DNA of 64,000 nt. Origin: Aegilops tauschii subsp. strangulata (lineage: Eukaryota > Streptophyta > Magnoliopsida > Poales > Poaceae). Below the pieces are notes generated by a model. That model was not told where the DNA came from. It saw only the letters and a list, made by a program, of their open reading frames with translations, and made no database searches. Every line of letters begins with the position of its first letter. Within the stretch, counting starts at the first letter, position 1. Both the position numbers and the translations under genes were made by a program. The stretch covers positions 159,378,627-159,442,626 of the forward strand of contig NC_053036.3 of assembly GCF_002575655.3 (NCBI RefSeq). Direction: 5' to 3'. Positions 1 to 64,000 of this stretch are shown here, in pieces.

Positions 1-1770
1 CCTTTGGAAATGAACTAAGTTAGACAACCTTTTATCTTCCAACTCTCCAAGTTGTTGTTTAGCTTGACCAACTAGCTCAGGGGTATCCAACACAGATTCC
101 TGGAGAAGGGGTGGTTTATTGGAAAACCAACTTGTTCACAAACTCAACATATCGGTCAGGGACAACCTGGTGGTACTTCCAAGAAGATATTTGGAAAATC
201 ACGATCCACCGACTTGTTATTAAGATCGAGAACAATCTTGCTTTTCAGGGCAAGATGATATGATCAACTGAGCAAGGGTTTGACAAAAATCCTAACTCAT
301 TGATTGAAGAGTGCACCAAAAATAAGGACTAGGTAGCACGATCAACCTCAGAATGGTGATTCGATAACCAACACGCTAAGGATGAAATTATTGTCCTTTA
401 ACTACCAAGCAACGGAGTTGCTAGGAGTATAGATTTCACACACCACGATTCACTTGTCAGTATTCCGGTTACAATAACACGGAGACCGAGGAATGAATAA
501 CGATGGCCAGAAGTATCACTGCAACAAGAATTCATGAGGGTTGGTGCAATCCTCATGAGATTCCTGACATAAAGAGGGTAATACTCGTAGGTAGAACAGA
601 ACAAAAGCTGGTTAGGCATTTGATCTGCGGAATACAACTACTTTGACCCAATCCCAGAGATGGACGAGGTACTGGAGTTTGTTTCTCCTAGTCATTCCGG
701 ATTAGAATGGCTTGACAGACCACAAGAATAATAGGCATCGATAACACAAATGCACAATTACTCCTGACTATCAATTGATAGACGAGGGCCAGAAAATAAC
801 TAAAGAGAGACAACTCAAAGGAACATATGTTTTTCTGAGTTGTGGATGCATAGATTAGTATGTCGAACCAAGTCCAACAAGTTTCTTCTAGATAACCCAT
901 GCAGAAAGGTAGGACTGGCAGAGTCACAATATGAATGGAGTACTCCTCAAGAGCGCCCTGGTTGTGATCTTTTGGTTAAAAGAACTTCTGCCATGATGGT
1001 TCATGGTATTGGAAGAATGAAATACCACGGACCTCGAGGACTAATGCAAAGGTTACTAATATCTTAAGGGAACTAGCAAACACTAGCTACACGAGTTAAG
1101 TAGAGTGAATCTTGGGTTCAAGAACCCAGAAATAGAATGCCTACTAACTAAATGGCATCACGGAATGCTTTCAAGAATAGTGGCCAGAATCATCACACTG
1201 GAGATGCAAGCATTGCTAGATTACTAAGTGGTCCTCTAAGACACCTAGGGTCATAATAATAACTACAACATATATGTCAAGGCAGCAGAGTACCTCAACT
1301 CAACGATTAGTGTGGTTAATCTGGCCCAAAGGGAACATCGAGAACGGAAAGAAGGGATTTGCAACTGCGTCAGATTATTTAGAAGCCTGGGATGCTCGGA
1401 CAGCATAACGGCTGTAAATGCTCAAAGGATTTGAGACATCCTACAAAATGGTGGCATAACCACTCAACAACATCATATCAAGGTTCCAAGTCCAACTAAC
1501 AACACACTGTAGTGGTAGAAACTGAACTGAGGCTTGAGACCAACAATCCTATGAGTCTACGGATTAGTAACACGTGATCCTGATAGAAAGATGAGAAGCC
1601 TAGTTCTTAATCCCCGTAGAATGAGAAGAGGGTGACTCAGATTAGAGGGCATAAGGTAAAGGAGTAAAAAGAGCCTTACGTTCCCTTCCACAATCAATTC
1701 CCTTACATAACTAAAGCATTTCTAGACTCAACTTCGACCAGTTTGGCTTGGTAATCCTACAGGCAGCCAG

Positions 1771-1782
1771 GCTCTGATACCA
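1771..1782 (-). promoter_or_regulatory. Primer binding site (tRNA-Met type)
   Basis: The plus strand reads GCTCTGATACCA, so the minus strand carries TGGTATCAGAGC, the standard plant initiator-tRNA-Met primer site. It lies 4 bases inside the LTR edge at 1787. This fixes the strand of the element and which side is internal. Confidence 0.85.
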
Positions 1783-1786
1783 ACAC

Positions 1787-4700
1787 TGTCGGGACCCCAA
1801 TTCTAAGTCACACCGATCTAGCCTGTAACACCTCATATCACTTTGCGGCCTCACGCACGGTATTCCCACGGGTGTCGCCTTACCATGGCCCGGGACCGTT
1901 TGCGCCTTTTGGCTCACGTATATGATAATGTCGCTAGCATCCATATGACAGAGAACCCGGGCCGACATGGCTAGTCGTGAACCCAAAGCGGCACTAACGT
2001 ATGGGGACAGGCATACATGAATCAACATCGAACGTGTCGGTCAGCAGCGTGCGAATCCGGGCTGTAGCACTGGGCTAACAGGACTCCGGTAACCCGGGCT
2101 GTAGCAGGCTAGGCAGGACTCCGGATGTCACCGCGTGACATTTCCCCTAAGGGACAGACACAGGAACGATATGAAACACGTGCCGGCCAGTCAAGTGTCC
2201 AGAGCAGTAGTGCTGGGCTAGCAGGACTCCGGTGAACCGGGCTGTAGCGGACTACTATGGCTCAAGGAGGCACTAGACTACATTTCCCCATAAGAGAGGC
2301 TGCTAAGGATAGACAACTAGATTGTCGGATCCCACACATACCAAGCATTTCAATCATACACACAATATGCTCGATATGTGCAGATACAACATGGCATCAC
2401 AACAAGACTCTACGACTCAGAGTATTTATTCATTAGGCCCCGAAGAGCCAGATATTACAAACATGGGTCTCATGACCCAACATTCAGAGCATACAAGTCA
2501 AAGCACATGCGGAAGCTCAACATGTCTGAGTACAGACATCTACAAATGAAAAAGGCTGAGAAGCCTGACTATTTACTAGATCCTGCCGAGGGCACAAGAT
2601 CGTAGCTGAGGTATCAGGCTAAACGTCGAAGTCCACACGGAACTACTAGCGAGACTGACGTCTCTCTGCAAAACATAAAATAGGCAAACGTGAGTACAAA
2701 TGTACCCAGCAAGACTTACATCAGAACTATCTACATATGCATCGGTATCAACAAAAGGGGTGGTGGAGTTTAACTGCAGCAAGCCAGCTTTGACTCGGTG
2801 GCTATCCTAAACTACGACTGCAAGTAACTCTTTTGAGGTGGCGCACACGAGTCCACATATTCATCATATCAATACTCCACTATGGATCCGCTCCCGTCTC
2901 CCTACGAGAACGCCATCCATAGCACTCACGCTTATCTTGCGCATTTTAGAGTATCCACTTTCACTTGTCTATGAACTGTTATAGGCAACCCAGAAGTCCA
3001 TTTCCGCGGACACGGCTATTCGAATAGATGATGTTAACCCTGCAGGGGTGTACTTCGTCACACACGCTCTCGCCACTTACCACCATGTACACGTCGTGTA
3101 CCTCGGCAACCTTCAAGCGGAAGCCTGGCGAGGGAGTCGGCCACAGCCTACCTAAACACTCAAGTCTCTAGTCCAGGTTTATCGCCTATTCAGGTTCCAT
3201 CCGCAGGGAGTCCGGCCGAGGTTTCCACATACGGCCCCGAACGATGTGTGCGGGGTTCCGGGACACCAAACGGGCGCCCGGCATGCCCGGCCACGTGCCT
3301 ATCGCATCACAGCCCACCCCTCCGGTCAGCGCTGCCCACGGCCTCCAGCATACTACAAACACCAGAAACTACTTGCAACTCCTGGACAGAGGACAAGGGT
3401 GATTAAGAAGCCGAGAGGGTCCATTGGTTTCGGGCCCAATGCGGGGTAGTAACTGTATCATGGATCACAAACACAGAACTCAGTTCCTGAGGACGGCTGC
3501 AATGAGACAACCCACCATGTACTCCTACATGGCCTCTCACCGCTACCTTTACCAAATCGTGTTCACACACCTAGCTCACACACAGTAGGACATGTTCATC
3601 ACCATTCCAACTCATCCCCGATGAATCAGACCCGACTCAACTCTAAGCAGTAGTAGGCATGACAAACAAGCATGAATGAGTAGGCACATCAGGGCTCAAA
3701 CAACTCCTACTCATGCTAGTGGGTTTCATCTATTTACTGTGGCAATGACAGGTCATGCAGAGGATAAGGGGTTCAACTACCGCAACAAGTAACAGTTGAA
3801 TCGTTGTTGTCCTAATGTAGTAAAAGAGAGCAGGAGCGAGAGAGTGGGATTGTATCGGAATGAACAAGGGGGGTTTTGCTTGCCTGACACTTCCGAAGAT
3901 AGTATAGTTCTTCATCGGTGTCATCGAACTCATCGTCGGATTCACGGCTATCGAGAGGGGACAATCACCGGCAAACAAGGAAGAACACAATCAATGCAAT
4001 GCAACAATTATGATGCATGATTATGACATGTCAAGAATGTTATGATTTACACTAATGCATCTAGCAACAGTTTAAATGAGGTCCATATGAGCTAAGGGTT
4101 CATATGCAAACTCCATATTTAGCATTTATAATGTCATTATCATGTTTTCACCTATACAGCAGGTATAACTTAGTTTGACATGCATGAAAATGATACAGAT
4201 GGATAGATTGCATTTTTCTGATAATTTTTCATATATAAATTATTTCATTCTGAGCTACGGTTGATTTTATATGATTTTTTAGAAGTTTATACTATTTTCT
4301 GGAATTTTCTGAATAAACTTAAATCCAGATAATGCTTTACTGCATCAGCCTGACGTCATCACTGCGTCAGCGAGTCAACGGGCTGGCCAGGGTCAAACCT
4401 GACCCGTGGGACCTGCCTGTCAGTGACTAACCTAACTAATCCAAATTAATTAGCGCTAAACTAATACTAATCTAGTTTAGTTAGGAGCATGGGCCCACAC
4501 GTCAGTGACTCAGGGGGAGTCAAACTGGGGTCAAACTGGATCAAACGAGGTCAAACCTGCCGGCGACTCGACGCCGGCGAGGCCCGAGACGGCGGCGCGG
4601 CTTGGAAAGCGCCCACAGGGCACGGACGAGGCCGTTCTTGGGCTCATTGGAGAGCTCTTGCAGGCGCGCGTCGAATGGTGGTAGTGGCTGGGCCTGTGGT

Positions 4701-5945
4701 GACCGGAGTCGACGGCGGCGAGCTCTTTCGCGGCCGCCGGAGTTCGGGTGGGTGCGGGGTTAGCGCTGCGGCTTGCAAACAAACGGGCTATCGCGCTAGA
4801 GTTGCTCTACGGAACGTCGCGAGTGCAACGGACGCACGCGCGGGGCCATTTGGTCGCCGGAGCCACGGCGGCGACGAGCTCATGCGGCGGCGAGCTTCGG
4901 GCACGGTGGCTAGTCTAGCTAGAGCTCGAAATCGAGCACGGGAGTAGGGGGAAACGGTTCAGGGGCTCACAGTGATCTCAAGGAAGGACTCAGCGGGCTC
5001 GGGGAGGCGGAGACGGCGGCGAATCGACCGACGAGGAGCCTCGGTGGCCGGTGACGGAAACGGCGACGGTGGCGATGAAGCAGCGCGTCCGAGGCCGGGA
5101 GGATCGTCGAGGAGGAAGAAGCAGATGAGGCGGAGCTCTTGGGCAGCTCGGAGAGGCGAGGTGGTGGCGGTGGCCGCGGGTACGGCGATCGGCGTCGGCG
5201 AGCTCGCTCGGTGGCGCTCTGTTTTTGCGGGAGAGAGGGCCAGAGGGGAAAGTGAGAGAGAGGAGAGAGCGGTCGGGGCTGCGTGGCGTCGCGAGGGAGG
5301 CCCAGGGCGACGAGGGGAAAGCTGCAGGAAGCAGGAGGTGGCCGGGGCGCGTGCGTGCGCGCGTCGGGCACGCGCCGTCCTCCTGGCAGGGGGAGGAAGA
5401 CGACAGGGGAGGAGGAGGTGGGCTGGGCCGCTACAGTGGTGGGCTGGCCCCTCTGGTGGCTACACAGGTGAGGCCAGGTAAGCTCTCCCTCTCTTCTGTT
5501 TTCTAATTTGTTTTTGTTTTCTAATTATTTGCCTCTGTTTCGAGCTTAGGAAAAATACCAAGGCATTTCCTAAAATCCTAAAAATATTCATGGACACTTG
5601 CTGAATTATTTCGGTGGCCCAAAAATAGTTCCAACATTATTTGAACATTTAAATTATTTATAGTATTTAAATGCCCAAAAGTCAAATACAATAAGACTTA
5701 ATTCAAAAATCCAGAATGGCCTAGAAATAGGTGCATCATTTTTGGCAGAGGTTTTTTACCTTTATCAAAAATCATGAACATTTCTAAAGGGCATTTGGGT
5801 TCATTGAAAATATTGTTTATTTGAACCTAGTTGAATGCATTTGGTGCTAGGGTTTCAACATCCCCATTTCAAGTTTCTTTGAAAAAAAACATGATGACAT
5901 GAGGAACAAGCAAAGTCAAACAAGGGCTGATCTGGGGCTGTGACA
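1787..5945 (-). repeat. 5' LTR, 4,159 bp, of the minus-strand element
   Basis: The LTR begins TGTCACAGCC on the minus strand at 5945 and ends in CCGACA at 1787, giving the canonical TG...CA. It is heterogeneous: an AT-rich outer part, a GC-rich block at about 4490-5470, and a mixed inner part with short repeats containing 'gggctgtagc' near 2060-2250. The GC-rich block opens several long frames on both strands, which I treat as composition artefacts. The opposite LTR is not in the window, so the ends rest on the TG/CA termini, the adjoining primer site and the clean interruption of an exon. Confidence 0.7.
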
Positions 5946-8513
5946 GCCTTCTCCGCCTGTTCGGCCCGGTTCACCAGAGTAGCCTTCTCTTCGGCCCAAG
6001 CTTTCCGTTCAGCATCAAAGTCCGTCTTCAGCTTTTCTTGTGCAGCAATACTGGACACAAATTTGGCATTGGCCTTCCGGGTCTCAGTTTCTTGCGTCCT
6101 CAGCCGGGTCTTCAGATCAGAGATGTCAGCTTCAAACTTCTTGCAAGTAGCCTGCATAATTTCCGGGTTGTGGGATGAACAGTTATTATGCAATTTTAAA
6201 GTCCCAAGCACTTTCCAAGCAAAGACACTTGGCACTTGGGGGCTAATGCATATCGAACGTTTTCTATTTACAAATTGCCGGTTCAAGCGAGTTAGCCGAA
6301 ACTTAAGTCTACAACGTATTCTATCATAAGTCGTAGACTTGGGGGCTAGAGTATGGTAAGAATAACAAGATAACTATGCAGTAAGCAAGAAGAAAGAAGA
6401 ATAGTACCTCAGACTTCTGCTGAATCTGGTTCACCATGCCGATCTCCACATCCCGGCTCTTGTGCACTTGGCTGACATAGCCGGAGACGATCTCTCCGAT
6501 GTTCAGATTGGCGTAGTCGGTGAGGTCCAGATTAACCCGGCGGTGCTGTAGCAACTCCTCCTTGGCGGAGCACTTGGCCAGTGCAGTAGGTCTCCCCGGC
6601 TCAACAAACTCCGTCCGGGTGATTACCACGTCCGGGTCATTGACCGGCTGAGCCGAGCTGGAGGTCCCCGGGTTAGCAGAAGCCTCTGCAGTTGCCTTGT
6701 CGGTTGGAGTGGTGGCTTCGGGAGCGGAGGCAGCTGGCGGTTCTTGAGCTGCTACCTCCGGTTCAGGCAAGTCCGGCTCTTTGACCGGCTTGTTCTTCTT
6801 CGCCCTCTTGGTGAGCTTTGCCTGGGCACTGAAAGGACAAAAAGGTTAGTACAAAGGTATGAGCAAAGATAAGCACAACAAAGAGATGATCATTGTTACC
6901 CGGGTACGGTCTTGAAGGCCGGCAGGCTTGATTGCATCGAGTCACCAGAGGAGGGTGAGGTTTCCTGATAGTTTGAATCAGAAGAATTGAGCGGTTGACG
7001 TATAACACCCGCCAAAGGATGAAAAGGGTACAAGTCAGAGATAACCTTGGTTCGGCGTTTCCTCGATGCGTTGGGTAAGCCGGAGGAGAGGTCAGTGTCC
7101 TTGTTGGTCCTGGTGTGCCGCCGGCTCTCATGAGTCTGTTGCTTCAAAAGAAATTGAGGGTCTTGATAAGCTAAAGGATGAGAAAATCTTACTTTCCGGG
7201 TTACCCTTCGGACTTTCGGCCTTGGCAAGGGCTCCGAGTCGGAGGAAAGTATCATTACCTCTTCAACCACCGGGTTACTTGCTCCGGTATCATCCTGTTG
7301 ATGAATAGTATTGATAAGGTGGACAGAAATAAACAATGAATACAACAAGAGATTACAGGTTCAGGGGTTACCTCTGACTCGGAGTTGTCGCTTAGTTGCA
7401 GCAGCTCTGAAGCAGTAGGCCTACTTCCCTTCTTGCGGGGAGCGGCTCTCTTGGCGGCTTTCTTAGCCTTCCTGGCCTTCTTGGCCGCCTCATGGTCATA
7501 TTTGACCTTCCAGAATTTGTCATCAGCCTGAAAAATACAATGACGATTTTTTAAGGTCCGGATGAAAGCTATCTACGGAAGAAAATAAAATGTCCAGATC
7601 AGCGGCTTACCGCTGGGGCCGGGTTGGTCTTGCAGAAGGGGGCTAACCCGGTCCTCCCGCAGTCTGCCAAGCTCTCATTTAAAAGGGCCTTGGTCATGTC
7701 TTCAGCAACGTCTTCAGGAAGATCGTTACGGCTGTGTCGTAGGGGATCATCTTTCTGGCCTGTGTATTCACACATTAAGCCGGGGCGGCGGCTCAGGGGG
7801 ATCACCCGCCACGAGATCCAGACCCGGACCAGATCAATTCCGTTGAGACCATTGCCTAGGAGAGCCTTGATCTTGTTGATGGTGGGGAGCAGAGGTTGGC
7901 GCTCCGCCTGAGTTAACTTGTCAGACAGAGGGTGAGTCGGTTCCAGACGTAAAGGGCGAAAGCCGGGCAGCGGGTTCTCGTCAGCCGGCGACGTGTCTTG
8001 GCAATAGAACCACGTCTGGTTCCAGTCCTTTGGGTGACTCGGCGGTTCGTCGTAAGGGAAAAGGCAGTCTCTCCGTCGCTGAATAGAGATGCCGCCAAGT
8101 TCCAAGCTTGGCCCGTTGGCGCACTCGTTCTGACGGTTCAGGTAGAAGAGCTCTCTGAAGAGCAGCAGGCTGGGCTCCTCTCCAAGGTAGACTTCGCAGA
8201 ACACTTGGAAGTTGCATATATTGGACACCGAATTGGGTCCTATGTCTTGTGGCCGCAGGTCAAAGAAATTCAGCACGTCTCTAAAGAACTTTGAGCCGGG
8301 CGGTGCGAAGCCCCGGCTCATGTGATCCGCAAAAATGACCACCTCCCCATCCCTTGGCTGTGGTCTCTCCTCTGATGGGTCAGGGGCACGGTAGGACATA
8401 ACGTCCTTCTTAGGCAGGTAACCCAACTTCATGAAATCTGTTAAAGTCTCATCGGTGACGTTGGACCTCATCCAATTGCATGTGATGGGAGCTTTGGGAG
8501 CTTTGGGAGGCAT
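5946..8513 (-). CDS. Transposase_28-like antisense gene of copy 1, 5 coding exons visible, 3' end cut off
   Basis: Inferred coding exons on the minus strand are 8513-7611, 7527-7373, 7294-6900, 6828-6408 and 6151-5946, all with GT/AG borders and frames that join cleanly. The ATG at 8513 follows a 5'-UTR intron. The first exon (about 300 codons) matches the grass 'putative gypsy type transposon' (Transposase_28, PF04195) family as I recognise it, with a WNQTWFY segment and a conserved RPQDIGPNSV block. Exons 2-3 are Lys/Arg- and Ser-rich and suggest nuclear localisation. Exon 5 has many coiled-coil-like Glu/Lys/Ala heptads and is interrupted by the long-LTR element. No stop or frameshift is visible up to that point, unlike the copy in 10130-11826. 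The function of this family is unknown; a role in the retroelement life cycle is only a guess. Confidence 0.65.
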
Positions 8514-8529
8514 GGTGAAAGTCGGACGC

Positions 8530-9332
8530 CTATGATAAAAGGAAAATGTCCGGTTTAATTGAAAGCCGGAGGAAATTTACAGTTCAGTGTTTAAAGTGGC
8601 GGCTTATGGAGGGGCCTAATGACATATATCTAAGTGCATCAGGTTATCTAAGCCGTTGGTGTGCTTGAGAGTAATTCAAATCGTCTACAGCCTTGTTGTA
8701 AGTGAGCCGGAAAATTTTACGGCGCGTGGTTTCCTTTGAGCCGGAAGGTTCTACGGTGCGTGGTTTCTTTAAACCGGAATGTAAGCCGCCGTGACTTAAC
8801 GGGTGCAGTTTTCTACTAAGTGTGGTGAAAACAGGTTTCACACGTTGCAGCAAATAATTTGGATCAAAACGGTCGGCTAAAAGGAAAGTTTCTAGACCTA
8901 AAAACAGATGCAAAGGAAGTTCTTGGGCTCGAACGGAGCCTTTATGCAGTAAAAAGAGATCTATTCGCATTTGAAATGGGTGCTAAACGGCCGCCGCGTT
9001 GGTTCTATACTATCTTAAGATAAAGGAGAGGCGGTAAAAATGAAAACTACCAAGAACTCCCGAACGAAGGCGAAGAACGTGGAAGAACAGCAGGAGCTTA
9101 AACGTCGATCTATTCTACGAGGAGTAAGGAACTTACAGATGCAGATGTGCTGCGAGAGTTCGCCGCGTTTCTCTGGACGTTTCAGGGTGATGCCGCGGCC
9201 AAGGTTGATGAGGACGCGGAGCTCTGTTGCGGCGGCGACGGCGGCGGAGCTCGAGCAGCACGGGAGCAGCGAGAGGAAGGAGACGACAGAAGGGGGAGAA
9301 TGAGAAAGACCCGAGGGTCGGGCTACTTATAA
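8530..9332 (-). promoter_or_regulatory. Promoter, 5'-UTR and leader intron of the antisense gene (copy 1)
   Basis: On the minus strand a TATA box (TTATAAG, 9332-9326) is followed by a CT-rich leader typical of grass 5' UTRs. A GTAAGT donor after 9137 and an AG acceptor before 8529 predict a 607 bp leader intron ending 16 bases before the ATG at 8513. The same layout occurs in copy 2 (TATA 12546-12539, intron 12355-11839), which argues for a functional origin. A 44 bp imperfect tandem repeat containing 'gagccgga' lies within the intron near 8700-8790. Confidence 0.55.
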
Positions 9333-9612
9333 GGCCAGTCTCATAAGTGGGCGCGAGAAACGAGGAGGCCACGACGCGGTTATCTCGCTCGAGAGGCGCC
9401 TCGATTTTCGGGATGGCAGTAAAGATAAGATCCGTTGCGAATCTGGTGGAATCAAAATGGATTTAATGGAAGATGACATCACGGCGGATTACCCGGAGTC
9501 CAGAGGATGACATCACGCCGGGTTATGGCCTTCACACAATTGTAAGCCGGAGATTTTCTGTCGAAAGAGTTGAAGATTGACATGAGCCGGCTCAAATCAA
9601 TCTGGGGCCTAA

Positions 9613-10129
9613 TGTTGAGGATATAAACCTTAGAGTCACCCGCTAGAAGAGGCCGGGTTACTCGTAAGGGTCATCACTTGAAGCCCGGTGCCAAGCCTGA
9701 AGACGGTGGGCCAAAGATGGGCTTAAGACCCGGAGATGGCTTAAGGCCCGTAGTGATAAACCGCCGTATGGCGAGACTTGTAGTGTAAGGCAAGAATAGT
9801 TAAGAGTCCGAGCCGGACACTTTTATGAGCCGGCCGGGACTCTGTGGGCTGCTGGGCGTCAACCTCTCTATATAAAGGGACGACCCGGCAGCGGTTTAGG
9901 GACAAGAAAGATCTCATCCAGAGCCGGGATAGCAGTAAAGCTCCTTGGTCATCGAAACCCTAATCAATACCACCTCAACTGGACGTAGGCTTTTACCTTC
10001 ACCGTAAGGGGCCGAACCAGTATAAACCCTCATCTTCCTTGTCCCATTAACCCCTTCAAGCTTCCTAGTGGCGATGGCTCCACGACTAAGTCCTAGCTTG
10101 AGGACATCTGCCGTGACAATTCCACGACA
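9613..10129 (+). repeat. 3' LTR of copy 1 (LTR-A)
   Basis: The LTR is 517 bp, starting TGTTGAGGAT after a purine-rich tract and ending CCACGACA. A TATA box (TATATAAA, 9869-9876) and a 'taggcttttacc' leader motif mark a plus-strand Pol II promoter. By eye it is about 70-75% identical to LTR-B at 12807-13331, too divergent for the two to be the pair of a single insertion. Confidence 0.75.
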
Positions 10130-11826
10130 GTCTTGGCTTGGCGCTGAGAAAAAGATAGATATAAGGATCAAGTACAGTATGTAAAGATAACACATCAAGA
10201 ATAAAGACATGTGCATAGCTCACCCAGGAACTGTTTTGAGGGGTGGAAGCTGTGTGGTCGATGACTCGCCAGAGGATGAGTGAGAAGTACCCTGATAATT
10301 TGAATCAGACGGGTTAAGATGCTGGCGAAAACAACCTGCTTTTGGGTATGAATTATCAATGGGATAAGAGACCTCGGATCGGCGTTTCCGAACCAGACTG
10401 TTCGGTAAACCGGCGGAGGTAACTACCTGACCGTTGTGCCGGGTTGTACGGCGAGCCTCGTGCTGCTGCGTCTTCAAAAGAAAGTTTGGGTCCAAGTAAG
10501 CAAGAGGGTGAGAAAATTTTACTTTCCGGTTTGCTTGACGGATTTTTTATGTTGGCAGAGGATCTGAATCAGAGGAAAGAATGGTTACCTCTACGTCCTC
10601 AGCATGACTGCCTTCAGCGTCATCCTGATAATAATCATTGTCAATGAGATGTACGAAAAATGAACCAAGAGAGTCAAGTTCTACCTCTGGTTCCGGATTA
10701 CGCACATTGTCATCAGCTGGTAGATCGGAGGATGCGGTAGTCCTTCTCTTGGCAGGTTTCTTAACAACCTTGGTCTTTGGACGAACTGGCTTGACCGGTT
10801 TGTCTTGCGGCTTCACCGGTTTGTCTTGTGATGGTTTCTTGTTCCAGAACGGATCATCACCCTGTCAGAAAATAGTCACACTTTAAAAAGTATTTGGACA
10901 GAAGCAAATTCAGATACAAAGGATTATATGATTCTTACAGCTGGTGGTTTATTGAAGGTGCAGAAAGGGAGTAGTCCGGTTTGGGCACAGACGGCCTCCG
11001 GTTCGTTCAATATTTTCTTTACAGCCTCAGTGACTTCTTCGTCTGTCAGCTGAATGTCAATGTGTCGCTGAGCATCCTTCAAACTCCCCGTGCACTCACA
11101 CATCAAACCGGGGCGCCGGCTTAAGGGCAGAATACTCCAGCTTATCCAATAGCGAGCAAGATCAACTCATGTCAAACCATTTGCCATGAAGGCTCTGAGC
11201 TTCGATGATTGAGGAGCATAGTTGGCCCTCTCTCTTGCAGTCAGCCTCTGAGGGAAAGGGTGTGTGTTGCTCAGGCGTTCAGGGTGGTAACCCGGCAGGG
11301 GGTTTTCGTCAGACGGAGAGGTATCCATGCAGTAAAACCAAGTTTGGTTCCACTCTTTGGGGTGACTGTGGAGTTTGGGATGAGGGAAGGTGACTTCTTT
11401 CCTCTTCTGAACCGCCATTCCGCACAGTTCCGTATTGGGTCCATCTGAGAACTCGGTGCAACGGTTTAAGTGAAAGAAATCCTTAAATAGTTCGACTGTA
11501 GGTTCCTCTTGCAGATAAACCTCACAGAATACTTGGAAGTGGCAAATGTTGGTAACAGAGTTGGGACCGATGTCTTGAGGGCGCAACTGAAAATTGGCTA
11601 GTACATCTCGGAAATTTTTTGAACCAGGAGGGCTAAAACCTCATCCGAGATGATCAGCAAACACGATTACCTCTCCATCCTGGGGTGTAGGAGGATTTTC
11701 CGGGCCAGGGACCCTCCAGTGGATAACATCTTTCTTGGCTAAAGCGCCCGTTTTAACAAGGTTGTTTAATTGCTCCTCGGTTACTCGAGAGGGAGCCCAA
11801 TTGCATTCATAGACTTGTTTGGCCAT
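10130..11826 (-). pseudogene. Transposase_28-like antisense gene of copy 2, nonsense codons, interrupted in exon 4
   Basis: Exons inferred on the minus strand are 11826-10939, about 10862-10690, about 10628-10220 and 10143-10130. They match the copy 1 exons in order, phase and content, including the RPQDIGPNSV and WNQTWFY segments. Three in-frame stops are present: one about 60 codons after the ATG (near 11640), one at about 11169 after the 'ANGLT' segment, and one at about 10543 in exon 3. Exon 4 is cut after 14 bases by the LTR of copy 1. The second intron is only about 60 bp and stays open in frame. The start at 11826 follows a predicted 5'-UTR intron as in copy 1. Confidence 0.65.
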
Positions 11827-11838
11827 GACAAGGGAAAT

Positions 11839-12546
11839 CTGAAACATGATTATAGCCGGTTTAAGATTTACAGTGGACAGCTATACAGTGATATAAGGAT
11901 ACAAGCATATTGATAAACCGGAATCTGACGATGGAAACAGTGTAATGCATTGGCGGTTCAACAGGGGACTAATGGTATCTACTGGGTCATCATTCTGTAT
12001 ATGAAGTTAAACCGCCCTATCTGGTATTAAAGATGTCTAAGTGAAGGGAAAAACAGGTTTCACATCTTGCTATGGTAATTTCAGATCTACCGCGCGTTGA
12101 GAAAACAAAATATATTCTGACCTAAATTCCAGTGTACTAAAAGTTCACCAAGTTGAGATGAGTTGGATATCAAACAGGTGCTGAAACTACTACCGCGCAA
12201 GATCTATGTGGTTTAAACTACTACTGTGCGAGATCTATGTGGTTTTTGGATCTAGTCAATGGATATAAATAAGGGAAAAGAAGGGCGGCGACGAACACTC
12301 ATGAACGACAGAAACCCTAAGTGCAAATCTATGGTAAGAGAAAGGGGAGACTTACGGAAGCTGTTGAGCAGCGGCGGCGCGCGGAGGAGCTCTGGTACGT
12401 TCAGGTCGATGCAACGGCCAAGGTTGGTGCAGCAGTCGAAGGTTGACAGCGGCGGCCGAGGTCGAAGGTTTGGGCGTCGCGAGGATGACGATGACGCGAA
12501 GAGGCACGAGGGGGAAAATGGAAAGACCCCCTGGCCCTATTTATAA
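11839..12546 (-). promoter_or_regulatory. Promoter and leader intron of the antisense gene (copy 2)
   Basis: TATAAATA lies at 12546-12539 on the minus strand, followed by a GC-rich leader. A GTAAGT donor after 12356 and a TTTCAG acceptor before 11838 predict a 517 bp leader intron ending 12 bases before the ATG. The layout matches copy 1. Confidence 0.55.
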
Positions 12547-12806
12547 GGGAGCTAAACGACAGGCGCGAAAATCAAGGACCCGGATTTTTGGATATGAGGC
12601 GCAGCTGTCGCCTCGATTGTCGGAGGCTCATTAATGAAGGTGGGTTATACGCAGTTTTAAATGACAGGTGGCGTCACGGCAGTTTACCATGATCCTAGAA
12701 GATGATGTCATGGCGGTTTACAAGATTATATGAAGATATCAAAGAAGAAATTTTCTTAAAGTATTGAGGATTGACATGAACCAGTTCAAATCAATCTGGG
12801 GCCTAA

Positions 12807-13331
12807 TGTTGGGGATATTACCACTGGGCGTAAACCAACCAGGAGAGGCCGGGTTAACCCCGTAAGTAGATCATCTGTATCTAAAGTCCATGAAGACAGA
12901 CGGTGACGCTTCATGAAGGCCCAAGGCCCAAAGCCGGTTTAAGGCCTGTAGACATAAACCGGCATTGATATGTAAACTTGTGTTGTAAGATAGAAGTAGC
13001 AGAGACCGAGCCGGACACGATTATGAGTCAGCCTCAGGATTCTGTAAACCGGCGGGCGTCAACCCATGTATATAAGGGGACGACCCGGCGGCGGTTCAGG
13101 GACAACAGACAACAACTCAAGACCCAGGCAAAGCGTATTCGCTCCCTGGTCATCGAAACCCCATCAATTCCATCCAACTAGACGTAGGCTTTTACCTTCA
13201 TCGTAAGGGGCCGAACTAGTATAAACTCTCTTGCGTCCCTTGTCTGCTTTAACCCCTTTAAGCTAACCCGTAGCGATGGCTCCACGACTAAGTCCTTTCT
13301 CTAGGACAGCTGCCGTGACAAAACCACGACA
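12807..13331 (+). repeat. 3' LTR of copy 2 (LTR-B)
   Basis: The LTR is 525 bp, TGTTGGGGAT...CCACGACA, with a TATA box at 13069-13076 and the same leader motif as LTR-A. It is preceded by the same purine-rich 'ctggggcctaa' tract at 12796-12806 as in copy 1. Confidence 0.75.
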
Positions 13332-14477
13332 GTTCCGTCGCCGCTGGTTTGGGCGGTTGGAGCAGGAAGGTCAGAGACTGAAGAAGCACGATTGCCGTTA
13401 GATTGACATCTAACGGTCTGACGCTGGTAGAGTCGATTGTTGACTAAGTTTCTTTTTTTGAGAAACCTTATGTACGCATGAACTTAGTAGGCCCACAAGT
13501 CAGCCTCCAAATCTGTGGCAGACAACATAGAGCCCATTTGCTATTTTTTAATAATTTGCAGCCCATTTGCTAATTCTTAAGTAATTTATTACAGCCCATT
13601 TTCTGCCCAGGACCACGGTCAAAAAGTTCAACCTTATTTTGCATATTTCGGTGGAGTCCGAACTGTTGTAATCCCGAAATGATAATTTTAAAAAAATTAT
13701 TGATTTGCCAAAAAAATCGTTTTGTTTTTGTAAGCAAACAAGATGTGGGACAATTGAGTTGGTTTAAGGGAAAACCAGTGGAAAAAATCAGCGCTGGGAG
13801 GGAAAACAACAACAAAAATAAGGATGTAAATATGAAAAGGGAACTTTATGTATTTTAAATATAATGATACGTGTATATGAACTAGTAAAACTATAGGTAG
13901 AGATTAGAAAACGGAAGTAGGACATGGCATTTCAAGAGGAAAACAGAACTGGGCTGCGTGTTTGATTCAGTAAAAAAACTGCATGCGGATGTTGTAAGAC
14001 AAAATATAACTAACGCTGGCGGGCCAGAGGCCAGTAGATACATGCTGGATCTTTGTGCCCCGTTGTCGTCATGGGCTAGGCCTGTTAAAAACCAAACCAA
14101 GCCTGGGCAGTCTACAACCCAGTTGAAACTTGCTCGACCTGAAAAAACAATATACCTGCTCAATAAACGAGAGAATTCTGCAAGTACGGACTGATAACTG
14201 GGATGCAGCAGGTATATTGTTTTTTCATCGTGATAATAAGTGCATGCACTTATTTCAAAAAAAATGGAGAACTGGGAATTCGAACTGCAGGTGCTTATGC
14301 TACCCATCAAATAAAAATCAGGTGCCTAAAAATTCATTTCGAAACAAATGATTCAGCTTTATATCCACGTCGACCCTCGGCATGATGGTTGGAAGCAAAT
14401 GCCAAGTTCATACCGAAAGATCGTTAACAGCAATACCAACTTGCGGACGACAAGGTAGTACAAGTACCAATACCAAA
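13332..14477. other. Intergenic, no gene seen
   Basis: AT-rich sequence with homopolymer runs and no credible coding frame. It contains the perfect hairpin at 14141-14226. The block at 14265-14300 looks like a short anticodon-less tRNA-like or target-site motif, which I cannot assign. Confidence 0.4.
14141..14226. repeat. Perfect 20-bp hairpin with 46-nt loop
   Basis: Bases 14141-14160 and 14207-14226 are exact reverse complements over 20 bp. The arms are AT-rich with a poly-A/T outer end. No flanking TA or longer TIR was found, so it is not clearly a MITE. Confidence 0.85.
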
Positions 14478-15260
14478 CTAACTTATAATCTTTATAGTCC
14501 TGGCACTAGTGTTCGTCTGGTACAAAATCTTGCAGAAGACCAGCTCCTGCTCCTTCTCTTGCTCCAGGTCCCCGAGGTGGTACTGGTGCAACACCCAGTT
14601 GGTCCTCTACTGGTCGAAGTTCTTTTTTTATTCTTTTTTTATTTTTTTGTGGGAATGGTCGAAGTTCTTGTTGGTGTGCAGCACCATAACCTTTTTGCTG
14701 CCCGTCTGCCGGCCATTGACCATCACCGGCAAGGTATTGTCGGTCTTGTGCCACATCGTGTGCATGCCGCACTCCGACTGTATCTTGCAACGCGTCCACG
14801 TGCCCCGTTTGAACACCCTGGAATTGCGCTGGAAGAAATGCTTGCTTAGGCCACTTAGTGTGATACCTGCAGTATTGTCGAATACAGGTTTTAGTGTACG
14901 TAGTTGGCATTTTCATAACATCTTTTGCATGTTGCAGTCACTTGTTTCACTTTTTATTAACTATCAAATTGTAATTGTTTCACTAGGTCTGCGTCTAAAA
15001 AGAAAAATAGAGCTATAACCAAAGGAATATGATTGTGCAAGTAGACGGCCGATCGGTGTCTTACCTGGAAGTTTCTCAGGATGGGTGTAGCATCTGCCGT
15101 GCTCGCTGTCGATGATTGGTATGAACAAATCGATGAGAGGGTGAGATCTTGCGTTGTCAGCACTCACTTTGGCCTCAAGATGCTCGATCAGCTCCTGATC
15201 CGTGGGATCGAACTTGACGCCAGCCGGCAGCATCGGCCAATCCTTCTTGGAGTTGCATCG
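14478..15260 (-). pseudogene. NAC-domain protein fragment
   Basis: One exon ending at 15065 (CAG|GTAAG) encodes the NAC subdomain A-like segment [19 protein letters not shown] and a YTHPEKLPG end. A second exon (14844 to about 14478) encodes subdomain C/D-like sequence with WHKT, PVMVNGR and, after a break, an NWVLHQYHL segment. The break is a duplicated 12-mer 'gaacttcgacca' around A-rich sequence near 14617-14660 that adds stop codons. The normal first exon and the C-terminal activation region are absent. NAC proteins are plant transcription factors; this copy looks non-functional. Confidence 0.75.
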
Positions 15261-15494
15261 GTTAATTCCAGTTATATGGTACTCAATGTATGATCAAATC
15301 GACTGTTTAAAGTGAATGATGAAAGATTTCGACAGATAAGTGGTAGTACTCCACATCTGAAGTCCACAATACCCGAACACGCCACCGGGATTCTTGTGTC
15401 ACCTCACGCGCAGCGTGTTGTCACGTCAATTCAATGTGAAGACATGATGAATAATTTGACCGACGTATACTAGTACTGCTACTGTAATACTTAC

Positions 15495-15695
15495 TAGTCG
15501 TATTTAGTGTCACATTTTAACCATAGGTTTAACTCACAAAATGTCAATGCATGTCACCGAAAATTATTCCATTGAAACTACGTTCAAATACGAATAAAAT
15601 GATATAATTTTTTTCTGACATGCATTAACATTTAGTTAGTGAAATTTATGGTCAAAATTTGACACAAATTACGAAGGGGACCAGTAAACTAGGAG
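15495..15695. mobile_element. Stowaway-like MITE, degenerate
   Basis: The right end reads ...aggagggag (reverse complement CTCCCTCCT), and the interior contains inverted 'gacatgcattaacatttt' type arms (about 15548 and 15617) typical of small Triticeae Stowaways. The left end is decayed, so the limits are approximate. Confidence 0.4.
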
Positions 15696-15868
15696 GGAGG
15701 TACTAGTACGAGTAGCGCAATATACGGTATAGAGGACTAGTACAAATTTAGATATGGGGTAAGATGTTACAAGGCTGTGCGACAGACTTTGTAGGCTACA
15801 TAAGTAATACAAAATATAATTCCCATTGGACAACACTTTCACCAACAAGTACACATTTGAAGCCTAAT

Positions 15869-15869
<1 letters not shown>

Positions 15870-15922
<53 letters not shown>
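15870..15922. repeat. (TA)n microsatellite, left flank of TA-bounded element 1
   Basis: About 26 TA units, directly abutting the inverted terminus at 15923. Confidence 0.95.
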
Positions 15923-15924
<2 letters not shown>

Positions 15925-17794
15925 GCTATTCTGTTATGCGTAACAGAATATTATTCTGTTACCCTACATGAACTGATAATTCAAGCGGCTGAACTAATGA
16001 AATTCGAGCGCTTGAACTGATGCTTTCTGTTTCTGTTAAAAATCATCTTATTTAGTTCAATTTTTTTTGCAATTTTTTGTCGAAACGGGGCGTGTAATAT
16101 ATCTTAGGAAAGCTCTTGACATCAACATTACAATTTTATAATTTGCTTTTGCAAAAAAATATGGTTCAAGAGCAGTTTTGAAAAAACCGTTTTTTCCAAA
16201 ACCGAAAATGCAAATCGTATTTTGGACTTAATTTTCAAACGGTTTGTCGGAATTGAGCAAATGAGATGGCATTGGAAAGCTTGGGAAAATCCGCATCTTC
16301 CATATATCTACTTTTTTCAAATCATATATGATTTAAAAGTAATTTGAAAAATGGTGAAATTCTGGGGAAAAGTATTTTCCCTGTTTTTTGCAAATGTTTT
16401 GTCGGATTGACGCAAACGATTCGGTGTTGGAAAGCTATGGAAACCGCACAACTTTTGCGTATAGAAAGTTTTTTCTAATTCCTTATGGTTTAAATACGAA
16501 TTCAAATACGGTTAAAGTTGGTTTTGAACGTGATTTTGTTAAAAAGTTTATTGAAATGGTGCAAATAATATACCATTGAAAAACTACCGAAAATGCGAAA
16601 CTTAGTCATGTTAAACATTTTCTCAAATTCGCAATCGTTTAAGAGTAATTTTGAATACGGCAAGACGGATTCTGCTATTTTCCCGTCTGAAAAACAGAGT
16701 ACTCGTACTGATATATGTATGTGTTTGTACTGAGCTATTTTTTGTAGAGTAATTTTGGATTATTCTGAAAAAAGAGTACTTGTACTGATGTTTGCATGGG
16801 TTTGTACTAAGCATGTTTTCACTAACTAGACTTTGATCTGTTTTTGGGTAATATTTTTGCTCGTAAATTTTCAACGGTTTACTGTATCGTCGCCCCTGTA
16901 CTTGCATGGTTTGTATCATCGAACTGAATGATATTTTATTCAAAAAGAAAATGTTTTGTTTTGTTTCTTTTTTTTGAACTCAACATTTTTTGACAACAAT
17001 GTTCTGAACTTCTCTCATTTTACGACTTGTACTGAGGTACTTACTAAGTAGGATTTTCATGGGGTTTCTTTTTTTGCTTGAACTTTTACAATTTGAATTT
17101 CTGACATTTCTTTTATTCCGAACGGACCACCGTTTTTAACTCGTACTGAGGTACTTAATACACCCGAATTGGGGTGGCTGTCGCGTGTCTCGGCGAGGAA
17201 GAGGACGAAGCTCGGGGGCGAGGCTGGATTCGGCCGGCGGCTGGTCCGGTCGGTAGGATGCTGTGCAAGGCGGGGGTGACAGGCGCAGGGCGGTGGGGCT
17301 CGGAGTGGCGGCGCACGGCGGAGGGGCTCGGGGTGGCGGCGCGGGGCGGGGATGGCGGTGCGTGGCGGCGGAGGGAGGCTCGGATGGCGCGCGGCAGCCG
17401 CCGGAGGCGGGGACGGGCCGGCGAGCTCGTCGGAGGCGAGGCGCGTGGGGAGGATCCGGCACCCGTCGATGGGGAGGTGCGCGGGGAGGGACCGCGCCCG
17501 TCGGAGGGAAGGCGCGCGGGGAGGGGCCGGCGAGCCCGTCGGCGGGGAGGCGTGCGGAGGGCCGGCCGGCGGCAGCACGTGGGTCGGAGGAGCGACCCGT
17601 CCCTGCGCCGCGGGCTCCCTCGCTCCGGCGGCCGTCGTTGCTCTCTCGCCCGGGGCGGTTGCCTCCGGCGGTAGGAGGCGGGTTAGGTTAGGGTCAGGCC
17701 GGGGAGTTTCTGCCATGGCCTGCGCGTCGCGCCCTTATAGGGCCGAGGGGTAAAAAAATAATATTCCATTACTAGTAACAGAATAGTCCAGCCC
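15923..17794. mobile_element. TA-microsatellite-bounded element 1 (1.87 kb), unrecognised family
   Basis: The termini are inverted: GGGCtattctgtta at the left and a right end whose reverse complement is GGGCtggactattctgtta. Each end holds a subterminal palindrome built on ATTCTGTTA/TAACAGAAT. Between them lie about 150 bp diverged tandem units marked by 'ggaaagct' (16095, 16273, 16427, 16575), a zone with repeated 'tgtactgag' motifs (16700-17160), then a GC-rich island (17165-17745). No transposase is recognisable. TA tracts flank both sides. It shares architecture with the larger element at 17811-22945. Confidence 0.6.
17057..17716 (-). other. GC-rich open frame in element 1 (219 codons), coding status doubtful
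   Basis: A Pro/Ala/Arg-rich frame reads inward from the right end of the element. The matching plus strand also has several long frames, as expected from composition near 75-80% GC. It could be a captured grass 5' exon or CpG island. No domain is seen. Confidence 0.2.
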
Positions 17795-17810
17795 TATATA
17801 TATATATATA
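17795..17810. repeat. (TA)8 tract shared by the two TA-bounded elements
   Basis: This 16 bp tract is the only sequence between the inverted ends of element 1 and element 2. Confidence 0.9.
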
Positions 17811-18129
17811 CACATAAACACTATTCTAATCACGGGATCAGAATATTATTCTGATCACAACATGAACTTCATGAGTTACACGCCTGAACTTCCCTCTGTA
17901 GGAACCCGACCTTCGGGCTATCTTCTCAACCGTGGCTTCTACCGCGAGTTTTTCTGATCATTGGTGTTGTTTGTGATGTAAGTGTAATGTGGACACGGTT
18001 TTTAGCAACTAAATGCCCGTTTTAAATAGGAATATCGCTCATTGGCGTATTTGCTCTCGGGTCGTGATGAAACAAGCATGTGTTGCAATTTTACTGCCTG
18101 GGCTGTTCGACCTGAACTTCCCCCTGTGC

Positions 18130-19110
18130 TAGGTTGAACTCCAGCCAACATTGCCCAAATGGGGCTTGCGATATACCGTTGGAAAGCTATGGACACCAGT
18201 ATCATGACCCAAGTTAATTTTTTTGCAAAACGTAAGCGGTTTAAGAGCTGTTTTGAAAACCCTTTTTCTTCATACAAAAAACGTGAATCGTATTTTCGAT
18301 CGTATTTCTAAACCATTTGTCGAAATGAGGCAAATAATATGGCGTTGGAAACCTACTGCAAAACCGCTTCTTCCACATGTGGAAAGTTTTCTCTATTTCC
18401 CTATGGTTAAAGAGGAATCTGGAAAATCGTATATTTTTACAAACCGAACAGCCGAGTTCATATTTTCGATGTCATTTTTAAACGGCTTATCCAATTGAGA
18501 CAAATGATATGGCGTTGGAAAGCTTATGAAAATGTGCTACTCTTTGATGTTTAAAGTTTTTTCTAATTCGGAACAGTTTAAAAGTAATTTAGAAAACGGT
18601 CGAAGTTGCACCGAGTTTGTATTTTCGAGCTAATTTTTTAACCGTATGTCCGAATGCAGCAAATGATATGGCATTGGAAAGCTTGAGTCAATGTGAAACT
18701 TTTTGGTATATACTGTTTCTCCCAATTCCTTACTGTTTTAAGTCAATTTTGAAAATGGCTAAAAATGTGTTTTTGCCGTAATTTCTACAAACTTTACCGG
18801 AATGGGGAAAATAATATACCATTGAAAAGCTACGGAAAATGCGAAACTTTTCCATGTTGATGGTTTTCTCTGATTCCTAGCTGTTTTCAAGTAATTTCGA
18901 AAACGGCGAGATCATTTGTTCTGCCTTTATCGCGAAACAGATTCTTCGAAAATGCACCGCGTGAAGAACTTGAACTTCTCGGCATGCCTACCTGAACTTC
19001 ACTCTGTTTTTCACGTGGTTTTTTTTGCCCGTAGATCTCCATCCACTCACCGGAACACTCACCGGAATTGAGCAAGTGATATACCGGTGGAAAGCTGCTG
19101 TAAACATGCA
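18130..19110. repeat. Diverged ~165 bp tandem repeats
   Basis: The phrase 'g(t)ttggaaagct' recurs at about 18179, 18345, 18515, 18674, 18822 and 19087, each preceded by 'caaatgatat' and followed by 'gaaaatg' and 'ttttctaattcc'-like text. The units are degenerate, perhaps 60-75% identical. The same units occur in element 1 at 16080-16660. Confidence 0.7.
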
Positions 19111-19489
19111 ACTTTCCCGTGTTGGTCATTTTTTCATACTCGCGACGATTTTAAAAGTTTTTCATCTGAAATTCATCCATTGTAGTAGTTGAACTTCGTG
19201 TTGTTTTCAGTTGAACTTCTGTGACGTATTTTTCTTTGAAATTTTCTCATCCATCGTCAGTGTTACACAAATGATATTCCTTTTGTACAAATCTCTCTCA
19301 CAATAATTTTTTTACCTTTCTTCGACGAAGGACTTGAACTTATAACAACAAAACTTTTAGTCTTTGCTTTTTTATTCTTTTTAGTACAAAATGCACACCG
19401 TGTAGTACATGAACTTCTGGCAGTTATCAACCTGAACCTCTCTCGGTTACGTGAAAATATTTGAGCTTTTTATGAATTTTTAATCTGAT

Positions 19490-19810
19490 TTTTCTTAATC
19501 CTTTTTTATGAATTTTGAAGCGCTCTATTTTTAATAGTTGAACTTCTTGTTATTTTATTTTTGAACTTGTTGTTTCCATTCTTTATTAACGAGGAAAATC
19601 TGAGTTTTCTATAATCATCGAACTTCTCCATCTTTTTAATATGGACTTCCTGGTTTTATTTCCTAATCTTTTTTTAAGAAATTTTGAAGCGCTCTATTAT
19701 TAAAAGTTGAACTTCTTGTTTTCTAATTTTTTAACTTCTTGTTTTCATTCTTTAATAACGAGGAAAATCTGAGTTTTCTATAATCATCGAACTTCTCCAT
19801 CTTTTTCTTC
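19490..19810. repeat. 169 bp tandem duplication in element 2
   Basis: 'gaagcgctctatt' occurs at 19517 and 19686, with matching sequence up to 'catcgaacttctccatc' at about 19618 and 19786. Identity is high, near 90% by eye. Confidence 0.75.
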
Positions 19811-22015
19811 AGTACGTGGTACATGTGAACTTATGAATTTCTGAAACACGAACTTCGCATGCTATTGAATTTTAAGAAACTTACACACAACAATACACAT
19901 ACACTTTGTGTGCTACATGCATTTACACAGAAATGAATGAACAGATCTGAAAGAGCATAAAGTTCTCATGTAGAGTCCAAAAAATAGAGTGAAATTTTTT
20001 CCACAAGAAATGTTGAACATTTTGGTAGGCAAACCTGTACAATTTTTCAATTGGTTTGCACGTTGAACAGCGTCATTGTTACAAACTGAACTTCTCTTTT
20101 CTTTTCTTCTAATAAAAACAAACACTATAAATTATAATCTTTGTTATTTTAATCTCAACTTCTTAGTGCGGATCCATGTCGGCAGTGCGCGGTTGGCCAG
20201 ATTCGTGGAGGAGTAGGGGCTCCGACCGATGTAGCTGACAACAACTGCACCACTGGCATTTTTCTTCTACAAACTTCTAGCATTCTCATATTAATTGAAC
20301 CTCTAAAATTATACTTATTGAACTTCATGTGGTTTTTGTACAAAACTCGCTAGCATTTTTTGTTTTGTTGAATTCCATTTTGCTTTCCAAGGCTTTTTTC
20401 AACATAAAAAACTTTATTTGTTTTCAATGAATTTTTGGATTACAACAAGCACCCATGGAGCATGCGCATTTTGCACAACCACTTTTGAATGAAGTGCTAT
20501 TTTTTGTGCACTTTTAAAGTACATATAACATGATGCCAAACTGCAGAAAATACCAAATCCAAACTGCTCCCGCATATATTAGCGAGCTGAACCTCAAGCA
20601 TGGAACCTCAAGTACGGACAAACATCAAGACCAATAGTCAGGAACCTAAAGCATTATACCACTACTGAAGCTATACGGCCAACTAGCAATTTGCAAAACA
20701 AAACAAAGGGAACGGCCAGGTGCTCTATCAAAGGGAACAATTTTTTCTTTGAAACCACCTCTAATTTGCTGCAAGTCTACAACAATCACAAAACACAACA
20801 TTTGAACCTACTGCTGTTTTTTCTTCTTCTCCAATATACATTGAACTGCTGAGGTGCCATAGTTGAACGATTGAGGCGCTGTGGCGCCTGCTGTAGGTGG
20901 TGGACCTAAGTGGCAGTGGCGCGCGACCAGGTGCAGGTCGAGACCTCCCCCATCTACAGATGGAGCCACTCTAACGCAGCAGCGGCAAGATGATAGGTAG
21001 GTCTTTCCAAAAACAAAAGTGAGAGAGACATTGTTTGATCCTTAGGCATTACACCGAACAGCTGTGGAGCGCCATCTTTGGCCACTGAAAAACAAAACCC
21101 AACAAAGATCAGGCATGGACACTTCGCTGTAGCACATGGTACATCGGTGTGAAAATTATGAGCTTGTGGATCATTTTACCCGTGGATCTTGAGGGGTTGC
21201 GGTACAGTTGGAATTTCGTCCGTCTGCAACTATGGCCGGTGAACTTCGTGTGGCGGCGCAGTTGACCTGCGGGAGCATGGTGGGGGAGACCGAAAATGGA
21301 TCCCTAAATGTGGTGGTATGCCTAAACACCCTTTCTACACACAAAAATAAAAAAATAAAATGTGTGCCACGTGAGAGATGTGGCCTTCTCTGCACCACAT
21401 GTTGCATTTCTATCTTGTCAAGCTCTGTCTACTGAGCTATGTGCTCTCGACCAAAGGTAGCATGGCAGGAGAAACTAGTACTTGCTTCATCAGAACAAAA
21501 AAAAGAGCTAAGCACAAAAATGCTTCAGTTGTAGCACGCATAATAGCAAACACATAGAGTGCACCCGGTTCACATTCAGAATACATAAAGATTGGCTTTC
21601 TGGCTAAGCATCTCTACTTCCAATTTTAAGAGTAACAAAAAACATGGGTGTGCCAAACTGAGATAAGAGAGACTGAGAGGGTAGCATCAGCACATGAGAC
21701 TGTGGAGAGAAAGAAAGAGCTTCAGCCACACATCGACACATGCCCAAAAGCTACGTGTGTAGTGAGTCGAAGTAGGAGCTCACTGTTGGCTTTGAGCTAG
21801 CTGGCTACAGGAGTTGAACGGCGTGGAGGGGCTGCGTCGAACTGCTGCATCTCCCGCCGGCTCGAGCCACCTCCGTGTGACACCCTTGCAGCCTAGACAG
21901 TTAAGTTATGTGCAGTTCAATCAGTCGAGATGGTAAAGTTCAGTTAACAAAACTGCGGAAACAAGAGAAGAAATGCATCAGTTTTGTACAGAAGAAACAC
22001 AAAATCCGGCAACCA

Positions 22016-22909
22016 CTAGTCGAGGTCGGTGACATCCGCTGCGGGGAATGAGATTGCGTGGCTAGTGGGAGCTCGGGTGTGAGTAGCCTCGAAGCAAACA
22101 CTAGCAACCGAGTAGATCCAAACAGAGCAGCAGGGGCGAGCTTGATTCCTCGTCCAAAAATGGCCAAGTTCTGGGAGCGAGCCCCATGGACGCACATGAG
22201 GTAGAGAAGAGCTTGACCGAGGTGATGCACCGGCGACCGATCTGGCGACAACAGAGAATATCCAATGACGGCATGTCGAATCCGTCCATCCGCTGCTATG
22301 ACATTTGAACTTCGGGCAGCGGCGGGGGAGGCCTGCATGGCACGGGCGAGGCAAGAAGCTAGGGGCACATGCCCAGATCCAGGTGCGGTTGGCGACCGCC
22401 CTGTTCCCCGGCGGCGGCGGGGTGGAGGCGATGTGGAGGCGGGTGGCAGGAAGAAGGCAGGGCGCGACGGCGGTGCCCATGGTGGCCGAATGTTTCGGTG
22501 GCGGTAGCGTGCTGGGAGCGGGGTGAAGGCTGTGACCTTCGTTGAGGTGGCGTCGGAGCTCGTCGGGAAGCAGGGATCCGGTCGGCGGCGGGGCTGTTGG
22601 AGGTGGGGCTACGACGGGAACTTGGTGGAGGCGGAGCGGCGCATCGAGGGGAGGTGGTGAGAAGCCGGGACGGCGGCGCGTCGGATGGAGGTGGTGGGAT
22701 GGTGCCGCGGCGGTGGTCAGAAGCTGGGCCGGCGGCGCGGCGGTTGTGGCGGGGGTCGAGACCTCGACGACGTTGGACGGGGGGGAGGTTGGGGACCGAG
22801 GAAGTGGTGGACGAGCAGGCGTGGGCGTGGACTTTTGTGTTTTTTCTCTCTGCGGGTTTGGAAGTTCGGGAGGTCCCTGTCGGGCCCTATATAGGGCCTC
22901 GTGATCCAA
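22016..22909 (-). other. GC-rich open frame in element 2 (297 codons), coding status doubtful
   Basis: A Pro/Ser/Ala-rich frame with no recognised domain, reading inward from the right end exactly as the frame in element 1 does. Several overlapping frames exist on the opposite strand. It could be a captured first exon. Confidence 0.2.
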
Positions 22910-22942
22910 AAAGTTATTCTAATCCCAGGATTAGAATAGTGC

Positions 22943-22945
<3 letters not shown>

Positions 22946-22996
<51 letters not shown>
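22946..22996. repeat. (TA)n microsatellite, right flank of element 2
   Basis: About 25 TA units abut the inverted end at 22945. The sequence beyond (22997-23174) is the 3' flank of the DUF295 gene. Confidence 0.95.
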
Positions 22997-22999
<3 letters not shown>

Positions 23000-23174
23000 T
23001 TCTACACAGCATCTCCATCATCATTATCAGTACATCCTACGCAGGTGAGTTAGGATGCACTTGATCCCAGAAAGGTATATATCCTTCAAACCAGAGGAGT
23101 GCTTCAAACTAACAACAGTACATAATATCTAACAAAAGAGGGTCATGCTACAGCAGCAGGATACATGGCTCAGT

Positions 23175-23743
23175 CTAGATATCAGTATGAATCAAGTTGT
23201 GCATATTTGCCGTTGGCATGAACCACATCGCCGCATGTCGGGTTTGCAAAAGCCATCCATCGCATCGAAGCTTGATGCCTTTCACACACTGAAGATTATC
23301 TGGCAACAAGCTGTGTCGACGAATCTCTGGATATGGTGATTCATGAAACCCATGGTATGATGTGTAAACACAGTTCCCCCTGGCGAATGGAAGTTGCATA
23401 GCACGGTAATCATCGCCGGTGATATGATCGATCATTGGTTGGATGATCGGATAATTGAGCCCGAGGAACATGGAGTGGTTGCCGAGGCTGTAAACCCGCC
23501 CCCAGTTGAATACGCCTGGCCCAATGGAGCTGGGATCTTTCTCGAACACGAAGCAGCCATAGCCATCAATGTCACAAACGCCCCAGGCATTGTACTGCAT
23601 GTGGTTTGATGAAATGGTTTGGTCAATTTGGTACGTGCAAATGAGCATCAAATGACAGCCGTCAGCTGAACGAGCGATAAACCACCACCCATCGGCTGGT
23701 ATGATTCCAGGTCCTGCAATCATGAAGGCCAGCGCATTTGCGT
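23175..23743 (-). pseudogene. DUF295 gene 1, exon 2 (C-terminal domain)
   Basis: An open frame of 189 codons follows an AG acceptor at 23745-23744. It contains the family's GRVYSLGNHSMFLG and ARGNCVYTSYHGF-like C-terminal segments and ends at 23175. Joined to exon 1 at 24640, the split codon is TAC (Tyr). Nothing in this exon itself is broken. Confidence 0.8.
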
Positions 23744-23914
23744 CTGCTACAACAATTCAAAGGAGACCAAAAGGACAAAAATAAACAATCATGTTCAGAG
23801 TATGTGTGGAATTAAGATTATTATAACAGTGCCACATATCATAGACAGAGAATTGCAATGCCGTGGTCATAATCATACCCCAAGTTAAAAAAAATAAGCC
23901 AATGGCTTTCATAT

Positions 23915-24255
23915 TCTCTAGTCCTATAAAAGACTCAATTGGTGATGATGGTGTGTCTCCATCCGTCATTTCTGACCATCAGATCTGCATCTAACGACTA
24001 TGATGAGTCGTGGCATTTTTGCAACAAGACCCCACTCCTCTGCTCCAATTTGCAAAAAAAAAACTTAGTATCTTGAAACCAACCACATCCCTCCCCCACC
24101 TCATCAAAACAACCACAAGGAATATATTTTGGGTGAAACCTAATACGAGTATATTTTTAGTGATATATACACCAAACTATAGTGTCTTTCTTTCAAGTTT
24201 GTGAACATGTATTATTCTATTTTGGATCTGTTGCAACGCACGGGCACATTGCTAG
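23915..24255 (+). mobile_element. Small Helitron-like element in the intron
   Basis: The 5' end reads TCTCTAgtcctataaaag, followed by the 'ggtgatgatggtgtg' block shared with four other sites in the window. The 3' end reads gttgcaacgcacgggca...CTAG|T, typical of grass Helitron 3' ends. It is 341 bp and has no coding capacity. The base before TC is T rather than A, so the 5' limit is uncertain. Confidence 0.5.
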
Positions 24256-24356
24256 TCTAGCAATATATAATGGTTCAAACATCATGTAACAATGAGAGGA
24301 AAACAGATATGACAGGGCCTACTCATATTCTACCATAGCACTTACTACAGTTATCA

Positions 24357-24602
24357 TATCAACTCTAAGCAATAACATGCATTGTTATAAAAATCCTCGA
24401 AATGAGAGTAACATATAGCAATCATGAGGTTATACTCATAATATCTATTCTAACAATCATTAGATGCCAATTGTTCTCATATCAACTCTAACAATAACAT
24501 GTGTGGTCATAAAAATCTAGGAAATGAGAGGAACATATAGCAATGATGTGGTTATAGACATACTATATATTCTAAATTTGTAACAATGAACAGGCAGTCG
24601 TA
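24357..24602. repeat. 123 bp tandem duplication
   Basis: Units start with 'tatcaactcta' at 24357 and 24480 and share 'aataacatg' and 'gaacatatagcaat'-like text. They lie within the DUF295 intron. Confidence 0.6.
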
Positions 24603-24639
24603 TTCCTAAGGTAAAGATGAGATGAGATAGAACAATTAC

Positions 24640-25212
24640 ACGACGATAGATTCCACCAGTATAGGCAGCCAATCTGTGTGTCGACCGCATAAATGATGCC
24701 ATCGTGCACTATAGCATCAGACAGAAATGTTGGGTGAAGAGGATCGACGATGAGCCATAACCATGTATGGCGACCGAATTCCAGATAGACTAATCCCATG
24801 TTGAACACGGCAATGAACTTGTAATCCATGTAGTCTTGTGATGGTGTGGACACTTCGCAGATTACAACCTTCAGCAAACAGATGTCGAGCCAAAAGCTCG
24901 ACGCGTCTCGTGCGTAGTAGGCAGGAGTGTCCAGCGGGCCGCGAGGCTCGATGGCGGCGGTATCCAACGATGGAAGGGTGATCTCTCGATGGGTGTAGAT
25001 ATCCACGAGACACCACGAACTAGCGGATTGGTGGATGAGGACGATCCAGTTGGCCTTCATGCCCACCCAGTAGTGGCCGCACATGAAGGACAGGTGGACG
25101 GGTAGTGGTAGCATGTCGAGGGGCACCACGGCAACCTCCGTAGGACCGTCAAGTCGGTGTCTGGGCCACCTACGAGGATCGGGCATCAGCAAGCAGGGTG
25201 TCTTGAAAAGAG
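24640..25212 (-). pseudogene. DUF295 gene 1, exon 1 part b
   Basis: 191 in-frame codons follow the retrotransposon breakpoint, beginning at the target duplication 25208-25212 and ending at a GTAATT donor (24639). The frame carries the middle of the DUF295 domain (for example GHYWVGMKANWIVL and AVDTQIGCLYWWNLSS). No stop is present in this segment. Confidence 0.8.
25208..25212. other. Target site duplication AAGAG, left copy
   Basis: Identical to 35353-35357 and directly abutting the TG/CA ends of the Gypsy element. Confidence 0.95.
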
Positions 25213-26734
25213 TGATGACCCACAAGTATAGGGGATCTATCATAGTCCTTTCGATAAGTAAGAGTGTTGAACCCAACAAGGAGCAGAAGGAAATGACAAG
25301 CGGTTTTCAGTAAGGTATTCTCTGCAAGCACTGAAATTATTGGTAACAGATAGTTTTGTGATAAGGTAATTTGTAACGGGTAACAAGTAATAAAAGTAAA
25401 TAAGGTGCAGAAAGATGGCCCAATCCTTTTCGTAGCAAAGGACAAGCCTGGACAAACTCTTATATAAAGGAAAGCGCTCCCGAGGACACATGGGAATTAT
25501 CGTCAAGCTAGTTTTCATCACGCTCATATGATTCGCGTTCGTAACTTTGATAATTTGATATGTGGGTGGACCGGTGCTTGGGTACTGCTCTTCCTTGGAC
25601 AAGCATCCCACTTATGATTAACCCCTCTCGCAAGCATCTGCAACTACGAAAGGAGAATTAAGGTAAACCCAACCATAGCATGAAACATATGGATCCAAAT
25701 CAGCCCCTTACGAAGCAACGCATAAACTAGGGTTTAAGCTTCTGTCACTCTAGCAACCCATCATCTACTTATTACTTCCCAATGCCTTCCTCTAGGACCA
25801 AACAATGGTGAAGTGTCATGTAGTCGACGTTCACATAACACCACTAGAGGAAAAACAACATACATCTCATCAAAATATCAAACGAATACCAAATTCACAT
25901 GACTACTTATAGCAAGACTTCTCCCATGTCCTCAGGAACAAACGTAACTACTCACAAATCATATTCATGTTCATAATCAGAGGGGTATTAATATGCATAA
26001 AGGATCTGAACATATGATCTTCCACCAAATAAACCAACTAGCATCAACTACAAGGAGTAATCAACACTACTAGCAACCCACAGGTACCAATCTGAGGTTT
26101 TGGGACAAAGATTGGATACAAGAGATGAACTAGGGTTTGAGAGGAGATGGTGCTGGTGAAGATGTTGATGGAGATTGACCCCCTCCCGATGAGACGATCG
26201 ATGGTGATGACGGTGGTGATGATTTCCCCCTCCCGGAGGGATGTTTCCCCGGCAGAACAGCTCCGCCGGAGCCCTAGATTGGTTTCGCCAGGTTCCGCCT
26301 CGTGGCCGCGGTGCCTCGTCCCGAAAGCTTGCTTATGATTTTTCCTCGGACGAAAGACTTCATATAGCAGAAGATGGGCACCGGAGGCCTGCCAGGGGGC
26401 CCACGAGACAGGGGGGCGTGCCCAGGGGGTAGGGCGCGCCCCCCACCCTTGTGGCCAGGGTGTGGGCCCCCTCTGGTTAATTCTTTCGCCAGTATTTTTT
26501 ATATATTCCAAAATGTGCCTCCATGAAGTTTCAGTACTTGTGGAGTTGTGCAGAATAGGTCTCTAATATTTGCTCCTTTTCCACCCCAGAATTCCAGCTG
26601 TCGACATTCTCCCTCTTCATGTAAACCTTGTAAAATAAGAGAGAATAGGCATAAGTATTGTGACATAATCTGTAGTAATAGCCCATAATGTAATAAATAT
26701 CGATATAAAAGCATGATGAAAAATGGACGTATCA
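25213..26734 (-). repeat. 3' LTR of the Gypsy element (1,522 bp)
   Basis: It starts TGATACGTCC on the minus strand at 26734 and ends ...GGGTCATCA at 25213. It differs from the other LTR by roughly 40 substitutions and a few indels by eye, yet 25590-26194 is identical to 34229-34833 over 605 bp. Confidence 0.95.
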
Positions 26735-26750
26735 ACTCCCCCAAGCTTAG
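26735..26750 (-). promoter_or_regulatory. Polypurine tract of the Gypsy element
   Basis: The minus strand reads AAGCTTGGGGGAGT immediately before the 3' LTR, the expected plus-strand priming site. A second similar purine run (AGCTTGGGGGAGG) lies at 28270-28283, between pol and the additional frame's downstream region. Confidence 0.8.
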
Positions 26751-28315
26751 ACCTCGCTTGTCCTCAAGCGGAAGTCGATATCGAAAAATATGACCACATG
26801 TTTAGAGATAGAGGTGTCGATAAAATAAAATACGGACATGAGGGCATCATGATCATTCTTATAACAGCAACATATATATATATATATATATTGTCATATG
26901 GTTTCTTATGCTAAAGTAACAATCTATTCATAATGTCAAGTATGAATCAGAAGCGTCATTGAAAACTAACAAACTATGATCTCGGTCATTGAAGCAATTG
27001 CAATTTATCATAACATGAGAAAGAGTCAATATAAGAGCTTTTCAGCAAGTCCACATACTCGACTATCATTTAGTCTTTCACAATTGCTAACACTCACGCA
27101 ATACTTATGGGTATGGAGTTTCAATCGGACACAGAGAAAGATAGGGGCTTATAGTGTTGCCTCCCAACCTTTTACCTCAAGGGTAATGTCAACAATAATA
27201 GTTCATGATAACTTACATCCAATTGGATATATATATCAGGATCTTTCCAACACAATGTGCTTGCCAAAGGATAAAATGTAAAAAGGAAAGGTGAAGATCA
27301 CCATGACTCTTGCATAAGGTACAAGACAAGAATAAAAGATAGCCCTTCGCAGAGGGAAGCAGAGGTTGTCATGCGCTTTTATGGTTGGATGCACGAAATC
27401 TTAATGCGAAAGAACGTCACTTTATATTGCCACTTGTGATATGGACCTTTATTATGCAGTCCATTGCTTTTATTGCTTCCACATCACAAGATCGTATAAA
27501 GCTTATTTTCTCCACACTAATAGATCATACATATTTAGAGAGCATTTTTTATTCCATGCAACAATGACAACTTACTTGAAGGATCTTACTCAATCCATAG
27601 GTAGGTATGGTGGACACTCATGGCAAAACAGGGTTTAAGGATATTTGGAAGCACAAGTAGTATCTCTACTTGGTGCAAAGAATTTGGCTAGCATGAGGGG
27701 GAAAGGCAAGCTCAACATGTTGGATGATCCATGACAATATACTTAGTTTCGGATATAAGAAAACATAACCCATTACGTTGTCTTCCTTGTCCAACATCAA
27801 CTTTTTAGCATATCATATTTTAATGAGTGCTCACAATCATAAAGGATGTCCAAGATAGTATATTTATATGTGAAAACCTCTCTTTCTTTATTACTTCCTG
27901 TTAATTGCAACGATGACCAAAACTATGTTTGTCAACTCTCAACAACTTTTATTCATCATACTCTTTATATGTGAAGTCGTTAATCTCCATAAGATCCATA
28001 TGATCTCTTTAATTCCTTTTTATTCTTTCTCTTTTATTTTATTTTTATTCCCTCAAGATCATAGCAAGATAATCAAGCCCTTGACTCAAACTAATCTTTA
28101 TTATATATATAGCTCACGAACTCGATTACATAGATAAGGATCATAAAGCAAAACTCAAAACTAGATCATACTAAAACATTATTCTACTAAATCAAGATAT
28201 TACTAAAAGGATCAAACTAAGAAAAATGGTAAAGATAGGAGTGTGATGGTGATACGATACCGAGACACCTCCCCCAAGCTTGGCAGTTGCCAAGGGGAGT
28301 GCCCATACCCGATAC
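26751..28315 (-). other. Non-coding 3' region of the Gypsy element
   Basis: About 1.56 kb of AT-rich sequence lies between the additional frame and the polypurine tract. It has no long frame and holds a short (TA)n at 26869-26890. Confidence 0.6.
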
Positions 28316-28705
28316 TCAGTTCTCCGGAGGTGGTGATGATGGAGTTGTTGATGATGTAGTATCACACATCGAGCGTAGGAGATCCTCCAATTTGCGGGTA
28401 ATGCCCTTGAGTGCGGTGATATGCTCCTTCAAAAAAATATTTTCATGTGTGAGATACTTGTTTTGTATGCAAGCTAACTCAATCATCTTGAAAGCTTCGA
28501 TCTCAGTTGGGGTAAGAATATTGTAATGAGGTTGAAGGATGTCTTCTTCTTCTGCTGTTGGAGCTTGATCCTCCGTGGCCTTCTTGATCCTATCATCCTT
28601 GTTGATCTCCTCGGGTTCTTCTCTCTTCAGTTCTATCTTCATTAGCCACGCATCGATGCCCACATTGTTGGAGGAGGGGGACGACATGCTACCTGGCCTT
28701 GACAA
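28316..28705 (-). CDS. Additional ORF of the Gypsy element, downstream of pol
   Basis: A 129-codon frame in the same sense as gag-pol. The product is Glu/Lys-rich, with an MKIELKREEPEE segment, a likely helical centre and a Ser/Pro-rich tail. Similar small sense frames between pol and the 3' LTR occur in several Triticeae Gypsy families, and their function is unknown. It appears intact. Confidence 0.55.
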   Translation of the reverse strand: MSRPGSMSSPSSNNVGIDAWLMKIELKREEPEEINKDDRIKKATEDQAPTAEEEDILQPHYNILTPTEIEAFKMIELACIQNKYLTHENIFLKEHITALKGITRKLEDLLRSMCDTTSSTTPSSPPPEN

Positions 28706-29049
28706 CTATGGCAGAAAACAGCTCGAAACAAAAACAGAGGATATTTGCATGGTATGGTGGTCAAAACCTTTGGGAGATTATATAATGAATTTTTTTCCAA
28801 CTAAAAGAAGTATCGTGCAACAAAACGGAGTCCAGAGGGCACACGAGGTGCCCACGAGGCAGGGGGCGCGCCCAGGGGGTAGGGCGCACCCTCCACCCTC
28901 GTGGATGCCTCGTGTCCCTTTCGGACTACTTTTTATTTTCCTATTTTCTTAAATATTCCAAAACGGAGAAAAAATTGCCGTTAGAACTGTTTTGGAGTCG
29001 GTTTACTTACCGTACCACATACGTATTCCTTTTCGGAGTCTGGAACATT
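28706..29049 (-). other. Spacer between integrase end and additional ORF
   Basis: 344 bp without a coding frame. It includes a GC-rich segment (28830-28910) resembling the GC-rich 'gccacgagg' part of the LTR. Confidence 0.4.
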
Positions 29050-32000
29050 CTAGAAAGTGTCCCTTATGTATTCCTCCGGGGTTACGGTTTCAATAACATT
29101 AGTTTCAACATTTATTGGATTACTTGAGATATAATGTTTGATTCTTTGACCGTTCACCACCTTTGGATTCGTGCCTTCGAAGTTGTTGATTTTTATGGCA
29201 CCGGAATGATAGACCTCCTCGATAACGTAAGGACCTTCCCATTTAGAGAGAAGTTTTCCTGCAAAAAATCTTAAACGAGAGTTGTATAGCAAAACATAAT
29301 CACCTACGTTAAACTCACGCTTTTGTATCCTTTTGTCATGCCATCTTTTAACTTTTTCTTTAAACAGTTTGGCATTCTCATAGGCTTGGGTTCTCCATTC
29401 ATCAAGCGAGCTGATGTCAAATAGTCTCTTCTCGCCGGCAAGTTTGAAATCATAATTGAGCTCTTTAATGGCCCAATATGCCTTGTTTTCTAGTTTGAGA
29501 GGTAAGTGACATGCTTTTCCATAAACCATTTTATACGGAGACATACCCATATGATTTTTATATATATGCAGTTCTATAGGCCCATAATGCATCATCAAGT
29601 TTCTTGGACCAATTCTTTCTAGATCTATTAACAGTCTTTTGCAAAATTAATTTGAGCTCTCTATTACTCAGTTCTACTTGACCACTAGACTGTGGATGGT
29701 ATAGAGATGCAATTCTATGATTAACATCATACTTAGCAAGCATTTTACGAAAAGCACCATGAATAAAATGTGAACCACCATCAGTCATTAAATATCTAGT
29801 GACTCCAAACCTCGGAAAAATAACTTCTTTAAGCATCTTAATAGAGGTGTTATGATCAGCACTACTAGTTGGAATAGCTTCTACCCACTTAGCAACGTAA
29901 TCAACAGCAACTAAAATATGTGTGTACCCATTAGAGGAAGGAAACGGTCCCATATAATCAAAGCCCCAAACATCAAATGGTTCAATAACAAGTGAATAGT
30001 TCATAGGCATTTCTTGACGTTTACTAATATTACCAATTCTTTGACATTCATCACAAGACAAGACAAACTTACGGGCATCTTTAATAAGAGTAGGCCAATA
30101 AAAAATGGATTGCAATACCTTATGTGCAGTTCTATCTCCAGCGTGGTGTCCTCCATAAGCCTCGGAGTAACACTTGCGTAGGATCTGTTCCTGTTCATGC
30201 TCAGGTACACAACGTCTAATAACACCATCTACTCCTTCTTTATAAAGGTGTGGGTCATCCCAGAAGTAATGTCTTAAATCATAGAAAAACTTTTTCTTTT
30301 GCTGGTATGTGAAACTAGGTGGTATAAATTTAGTAACAATGTAATTAGCATAATCAGCATACCATGGAGCAGTACAAGAAGCATTTATGACAGCTAATTG
30401 TTCTTCGAGAAAGCTATCATCAATGGGTAGTGGGTCATCAAGAACATTCTCTAATCTAGACAAGTTGTCTGCAACGGGGTTCTCAGCTCCCTTTCTATCT
30501 ATAATATGCAAATCAAATTCTTGTAGCAAGAGAACCCATCTAATAAGTCTAGGTTTAACATCTTTCTTTTCCATAAGATATTTAATAGCAGCATGATTAG
30601 TGTGAACAGTTACTTTAGAATCAACAATGTAAGGTCTGAACTTATCATGGGCAAATACAACTGCTAAAAATTCTTTTTCAGTAGTAGCATAATTTCTCTG
30701 GGCACTGTCTAGAGTTTTACTAGCATATTGGATAACATTTAATTTCTTATCAACTCTATGTCCTAGAATAGCACCTACAGCATAATCACTAGCATCACAC
30801 ATAATTTCAAAGAGTAAATTCCAATCAGGTGGTTGAACAATAGGTGCAGAAATCGAAGCTTTCTTAAGTATTTCAAATGCTTCTACGCAATCATCATCAA
30901 AGACAAAAGGAACATCTTTTTGTAAGAGATTAGTCAGAGGCCTAGAAATTTTTGAGAAGTCTTTAATGAACCTCCTATAAAAACCGGCATGACCAAGGAA
31001 ACTTCTTATACCTTTGATGTCCTTAGGACACGGCATATTTTCAATAGCATCAACTTTAGCTTTATCAATTTCAATACCTCTTTCAGAAATTTTATGCCCC
31101 AAGACAATACCTTCATTAACCATAAAGTGGCACTTCTCCCAATTCAAGACAAGATTAGTTTCTTCACATCTCTGCAAAACTCAGTTAAGGTTGCTTAAGC
31201 AATCATCAAAAGAAGTTCCATAAACGGAGAAATCATCCATGAAAACCTCCACAATATTTTCACAAAAGTCAGAGAATATAGCATTCATACATCTTTGAAA
31301 GGTAGCAGGTGCATTGCATAAACCAAAAGGCATAAGTCTATAAGCAAAGGTACTGAAAGCAAGTAAAAGTGGTCTTTTCCTGATCCTCTTTTGACACAGG
31401 TATTTGAGAGAAACCAGAATAACCATCTAGATAGCAAAAATGTGTATGTTTGGATAATCTTTCTACCATTTGATCAATAAAAGGTAAAGGGTAATGATCC
31501 TTTTTAGTAGCTTTATTTAATTTGCGGAAATCAATTACCATTATATAACCTGTAACAACTCTTTGTGGGATCAATTCATCTTTATCATGGGGAACAACAG
31601 TAATACCTCCCTTCTTAGGGGCACAATGGACAGGACTCACCCACTGACTATCAGCAACGGGATAAATTATACCTGCCTCCAGAAGCTTTAGTATTTCCTT
31701 CCTTACCACTTCTTTCATCTTAGGATTTAACCGTCGTTGGTGATCAACAACCGGTTTAGGGTCATTCTCCAATTTTATTTTGTGCTGGCATAGACTGGGA
31801 CTAATGCCCTTAAGATCATCAAGAGTATATCCAATAGCAGCACGGTGCTTCTTCAGAGTTTTCAATAATTTCTCTTCTTCCTGGTCTGAAAGGTTAGCAC
31901 TAATAATAATAGGATATATCTTCTTTGCATCAAGATAAGCATATTTAAGAGTATCAGGTAATGGTTTAAGCTCAAACACGGGATCACCCTTGGGTGGAGG

Positions 32001-33760
32001 AGGATCCCCTAGAATTTCAATAGGTAAGTTGTGTTTCAAAATAGGTCCCTGTTTAAAGAACGCTTCATCTATTTCCCTTCTTTCATTCATAAACATATCA
32101 TTTTCATGGTCTAGCAAATATTGTTCTAAAGGATCGTTAGGAGGTACGGCAATAGAGGCAAGACCAATAATTTCATCTTTACTAGGCAATCCTCTATCAT
32201 GGGGTTGTCTACGAAATTTAGCAAAGTTAAAATCATGAGACATATCCCCTAATCCAACAGTAACAACATCCTTTTCGCAATCTATCTTAGCATTAACAGT
32301 ATTCAAGAAGGGTCTACCAAATATAATGGGACAAAAGTCATCTCGTGGGGAACCAAGAACAAGAAAATCAGTAGGATATTTAACTTTCCCACACAAGACT
32401 TCAACATCTCTAACAATCCCAACTGGTGAAATAGTATCTCTATTGGCAAGCTTAATTGTAACATCAATTTCTTCTATCTCAGCAGGTGCAATATCATGCA
32501 TAATTTCTTTGTATAAGGAATGAGGTATTGCACTTGCACTAGCACCCATATCACATAAGCCATGATAACAATGATCTCCTATTTTAATAGAGATAACAGG
32601 CATGCCAACAACAGGTCTATGTTTACCCTTAGTATCAGGTCTAGCAATTCTAGCGGCTTCATTACAGAAATAAATAACATGCCCATCAATATTATCGGCT
32701 AAGAGATCTTTAACCATAGCAATACTAGGTTCAACTTTAATTTTCTCAGGGGGTGTAGGTGTTCTAGTATTACTCTTACGAACCACAGTTGAAGCTTTAG
32801 CATGATCCTTTATTCTCAGAGGGAAAGGTGGTTTCTCAATATAAGTGGTAGGAACAATAGGATCAACATAATAAGTGATAGTCTTTTCTTCAATTTTAAT
32901 AGGTTCAACTACTTTTACTTCAATGGGAGGATGATATTTAAACCACTGCTCCTTAGGGAGATCAAGATGAGTAGCAAATGATTCATAGAAAGAAGCTACT
33001 ATCTCAGAGTCAAGTCCATATTTAGTGCTAAATTCACGGAAAACATTGGTATCCATAAAAGATTTAACACAATCAAACTTAGGCGTTATACCTGACTCCT
33101 TACCTTCGTCGAGATCCCAATCTTCAGAGTTGTGTTTAATTATTTCCAATAAATCCCATTTGAATTCAATAGTCTTCATCATAAAAGAACCAGTACAAGA
33201 AGTATCGAGCATGGAGCGATTATTGAGAGAAAGCCGAGCATAAAAAATTTGAATAATAATTTCTCTTGAGAGCTCATGATTGGGGCATGAATATAACATT
33301 TACTTAAGCCTCCCCAAGCTTGAGCGATGCTTTCTCCTTCGCGAGGCCAAAAATTATATATATAATTATGGTCACGATGAACCAGATGCATAGGATAAAA
33401 CTTCTGATGAAATTCCAATTTCAAACGGTTGTAGTTCCATGATCCAATATCATCACATAGCCTAAACCATGTCAATGCATTTCCCTTCAAAGATAAAGGG
33501 AAGATCTTCTTCTTGATAACATCCTCGGGCATACCTGCAAGCTTAAATAATCAACAAACTTCATCCCCATAGATTAGGTGCAAATCAGGATGCAATGTTC
33601 CATCTCCTGTAAAAGGATTAGCTAGCAGTTTCTCTATCATACCCGAAGGAATTTAAAAGTAAACATTTTCAGTAGGTTCAGTAGGTTGAGGAGCAATTCT
33701 TTGCTCTACTGGTTGAGGTGAAGATACCCCGAACAAGCCCCTCAAAGGATTATGTTCCAT
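29050..33760 (-). pseudogene. gag-pol polyprotein of the Gypsy element, multiply disrupted
   Basis: The gag start is the ATG at 33760. A retrotransposon gag segment (ALTWFRLCDDIGSW..., GESIAQAW) lies at 33480-33290. The protease (DMGASASAIP, in place of the usual D[ST]GAS) is at about 32540. RT spans about 31780-31100 with an FMDD catalytic box near 31240. RNase H starts near 30820 ([13 protein letters not shown]). Integrase has the zinc-binding HH-CC region (about 30150-30040) and the D, D, E residues within FDYMGPF, LMTDGG and GQVELSNRE. Breaks seen: TAA and TGA stops in N-terminal gag (about 33650 and 33550), a gag/pol frame change near 33220-33290, a one-base shift in RT near 31365, a TGA at 31181-31183, and a 4-base TATA insertion near 29560 that shifts the integrase tail. 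It normally makes virus-like particles and integrates cDNA; this copy cannot. Confidence 0.9.
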
Positions 33761-33838
33761 AGTAACAAGTGACAGTAAATTTCAACACACTATATAAATT
33801 TTTCCTTACCAAATTCCACCTACCAAAGGCGCTTCACT

Positions 33839-33856
33839 CCCCGGCAACGGCGCCAG
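33839..33856 (-). promoter_or_regulatory. Primer binding site (tRNA-Asp type)
   Basis: The plus strand reads CCCCGGCAACGGCGCCA, equal to the 3' end of plant tRNA-Asp(GUC) with its CCA. The minus strand is therefore a TGGCGCCGTTGCCGGGG primer site. It starts about 10 bases inside the 5' LTR edge. Confidence 0.85.
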
Positions 33857-33866
33857 AAAAGAGTCT

Positions 33867-35352
33867 TGATGACCCACGAGTATAGGGGATCTATCGTAGT
33901 CCTTTCGATAAGTAAGAGTGTCGAACCCAACGAGGATCAGAAGGAAATGACAAGCGGTTTTCAGTAAGGTATTCTCTGCAAGCACTGAAATTATCGGTAA
34001 CAGGTAGTTTTGTGATAAGGTAATTTGTAAAGGATAACAAGTAATAAAAGTAAATAAGGTGCAGCAAGATGGCCAAATCCTTTTTGTAGCAAAGGACAAG
34101 CCTGGACAAACTCTTATATAAAGGAAAGCGCTCCCGAGGACACATGGGAATTATCGTCAAGCTAGTTTTCATCACGTTCGTTACTTTGATAATTTTATAT
34201 GTGGGTGGACCAGTGCTTGGGTACTGCCCTTCCTTGGACAAGCATCCCACTTATGATTAACCCCTCTCGCAAGCATCTGCAACTACGAAAGGAGAATTAA
34301 GGTAAACCCAACCATAGCATGAAACATATGGATCCAAATCAGCCCCTTACGAAGCAACGCATAAACTAGGGTTTAAGCTTCTGTCACTCTAGCAACCCAT
34401 CATCTACTTATTACTTCCCAATGCCTTCCTCTAGGACCAAACAATGGTGAAGTGTCATGTAGTCGACGTTCACATAACACCACTAGAGGAAAAACAACAT
34501 ACATCTCATCAAAATATCAAACGAATACCAAATTCACATGACTACTTATAGCAAGACTTCTCCCATGTCCTCAGGAACAAACGTAACTACTCACAAATCA
34601 TATTCATGTTCATAATCAGAGGGGTATTAATATGCATAAAGGATCTGAACATATGATCTTCCACCAAATAAACCAACTAGCATCAACTACAAGGAGTAAT
34701 CAACACTACTAGCAACCCACAGGTACCAATCTGAGGTTTTGGGACAAAGATTGGATACAAGAGATGAACTAGGGTTTGAGAGGAGATGGTGCTGGTGAAG
34801 ATGTTGATGGAGATTGACCCCCTCCCGATGAGAGGATCGATGGTGATGACGGTGGTGATGATTTCCCCCTCCCGGAGGGATGTTTCCCCGGCAGAACAGC
34901 TCCACCGGAGCCCTAGATTGGTTTCGCCAGGTTCCGCCTCGTGGCGGCGGTGCTTCGTCCCGAAAGCTTGCTTATGATTTTGCCTTGGACGAAAGACTTC
35001 ATATAGCAGAAGATGGGCATCGGAGGCCTGCCAGGGGGCCCACGAGACAGGGGCGCGCCCCCACCCTCGTGGCCAGGGTGTGGGGCCCCTCTGGTTAATT
35101 CTTTCACTAATATATTTTATATATTCCAAAAGGTGCCTCCATGAAGTTTCAGGACTTTTGGAGTTGTGCAGAATAGGTCTCTAATATTTGCTCCTTTTCC
35201 AGCCTAGAATTCCAGCTGCCGGCATTCTCCCTCTTCATGTAAACCTTGTAAAATAAGAGAGAATAGGCATAAGTATTGTGACATAATGTGTAGTAACAGA
35301 CCATAATGTAATAAATATCGATATAAAAGCATGATGCAAAATGGACGTATCA
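33867..35352 (-). repeat. 5' LTR of the Gypsy element (1,486 bp)
   Basis: TG...CA ends on the minus strand. A probable TATA box (TTTATATAAG) lies near 34125-34115 on the minus strand, about 1.23 kb into the LTR. The start of the transcript would then lie about 220 bp before the LTR end. It is the partner of 25213-26734. Confidence 0.95.
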
Positions 35353-35511
35353 AAGAGCCAGCCGGTTGCAAACTAGTAGATGGTACAAAGACACCGAGCA
35401 TGCGGCCAGACGGACGGTGCTGAGCAGGTCCATACGATTACAGATCTGCTCCAAGAGAACATCAGGGAGGGCATTCCAATCGCGGCTCTACGTGTCAGTC
35501 GGTTCTGCCAT
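35353..35511 (-). pseudogene. DUF295 gene 1, exon 1 part a (F-box) with premature stop
   Basis: The ATG at 35511-35509 is followed by seven codons and a TAG (35490-35488). The frame then stays open through the F-box-like segment to the retrotransposon breakpoint at 35357/35352. Without the TAG the frame continues exactly into 25212 onward. Confidence 0.75.
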
Positions 35512-36728
35512 AGGGTTTTTTAGGGCGCTGAGTGACTGGGGTTTTCGGTGCCTGCGAGCCAGCGGGGAAGTGGAATTGGGCGGGCGAGCGAAGAAGATGG
35601 CGTGTGTTGCCGAGCAGTGAGCGGGGGGATATGGTACGCGCGAGCTACCAAGGAAGATGGCGCGGGAGGGCGAGCAGTGAGCGGGGGGAAATGGTGTGGG
35701 GCCGACGATGGGGAAGAGAGGAGGAAGAAGAGTGAAAGACGGGGAAGAAAGTGCATTAAATCTCAATTCTACTAGTACTACTACCAGGATATACTGTCCT
35801 TCAGTAAATAGTTACGCCGATGACATGTGGGTCTACCTCAAGAGGGCTCATATATTAGTTAATGGAGGAGAGAGGTGCGCAGTCATATTTGCGGAAGCAT
35901 GCTCCGCTGGCAAACATGATGGCAGTACTGGGTAAGGTTGATTTAGTAACACCAACATGCTGGTTCAGCTTATTAATCAAGTGTCCCATCTGTTGCTGCG
36001 TGTATTGTCACTTCACTGTGAAGACTAGTTGAATAGTTCTCTTTGACCGAGATGGGGAATAATGGATCGCGAAGACTTCCTATCTACAGTATCCCTATGC
36101 CTGTACGCTCGGGGCCCTCCCAATGCTCCACCTTGTACAGGTGCTAAGGCTGCCATGTAGGCAAAAAGTCTGATGTGGCAAGGTAATTAAGAGGAGAGAT
36201 AAGTGTGGTGACCCCAGTACAAAGCGCGAGAACCTAGACAAAAGACTTAAATGGAAGAATCCCACCAATGCATGAAGAACTTTAGTTACAAAATCATTAA
36301 ATAAAGGATGCTTAGCACCAACAAGTTAAGCACTTGTACATGTAAGCATTGGGAGCTTTAGTTGCTAAAGTTTTTAATGTGCTTAGCACCCCATGTAAGC
36401 ACCGATGCATCCTGTCCAACAAGATGAAACATTGGCCAAGGCACCCGATGCCAATAATGTAGGAGTACTAGTACTACCTCCTTTCTGGTTTATAGGGCTC
36501 AATTTAAAAATCTCATCAACCAAGGTAGATGATGAGTGGTGGAATAATTTGTGTAGTTTGCAAAAACACTCAATTAATGCACTCGTTTTCCTCAAAAAAT
36601 TATGTTTACCAATGCATTAATTTTGTGTCAAACTTTGACCATCTACTCCCTCCATCCAGGTGAGTCATCTTTGGTTGTGCACCGTGACCAAGGAGTGAAA
36701 AACAAGAGAACTTATTGTTTATTTGCTA
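35512..36728. other. 5' flank of DUF295 gene 1 and intergenic
   Basis: GC-rich upstream sequence includes a 59 bp tandem duplication (35591-35696; both units contain 'gagcagtgagcgggggga'). An AT-rich stretch around 36270-36400 repeats 'gcttagcacc' twice. A truncated Stowaway-type end (CTCCCTCCATCC) is at about 36650. I see no gene here. Confidence 0.4.
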
Positions 36729-36921
36729 CTCCCTCCATTCCTAAATATTGTCTTTTTAGACATTCAAATGGAATACAACATACGGATGTATGTAGACATA
36801 TTCTAGAGTGTAGATTCACTCATTTTGCTCCGTACGTAGTCACTTGTTGAAATCTCTAGAGAGACAAATACTCTGTGGGAATAGAGGGAGGCTTTTACTC
36901 CGTATTTGGGAACAGAGGGAG
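36729..36921. mobile_element. Stowaway MITE
   Basis: The ends are CTCCCTCCATTCC and GGGAACAGAGGGAG, flanked by TA on both sides (36727-36728 and 36922-36923). The internal phrase 'gatgtatgtagacatattctagagtgtagattcactcattt' type sequence is the classic Triticeae Stowaway (Tc1/mariner-derived) interior. Length is 193 bp, with a small extra piece near the right end. Confidence 0.9.
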
Positions 36922-37098
36922 TATCACAATATGGAGGGAACAGAGGAAGCTTGAAATATGAACATGTCAATGGGAGGGAGTAAAAGCCTCATGCATGCAA
37001 CACTCACACGTACACATGGACGCACGCAACACTCACGCACCCATGCGGCACACAGCACGCGAAGCAACACACACGCTCACGCTCAAGTGCTCAACCTA
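36922..37098. other. Short intergenic stretch between two MITEs
   Basis: CA-rich low-complexity sequence ('cacgcaacactcacgcac' repeats) with no gene. Confidence 0.4.
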
Positions 37099-37392
37099 CT
37101 CCCTACGTCCGTGAAAGACTGTACATTTAGAGATTTACACATTGACTAGGGCATAATTAACGCCCAAAAGTAGCAGATTTATGTGTGCATGCAACCATTG
37201 AGAGAAGAAGATTAAATGAAGGTTGTTGCATGCTGTAATTAAGGATAGACATGTAGCCTATAGCTAGAGCACAAGTTGGTGCATTAGTCAATAAATATCG
37301 ATTTTAGATTAAAGGCTAAATGCATTGGAAGTGTAGATGTTCACTCTTTGTTTTTTAGCTGATGTACACTCTTTGTTGGAAGACCGAGGGAG
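37099..37392. mobile_element. Stowaway MITE
   Basis: Ends CTCCCTACGTCC and GGAAGACCGAGGGAG with TA on both sides (37097-37098, 37393-37394). Length is 294 bp and it is non-coding. Confidence 0.85.
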
Positions 37393-38370
37393 TACACGTG
37401 CATGCGCTCACATACACAGCCAGGGTGGTTCGTGCGCATGGGTTGGACTCCTGCCGCGCCTGCGTAAAGTTTTGTTCAACTGATTTCTTTGCTCTGCCAA
37501 CTGACAGGTGGGACCCAGAAACCAGGTGACAATTTAACCAGTCAAAAAAGTGCCACGTCGACTATGTGGCCGTTCAGTAGGGTGCAATACGGTGCTCTAC
37601 GATGAGCTAGTGATCGTATAATCACCGCAAAACTATATATAGTGACCGTAAAGAGCGTATTGTTACATACATTGACCGCCAGTGTATTTTTCTCGTTTCA
37701 AATTAAGCCATATTTAACTGGAAAGGACTAGCACTTGTACTGCTTTGATGTGTCCCGTCAACTCGTCGAACAAGGAGAAGCTTGCTTACTACGCCTCTCC
37801 CTCGCCCACGCGCGTGGTGGCTCACAGGACGAGGAGAGGGTTTTGACTACAGCGCCCTCTCCCTCTCCCTCTCGCTCGCCCTCGTCCTCGTGGTGGACGT
37901 GCATCAGTTCAATCGGTGTCAGATTGCCAGAAGCATATTGTACTGTAGTATCATCATTGTTGGACCTTCCGAAGAGGCGAAGAGCCAAGTGCAAGGTTCA
38001 CACGAGTACGAACCGTTGAACCTCCTGAAGAGGCAAAGAGCCAAGCGCAAGGTTTTATAGGAGTTGTCATCCTAGTAGGAGTATTACAACTATAGCGAAC
38101 GATGCTACTGTATGATGCTGCCACGTCACCTATATCCAAAGTTGTGCCACCTTTTTTTCTCGATGAGCGTGTTGGATCCCGTGCAACAACCACACAAGTT
38201 GCATGTACACATAACACATTTACTAGTAATAAATTCTAAAGGACAAATGCCAGTATGCCACACAAGTTCATCTCCAATTCATGTGATAAATTTGTGCACG
38301 ACTAGTCTACATATATTCACAGCGCTACCGTTCACAATTTACCATACCCCACTTACATGTTATAGATGGG
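37393..38370. other. Intergenic, no gene seen
   Basis: Mixed composition with a CT-rich run at 37856-37890 and a short diverged tandem repeat at about 37965-38060 (units share 'gaagaggc-aagagccaag'). No supported gene. Confidence 0.4.
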
Positions 38371-40188
38371 CTACATGTCCTCCTCCAGGTTCCAGTCCCA
38401 GGTGTTCTTCATGGATGGTATGATCCATAGCGGTGGGCAACGGGAATCATTGTCACAGCTTTCTAGTACGGTTCCACACGATGGAGACTCATCCAAGCTG
38501 AAGCGGCATAAATCAGGGATAGCGTGTCCCAGCATGTCGTTCATCCGGCGGTGCGCACTAAAGACACAACCATGCTTCATGAACGGCAGGCCTTTAGTGC
38601 CGTGCACGGAAGGTGGCATCCGCTTCACAATGGGATAGCTGTCCCCAATGAAAATCGAGTACTCTCCAAGAGTGTTCCTCGGCACCCACGTAGCATCACG
38701 GGGGGTCGAACTCGGCGCCATTCATCTGGTACACGCGGCATCTCAGATCTGGACACATGGTGACGTACACAGTCAAGGTCCATGCATAATAATGTTGTGC
38801 TCAAATATGGCGGTCAGTAATACTGTGCAGAAAATAGTACTACTCCGGTATAGAGGAAGTAAAATAACCGGTTTATTATATATAGCCACTCTTGGCTACA
38901 TGGATGAGATAGTAAGACATGGAAAAACAAAAATGGTGGCAGCTAGTGGGTTCAAGTCTTCAAGGGCCTAGCTAGCTATACACGTCCTCCAAGGTAAAAA
39001 GTACTCCTACTAGTACTAGTAAGTAGTACAACAACGAAAGAGAAGGTGAGAGGGTTAAAAAATATAATACTAAATGGAATACTTGGGTAGATGGTGACGG
39101 TCCGATCGTGGTAGATTGTGTGACCATGCTGCACATCAGTGGTACCATGGGTAATGACTGCTAAGATACTTGATCCCAATATGCCAAAGTCGGCTACAAG
39201 GTTCCAGGTTAGACCGAATCGCGGATGCAAATGCACATCCAGGATCGGCGATCTTATTTTGATCGGGGGATGATTGGTCCCTGCAAAATAATGGAGTACC
39301 GTTAGGGATGCAAATAATGGTTTGTGCATTCCGTTTGTAATCTCCCGTACCGTAGGATGGCAACCAGATGAAACAAGTCCCCTGGCTTGTCACCGTGAAG
39401 ATGCGGCCTACATGGCGCACGGCGTCTTCGAACATGTAGGGGTACAAATCTGCCGCGGCCAACATGCGCCATCCTCTGTCGTTACTGCCTCTTGCATTGA
39501 TGGCAATCCTTATGTTGAACACCACGATGAGATAGTAATCGTCGTAGCTGCGTCGCTTTGTCGGCGGGTCCGCAATTGCTATCTTCTTCGATCTCATGTA
39601 GGCATCATCATACGTATTCAAGCCCAACCAGTCCAGAAGGCCGATCCCAATGGTTGAGAAGGGGTCTACGGGAACGGCCGCACTGCTGTCGATGTTGTGC
39701 AAAATGATGGTGGTATCCGGCGGGAGGTATGCAATCCAATCTTCGTTGGCACCGACCCATACTTATATATAAGACGGTGGGCAGCGGAGAAATTACGGGA
39801 TGGAAATGGAATAACTAAGTACTACATGATCAAACTCCATGACTGACCTGCTCATCAGACAAAATCCGACTACCCCTCAACGTCGGAAACTCTAGCGGAG
39901 TCAACGTGCAACCATGGCCAGGGAGCGGTGGACTGTTCGAAGGATTGTCCCATAGAAGAACCTTCTCCTCGAGGATTCATGGAAGCCCAACAAGCATGGC
40001 CTTTTCCCAAGCCTGTTTAAGCACCGTCTTGAAAAAGTTGGTGCAGGAAGCACCGAGTCTTGCGGCGGTGAGGACGTCGGAGCGGCGTGCGATTTCTCCA
40101 GAGGATCATTGTCCAAGGTCTCCCAGCCCCGACGAGGAGGAGAACCGCCTGGCAAATCCATGGGAGCGGCGACGAACTGCCTTCTCAT
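38371..40188 (-). pseudogene. F-box/DUF295 gene 2, multiple frameshifts
   Basis: Exon 1 (40188-39848; donor CAG|GTCAGT) carries an F-box-like N-terminus (GWETLDND...), then a frame change near 40093 into an RSDVLTAARLGASCTNFFKTV segment, and a premature TGA at 39979-39977. Exon 2 (from 39761) holds the middle of the DUF295 domain (EDWIAYLPPDTTIILHNIDSS onward) and loses frame around 39180-39290. The C-terminal exon (about 38760-38371) has a frame change in a C6 run near 38698 and then the conserved end (GDSYPIV, LPFMKHGCVF, DLCRFSLDES, PPLWIIPSM). Same strand and family as gene 1, so this was a tandem F-box pair. Borders after exon 2 are uncertain. Confidence 0.75.
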
Positions 40189-41300
40189 CGAGGGGAGGGG
40201 AACTGGCGAGGAGGAGATAAGAGCGTAGTAACCGCAGGGCCTCGTCCCTTCCAACTGTAGCTCCTCGATCGTTCCTTAGCGAAGGGGTGAGGCTATTATT
40301 TACTACGTACTCCTACTGTAGCAGTACTAGTACTACTTTCTCAACTAGTAGTGCGATGTACTGTGCTTCTAGTAAAGTGCACCAGTTTTGAACTCTTAAT
40401 CTCAGGGCCAAGGAGCTGCAGTTGGAAGTGGAGGGTAGTACTGTTCTCTAGAACCATCGCTGTACTATCAATGCAGGGAAAGTACACCTGCGTAGTGGGT
40501 ACTCTCGGTGCTCTATTCAAGCGCGTAGCTGGCCTACTCAGCCGCTCCTCTCACGCACACACTAGCAGCCTGTTTATCAGCGACGGTTACTGCGGGGGCA
40601 GAACATTTGAGTTATTTGATACAGCGAGACTAGGCTTTTCACTTACATTTGTGGAGGTGTAATGGATCTCATCGAACTTTGTTAGTAGTTCCTTCTTTAT
40701 GAATGAGATGAGGCAAAGCTTTTGCCTCCGTTTCAAAAAAAAAATCACGTCAAGAGGAATTTCTTTTATAGAGTCGATAATGGAGTGAAGTCCATGCGTG
40801 CAACGCCACAAGCTACAGAGTACTACTCCTAGTACAGTACTAGCACTTTACGTACAGTGCCATATGCACAGTTCCCAATGCCGCGCCGGGCTTTTCTGGC
40901 TCCTCGGGCTTAATTGGGTTGCGCTAGTTTAAATATGCTACTAGCTGATGAGGAAGCTGCAAGCGAGGTGCGGCTAGGGCGAGCACGCGAGCCACGAGAT
41001 GATGGGAAGGAAAACCCGTTCACGTGGCTGGCCTATCCAGTGCACCCAGATTGTGGTGCCAAACGTTCGTTCGACTTCAAAACTCAAACTACCTGTGTAC
41101 AATATTGGCTCGTAGTGAAGTTACTATTTAAAAAAAGGCCGCCGTGCGTTCGGCCGGGATCGAACCCACAAAATGAGGTATACACTCCCGAGACCATGGA
41201 GTACAACGCAACCTCGAACCGCCTTTTGTCGCTAGTAGTACATTGTTCCTTACAAGAAACCACTAATAATGCAAAGAAACCACTAATAATGCCAAGAAAC
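40189..41300. other. Intergenic with a possible retroposon 3' tail
   Basis: At 40705-40742 'gaggcaaagcttttgcctccgtttc' type sequence is followed by A10, like the 3' end of a short grass retroposon on the plus strand. At 41150-41175 a T-arm-like motif (GGTTCGATCCC on the minus strand) appears without a foldable tRNA. No supported gene. Confidence 0.3.
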
Positions 41301-41309
41301 TACTACCAC

Positions 41310-42245
41310 TTGCATTTGTGGCAGACTTAAGATAAGACTACCTTATCAACCTTTGTACATGCCCTTACCAACCAGCCCTACCAAGAAACGACTACTCTAA
41401 AAAGTGCTGTTATAGGCACGTTTCAACCCATGTCGCCCCTTAAGTCAACACCTTCTATTCGACCGGCAAGTTAGGCGTTATGACTTGTGGGACCTGCATG
41501 CAGTCGGCACAAAAATCCCCGAGTGACCTCCTACCTCCGGCCCGTCCACCTAGTCATCCTCAGCCATGGGACGCAGCTACCGCCGCCGGCAGAAGGCGAG
41601 GTCAAAATCGCCGGCAGTGCGGAGCCCATCTTGCGGCAGCCCGGATGCCAGCTCCGTCCGGCGCTCGCGGCCGCTAGCTAGCCAAGATAGCTTCGTCCAG
41701 CTGCTTGTCTGCAAGGTTTGCTACCTAGATTGGCACAACGGCGCGGCGGCTTGCTCGCGCGCGCCACGCTAAGGCCAGCCATCTGGCTCGAGCGAAGGCC
41801 AGCGCGGCGGCTTGCTCGCGCGTGAGTCACGCTCGGGCCAGCCCGCCAACCCGTGTTGAGGCCAGCGCGGCGTCCGGCCCATCCGACGGAGCAGCGGCCA
41901 ACTCCCTCATCACTGGTGCCACCGACGAACACGCATCAGTACTGTTTGAAGTAATGTTCAGGAAAAAGAATGATTTGAGGGGGAATATAACAGGATAGAA
42001 GGTCAGATGTGGGTCCCTCATGTCAACGGTCAAACAAAATGTGTTGGTTTAAGCTGCCTCGTCAGCACGGACGTGTGGGCCAACCCTGTCATAAACGGGT
42101 TTAAACGAGCCTAATTGGCACTAGGTAGTAGTTTTTGGCACGGATTAAGAAATTTTGGGTATGTTTTTGCTATTTTTTGTACAATAGTTTCTTCGTAGGG
42201 CTGGTTGAAAGTGGTAGTTTTTTGTTAAATACTCTACATATTGTA
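41310..42245. mobile_element. Possible TIR element with GC-rich cargo
   Basis: 'accagccctaccaagaaac' at 41371 recurs inverted as 'agtttcttcgtagggctggt' at 42186, with weaker similarity on both sides ('aggcacg' / inverted 'cgtgcc'). The interior (41470-41940) is GC-rich with a 60 bp tandem repeat (unit containing 'gcgcggcggcttgctcgcgcg', 41739 and 41799). This resembles a Mutator-like element carrying a captured fragment, but I found no target duplication. Upstream, 'aaaccactaataatgc' is tandemly repeated at 41258-41292. Confidence 0.3.
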
Positions 42246-42406
42246 AGTAGGAGTGAAAGTTAAGCTTTGGAAGCAAATAAGCAAGGCTAGTTACATAGTG
42301 CCTATGTGTACGTGATTGAAAGTAAATATCAACCATGAGTGACTAATATCTTGATGGAAAACTCGAAACTATGGAAATACTAGCATTTTTTGAATGGTTG
42401 GAAATA

Positions 42407-42740
42407 CTAGCAATGTTCACGTGCGTTGCAACGGATCATAATTAGAATAATACTTATTCACAAACTTGATACAAAACACTCTAATTTTGATATACATACT
42501 AGCAAGAGGCCCATGCGTTGCATGGAACATCAAGATGCATTTATACGAGCTGTTTATCTCGTGGGAGACGAAGATGAACGAGAAAAGTCCTTATCCGCAA
42601 ATGTGCAGAGGGGTGCGGGTATCTTTTTGCAAAATTGTCATAGTTTGCTTTCTGTCCGTCAGATATAGATCGGACGGTCTATATTGCAGGATGGCACGCA
42701 CACCATCATCACCAACTCGGTTTTTTATGAGAGTGTAGAT
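42407..42740 (-). mobile_element. Helitron-like ends, probably two overlapping small elements
   Basis: On the minus strand a 5' end (TCTACACTCTCATAAAAAA, 42740) with the 'gttggtgatgatggtgtg' block leads to a 3' end ...CTAG|T at 42499 preceded by 'caacgcatgggcc'. A second 3' end, 'gttgcaacgcacgtg...CTAG|T', lies at 42407. Both lack coding sequence. Confidence 0.45.
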
Positions 42741-42889
42741 ATCACTAGAGATATATTATGTTTCAATCAGAAAATATTCCTTGGGCTGTTTTGGTGAGGT
42801 GAGGGAGGGGTGTGGTTAGTTTTAAGATACTAATTATGGTTTTTTCTGCAAATTGGTAGATAAGTGGGATGTTGGTGAGAAAAGGCAAC

Positions 42890-43390
42890 AACTTACCTCA
42901 CAGTCGTTAGATGTAGATCTAATGGTCAGAAATGACGGATGGCAGACACACCATCATCACCAACTTAGTCTTCTGTAGAAGTACTAACAAGACATCAAGA
43001 TGCATATTTTTATAAAACACTTGTTGTGATTGACCCATGCAGGAGTAATCCCATGTGTAAAAACTAATGATATCTCGTGAAAGAGGAGATAAGGTGAAGA
43101 GTAGTGGGGCGTGGTGGTGATTGGTGGTCGGACTGAGTGGAGGCAAGGGGATGGACGACGCCGGCAGCGGCCACCAGGCCAGTTTGTTCCAGAGGCTTCC
43201 TTTCTTAATTTCTCAACAATGAGGTTGTTGGAGATAAGGATGAACGAGGGAAGGCCTTGTCTGCAAATGTGGAGAGAGGTGCGGGTATCTTTTAGTTTAA
43301 TTTCCATCCGTCAGATATAGATCGGACGGTCTATTGCAACATGGCACGCATACCATCATCACCAACTCGGTTTTTTTATAAGAGAAGAAA
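42890..43390 (-). mobile_element. Further Helitron-like 5' blocks
   Basis: The 'caccatcatcaccaact' block (plus-strand form) recurs at about 42949-42965 and 43350-43366. Each is followed by a T-rich end and preceded by a 'cgtcagatatagatcggacgg'-like or diverged segment. I could not pair them with clean 3' ends. Confidence 0.35.
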
Positions 43391-44280
43391 TATAAGTATG
43401 GAGATATAAATGTATTATCGATACTAGCTTGTTTCCGTAAACTAGGATCTACATTCTATTCAACGGCTCAGCATGTGGGGCCTTAGCACAATGACTTCTC
43501 GACTATGTAAAACAAAGGTTTTCCCGTCGCCGATAAGGAGGGGGTGACGGCGGCATGCTTTCGGCTTGCTCTAGTCCTAGTTGTCATACTAGGTGGTCTA
43601 CGCAAGTGTAGATTTATTCTTTTTCACGTCTCATGTTCGCCGTACTGCCACGACTGTTGATGAATAGACGGTAAGTTATTCACGGGGAAACCCTTATTGA
43701 GCGTGTTTGCGAGAGAGAGACAGTGTGCGTGTGTGATATGTCTAGAGACTGAGGCAATGATAATAGATTCTTTGTGTCTATGTGTGTGGAGGATAGAGAG
43801 AGACATGTACATGGGGCTTTGTGTTGTGTAACATGGAGACACATATACATAATCAGAGAGTGAGTGTGTGAGATACACATGCGGGCATGGGGAGAGATGT
43901 GTGACTTAGAGAGATGGAGAATTCTGGTGTGCATCTGAGCTAGAGAGGGGGTATATACATATCTAGAGCTGTAGAGAATATGCAAGGTGTGTGTCTTAAA
44001 AGACGGGTCCAGATAGCTAGATGGGTGTTTGTGCGTGTTTGTGTGTGTTGTGCGCGCGTTTGTGTGTGAGAGGGAGTGTGTGTATGTGGAGTAGAGAGAC
44101 CACTATGATGTAAACCTAGTATAAGGGAAGGGGGAATGGTGTGACATGTGTGTCAAAGAGAGACAAAGGCATGTGTAGTAGCGGGATAGCATGGGTGCGG
44201 GCGGGGAGCAGACTATTTGGATGAGACATCGAGTGTGTGTGGGAGAGGGGTGTGAGAGCGAGCGAGAGAGAGAGCTAGCG

Positions 44281-44341
<61 letters not shown>

Positions 44342-45650
44342 GAGGGGGAGAGGGGTCGTTTGTGTCCATAAGTGGCGTATAGATAGGGAGACAATGTTGA
44401 TGTTGTTTGAAATTGGCCTATGTACGGAGACGCAAGGGAAGCGAGTCATCGTGTGTGTGATAGGGACTTCATGAGAGATCAAGAATAGATGGTGTAGAGA
44501 ACAACGTGCAAGATTGAGAACGATGATACATTAGGGAGCTATGGAAAGAGTCACGGCATATATGTATACAGGGAAGGAGCTGGGGCGGGTCCGCATGTGG
44601 GAGAGATAGAAAGAGGAGAGTGGTGCACAAGGAGACAAAGTGTGCTTGTTTGCAGTGGGGGTGGTGTGTGAGGTGAGTGTGCGAGAACCACATAACTAGG
44701 GAGATAGACGTTTGGGGTGACATTTTGTGTGTATGATAAAGATACACTCTACATAGTGCGTGTGCTTGGGAAAGAGAGATGCCGGGAGACCTGGAGAGTG
44801 GGGGAAGAGATGTGTGCATGCCCGAGAGACAAAGTGATAAGAGACCTATATTGGGGTCCAGACTTTAGAAGAGAGGGGGTGTTAATGTGCTCGTGTGTTC
44901 GTGTTTGGGGGAGAGAACGTCGTGTGGGGGGCGTCAGAGGGGGTGGGGGTGGGGGGGTTGGCTTCAGATAATGAGTTAGGTGTCTATATTTGAGTTACTT
45001 TAGCGTAATTGAGATATATATGGTCAATAGTGTGTGCACTCATGGTTGATCAATTTGTTTCACAGTTTGGACTATGAGATAACGATACTTTTGAACATGC
45101 GTGATATACCTTGATGTACCAGAATTACAAACCTAAGATTGGAATTTTGGAATTCGACTCCATCATTAGCTTTTGTAATTCATTTAAACGGAGGTACATT
45201 ATTTAAGCCGGGATTTCGTGATTTCAAATCATATATCAAACCTAGAGATATACACATGCGGGCATGTTCAAACTTTATAATCATCCACTTTATTCATACA
45301 CATACACATTTTTGCTTTTGTCATCATATTTAGGATAAACACATTTGGAATTTCATTTGAATTGGACCGTATGATGGTATTTACTTGTACTAGCTCAATG
45401 ATCCATATTTGAATTGAATGGACAATCTAAGTTTCGAGTTGGAGACATTGATTTTCAAAACTTGCACTTTTTTTGGGTGCAAAACAAATAAATTCTCGGC
45501 CATGATATCATAGTCGGCCGTACAAGAGAAGAACACTTCTAGTTTCAGGTGCCAAAAGCTTTCAAACTTCCCGCTCACATCGAAATATCTCGCGCCCGAA
45601 AGTTTAGCCCAGCGATATTCCTGTTTTACCCCTGCCACATGAACGGAAAA
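43391..45650. other. Purine-rich, microsatellite-like intergenic zone
   Basis: From 43690 to 44960 the plus strand is rich in 'gaga' and 'gtgtg' runs without a stable unit, plus the (GA)n at 44283-44336 and a G-rich run at 44926-44957. The long Leu/Ser/His frames on the minus strand are low-complexity artefacts. 44970-45650 is AT-rich with no gene. Confidence 0.5.
44283..44336. repeat. (GA)27 microsatellite
   Basis: An uninterrupted GA run of about 54 bp, set in a 1.2 kb degenerate GA/TG-rich zone. Confidence 0.95.
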
Positions 45651-45658
45651 GGGCTGCT

Positions 45659-48459
45659 TTGGTAACTCCATTGTTTTCCCCACTTTGCCCCCAACATTCT
45701 TCCCCAGAGCCCCTCCCCTTCCCCTCCCCGACCCCCCCCCCCCCCAACCACGGCAAGCCGCCGAATCTAGTCCTCCGCCGCAGAGGTGGACCTCACACCC
45801 CGCCGGATCTACCTTCCGCACCTTGGAACCCCCAACTGCCAACTCGCCACTTCACCGGAGCCGCTTCACCGACTGGCTTGTCCACCGCTCCAGATCTCCT
45901 TGACCGCCATCATGGTCCACTACACCGGATCTGCTTAACCTGCGCCCTCATCCACCACAGTGTAGGCCCTTCACTGACTCCCTCGTCCGCCACATCGCTG
46001 GCCCTTCATACAAGCCCTCGTCCGCCGCAACACATCCGCCTCACCGAAAGCATTGTACACCGCGCCCGCCGAAGCCTTCGTCCACTGCACCGGACCCGCT
46101 CCACGGACACCATATTCAACTCCACCGGCCCTGCTTTACTGACGCCGCAGCCTCATCAGGTTATTTCAATTTGTACTCCTCCAGTTTTTCTCTTCTTTAT
46201 CGTGCAACTGTTCACTTACCATAGTGTAGGCCCTTCACTGACTCCCTCGTCCGCCACATTGCTGGCCCTTCATACAAGCCCTCGTCCGCCGCAACACATC
46301 CGCCTCACCGAAAGCACTGTACACCGCGCCCGCCGAAGCCTTCGTCCACTGCACCGGACCCGCTCCACGGACACCATATTCAACTCCACCGGCCCTGCTT
46401 TACTGACGCCGCAGCCTCATCAGGTTATTTCGATTTGTACTCCTCCGGTTTTTCTCTTCTTTATCGTGCAATTGTTCACTTACCACAGATGAGCTTTCTT
46501 GTATGTCGACATGCACCGCAACCGAAGCACCAGAGCCACTTCAGCGACGGTGACAGCCTGCCCAAACTCAACCGCAACACGAGCACCATCGACGATCCTT
46601 AGCTATCAAGTATGACAATGATACCCATACGCTGCCGAGAATCAGGTACTATTATCGAACGGTTGGCGCCTACGTTCACTTTCTTAGCATAAGCACCGCA
46701 CCTTTGAATTTCTTCAGGGCATCATTCAATTTTTCATGAGACGCGTTATTCTGCTTGCACCTGTAGGGCCATACTTCTGGCAGTGAACATGTTACATGTG
46801 CTAAATTACATACCAGTGCACATATAGTTAATATGCTTTAGTTTTGTCCTAAGTATTACTGTACTTCCTAGATATCAATGCCTACTATTTTACTTCTTGC
46901 ATGCTATATTTATGATAATGGTGTTGTTCTGATGCCACATGTTGGTTCCATCAGACTGCTTCATGTTCTCTATGCTTAATTACACATCAGCAAACTAGCA
47001 TGTGGTTCCGCTACTTTTTGTTTGTTTTACCCTACATTTTCTGATGCTAGCTATTACATCACTGCTCCGAGCCTCTGTTCATTACTTTTTTGTGTGTTCT
47101 TGATCTTCCCAAGTTGTGTGACTAATTAAAAACTAGCCAGTATTTTGGGTATGAAACCCATTTGGGCGAGAGTAGTACTAGGATGGGTGACCTCCTGGGA
47201 AGTCCTCGTGAAAGGGTTTCATATCTAGCCTACTCCAACTTGTTTGGGATAACAGGCTTCATAACTAAGGATTAATTATGGAGCTGCCAACCCCATCAAG
47301 CAAAATATTTGTTCTTTTGGGGCTGGCACCTCGAACAAGCATAAAAATATAGTGAAGCAGATATATTGTCGTGTAAGCACACACCCTTCTTTCATTAGTT
47401 TAGATGAACCATTGATGATCAATTCGAACCAGTGCATGTGATTAAAATTAATTTTACCTAAATAGAGGGTGCAGAATAAACTACAACAACTAGATTTGCA
47501 ACCACGGGATGCTGACGATATCTTCAAAGAACATTGCAACAGCAGCGAGGCTTCACAGCAACATATGGTAAGCTAGTGTGTTTTAGTACATGTGAAATGT
47601 AATGCGTGTGGGCTGCTTTCTTGGCTTGTGCCCTCAACCTGTAATCCTACAGAATTACAAATAGTTCAGTTTTCTGCTTTGCTGCATTGCTTGATTCGAA
47701 TGCTTGTTTGTTACTTGTTAGGCTATACCTGAGTTGGCCAGTATGTCAGCAGTGTCTGTTGTACTATCGTAAAGAAATGCATGCCTAGTTCATTTGAGTC
47801 CTTAACTTTTCCTCTGAACTTCATCACAAGACTGTCTTCGTAGTTTATATGAGGCCACACTGTTAAGTGCTTTCTCAGATTATTTGAACTGCTTAGATGC
47901 CTTGGCAACTTAAATATAGCGGTGGTACACTCCCTTTCAAGTTTCATCTTACCATTTTAATTTCTTTTTGGCTCATGCTGCTTTGAACCATTTAAATATA
48001 GCTTGCCATGCTCGGCAATAATTCGTATGTCGTTTACCATGTAAGCTTACTGCCTTAATCATGCGATAACTATCTCTTACTTATGTCCAGCGGAAACCTT
48101 TCAGTATGTTGTTCACACTAGGACACAATGCACAACCCCAGAATCTATTTGTGGAAGCAGTGCGCCATCCATGTTACCAGATGGTAGCACTTTAGAGGAA
48201 ACACCGCCAGAGAGCAGTCTGAGCACAGATATTATAGTTCTTGAGGCTCTACTAGAGGCAGAAAGAGATGGTGTGGCTGCCATGAATGAGGTAATCTTGA
48301 TCTTGAGGCTGGAAATTATGCAATTATCTGCACACATTATGCAAGCAACCCGAGAATTGGAGGAAGTAAGAATGCTGCATTTGAAGACGGAGGAGGTCCT
48401 GCTGTTTCTGCTATCTGAAGCCCAGGGTAATCCCAGTTCTTCTTTAGATACCAGTTGAA
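45659..48459 (+). CDS. Gene-like unit of unknown function with coiled-coil last exon
   Basis: A C-rich 5' region (14 C in a row at 45732-45745) opens a Pro/Ser/Thr-rich frame at 45659-46492 that includes a 264 bp in-frame tandem duplication. CAG|GTTATTT donor-like and TTCACTTACCA(T/C)AG acceptor-like sites fall inside each repeat unit, so the repeat may be exon plus short intron. A convincing last exon (about 48091-48459, acceptor CCAG) encodes a Glu/Leu-rich coiled coil ending at TGA. I do not recognise the protein. Its layout and coiled-coil tail resemble the TnpA-like genes of the neighbouring CACTA elements, so it may be a related decayed unit. Exons between 46500 and 48090 are not resolved. 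Confidence 0.3.
45957..46489 (+). repeat. 264 bp tandem duplication (2 copies, in frame)
   Basis: 'tgtaggcccttcactgactc' occurs at 45961 and 46225. The copies differ at only a handful of positions. 264 is 88 codons, so the frame is kept. Each unit ends 'ttcacttacca(t/c)ag'. Confidence 0.95.
47151..47260 (+). other. 5S rRNA-derived fragment with RTE-like tail
   Basis: 47162-47210 is a 49-base match to the 3' half of plant 5S rRNA, including the IE and box C region (ggatgggtgacctcctggga). It is bracketed by an inverted 9-mer, ATGAAACCC (47151) and GGGTTTCAT (47214). It is followed by 'cctactccaacttgtttggg' (47229-47248), similar to the 3' ends of plant RTE-type retroposons. The 5' half of 5S, including box A, is missing, so this is not a 5S gene. 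Confidence 0.8.
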
Positions 48460-48929
48460 ATTGTCAATAGATTATTGTACTTGCATGTTGTGTCATGTCT
48501 CTGAATGGATTATGTTGTAAGACCCCCTATGTTGTCCATGTGTTGTAATGATCCGAATTTTTTAGGCGAGGAAATCATCAGTACTTGTATGATTGACATA
48601 AGGTGAACTGTTTTTCGTGTGAGCATGTTGTATTGGATGAAATAACTGTTTGACTCAAAGTGTATCCAACCTACTGAATTCAAAGATCACGGCATTTCTA
48701 AATCATAATCATATATAAAGGTGGAATACATCTTTGTTATGGTTTTGAAGAAATAAATAACAAAACGTAGAATTATCGGTGGATATTCGTAATCAAATAC
48801 AAATTGGATTTGAATTTAGTTGCCAGGGCCCAGGGCAAACATGAATGCTAATTCTCCCAAGTTTTGAACGAAGCGGCTAAACACCCACTATCATTTGTGG
48901 GCTGCCCGATGCAAGTGTTTGCGAGATGG

Positions 48930-49440
48930 AAATTACTGTCTACCCCTGACACTTTGACATCCTTATCGACCGGATTTACACTGTTGTCAATAGGGGTAGA
49001 CTAGTAACTTCAATCAGACGTGACACGACCGCCTCTAAGCCCATTCCGACACGGTGGGTGCCAAACGTGGGCGGCAAAACACATTTGATTCAAGCTCGTC
49101 CGGAAGACATGTGTCTCTCCCTCCATTTCCCCATTCATACACGGTGGGCGGCAAAAAAACTCTCCTCGCCTGAAATCAATGTAGGCAAATATTTTAAATA
49201 GGGGCAGATGTGTAACTTCCCCCAGACGTGACACAACCGCCCTACCTGTCAGCCCCGTTCATACACCGTGGGCGCCAACCGTGGGCGACAAAACACCCTC
49301 TCCTCGCCCGAAATCGCTACCGGCAAATATTTTGGAGATGCGAGATTACCGTCCTATCCCCAACCGACGTGATGTCCGAAATTTTAAATGGGGGATAAGT
49401 TCGTAACTTTCCCACATTTCAGACAAGCGTGTCCCAAAGT
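48930..49440. repeat. ~208 bp diverged tandem repeats at the start of E1
   Basis: The phrase 'cagacgtgacac(g/a)accgcc' occurs at about 49014 and 49223, with a decayed third unit ending 'tttcagacaag' near 49430. Each unit also has 'cataca(c)cggtgggcg' and 'gtaacttcc(c)'. Confidence 0.65.
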
Positions 49441-49879
49441 TTGAGATCCCCCTCCCCCTCCATTTCCCCATTCATACATCGTCGGCGCCACAACAACCTC
49501 CCCACTCCGGCCAGCCTCCTCCGTCCGCCACCCCATCCTCCACCTTGTCGGAGACGCTACCCCGTCGTCCATTGCAAGAGATGGACGTCTCTCATCCACG
49601 GCGCCGGACCAGGATCCTTTCATCGCGTCCTCTCGCTTCATCGGCGCCGTCGTCCACCTTGTCGTTGCCGCTCCTACGACCGCCTCGTCCACGGCAACAG
49701 GATTTATCCCCCGACCCGGCCGTCTGCCGTCTAAAGTCTTCTTCCCCGCCGCCGACAACCATCGCACCCGCAACACCCTCAATGTATCAGCAGGGGCCTA
49801 CACGGCATTGCAAGAGAGGTGGTACTCTTCCATATGTGCTTAAGTAATTGATCTCACCCAGAAAATCGATCGTAAATTG

Positions 49880-50862
49880 TTTACTGTACTTTGTCCGTAC
49901 CAAATCGTAGTGGCTAGTTGAAAGCAAACATTGGTTGCGAAGTAGCTTTGTCTGGTTTGCACCTTCAGATACGCCATGGCACGGTCACTATACTCTTAAA
50001 GCTTATGGTTTTCCTCCTTTATATTCACTACCATCATCGTAGGTGCTTCGTGTCGTGCTAGCACTACTCCTCAAGACCTCAACCCATCAAGCAAAACAAC
50101 ATGCCACTCATAATTTAGGTGTTGAAATACGAATCTGATATGTTGCTCATATTACTAAAATAGAGAGCATTTAATTGGTCACCTAATGTTCCTATATTCG
50201 TTTCGAAAAGCATGTGCGCCACCCACTGGTCTAGCTAGTTCCACTTTCCTGATTTTACTCTTGATGCTTAGGGTTTTCCCCTTTTATCTACTCTACTATG
50301 ATCTGCGTAGGTGCTTTCTGTCATGCTAGCATGATTCCACCCATCAAGCTAAACAACACAGGGCTTAGTTGTTCAAATATGATTGTGATATGATACTGAT
50401 ATTAGTTAACAGACACATTTAATTGGTTAGCTAAAGGTCCCACTTGAGTTTCCAAATGCATGTCGCGACATATAGAGAGACAGCAGAATTGCATTTCCTT
50501 GTCACTTGTTGACTGTACTTTCTTGTCCATACCAAATCTTAGTTGTTATTTCAAAGCAAAGATCAGTTGCTAACTACCCTTTGCGCGGTTTGCAGCTTCA
50601 GATCTGCCATCCCACTGCCACGGTCAACACTGTACTCATCATGTTTACGGTTTCCCCATTTTATGATGACCACGATCAGCCTACGTGGTTCGTGTCGTAA
50701 TAGCACTTCTCCACCCATCGAGCTAAACAAGCTTAGTTGTACAAATTCAAATATGATATTATGCTGATATTAGTAAAACTGAGAGATGTTTAATTGGTCA
50801 GCTAAATGTTCCTACTTTAGTTTCAAAATGCATGTGAGCCACATATGGAGAGACCGGAAGGA
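49880..50862. repeat. Three ~300-340 bp diverged tandem units in an E1 intron
   Basis: Units start near 49880, 50226 and 50510. Each contains in order 'cttcaga(t)', 'ggttttcc(t/c)c', 'gtgctt(c)(g/t)tgtc', 'cccatc(a/g)agc(t/a)aa', 'gatattagt', 'tttaattggt(c/t)a' and 'aaatgcatgtg'. They are not coding. Confidence 0.65.
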
Positions 50863-51316
50863 ATACTATTTCTCTGTGGGCAACCGACATTGTATAGAAA
50901 GACTTGTAATATCTTCAATCTGCTTGCTCTTCTGCTCTTCTTTAAGATGATCCTCTTCTCTTCTTTAATAAGTATGTTCCTTGTTGGGAAGAGTAGCAGA
51001 GACATTTGCGGTCGACTGGTCAAGTCGAGTCGTTCTCCCTTAGTATATTTTGAATCTGTCAGGTCAGGTCGACTTGTTCTTCTTTACTATATGTTGAAGC
51101 TGTCATCTGCGAAGTATCATCACTTCTGGAGCTCTCATATTTTGAGTAGTAGGCCACATTATATTAATGCACACAGCAAGTTATAGCATGCATGGCATCT
51201 CTCAGAAGAATTGCAGAGATAGCACAAAGGGGTTTACAGGGAGGCAGTATTGGATCAGAATCACTTCTGCATTACAAAGATAATCTCACTTGTTTTTATA
51301 TTTTCATGCATGTCAG

Positions 51317-53244
51317 GTACTGAACATTATCAAAATGAATATGAGAATGGGCGCATGAGAGGAATATTGCGGAACAATCCACTGGCTAACAAACTTGGCA
51401 TGGTGGAGGATGGCCTATCTTATTCACCCATCAAGGTGCTTGCTCTAACTTGGCAAGGTTGTATTGGTCGCACATATTTTGCATCTGACCTCTTGCATTA
51501 CTTCTACTTTGTTACACCATCTGCTTAGTTTAAGCATCATATATGAGTATATGCCATACCTATCCATTTTCTGCACCTATTACATGTGTCGTCATACTAT
51601 GTTTTTCCAGTCAAATGTTGTTCTTTCGTAATAGATGTCCAAAGGGAAGAGGGTGAGTGCAGATCCTCAAGGAGTACAAACTAGGTATTTGGAAAAGGTA
51701 GTGATACCTGATGAATCAGATAGATCAGCAGCCATAGAAAACACAGGCCCAACTATACCACACTCTACCCCTACTCCACTGGCCAAACCCCTATTAGAAC
51801 TGTTGACAGCCCAGCGTCAGGTACTGTCTATGATATCAATTCAAAATTTGAACTCCTAAATTTCTGCATGTGCCTTACCCTCTCTCTTGTATGAAAACTA
51901 ATTTCAGATGAAGCTCCTTGCTCAAAGGATCATAGGATCTCACAACAATACTGGGCTCTGCATTGCTCTTTAGTACCTCTTGCCCTTTGTCAGCATACGT
52001 ACACTCATTGCTGTTTGATTATGTAGCATCACTGTAAATGTTCGCTTCTTTATCCTCCCTTTGCTTGAAATTATAAGATCTATATTTACTCTTAGATAAA
52101 TGTAGAATTAACACAATGGTTATGAAGTTTTGGATTGCTCATGTATGTACATGTTGTCATGTACTCCCTCTGTATCAAATTAATTGTTGATCAATTGGAT
52201 GTATTTAGAACTTAATAGTGCTAGATACATCCATTTGATCGACAAGTTATAACGGACGGTGGTGGTATTACTATACTTGCATCACGAGATAGTTGATTGT
52301 CTAGCATTACTCTGCATCTTATTTGCCCTGCCCTCCACTTTCTCCAAATTATCATATATACATTTACTCTTACCAAAATGTTGAATAAAGCCAATGCCAC
52401 TGCACACGTTGATGTCTGCATTCCTCTTGTCAGTACCTTTTGCCTTGTAACCATGTACTTAATTAATTGCTATTTGATTATGTATCATCAGTCTCCACCT
52501 GAGCTTCATTATCCTCTGTTTCTTCCAATATTATTTGATCTATATTTACTCTTTGCAAAATGTAGAAAAATGGCAACGCTTATAGAGAATTTTCTTTGGG
52601 GAATTTATTGAATTATCCTTCCATCAACATGGAGATGGGCTTTGTCCAGCCCGTGTTAACATGTAATGTAAGCTCATCCTTCTCAAGCCTTCAAACTTTG
52701 TTCTAGTATAGAGTTGGATAGGCATCATTTTCTCCACTGTTGTTTACTTTGCTGTTTACATCTGATTGGATGTTTGCAACAACTACCAGTTTTAAATTGT
52801 AGTTGTAAAAACATGTTACTTATGCAGAACAGATCCATTTATTTGCTTATATAATTGTGAAACCTGTTACGTGTCTCCTTGTTTCTCTTTCAGAGTCGTA
52901 TCTCTTATGCCAGGCAGAACTTTAGGGAAGATAGTGAGCCAAATCATATTGAGGACAGCGAGATGACCCCAAGGTCCTGTCTTGATGAAGACAGTGAGTT
53001 GAAGCTACTCACTAGCAGGTGTGAGACAACCTCTGTGCATTCGCTGCCTCAATCAGTTCGACTGCTTCAGTCTCAACTTAAAGAGGAAAGGCTTGCTTCA
53101 GCTCAGCTCCGACTTGAAGTCAAACATGCAAAGAAGATGTCAGAGGAATGCCATACAGCTAGGGATGGAGCATCTATCGTTGACACAACTGAGGTCTCAT
53201 CAGCTTGTTCGGCTACTTGCGGGGCCCATCCTGTAAAGGCCTAG
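51317..53244 (+). pseudogene. TnpA-like gene of CACTA E1, partial
   Basis: Exons inferred with GT/AG borders are 51317-51435, 51635-51820, 51908 to about 51970, and 52894-53244 (stop TAG). They match E2 in order: the 'SYSP...ALTW' exon border, a 'V(Q/K)TR...' exon and the last exon with EDSEMTPRSCL and a VRLLQSQLKEERLASAQLR coiled coil. The E2 exon with the plant-transposase-like WWQYRNYLKK...YF region is missing here, so the protein would lack its probable DNA-binding core. TnpA proteins bind subterminal repeats of CACTA elements. The upstream first exon may be the C-rich segment at 49440-49850. Confidence 0.5.
52164..52265. mobile_element. Stowaway MITE, decayed
   Basis: CTCCCTCTGTATC at the left with TA before it (52162-52163), and a right end 'acggacggtggtgg' then TA. 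The interior 'gatgtattta...tagatacatccatt' is an inverted pair. Length is 102 bp, inside an intron of the E1 gene. Confidence 0.65.
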
Positions 53245-53479
53245 TGCCTTCTGAAGTGCTCTCAGTTTTGTATATCCTTTTGTCGGCGCGTTTATATGCA
53301 CTGGTGGCGACCTTTGATGCCCAGTGTATGTAATCAGTGGTCACGTTGCGCTTTATTATCACCGGTAGCGAACTTTGATTCCCAGTGGATGTAATATGCC
53401 GTAATTTCTTTATTGTATAGTCTAGGTTTATTCTTTGATCGATATGATGTAATTTGGGCCGGAAGGTTCAGTGGATCTC

Positions 53480-54310
53480 AGTGTTGTCGGTCTTCAGGCC
53501 GGCCCGTTACTCATATGGGCCAAAACGTGGGCCTATAATCATCTTGGGCCATTAGCAGGTCTAACACTATAGTAGTTTCCCGCCTTTAACAGGCCGAGTA
53601 AAGTTCTAGCCAGCTGGGCCAGAGAATACCATGGGCTTTTAACAGGCTAAAACCTAGATTGGGCCAGCGTTGGGCCGAAAAATTCACGGGCCAATACTGG
53701 CCAAAACTGCCTAAGGCACATGTTTGGCCCAAATAGGACGAGCAGTTAACAGGCCAAAATATATCTCGGGCTAGTTTGGCCCAATAAAATTATGGGCTTT
53801 AAGCAGGCCGGTATCCATGTGGGCCATAGGCCCAAAAGTGTCATGGGCCATTATCAGATGGGCTATAAGCAGGCCTGATTCAACGCGGGCTGTAATTAGG
53901 CCCAATTGTTCCACGAGCCATTAACAGGCCGATAGGCCTATTGGGCTGAAATTTATCCACGAAGACTACGGGCCGTTAAGAGGCCTAAAGTTACTTCGGG
54001 CAAGAAATAGCCCAGTTTCTGCATGGCCGTAAAAGGGCCTAAAGTTAAACCGGGCCGATAGCGTCCCAGATGCACCACGGGCCGCTAACAGGCCGAAACT
54101 ATTATCAGGACGAACTGGTTAACGGGCTTTTAACACGCTGAAATACAAACATGTCTTAGAATGGGCCCAAAAGAACAGTGGCGTGTTAACGGGCCTGATC
54201 CGATATGGGTCGTAATTTGGCCCAAAACACGGCAGGATGTGAACGGGCCTGATTTGCTATGGGCCTCAATTTGGCCCAAAAGATGGTAGGTTGTTAACGG
54301 GCCAGCCCAC
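53480..54310. repeat. GGCC-rich subterminal repeats of E1
   Basis: More than 25 copies of a short motif around 'gggcc(c)' combined with 'ttaacaggcc' or 'ttaacgggc' occur at 20-35 bp spacing. Such arrays are the usual TnpA binding region of CACTA elements. The mirror array in E2 is at 57000-57740. Confidence 0.7.
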
Positions 54311-54810
54311 TAGTGTCTGAAAAACATGGTGGGCCTTTAGCTGGGCCGGCCTTTTCACCAGAATGGGCCTCTATTGGGATGTGCCACGTGTCGACGTATC
54401 ATAGGCGCCTCCTGTCCAATGAGTGGATGACATCTGTCCGAACGTTGAGCCAACATGTGTTTCCTCCGGCCAATGAGAATTTTACACGTGGAAAATCCCC
54501 ATTGGTCCGGGCTATTAACGGGTTATCGGATCCAAAACCGGACCCGATAGCTTAACGGTGACCCGTTACGGCCGATGCCACGTGTCGGTCACCCTTGACG
54601 AAAGCACTTCTATGACGCGTGATTTATCGTCATGGAAGTGGACACTTCCGTGATGATAATTTTGGTAATGTCATGGAACACTTCTACGACAGCACAGGTA
54701 TGAATATCTTGATTCTGTCATAAAATTGTCATGGATGTACATGCATGACAGAAAACGTGACCTACTGTGACAAACACGTATCATCATGGAAGTGTCTTTT
54801 TTTTGTAGTG

Positions 54811-54969
54811 ATGGGCACGTATCAAGGAGGAAATGACAAGGACTTAAGGATGATCAGGTGCCGGTTCAGAAATATTTTTAACCCGGAGCACAACCTGTCA
54901 AATTTGTTCTTGTGTTTATTTTGCAGGATTAGTTTAACATGGATAAATCCAAATTAAACTGGGGGCTAA
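54811..54969 (+). other. Internal remnant of the LTR-C retrotransposon
   Basis: 158 bp between the end of E1 and LTR-C. It ends in a purine-rich 'aaactgggggctaa' like the tract before LTR-A and LTR-B. No gene. Confidence 0.5.
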
Positions 54970-55585
54970 TGTCGTGGACATGCCCCGCGGTATGACCCGG
55001 TCGGATATATGACCCGGCCGGGACTTGGCGCTTCATCGGTAACCCGCCGGAGGACCGACGACTCACAGTTCTGGCAGCTCACTAGCCTGGCGACTCACTG
55101 ATGGCCCCGATGGCGGGGCAGGTAGAAGACAAGGCCCAAGGCCAAGAAGTCTAGCTCATGTTATGGTGGGCCGGCTTAAGATGAAAGGCATAAGGAATAT
55201 TCTCATACAAAGGAAGCAAGACTAGGACTCAAGTTTTAATAGAGTAATCCTAATCCTACTAGGACTAGTCATGTAACCCGCCCCTTCAACTTATATAAGA
55301 AGGGGCGGGACACCACAAGAGGGACAAGTTTCACAAGTTTAGACAGACAAGTCAATAGCTCTCGAGAGAGAGGTAGACAAAGAGCACCCTTGTAATCGTG
55401 AGCATCATCATCATCAATATCAATGAAGCAGGATGTAGGCTTTTACCTCCACCGTGAGGGGCCGAACCTGGGTAAAACCTCGCGTCTCTCGATTCCGAAC
55501 GACCCCTTTCAAGCAACCACATAGATGCATTGGCCTCACGACTAAGTCCTCACACTAGGACATCTGCCGTGACAAATCCACGACA
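54970..55585 (+). repeat. LTR-C, relative of LTR-A and LTR-B
   Basis: 616 bp, TGTCGTGGAC...CCACGACA, with TATATAAG at 55292-55299 and the shared 'gtaggcttttacc' leader and 'gccgtgaca' end. No partner LTR is in the window. It is a 3' LTR with a truncated interior. Confidence 0.7.
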
Positions 55586-56487
55586 GAGGAGTTTATCATC
55601 CTCATTTGTGCCTCTTTGATAATGCGTGAGTACTTCATTGTAGACCTACGGGTCCATATTTAGTAGCTAGATGGCTTCCTCTCTCTCTCTTTTGATTCTC
55701 AATACAATGGTCTCTTGGAGATCCATATGATGTAACTCTTTTTGCGGTGTGTTTGTTGGGATCTGATGAACTTTGAGTTTATGATCAGATCTATGTTTTT
55801 ATCCATGAAAGTTATTTGAGTCTTCTTTGATCTCTTATATGCATGATTGCTTATAGCCTCGTATTTCTTCTCTGATATTTGGGTTTTGTTTGGCCAACTT
55901 GATCTATTTATCTTGCAATGGTAAGAGGTGCTTTGTGATGGGTTCGATCTTACAGTGTTTGATCCCAGTGACAGAAGGGGAACTGACACGTATGTATCGT
56001 TGCTATTAAGAATAACAATATGGGGTATATTTCTACATAAGTAGATCGTGTCTACATCATGCCATCGTTCTTATTGCATTACTCTATTTTCCCATGAACT
56101 TAATACACTGGATGCATGTTGGATAGCGGTTGATGTGTGGAGTAATAGTAGTAGATGCAGGCAGGAGTCGGTCTACTAATCTTGGATGTGATACCTATAT
56201 AATGATCATTGCCTGGATATCATCATGATTATTTGAAGTTTTATCAATTGCCCAACAGTAATTCGTTTACCCACCGTTTGCTATTTTTTCTTGAGAGAAG
56301 CCACTAGTGAAATCTACGGCCCCCGGGTCTCTTCCTTATTATATTTGCCTTCGCGATCTATTTTGATTGTTCCATGCTATTATATTATCTATTTTGGATG
56401 TTTATGGGCTTTATTAAACACTTTTATATTATTTTTGGGACTAACCTATTGACCAAGAGCCCAGTGCCAGTTCCTGTTTTTTCCCTT
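55586..56487 (+). other. Fragment of an abundant LTR-retrotransposon leader
   Basis: I recognise the style of the phrases 'gtttacccaccgtttgctat' and 'ggcccccgggtctc' from high-copy Triticeae LTR retrotransposons, but cannot name the family. It is non-coding. It is cut by LTR-C at the left and by CACTA E2 at the right. Confidence 0.4.
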
Positions 56488-57542
56488 CACTACAAAAAAA
56501 TACACTTTAGTGATGATACGTGTTTGTCACAGTAGGTCGCGTTTTTTGTCATGCATGTACATCCATAACAATTTTATGACAGAATCAAGATAGTCATACC
56601 TGTGCTGTCGTAGAAGTGTTCCATGACATTACCAAAATTATCATCACGGAAGTGTCCACTTCCATGACGATAAATCGCGCGTCACAGAAGTGCTTTCGTC
56701 AAGGGTGACCGACACATGGCATCCACCGTAACGGAACGCCGTTAAGCTATTGGGTCGGGTTTTGGATCCGATAACCCGTTAACAACCCTGACCAATGGGG
56801 ATTTTCCACGTGTAAAATCATCATTGGCTGGAGGAAACACGTGTCGGCTCACCGTTGGGACAGATGTCATCCGCTCATTGGACCGAAGGCGCCTATGATA
56901 CGGTGACACGTGGCACGGCCCAACAAAGGCCCATTCCTGTGAAAAGGCCGGCCCGTTTGACTTGGTCAAAAGGTGGCGGGCCGGCCCACGGAAAGCCTGT
57001 TCACGACATGTTCGCATATAGCCCATTTACAGCCCGCTAACCCAGGGCCCGTTACGCCCTATCCGAATTAGGCCCAGTAGCGTCATCTGGGCCGTCCAAT
57101 ATGATTCAGCCCATTTTAACTTCTGGCCCATGTGTGGCCCATGACTTCTTTCGGCCCATATGAGGACCTTTGTAACTCTTGGCCCATTAACGGCCCGTGG
57201 TGAAACTGGCCCGTAATGAACAGTGTATCACTTTATACCCATTAACGGCCCGTTATTCCATTGGGCCGTTTCCAGCCCAAGTTATCTTTCGGCCTTCTCA
57301 GGGCCCATTGATTCTTGGGCTCATTTGCAGCATTCAGTTACATACGGCCCGTTACTGTCATTTTCTGCTTGTGGGCCAAATTCAGCCCGTCGTTACAGTC
57401 GGCCCGTTTGCGGACCGTTAATACGTTGGGCCGTTTTCATGTCAAAAAAACCCGTTGGGCTGTTTTCATAGAGTTATCAAATACGGCCTATTAACGGCCC
57501 GTTATGGTCCACGAATAGTACGGCCCATGATTGGCGAAATGA

Positions 57543-57737
57543 TGATACGCCCCGTAGAAGGCCCATGGATAGTACGGCCCGTAGAAGGCCCATGGATCGT
57601 ATGGCCTGTAGAAGGCCCATGGACCCTATGGCCCATAGAAGGCCCATGGACCCTAAGGCCCGTATAGAAGGCCGATGGATCCTACGGCCGGACGAAGGCC
57701 CATGGATCATACGGCCTACAGGAGGCCCATGGTTACA
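57543..57737. repeat. ~30 bp subterminal tandem repeats of E2
   Basis: About seven units of 'gaaggcccatgga(t/c)c(g/c)ta(t/c)ggcc' with 29-31 bp period. They end at 57737, where the array decays. Confidence 0.85.
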
Positions 57738-58110
57738 ACAGTCCGTGTGTTGCCATGATTATTTTGGCCTAGTTACCAAAAATAGGCTATTGTGGCCACT
57801 AGAAACAAACAAAAAAAGAACTGCAGTGACTACAAGCAAACAACTAAACAAGACAATAAGGAAATAAGTAAGCAAGCAATTAACGCTAGCCTATTACCAC
57901 TATTACACATATTACATCCACTGGGCATCAAAGTTCGCCACCAGTGCAAATATAGGGAACAAAGCAGCACATTACATACACTGGCCGTCAAAATTGGCCA
58001 CCAGTGCAAATAAACGTGGCAGCAAAACAAGAGCATAACTGAAACAACTTCAGAAGAGCTCAAGAAACGTTATCCTGGGTATCCACCATGCTGGCAATAA
58101 GCTTAGCAAG

Positions 58111-61100
58111 CTAATTAGCTTTGTCCTGTTTGGCGCTAAAATCCTCCAACGCTTGCTGTTGCACCAGAAAGTATGCATCTGAATGCTCCAGGGACTTCCA
58201 CAGTCCTTCCGCTTCTTGTCGCAGCATAGCTGATCGATGTCTTTCAGCTTGTAGTTGAGACTCAAGAAACCGAACTGATTCAGACAGTGAGTTTGAATAG
58301 CTTGTGCAAGCGGTAGTGGCCAGTAACTCGAACACTAAACCAAGACAGGACTTTGGGGTTGTCTCGCTGTCTTCAAGATAGTCTTCCTTAGCTGTTTTAT
58401 CAGCTTGGTTGGAGACCAACAAGGATGTGTCACTATCCTGAACCTTATCTGCATTACTTCCTTTACCATTGCTTAATAAGGCACTCTTCCCCAATATTCT
58501 GTCAGCATTCTAAAAGAAGAAACAAGCAGACACATAACAAGTTTAGCATGTACTAGTAGATGAAACTCATTTCGGTGAACCAGTTCATTAGTAAGGTGGA
58601 CAGGATTAAACTACCAAGTCTTCTATTGCCAAGTACTAGTACATAATAAAAGCATCAAACAAACATATATCTATGTCCTATGGTCACTGCATTGTCTTGC
58701 CAAATCAAAATAGAGACACGGTTCAAATCATATCAGTTCAAGACAAAGCAGCAGTGAAAGAATACAAAGCGTGGGAAACTACACGGCACAACAAGATTTC
58801 AGATGGGTACCATGGGTCTACATGTACAACAACACTATTGGCTCTATTGTGATGCTAGTAATGTGCATGATATGAAAGTCAACTGTATACACAATTGAAA
58901 TTGAAATCAACAGAGCTATTGATAAGAGCAAACCTGTTAAAGAAACATGCGTGAACATACCTGCTGTGCCATTGGAGTTTCGATTGGATCCTTCAATTTA
59001 AAAATAAGTTTGTATGAGTAAATACAGTGATACAAGAGCAAACCAATCATAGTTAAAAAAGGCGCGCCTAAGCGAGCGCTTAAGCGCGCCTAGGCTCTAG
59101 GCGTTGGCAAAACGCATTGCGCATGACTACGCATAATCTATGCATAACTGCGCATAAGCATGCGCTTTGGTCGGTAAAGCACAAGGCGGTGGCAAAACGC
59201 ACAATTAACGCCTAGCGCTTTTTTGAACTATGAGAGCAATGGAATCTTAAATTAGAACAGTTGTTCTTCAGGTTTAGGCACTTGTTCTACATGAACAGAG
59301 TACAGTAAGATGCAAGAATATAATACTTAAAAATAGAAAATGAGCTCATAGACCTTACCACATTCTTGGTTCGGGACCAGTACAGAACAAGGCGTTCCCA
59401 GTCATCGCCCAGTAAATGTGTCTCAGGAGAACGTAAGGGAATTTGATGAGTTTCTTTGCCAGTGAAGTACGTTTTCTTCAGGTAATTCCGATACTGCCAC
59501 CAAGCATTCTTGAAGATAGCAGAGGTATTAGCACAGGTTACCTCATCCTGAGTTTCCAAATCGGTCCTTCTCTATAGAGAAAAATGAGAACAATTGTTGT
59601 ATTATAACCATCATGGAGGTAAGATGTATGGGACGAAGCAAAGTAATTGCCATGAATAACATTACTTACACATAACTCCTGGACAAACATCTGCAATTGG
59701 CATTTTCCTTCATCTTCAATATAATATTTCCAAGATGGGAAGATACGCACATACGATTTAACAACATCAAATGCGATAGATGCTAAACTACGACTAGCTG
59801 GTTGTGCTTCCTCCACAGGAATAGGAGTACTAACTGGTGGAGTTGGGGTTCGCCGTGATAGTACTGGCCCTTTGGGCACTGGAGCTGCCTTACTAACTGC
59901 TCTTGTTTGGGAGCTCTGTGGTGGAGATGGTGCTGTGTCAACAGGAACTGGGTTACTATCGGCTGGGGTTGGGGTTGGGGTTAGATTGGGTGAAGCTGGT
60001 TCTCTGTCCATCGCAGTAGGGGTACAATCTGCGAGAGTTTGTGTTATGTGTGGTAGGGCTGGTTCTTGTGCATGTACAACCAGGGTGCTATCTCCACCAA
60101 GAGGTAGCACTGTTTTATTTGAAGACCGTGTTTTTAGTCCGCTAGATACTGGCATCACCCGCTCCAATTCAAATGGCTGATAAACAGGAAACATAGTTGA
60201 ATGTACAGACATTGTATGAGAGACAGATGCAATAGATAGTGTGGAAAAAAGAGGGCATGAAATAGTTGACATGTATATTGTTTAACTAAAACGGATAGCA
60301 TGACATAATTTCACATATATGATGTCTATCTAAACTGGATAGCATAGCATAACATAATTCAAAGATATGATGAATAACTAAACAGGATCGCATGACATAA
60401 TTCACCTACATGTTATCTAAGTAATCAGGATCGCATCAATTAATTCACATATGTGATTTATATGCTAAACAGAGGGCATTCGATATGATGTCTGAACTAA
60501 GAACATGGTGTTGAATATTGTGTATATGATGTCTAAACTATGCAATGCAAGACACCGTATGCATGATATGAGCAGTATAACCGTGCCAAGTTAGAGCATA
60601 CACCTCAGTGGGGGAATAGGACTGGTCATCTGTCTCTGAATCCATCTCTGAGGAGCTATCGGGACCCAACAAGAGATCTGCTTCGACAGGTAGCACTGTC
60701 TGCTCTGAAGGCCTTGTTTTCACTCCAGATTTTTCCATCTCCCACCCAAATGGCTGATTCACATGAAGAGTAGTTTAATGTACAAACATTATCGACAAAT
60801 GGAAATGTAATGAAGAAAAGGATGGGCAAGATATCATTCAAATATATGATGCCTGGTTAAACAGGATGGCATTGCACATTTCACATATATTATGGCTGGC
60901 TAAAAGACATGAGACTGCATAATTCCCATATATGATATAGAAACTAAACAGGTGGCATTATAGAACATGTCTAAACTAAGCAGATGACATATATGATGTC
61001 AAAAGTAGGCACTGTAAGGCAACATATGCATGATATGACTAACATCATCATGCCAAGGTAGAGCAAACACCTTGGGTGTAAATAGGAGTGGTCAGCGGCG

Positions 61101-61614
61101 TCTAAATCCGCCTCAGAACAGATATCTTCCTCTGGATTACAATCTAGAGAGGGGTGGGGAGGGTTTGCCATTGAACCCACCATGGAGCGATGTCTACGTG
61201 ACATTGTATTGCCGCGCAAAACTCTTCTCTTTTTCTCTACATGTTCAGCATGACTGTGTACAATATCTGACATGCATACGAAAAAAATATGGTGAGATTA
61301 TGTAAGGAGAGCATGCAGAAATTTAGAGTGATGGTAACAACCAGTGGATCGACGTTTTTCCGTTGAACCAAAATAGCCCTAATGGATCGACGTGAGTGTA
61401 TATTAATAAGTGATGCAACAAGTGTACAACCTCTTTGCCGTAGCCGTGTCGACCTCAGCATCATTGGGTTGGTCGCTGAAGCAGTTGAGGCAGAGGTGGA
61501 TGTCGAAGGTGTGGAGGAAGATCTGAGGAATCTGTAGACGGCGTCCAGGGCACTGCTCTGTTGTGATGGATCGTTTTGTCGTTGGAGCAGCTCCGGTGAG
61601 CCGTAAGACGTCAA
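58111..61614 (-). CDS. TnpA-like gene of CACTA E2, multi-exon
   Basis: Exons inferred on the minus strand are: up to 61431 (open from about 61614), 61266-61071, 60753-60604, 60176-59670, 59571-59359 and 58509-58111 (stop TAG). All have GT/AG borders. The 59571-59359 exon contains an aromatic/basic region (AWWQYRNYLKKTYF ... WERLVLYWSRTKN) like the plant En/Spm (Transposase_24) domain of TnpA proteins. The last exon is acidic, with a coiled coil (SVRFLESQLQAERHRSAMLR). The 60753 and 60176 exons are paralogous and both start PF. TnpA proteins bind subterminal repeats and assist the TNP2 transposase; no TNP2 gene is present. The first exon and start codon are uncertain, and no clear nonsense lies in the listed exons. 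Confidence 0.55.
58510..59358 (-). other. Intron of the E2 TnpA-like gene
   Basis: About 850 bp of AT-rich sequence with GT/AG ends, containing the foldback element at 59048-59235. Confidence 0.5.
59048..59235. mobile_element. 188 bp foldback MITE with GCGCC-rich arms
   Basis: The ends TCATAGTTAAAAAAGGCG and (reverse complement) TCATAGTTCAAAAAAGCGC form TIRs. The interior is full of 'gcgccta(a/g)gc' and 'gcgcataa' palindromic motifs. It looks like a non-autonomous hAT-like or unclassified MITE seen widely in plants; the class is uncertain. Confidence 0.65.
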
Positions 61615-61859
61615 GGCTGAAGTAGCACAAGACAGACATCATCAATCTCAAGTGGGATTCTAATAGCATCTCCAATAGATGATGTAAAATGGATGTAAAA
61701 TTAACATCACCAAAACCACCTGACTACAACAGATGAGGTAAAAACTGTTGACTCTGAACTTAACTGTCGAAACTGAAATTTACTGTGGAATCTGAATGCT
61801 ACTATCAAAACTGAACGCAATGGTAGCAGAGAGGCACTTGACATGTAGTTTAGGGAGGG

Positions 61860-62830
61860 CCTGCAGTTCATCTTCAACCTGCACCCCCCTGAGCCGCCAG
61901 CCACCACCGACCGAACCGCCAGCCCCAGCGCCGCCTCGCCGCCCCGAAACAACTCGCCACCGCCGCCCCGGCCAGCCCTCTAGGCCTCCCGCCCCCACCC
62001 TGAACCCTAAGATAGATAGTGGGGTACCTCTCCGGCGAGCCCCCGTCCCCCCTGTGGGTGGTTCTTCCTTAACTCCGGCGAGCCCCCCAACCCCTGAAAA
62101 TCGACTGACCCAAAAGTCGATTCAGTCGACTGAAGTGTGGCTTAATCAGAGCAGAGCAGCAGCAGCAGCTGGGCGAGCGAGCGATCGAGCGAGAGCTGGA
62201 GCAGCAGCAGCAGCGCGAGCGAGCGAGGGAGAGCCGGAGCAGCAGCAGCAGAACCGGCTGGTATGGACGCCGCCGCCGAAGGGGCCTCGCACTGGGGGAG
62301 AGCCGCCATGGAGATGTCGCCCGCGGCGCCGGCTTCAAGGTAGCCGCTCCATGGGGGTGCGGGATGGAGCACCGTCAGCGCCGGGAGGTCGAGTTAAGGA
62401 GAAGGTGCGATGTGATGAGTGTACAACCTCTTTGGTGGCGCCGAGTAGGCCTCGGCTTCGTCCGAGGAGTCGGTGAGGATGCTGCGGTTCCAGTGGAGCA
62501 GTTTAAGGCGGCGCTGTGGGGATGGAGCAGCCGCGATAGACGAGGCGATCGTCGGAGCAGCTCCTCGGAGGTGGAGGATGGGGCGGCTGAACCGGCGGGA
62601 CGGCGAGATGGACGACGGATCCTAATCCGGGGAGGTGGACGAGGGACGTCGAGCTATTGCGGTGGACGACATCGTCGGGGAAGAGGCTCCGGCTGGGCAG
62701 CGGTGACGTGGCGGACGGAGGAGGCTGGGGTTTCGCGGCTGGAGCGGAGAGGTTATGGCGGCCTAGGATTTCGAATGGCGAAAAGGGGGCGATGGGAGGG
62801 GGTGAAGCATGACTTAGGGACGCGCTTGTC
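61860..62830 (-). other. GC-rich 5' region of the E2 gene with exon duplication
   Basis: A Pro/Ser/Arg-rich frame and probable first exon(s). 'gtgtacaacctctttg' (minus-strand donor GAG|GTTGTAC) occurs at 61421 and 62420, suggesting the first exon end was duplicated. Short CAG/GAGC repeats lie at 62150-62255. Confidence 0.35.
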
Positions 62831-63208
62831 CAAAATGTAGGGTGTGTTACAAAAGTACCCCCAGCGATTTGAACTAGCGGCCCTTTTGGCTCAGGGTTAG
62901 AAGGGGGATTTCGCATGTCGGGATTTGGCAGCTGGAGGGAGTTTTCGCGCGCGTTGTAATTTCAGGATAGCAAGGCGCGGGTTGTGAAGGCGCCAGTTTT
63001 GGGAGCACGATATCTGAATTTTCGGGATATAACAAGATGCGGGTTGAATTTTAGGGACAAGCCTAACGTGTAGTAATATTGTACTTGTACGTACCAAATC
63101 AATTCGCACTTCCCTCAACCAAAAAGAAAATGAAAAAAATAAAACTATTCACACCACACAAAGAGAGAGTCTTGCCCCGTTTTATTATACAAATGCTATT
63201 CAAAGCTA

Positions 63209-63445
63209 CTCCCTCCTTCCATCTATATAGGGCCTAATGCGTTTTTTGATGCTAACTTTGACCAAATATTAGAGCAATGATATATGACATGCAACTTACA
63301 CAAAGCACACCATTAAATTCGTCTATGAAAGGTTCTTTCAATGATATAATTTTCACATTGTGCATGTCATGTACTATTAATCTTGTCAATAGTCAAAGGC
63401 GGTCTTAAAAATCTCATTACGCCCTATATAGATGGAAGGAGGGAG
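63209..63445. mobile_element. Stowaway MITE
   Basis: CTCCCTCCTTCCATCTATATAG at the left and its inverted copy at the right (ctatatagatggaaggagggag), flanked by TA on both sides. Length is 237 bp and it is non-coding. Confidence 0.95.
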
Positions 63446-64000
63446 TATGAATCCATGTTATGTCCGATTAAATTTTTTTGCTTGCTATATAATGCATGTA
63501 ACATACTCATACCAACATTTTAGTGCATTCCAAATGTCTATACTACCGCTGCAATTCGAACTAAATTTGAATTCGTTTCTCTATTTCAATAAGAATCTAC
63601 AATCATGATTGTTGCCAACTTCAACCATCATAGTTTCCTTGCTATCCGCCAGATATAAATCGGACGGCCTATAATGCAGGATGGCAGGCACACCATCATC
63701 AACAACTCCGTTTTTTATAAGAGTAGAGATAAAATATATTAAATGTAGTATAACATGTTCATAACCACACCATGTGTATCACCGTTATATATATTCACAC
63801 ATGCGTCGGTTTGAAACACTATGATAAATTCTTCAAATATCCGAATTCGCTTTTTATAATGAAGTATATATGATCTCTATTCGTCTTTTACACCCACACA
63901 ACCCTCTTATCCTTGTAGCTAGCGCTAACTTTCTCTTGTGCATGCACACGCCCGCATCCCTCTCACCCTCCCTCAGCATTCTCTAGCTCCATCGCGCAAA
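63446..64000. other. Right edge of the window, Helitron-like 5' block
   Basis: On the minus strand 'TCTCTACTCTTATAAAAAAC' at 63729-63710 followed by the 'ggagttgttgatgatggtgtg' block matches the Helitron-like starts at 23915 and 42740. The remainder (63740-64000) is AT-rich and then CT-rich; I see no gene. Confidence 0.4.

Follow-up and report, generated by a model that had tools for sequence, protein, structure and literature searches.

Two adjacent, related elements with modular hairpin ends at dinucleotide microsatellites in Aegilops tauschii subsp. strangulata

Microsatellite-docked transposon arrays or their relatives are known from guayule, rice, sorghum, citrus, Medicago, maize and pineapple. 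No report of such arrays from a wheat relative was found among the top-ranked titles and abstract beginnings of the open-access literature. The available part of the SaTar account describes elements of guayule, rice, sorghum and citrus with mostly TA microsatellite flanks, which stand in linear, non-interrupting arrays of several families and form fusions after deletion (PMC5907723). Non-autonomous members measure about 0.2–1.9 kb and some larger ones are defective autonomous elements; guayule SaTars have imperfect TIRs of 40–250 bp, with 10 bp duplications in members of 11 of 15 families, and wheat relatives are not treated in that part (PMC5907723). Rice Micron, identical to rSaTar2 in the same text, targets TA, forms linked arrays and is about 380 bp long (PMC5907723). 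MuTAnT of Medicago truncatula, in the portion of its description available, comprises mostly 200–300 bp foldbacks with the TIR mask GGGGTTTGCTAGAACA that insert into TA tracts, occupied tracts having means of 11.7 and 15 repeats against a mean of 9 at empty sites; a mudrA-like ORF is present in a putative autonomous member, and 9 bp duplications occur at the 14 copies outside perfect TA tracts (PMC4486113). The pineapple Ac-mMITEs are described in the available passages as short MITEs with microsatellite flanks and 9/10 bp duplications at 1435 copies; 46.1% of full-length copies are clustered by adjacent insertion, and an autonomous partner was not found (PMC8449440).

We analyzed a window of 64,000 nucleotides, by which we mean the whole stretch of DNA under study, and searched for copies in its own 4.1 Gb genome. 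Two related mobile elements, element 1 (family A) and element 2 (family B), were confirmed to lie next to each other, joined and framed by TA tracts. They are a variant within the mechanism class of SaTar, MuTAnT, Micron and the pineapple mMITEs, microsatellite-targeted elements regarded as Mutator-like. Novel features are hairpin ends of modular build, large size, a TATA box conserved in inward orientation, tandem units of 150–170 bp and one captured gene fragment. The features of the window are listed below.

15871–15922, no strand: left microsatellite, (AT)26 (repeat scan)
15923–17794, + strand: element 1, family A, non-autonomous, 1872 bp (paired left and right end matches genome-wide)
15927–15964, + strand: A left end module, TATTCTGTTA forward, reverse, forward, making two overlapping hairpins (hairpin scan, shuffle folding)
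16081–16660, + strand: A tandem units, 149–167 bp
17160–17744, − strand: A right GC-rich island, 77.3% GC (composition)
17733–17744, − strand: TATA box of A facing inward, GGCCCTATAAGG, about 54 bp inside the right end
17762–17785, − strand: A right end hairpin, decayed in the window copy (copy comparison, shuffle folding)
17795–17810, no strand: linker (TA)8, 16 bp, separating elements 1 and 2
17811–22945, + strand: element 2, family B, non-autonomous, 5135 bp (two-ended relatives L030 and L031)
17822–17858, + strand: B left end module, TATTCTAATC / GATCAGAATA / TATTCTGATC (motif and hairpin scans)
18155–19114, + strand: B tandem units, 148–170 bp, final spacing 265
22280–22890, − strand: B right GC-rich island, 68.6% GC (composition)
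22885–22898, − strand: TATA box of B facing inward, GGCCCTATATAGGG, about 51 bp inside the right end
22915–22938, − strand: B right end hairpin TATTCTAATCCCAGGATTAGAATA (hairpin scan, shuffle folding)
22946–22996, no strand: right microsatellite, (TA)25.5
27227–27236, − strand: empty (AT)5 site, at which the paralogue L017 has an A element (paralogue comparison)

An earlier note on this DNA had described two TA-framed elements of 1.87 and 5.1 kb, each with 150–165 bp tandem units at the left and a GC-rich island at the right. The framing and the sizes agree with our borders, the middle tract being short, and the interior plan was likewise recovered. The tandem units start at 16081, 16248, 16403 and 16552 in element 1 (spacing 149–167) and at 18155, 18321, 18491, 18650, 18798 and 19063 in element 2 (spacing 148–170, the last 265), and those of A and B share 69% identity across 518 bp. 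The islands stand out from the rest of the elements, where GC content is 32–46%. A's GC-rich right island appears promoter-like when read inward. As a raw count without a chance control, 14 of 14 A and 5 of 6 B right ends tested had an inward TATA box 46–54 bp inside them, as expected if the ancestral elements had a gene whose start lay at this point.

The ends are inverted, related across about 40–50 bp and built as palindromic modules. Each module has a TATTCT core common to the families and a family-specific tail; the motif is TATTCTGTTA in element 1, and in element 2 TATTCTAATC is present at both ends and TATTCTGATC forms the two inner copies of the left end. We scanned for hairpins with arms of at least 10, loops of at most 8, one mismatch and ATTCT or AGAAT within an arm, a filter set after the ends were seen. 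Exactly five hairpins were detected in the 64 kb (two at the left of element 1, two at the left and one at the right of element 2), and none in any of five block-shuffled windows scanned in the same way. The right hairpin of element 1 fell below the scan, and 12 of 200 shuffles folded equally well (z −2.0); the remaining three end hairpins folded better than 200 of 200 shuffles (z −5.2, −6.8 and −4.3). Palindromic inverted ends, as first proposed, are thus evident at three of the four ends and decayed at the fourth. Among 20 A loci, the hairpins had decayed past the scan cut-off in two (L021 and L023). The 10-base motifs by themselves, with one mismatch allowed, were not enriched in the window: their counts were 7 against 5.3 expected (equalled or exceeded in 25 of 100 shuffles) and 13 against 9.2 (11 of 100). 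The non-random feature is the arrangement of motifs at the ends, not their number. Palindromes that differ between the elements and match within each, another feature reported earlier, also characterize further neighboring families, with the additional tail types C, D1, D2 and E. It had been suggested that the ends may have co-evolved with a binding factor; no such protein was found. A starts with CATCTGGGC or GGGCTGGAC, and its left end is ambiguous at the outer border (CATCT or ACATCT).

Genome searches with the element ends, as the earlier note had advised, revealed dispersed mobile families with constant ends, linked to TA tracts. For A, 40 matches were scored among 348 left-end candidates and 40 among 127 right-end candidates, and 14 of the 40 listed left-end matches paired with a right-end match 1.67–1.79 kb away. 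The exact 20-nt A right end occurred 62 times genome-wide and the reversed pattern not once. Family A consists of dispersed copies of about 1.85 kb plus longer forms of 2.2, 5.1 and 9.2 kb; B has two relatives with both ends, one of 5.6 kb (L030) and one of about 5.0 kb (L031). Pairwise K2P distances among 12 short A copies were 0.056–0.083 with a median of 0.069 (66 pairs), in a star-like pattern. At a substitution rate of 1.3e-8 per site per year, the age of these copies would be about 2–3 million years. The 2.2 kb form (L063) differs from the window A copy by a distance of 0.17.

We examined the flanks of these copies. A (TA)3 run lay within 25 bp of 13 of 19 A left ends and 14 of 16 right ends, compared with 2.1% of random 25-mers from the window outside the elements. 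Coincidence of the ends with TA tracts, on which the original description depended, therefore holds for most ends but not for 6 of 19 left and 2 of 16 right ends; TG or CA repeats replace TA at two of these left ends. In L013 and L018, TA is present on the right side alone, and some of the TA could belong to, or arise from, the right end of the element. Of 45 hairpin clusters, 32 were within 40 bp of a dinucleotide repeat of at least four units, against 9.8% of random positions in the same loci; the 45 take in at least two family-less hairpins (L025 and L026).

Insertion into a pre-existing repeat was observed at one locus. L017 is occupied by an A element, and its window paralogue at 27227–27236 reads TGATATATATATCC instead; in L013, another paralogue of the L017 site, the empty site is (TA)35. 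Empty sites of plain (TA)n, which the earlier note had proposed to look for, thus exist at this locus. Of its alternatives, insertion into or creation of TA tracts, the former applies here, where the tract pre-existed; creation is not the main story at this site, though occupied L017, with 4 TA units to the left of the element and 11 to its right, is richer in TA than the (AT)5 site of the window. By eye, the B copies L030 and L031 are both bordered, at a TA/TG site, by one and the same host repeat, toward which they turn opposite ends.

The elements also form arrays. Among 13 A copies (L009–L021), five had, by the scan, a hairpin belonging to a different family in their 1.5 kb flanks (L012, L013, L014, L015 and L018), and inspection by eye added L010 and L019, giving 7 of 13. 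Further arrays were found at L027, L029, L031, L062 and L064. Arrays are joined by TA, CA, TG or GA repeats, and CA, TG or GA repeats serve as flanks or linkers at L011, L015, L022, L031 and L064. On non-exhaustive inspection, no element of any end-module family was seen inside another in L012–L015, L018, L019, L027, L029, L031, L062, L064 or the window.

Compared with SaTar in the part of its account available, A and B are likewise microsatellite-flanked in most copies and arrayed without nesting, with one insertion into an existing tract; they differ in having copies of 5.0–5.6 and 9.2 kb, beyond 0.2–1.9 kb, without a transposase domain in the scanned parts, in having ends of alternating short palindromes with a common core, and in that neither a duplication nor an autonomous MULE was found (PMC5907723). 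With MuTAnT, as far as its available description goes, they share TA-tract insertion and an occupied tract longer than the empty one of the window, but are set apart by size, by their ends, and by the lack of a detected autonomous partner or 9 bp duplication (PMC4486113). They resemble the pineapple Ac-mMITEs, as portrayed in the available passages, in microsatellite flanks, adjacent insertion and the lack of a detected autonomous partner, but are larger and show no duplication to the eye in copies lacking TA on at least one side (PMC8449440). The likeness to Micron first drawn by the earlier note is apt, since Micron is one of several microsatellite-targeted families in the accessible text; it rests on TA targeting and linked arrays as described there, Micron being smaller at about 380 bp (PMC5907723).

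No transposase had been recognized in the pair at first reading, and six-frame Pfam searches agreed: no transposase domain was detected in element 1 or between 18950 and 22452 of element 2. The same holds for the long A copies L026 (1400–5001) and L027 (2380–9400), the B copies L030 and L031 and the L064 array stretch; in all, Pfam scans covered six copies and two neighboring stretches. The note had advised a search for longer relatives carrying a transposase, and the long copies lack such a domain in the scanned parts. No autonomous element emerged from three frames of L029, Pfam on one L028 ORF, or ORF lists viewed by eye (L022–L028, L062 and L063). Hairpins of this type were absent from the 30 best MULE (PF10551) loci, with 150 of 5479 candidates scored and 3.3 kb taken for each, so that ends may fall outside. 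By eye, no 9–10 bp target-site duplication was visible in copies lacking TA on at least one side (L013, L015, L018 and L027); at TA-flanked copies, a duplication of the 8–11 bp typical of MULEs would be masked by the tract.

Other classes were compared by their termini. CACTA elements begin with CACTA beside a 3 bp duplication; the A termini differ, and a CACTA motif occurs only in B, a few bases inside the end, so this class was rejected. Helitrons, marked by a CTRR 3′ end, were rejected because no such end is present. Stowaway/mariner elements have a TA duplication and CTCCCTCCG-like ends; the ends here do not match that type, though a 2 bp TA duplication is conceivable.

A and B are probably DNA transposons (class II), non-autonomous and belonging to two related families, that are mobilized in trans into dinucleotide microsatellites, most likely by a Mutator-like enzyme. 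A transposase from an element elsewhere would act in trans and read the end modules, that is, the TATTCT core and family tail in alternating orientation. The element would have moved and inserted into a short dinucleotide microsatellite, mostly (TA)n, and the flanking tract may expand after insertion. Because every insertion enters a microsatellite and has microsatellite remaining to either side, subsequent elements would land next to existing ones, and linear arrays without nesting would result. By analogy with SaTar, MuTAnT and the pineapple elements, for which this is claimed, the transposase would most likely be Mutator-like. This affiliation is inferred; the hallmark 9–10 bp duplication is missing, and no transposase or autonomous relative was found.

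The enzyme could instead be another DDE transposase or a hairpin-recognizing recombinase that acts on TATTCT modules and inserts into TA with little or no duplication. The short alternating palindromes in place of long plain TIRs, the lack of a 9–10 bp duplication by eye and the 30 MULE loci without such a hairpin point this way. However, TA targeting, non-nested arrays, fusions and variable microsatellites closely match the Mutator-related systems in the available parts of their accounts (PMC5907723, PMC4486113, PMC8449440), and the MULE result is weak, with 30 of 5479 candidates viewed at 3.3 kb each; we regard such an enzyme as rather unlikely. A bolder version is speculative and, in our judgment, improbable: a modular recognition code of an invariant TATTCT half-site and a fast-changing tail of ~4–6 bases, alternating, would be read by enzymes, perhaps hairpin-recognizing and non-Mutator, that insert in dinucleotide repeats without a fixed duplication, giving a mutually non-interfering clan that shares one landing zone.

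A different route concerns the insertion step only: circular intermediates with microsatellite filler would enter by homologous recombination, as modeled in the available part of the SaTar account (PMC5907723). CA, TG and GA flanks or linkers and the absence of a fixed duplication suit this route; the empty site in the window, at (AT)5 or 10 bp, is short for homologous recombination, yet the other paralogue has (TA)35, and we consider the route doubtful. That the TA tracts were brought or made by the elements, through slippage in gap repair, and were no prior target would agree with right ends adjoined by TA in 14 of 16 copies, even where the left is not (L013 and L018), and with 4 and 11 TA at L017; the empty paralogous sites are already TA, however, and some copies adjoin CA, TG or GA repeats, which makes this origin quite improbable. 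The tandem units and GC islands are satellite-like by themselves, but an immobile pair, whether chance low-complexity sequence or a satellite-like segmental duplication, is barely conceivable given copies that share both ends, differ in their flanks and occur on every one of the seven large contigs, and given no match to the reversed A right end. Chance was also rejected by the shuffled windows.

Several families with recognizable ends occur here in one large genome, one of them with a datable burst. With such families in one genome, the choice of microsatellites, by transposase or by recombination, becomes testable if an enzyme that recognizes the TATTCT modules is identified. In wheat, the arrays may also have a bearing on TA microsatellite markers. 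The long A copy L027 holds the captured gene fragment, and elements of this type are thus able to carry gene fragments.

The window lies at C2:159378627-159442626 of an assembly of 4.1 Gb in 692 contigs, and matches to our end queries fell on seven contigs of approximately 0.5-0.65 Gb each. Two adjacent elements were delimited in it, as follows.

15923-17794: element 1 (family A), 1872 bp; left frame (AT)26, linker to element 2 (TA)8
17811-22945: element 2 (family B), 5135 bp; linker to element 1 (TA)8, right frame (TA)25.5

Each terminates in hairpins and carries tandem units of about 148-170 bp at its left (69% identical between the elements) and a GC-rich island at its right. The pair architecture described from the sequence alone in an earlier note, including the TA frames, was seen in both elements. 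Single end motifs were not enriched in the window; their palindromic arrangement at element ends was above chance in a hairpin scan with shuffles.

We searched the whole assembly with the ends of A. The best 40 of 348 first-look candidates for the left end and the best 40 of 127 for the right end were scored as matches, and 14 of the 40 left matches, including the window copy, were paired with a right match at 1.67-1.79 kb. The exact 20-nt right end occurred 62 times genome-wide (reversed control, 0). The 13 other paired copies and 7 further left-end copies were fetched as numbered loci. Their A ends varied only by point changes, apart from a few that were truncated or displaced (L016 right, L020 left, L021 both). 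The left end has the order CATCTGGGC-TATTCTGTTAC-GCG-TAACAGAATA-T-TATTCTGTTACCC and the right end, read inward, GGGCTGGAC-TATTCTGTTAC; the window copy lacks CATCT. Twelve short copies formed a star (K2P 0.056-0.083, median 0.069, 66 pairs). Longer forms were found at L063 (2.2 kb; divergence from the window copy 0.17), L026 (5.1 kb, matching A over ~1.1 kb at the left and ~80 bp at the right end) and L027 (9.2 kb, matching A over ~1.2 kb at the left, in two pieces, and ~200 bp at the right end). The 1.85 kb form therefore looks like an amplified deletion derivative. The B right end had at least 41 matches among those listed (best 40 of 253 candidates scored), most spanning only part of the query. 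Relatives of B with both ends are present at L030 (5.6 kb) and L031 (~5.0 kb), and L029 contains the right third of B at 92% identity.

Further families with the same core came up in the hairpin scan and next to copies of A and B.

Family C: end motif TATTCTGCTAA
Family D1: end motif AGAATAAGYTATTCTACACCC
Family D2: end motif AGAATAAGTTATTCTTCACCC
Family E: end motif TATTCTAATAACACC, direct repeats, found by eye

TATTCT is common to the families of this clan, and the bases following it are family-specific. In A and B, and in part in C, successive modules alternate in orientation. No hairpin was found in the scan of L021 and L023, where the ends are decayed. A short D1 element of ~0.2 kb with hairpin ends (L018, 1249-1460) is possibly a MITE of the same clan.

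At 13 of the 19 left A borders counted and at 14 of the 16 right ones, a (TA)3 run lay within 25 bp, compared with 2.1% of random 25-mers; these counts leave out the displaced or truncated left borders of L020, L021 and L062, that of L063 (not entered, though (TA)34), the truncated right borders of L016 and L021, and the right side of L022-L025 and L028, where no border was identified. TA-less left borders adjoined TG (L011) or CA (L015) repeats; those of L013, L018, L024 and L028 adjoined no such repeat. Of the 45 hairpin clusters in the loci used, 32 had a dinucleotide repeat no more than 40 bp away (random positions, 9.8%).

L017 and L013 each hold a paralogue of the repeat at window 26288-28310. 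In L017, A sits inside a TA run of this repeat; the same run is an empty (AT)5 in the window (27227-27236) and an empty (TA)35 in the L013 paralogue. At this one locus, L017, where both flanks matched the paralogue, A is shown to have inserted into a pre-existing TA tract. The A element of L013 itself is at another TA tract of the repeat, with only the right flank matched. This dispersed host repeat has two separate TA sites, each adjoining A in a different paralogue. The B copies of L030 and L031, by eye, both adjoin one host repeat that these two loci have in common, with opposite ends toward it.

A hairpin of some other family was detected near A in 5 of 13 copies with 1.5 kb flanks (L012, L013, L014, L015 and L018; hairpin scan), and a neighbouring other-family element was seen by eye at L010 and L019. 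The following arrays were observed.

L014: B-A-E
L027: A-D2, no linker
L029: A-B, gap of ~20 bp
L031: B-(TG)n-B
L062: C fused to truncated A
L064: 5.8 kb D2 between (TA)41 and (TA)22(GA)15, then B

A non-exhaustive search of the loci looked at revealed no clan element nested in another; copia-like ORFs were seen by eye inside L025. Among the matches listed, at least 3 of 41 B right ends, the window being one, had one of the 142 A positions (which do not include the A end of L029) no more than 17 kb away; for the next one listed the distance was 1.5 Mb. At C7:544425972-544440539, an A left end and an inverted B right end lie 14.6 kb apart, with a D2 carrying both end hairpins between them; at C7:583655818-583672055 the corresponding distance is 16.1 kb.

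A and B are best read as non-autonomous DNA transposons, mobilised in trans by an enzyme that would be supplied elsewhere and would recognise the modules. They would insert into short dinucleotide repeats, and repeat-docked elements would therefore accumulate side by side. SaTar, MuTAnT and the pineapple mMITE, published microsatellite-targeted elements, were placed in Mutator on the basis of TSDs, TIRs or an autonomous element (PMC5907723, PMC4486113, PMC8449440); none of these could be demonstrated for the clan here. The best 30 MULE loci (150 scored of 5479 candidates; 3.3 kb per locus) contained no clan-type hairpins. It is well supported that the clan works like those elements, and it may consist of MULEs. 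The clan differs from them in having ends built as hairpin modules, non-autonomous members of unusual length, and the tandem units and terminal TATA box common to A and B. Among the top-ranked papers of the open literature we found no report of comparable elements in wheat relatives; a clan family is possibly already a catalogued repeat.

Coding content was scanned with Pfam, reading stops as X, in six frames (three for L029). The scans covered all of element 1, 18950-22452 of element 2, L026 (1400-5001), L027 (2380-9400), L029, L030, L031 and the L064 stretch. No transposase was found in these parts, in agreement with the earlier note, which recognised none in elements 1 and 2. The sole match above the curated cut-off was a GBA2-type glucosidase fragment (PF12215, E 2.8e-8) in L027 (2382-9399), probably a captured host gene fragment inside this TA-docked 9.2 kb A copy. 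Of the right ends tested, 14 of 14 from A and 5 of 6 from B have an inward TATA box at a distance of 46-54 bp, counts that carry no chance control; the box would fit ancestors in which this end drove transcription of a gene.

Elsewhere in the window, two KIB1-4 beta-propeller (PF03478) gene pieces are located at 24575-25306 and 39139-39762, the second scoring under the Pfam cut-off. The stretch between the two holds retrotransposon ORFs at 29561-33299 that encode RNase H, integrase and reverse transcriptase domains. L022 (C2:167444350-167454250) is a duplicated locus 8 Mb off on the same contig; its flanks match window 15419-15636 and 23142-23623 at ~94% identity, both kept. Between them is a different, long A-family element that, by eye, has lost its right end; it entered inside an inverted repeat, which is possibly a Stowaway-like MITE.
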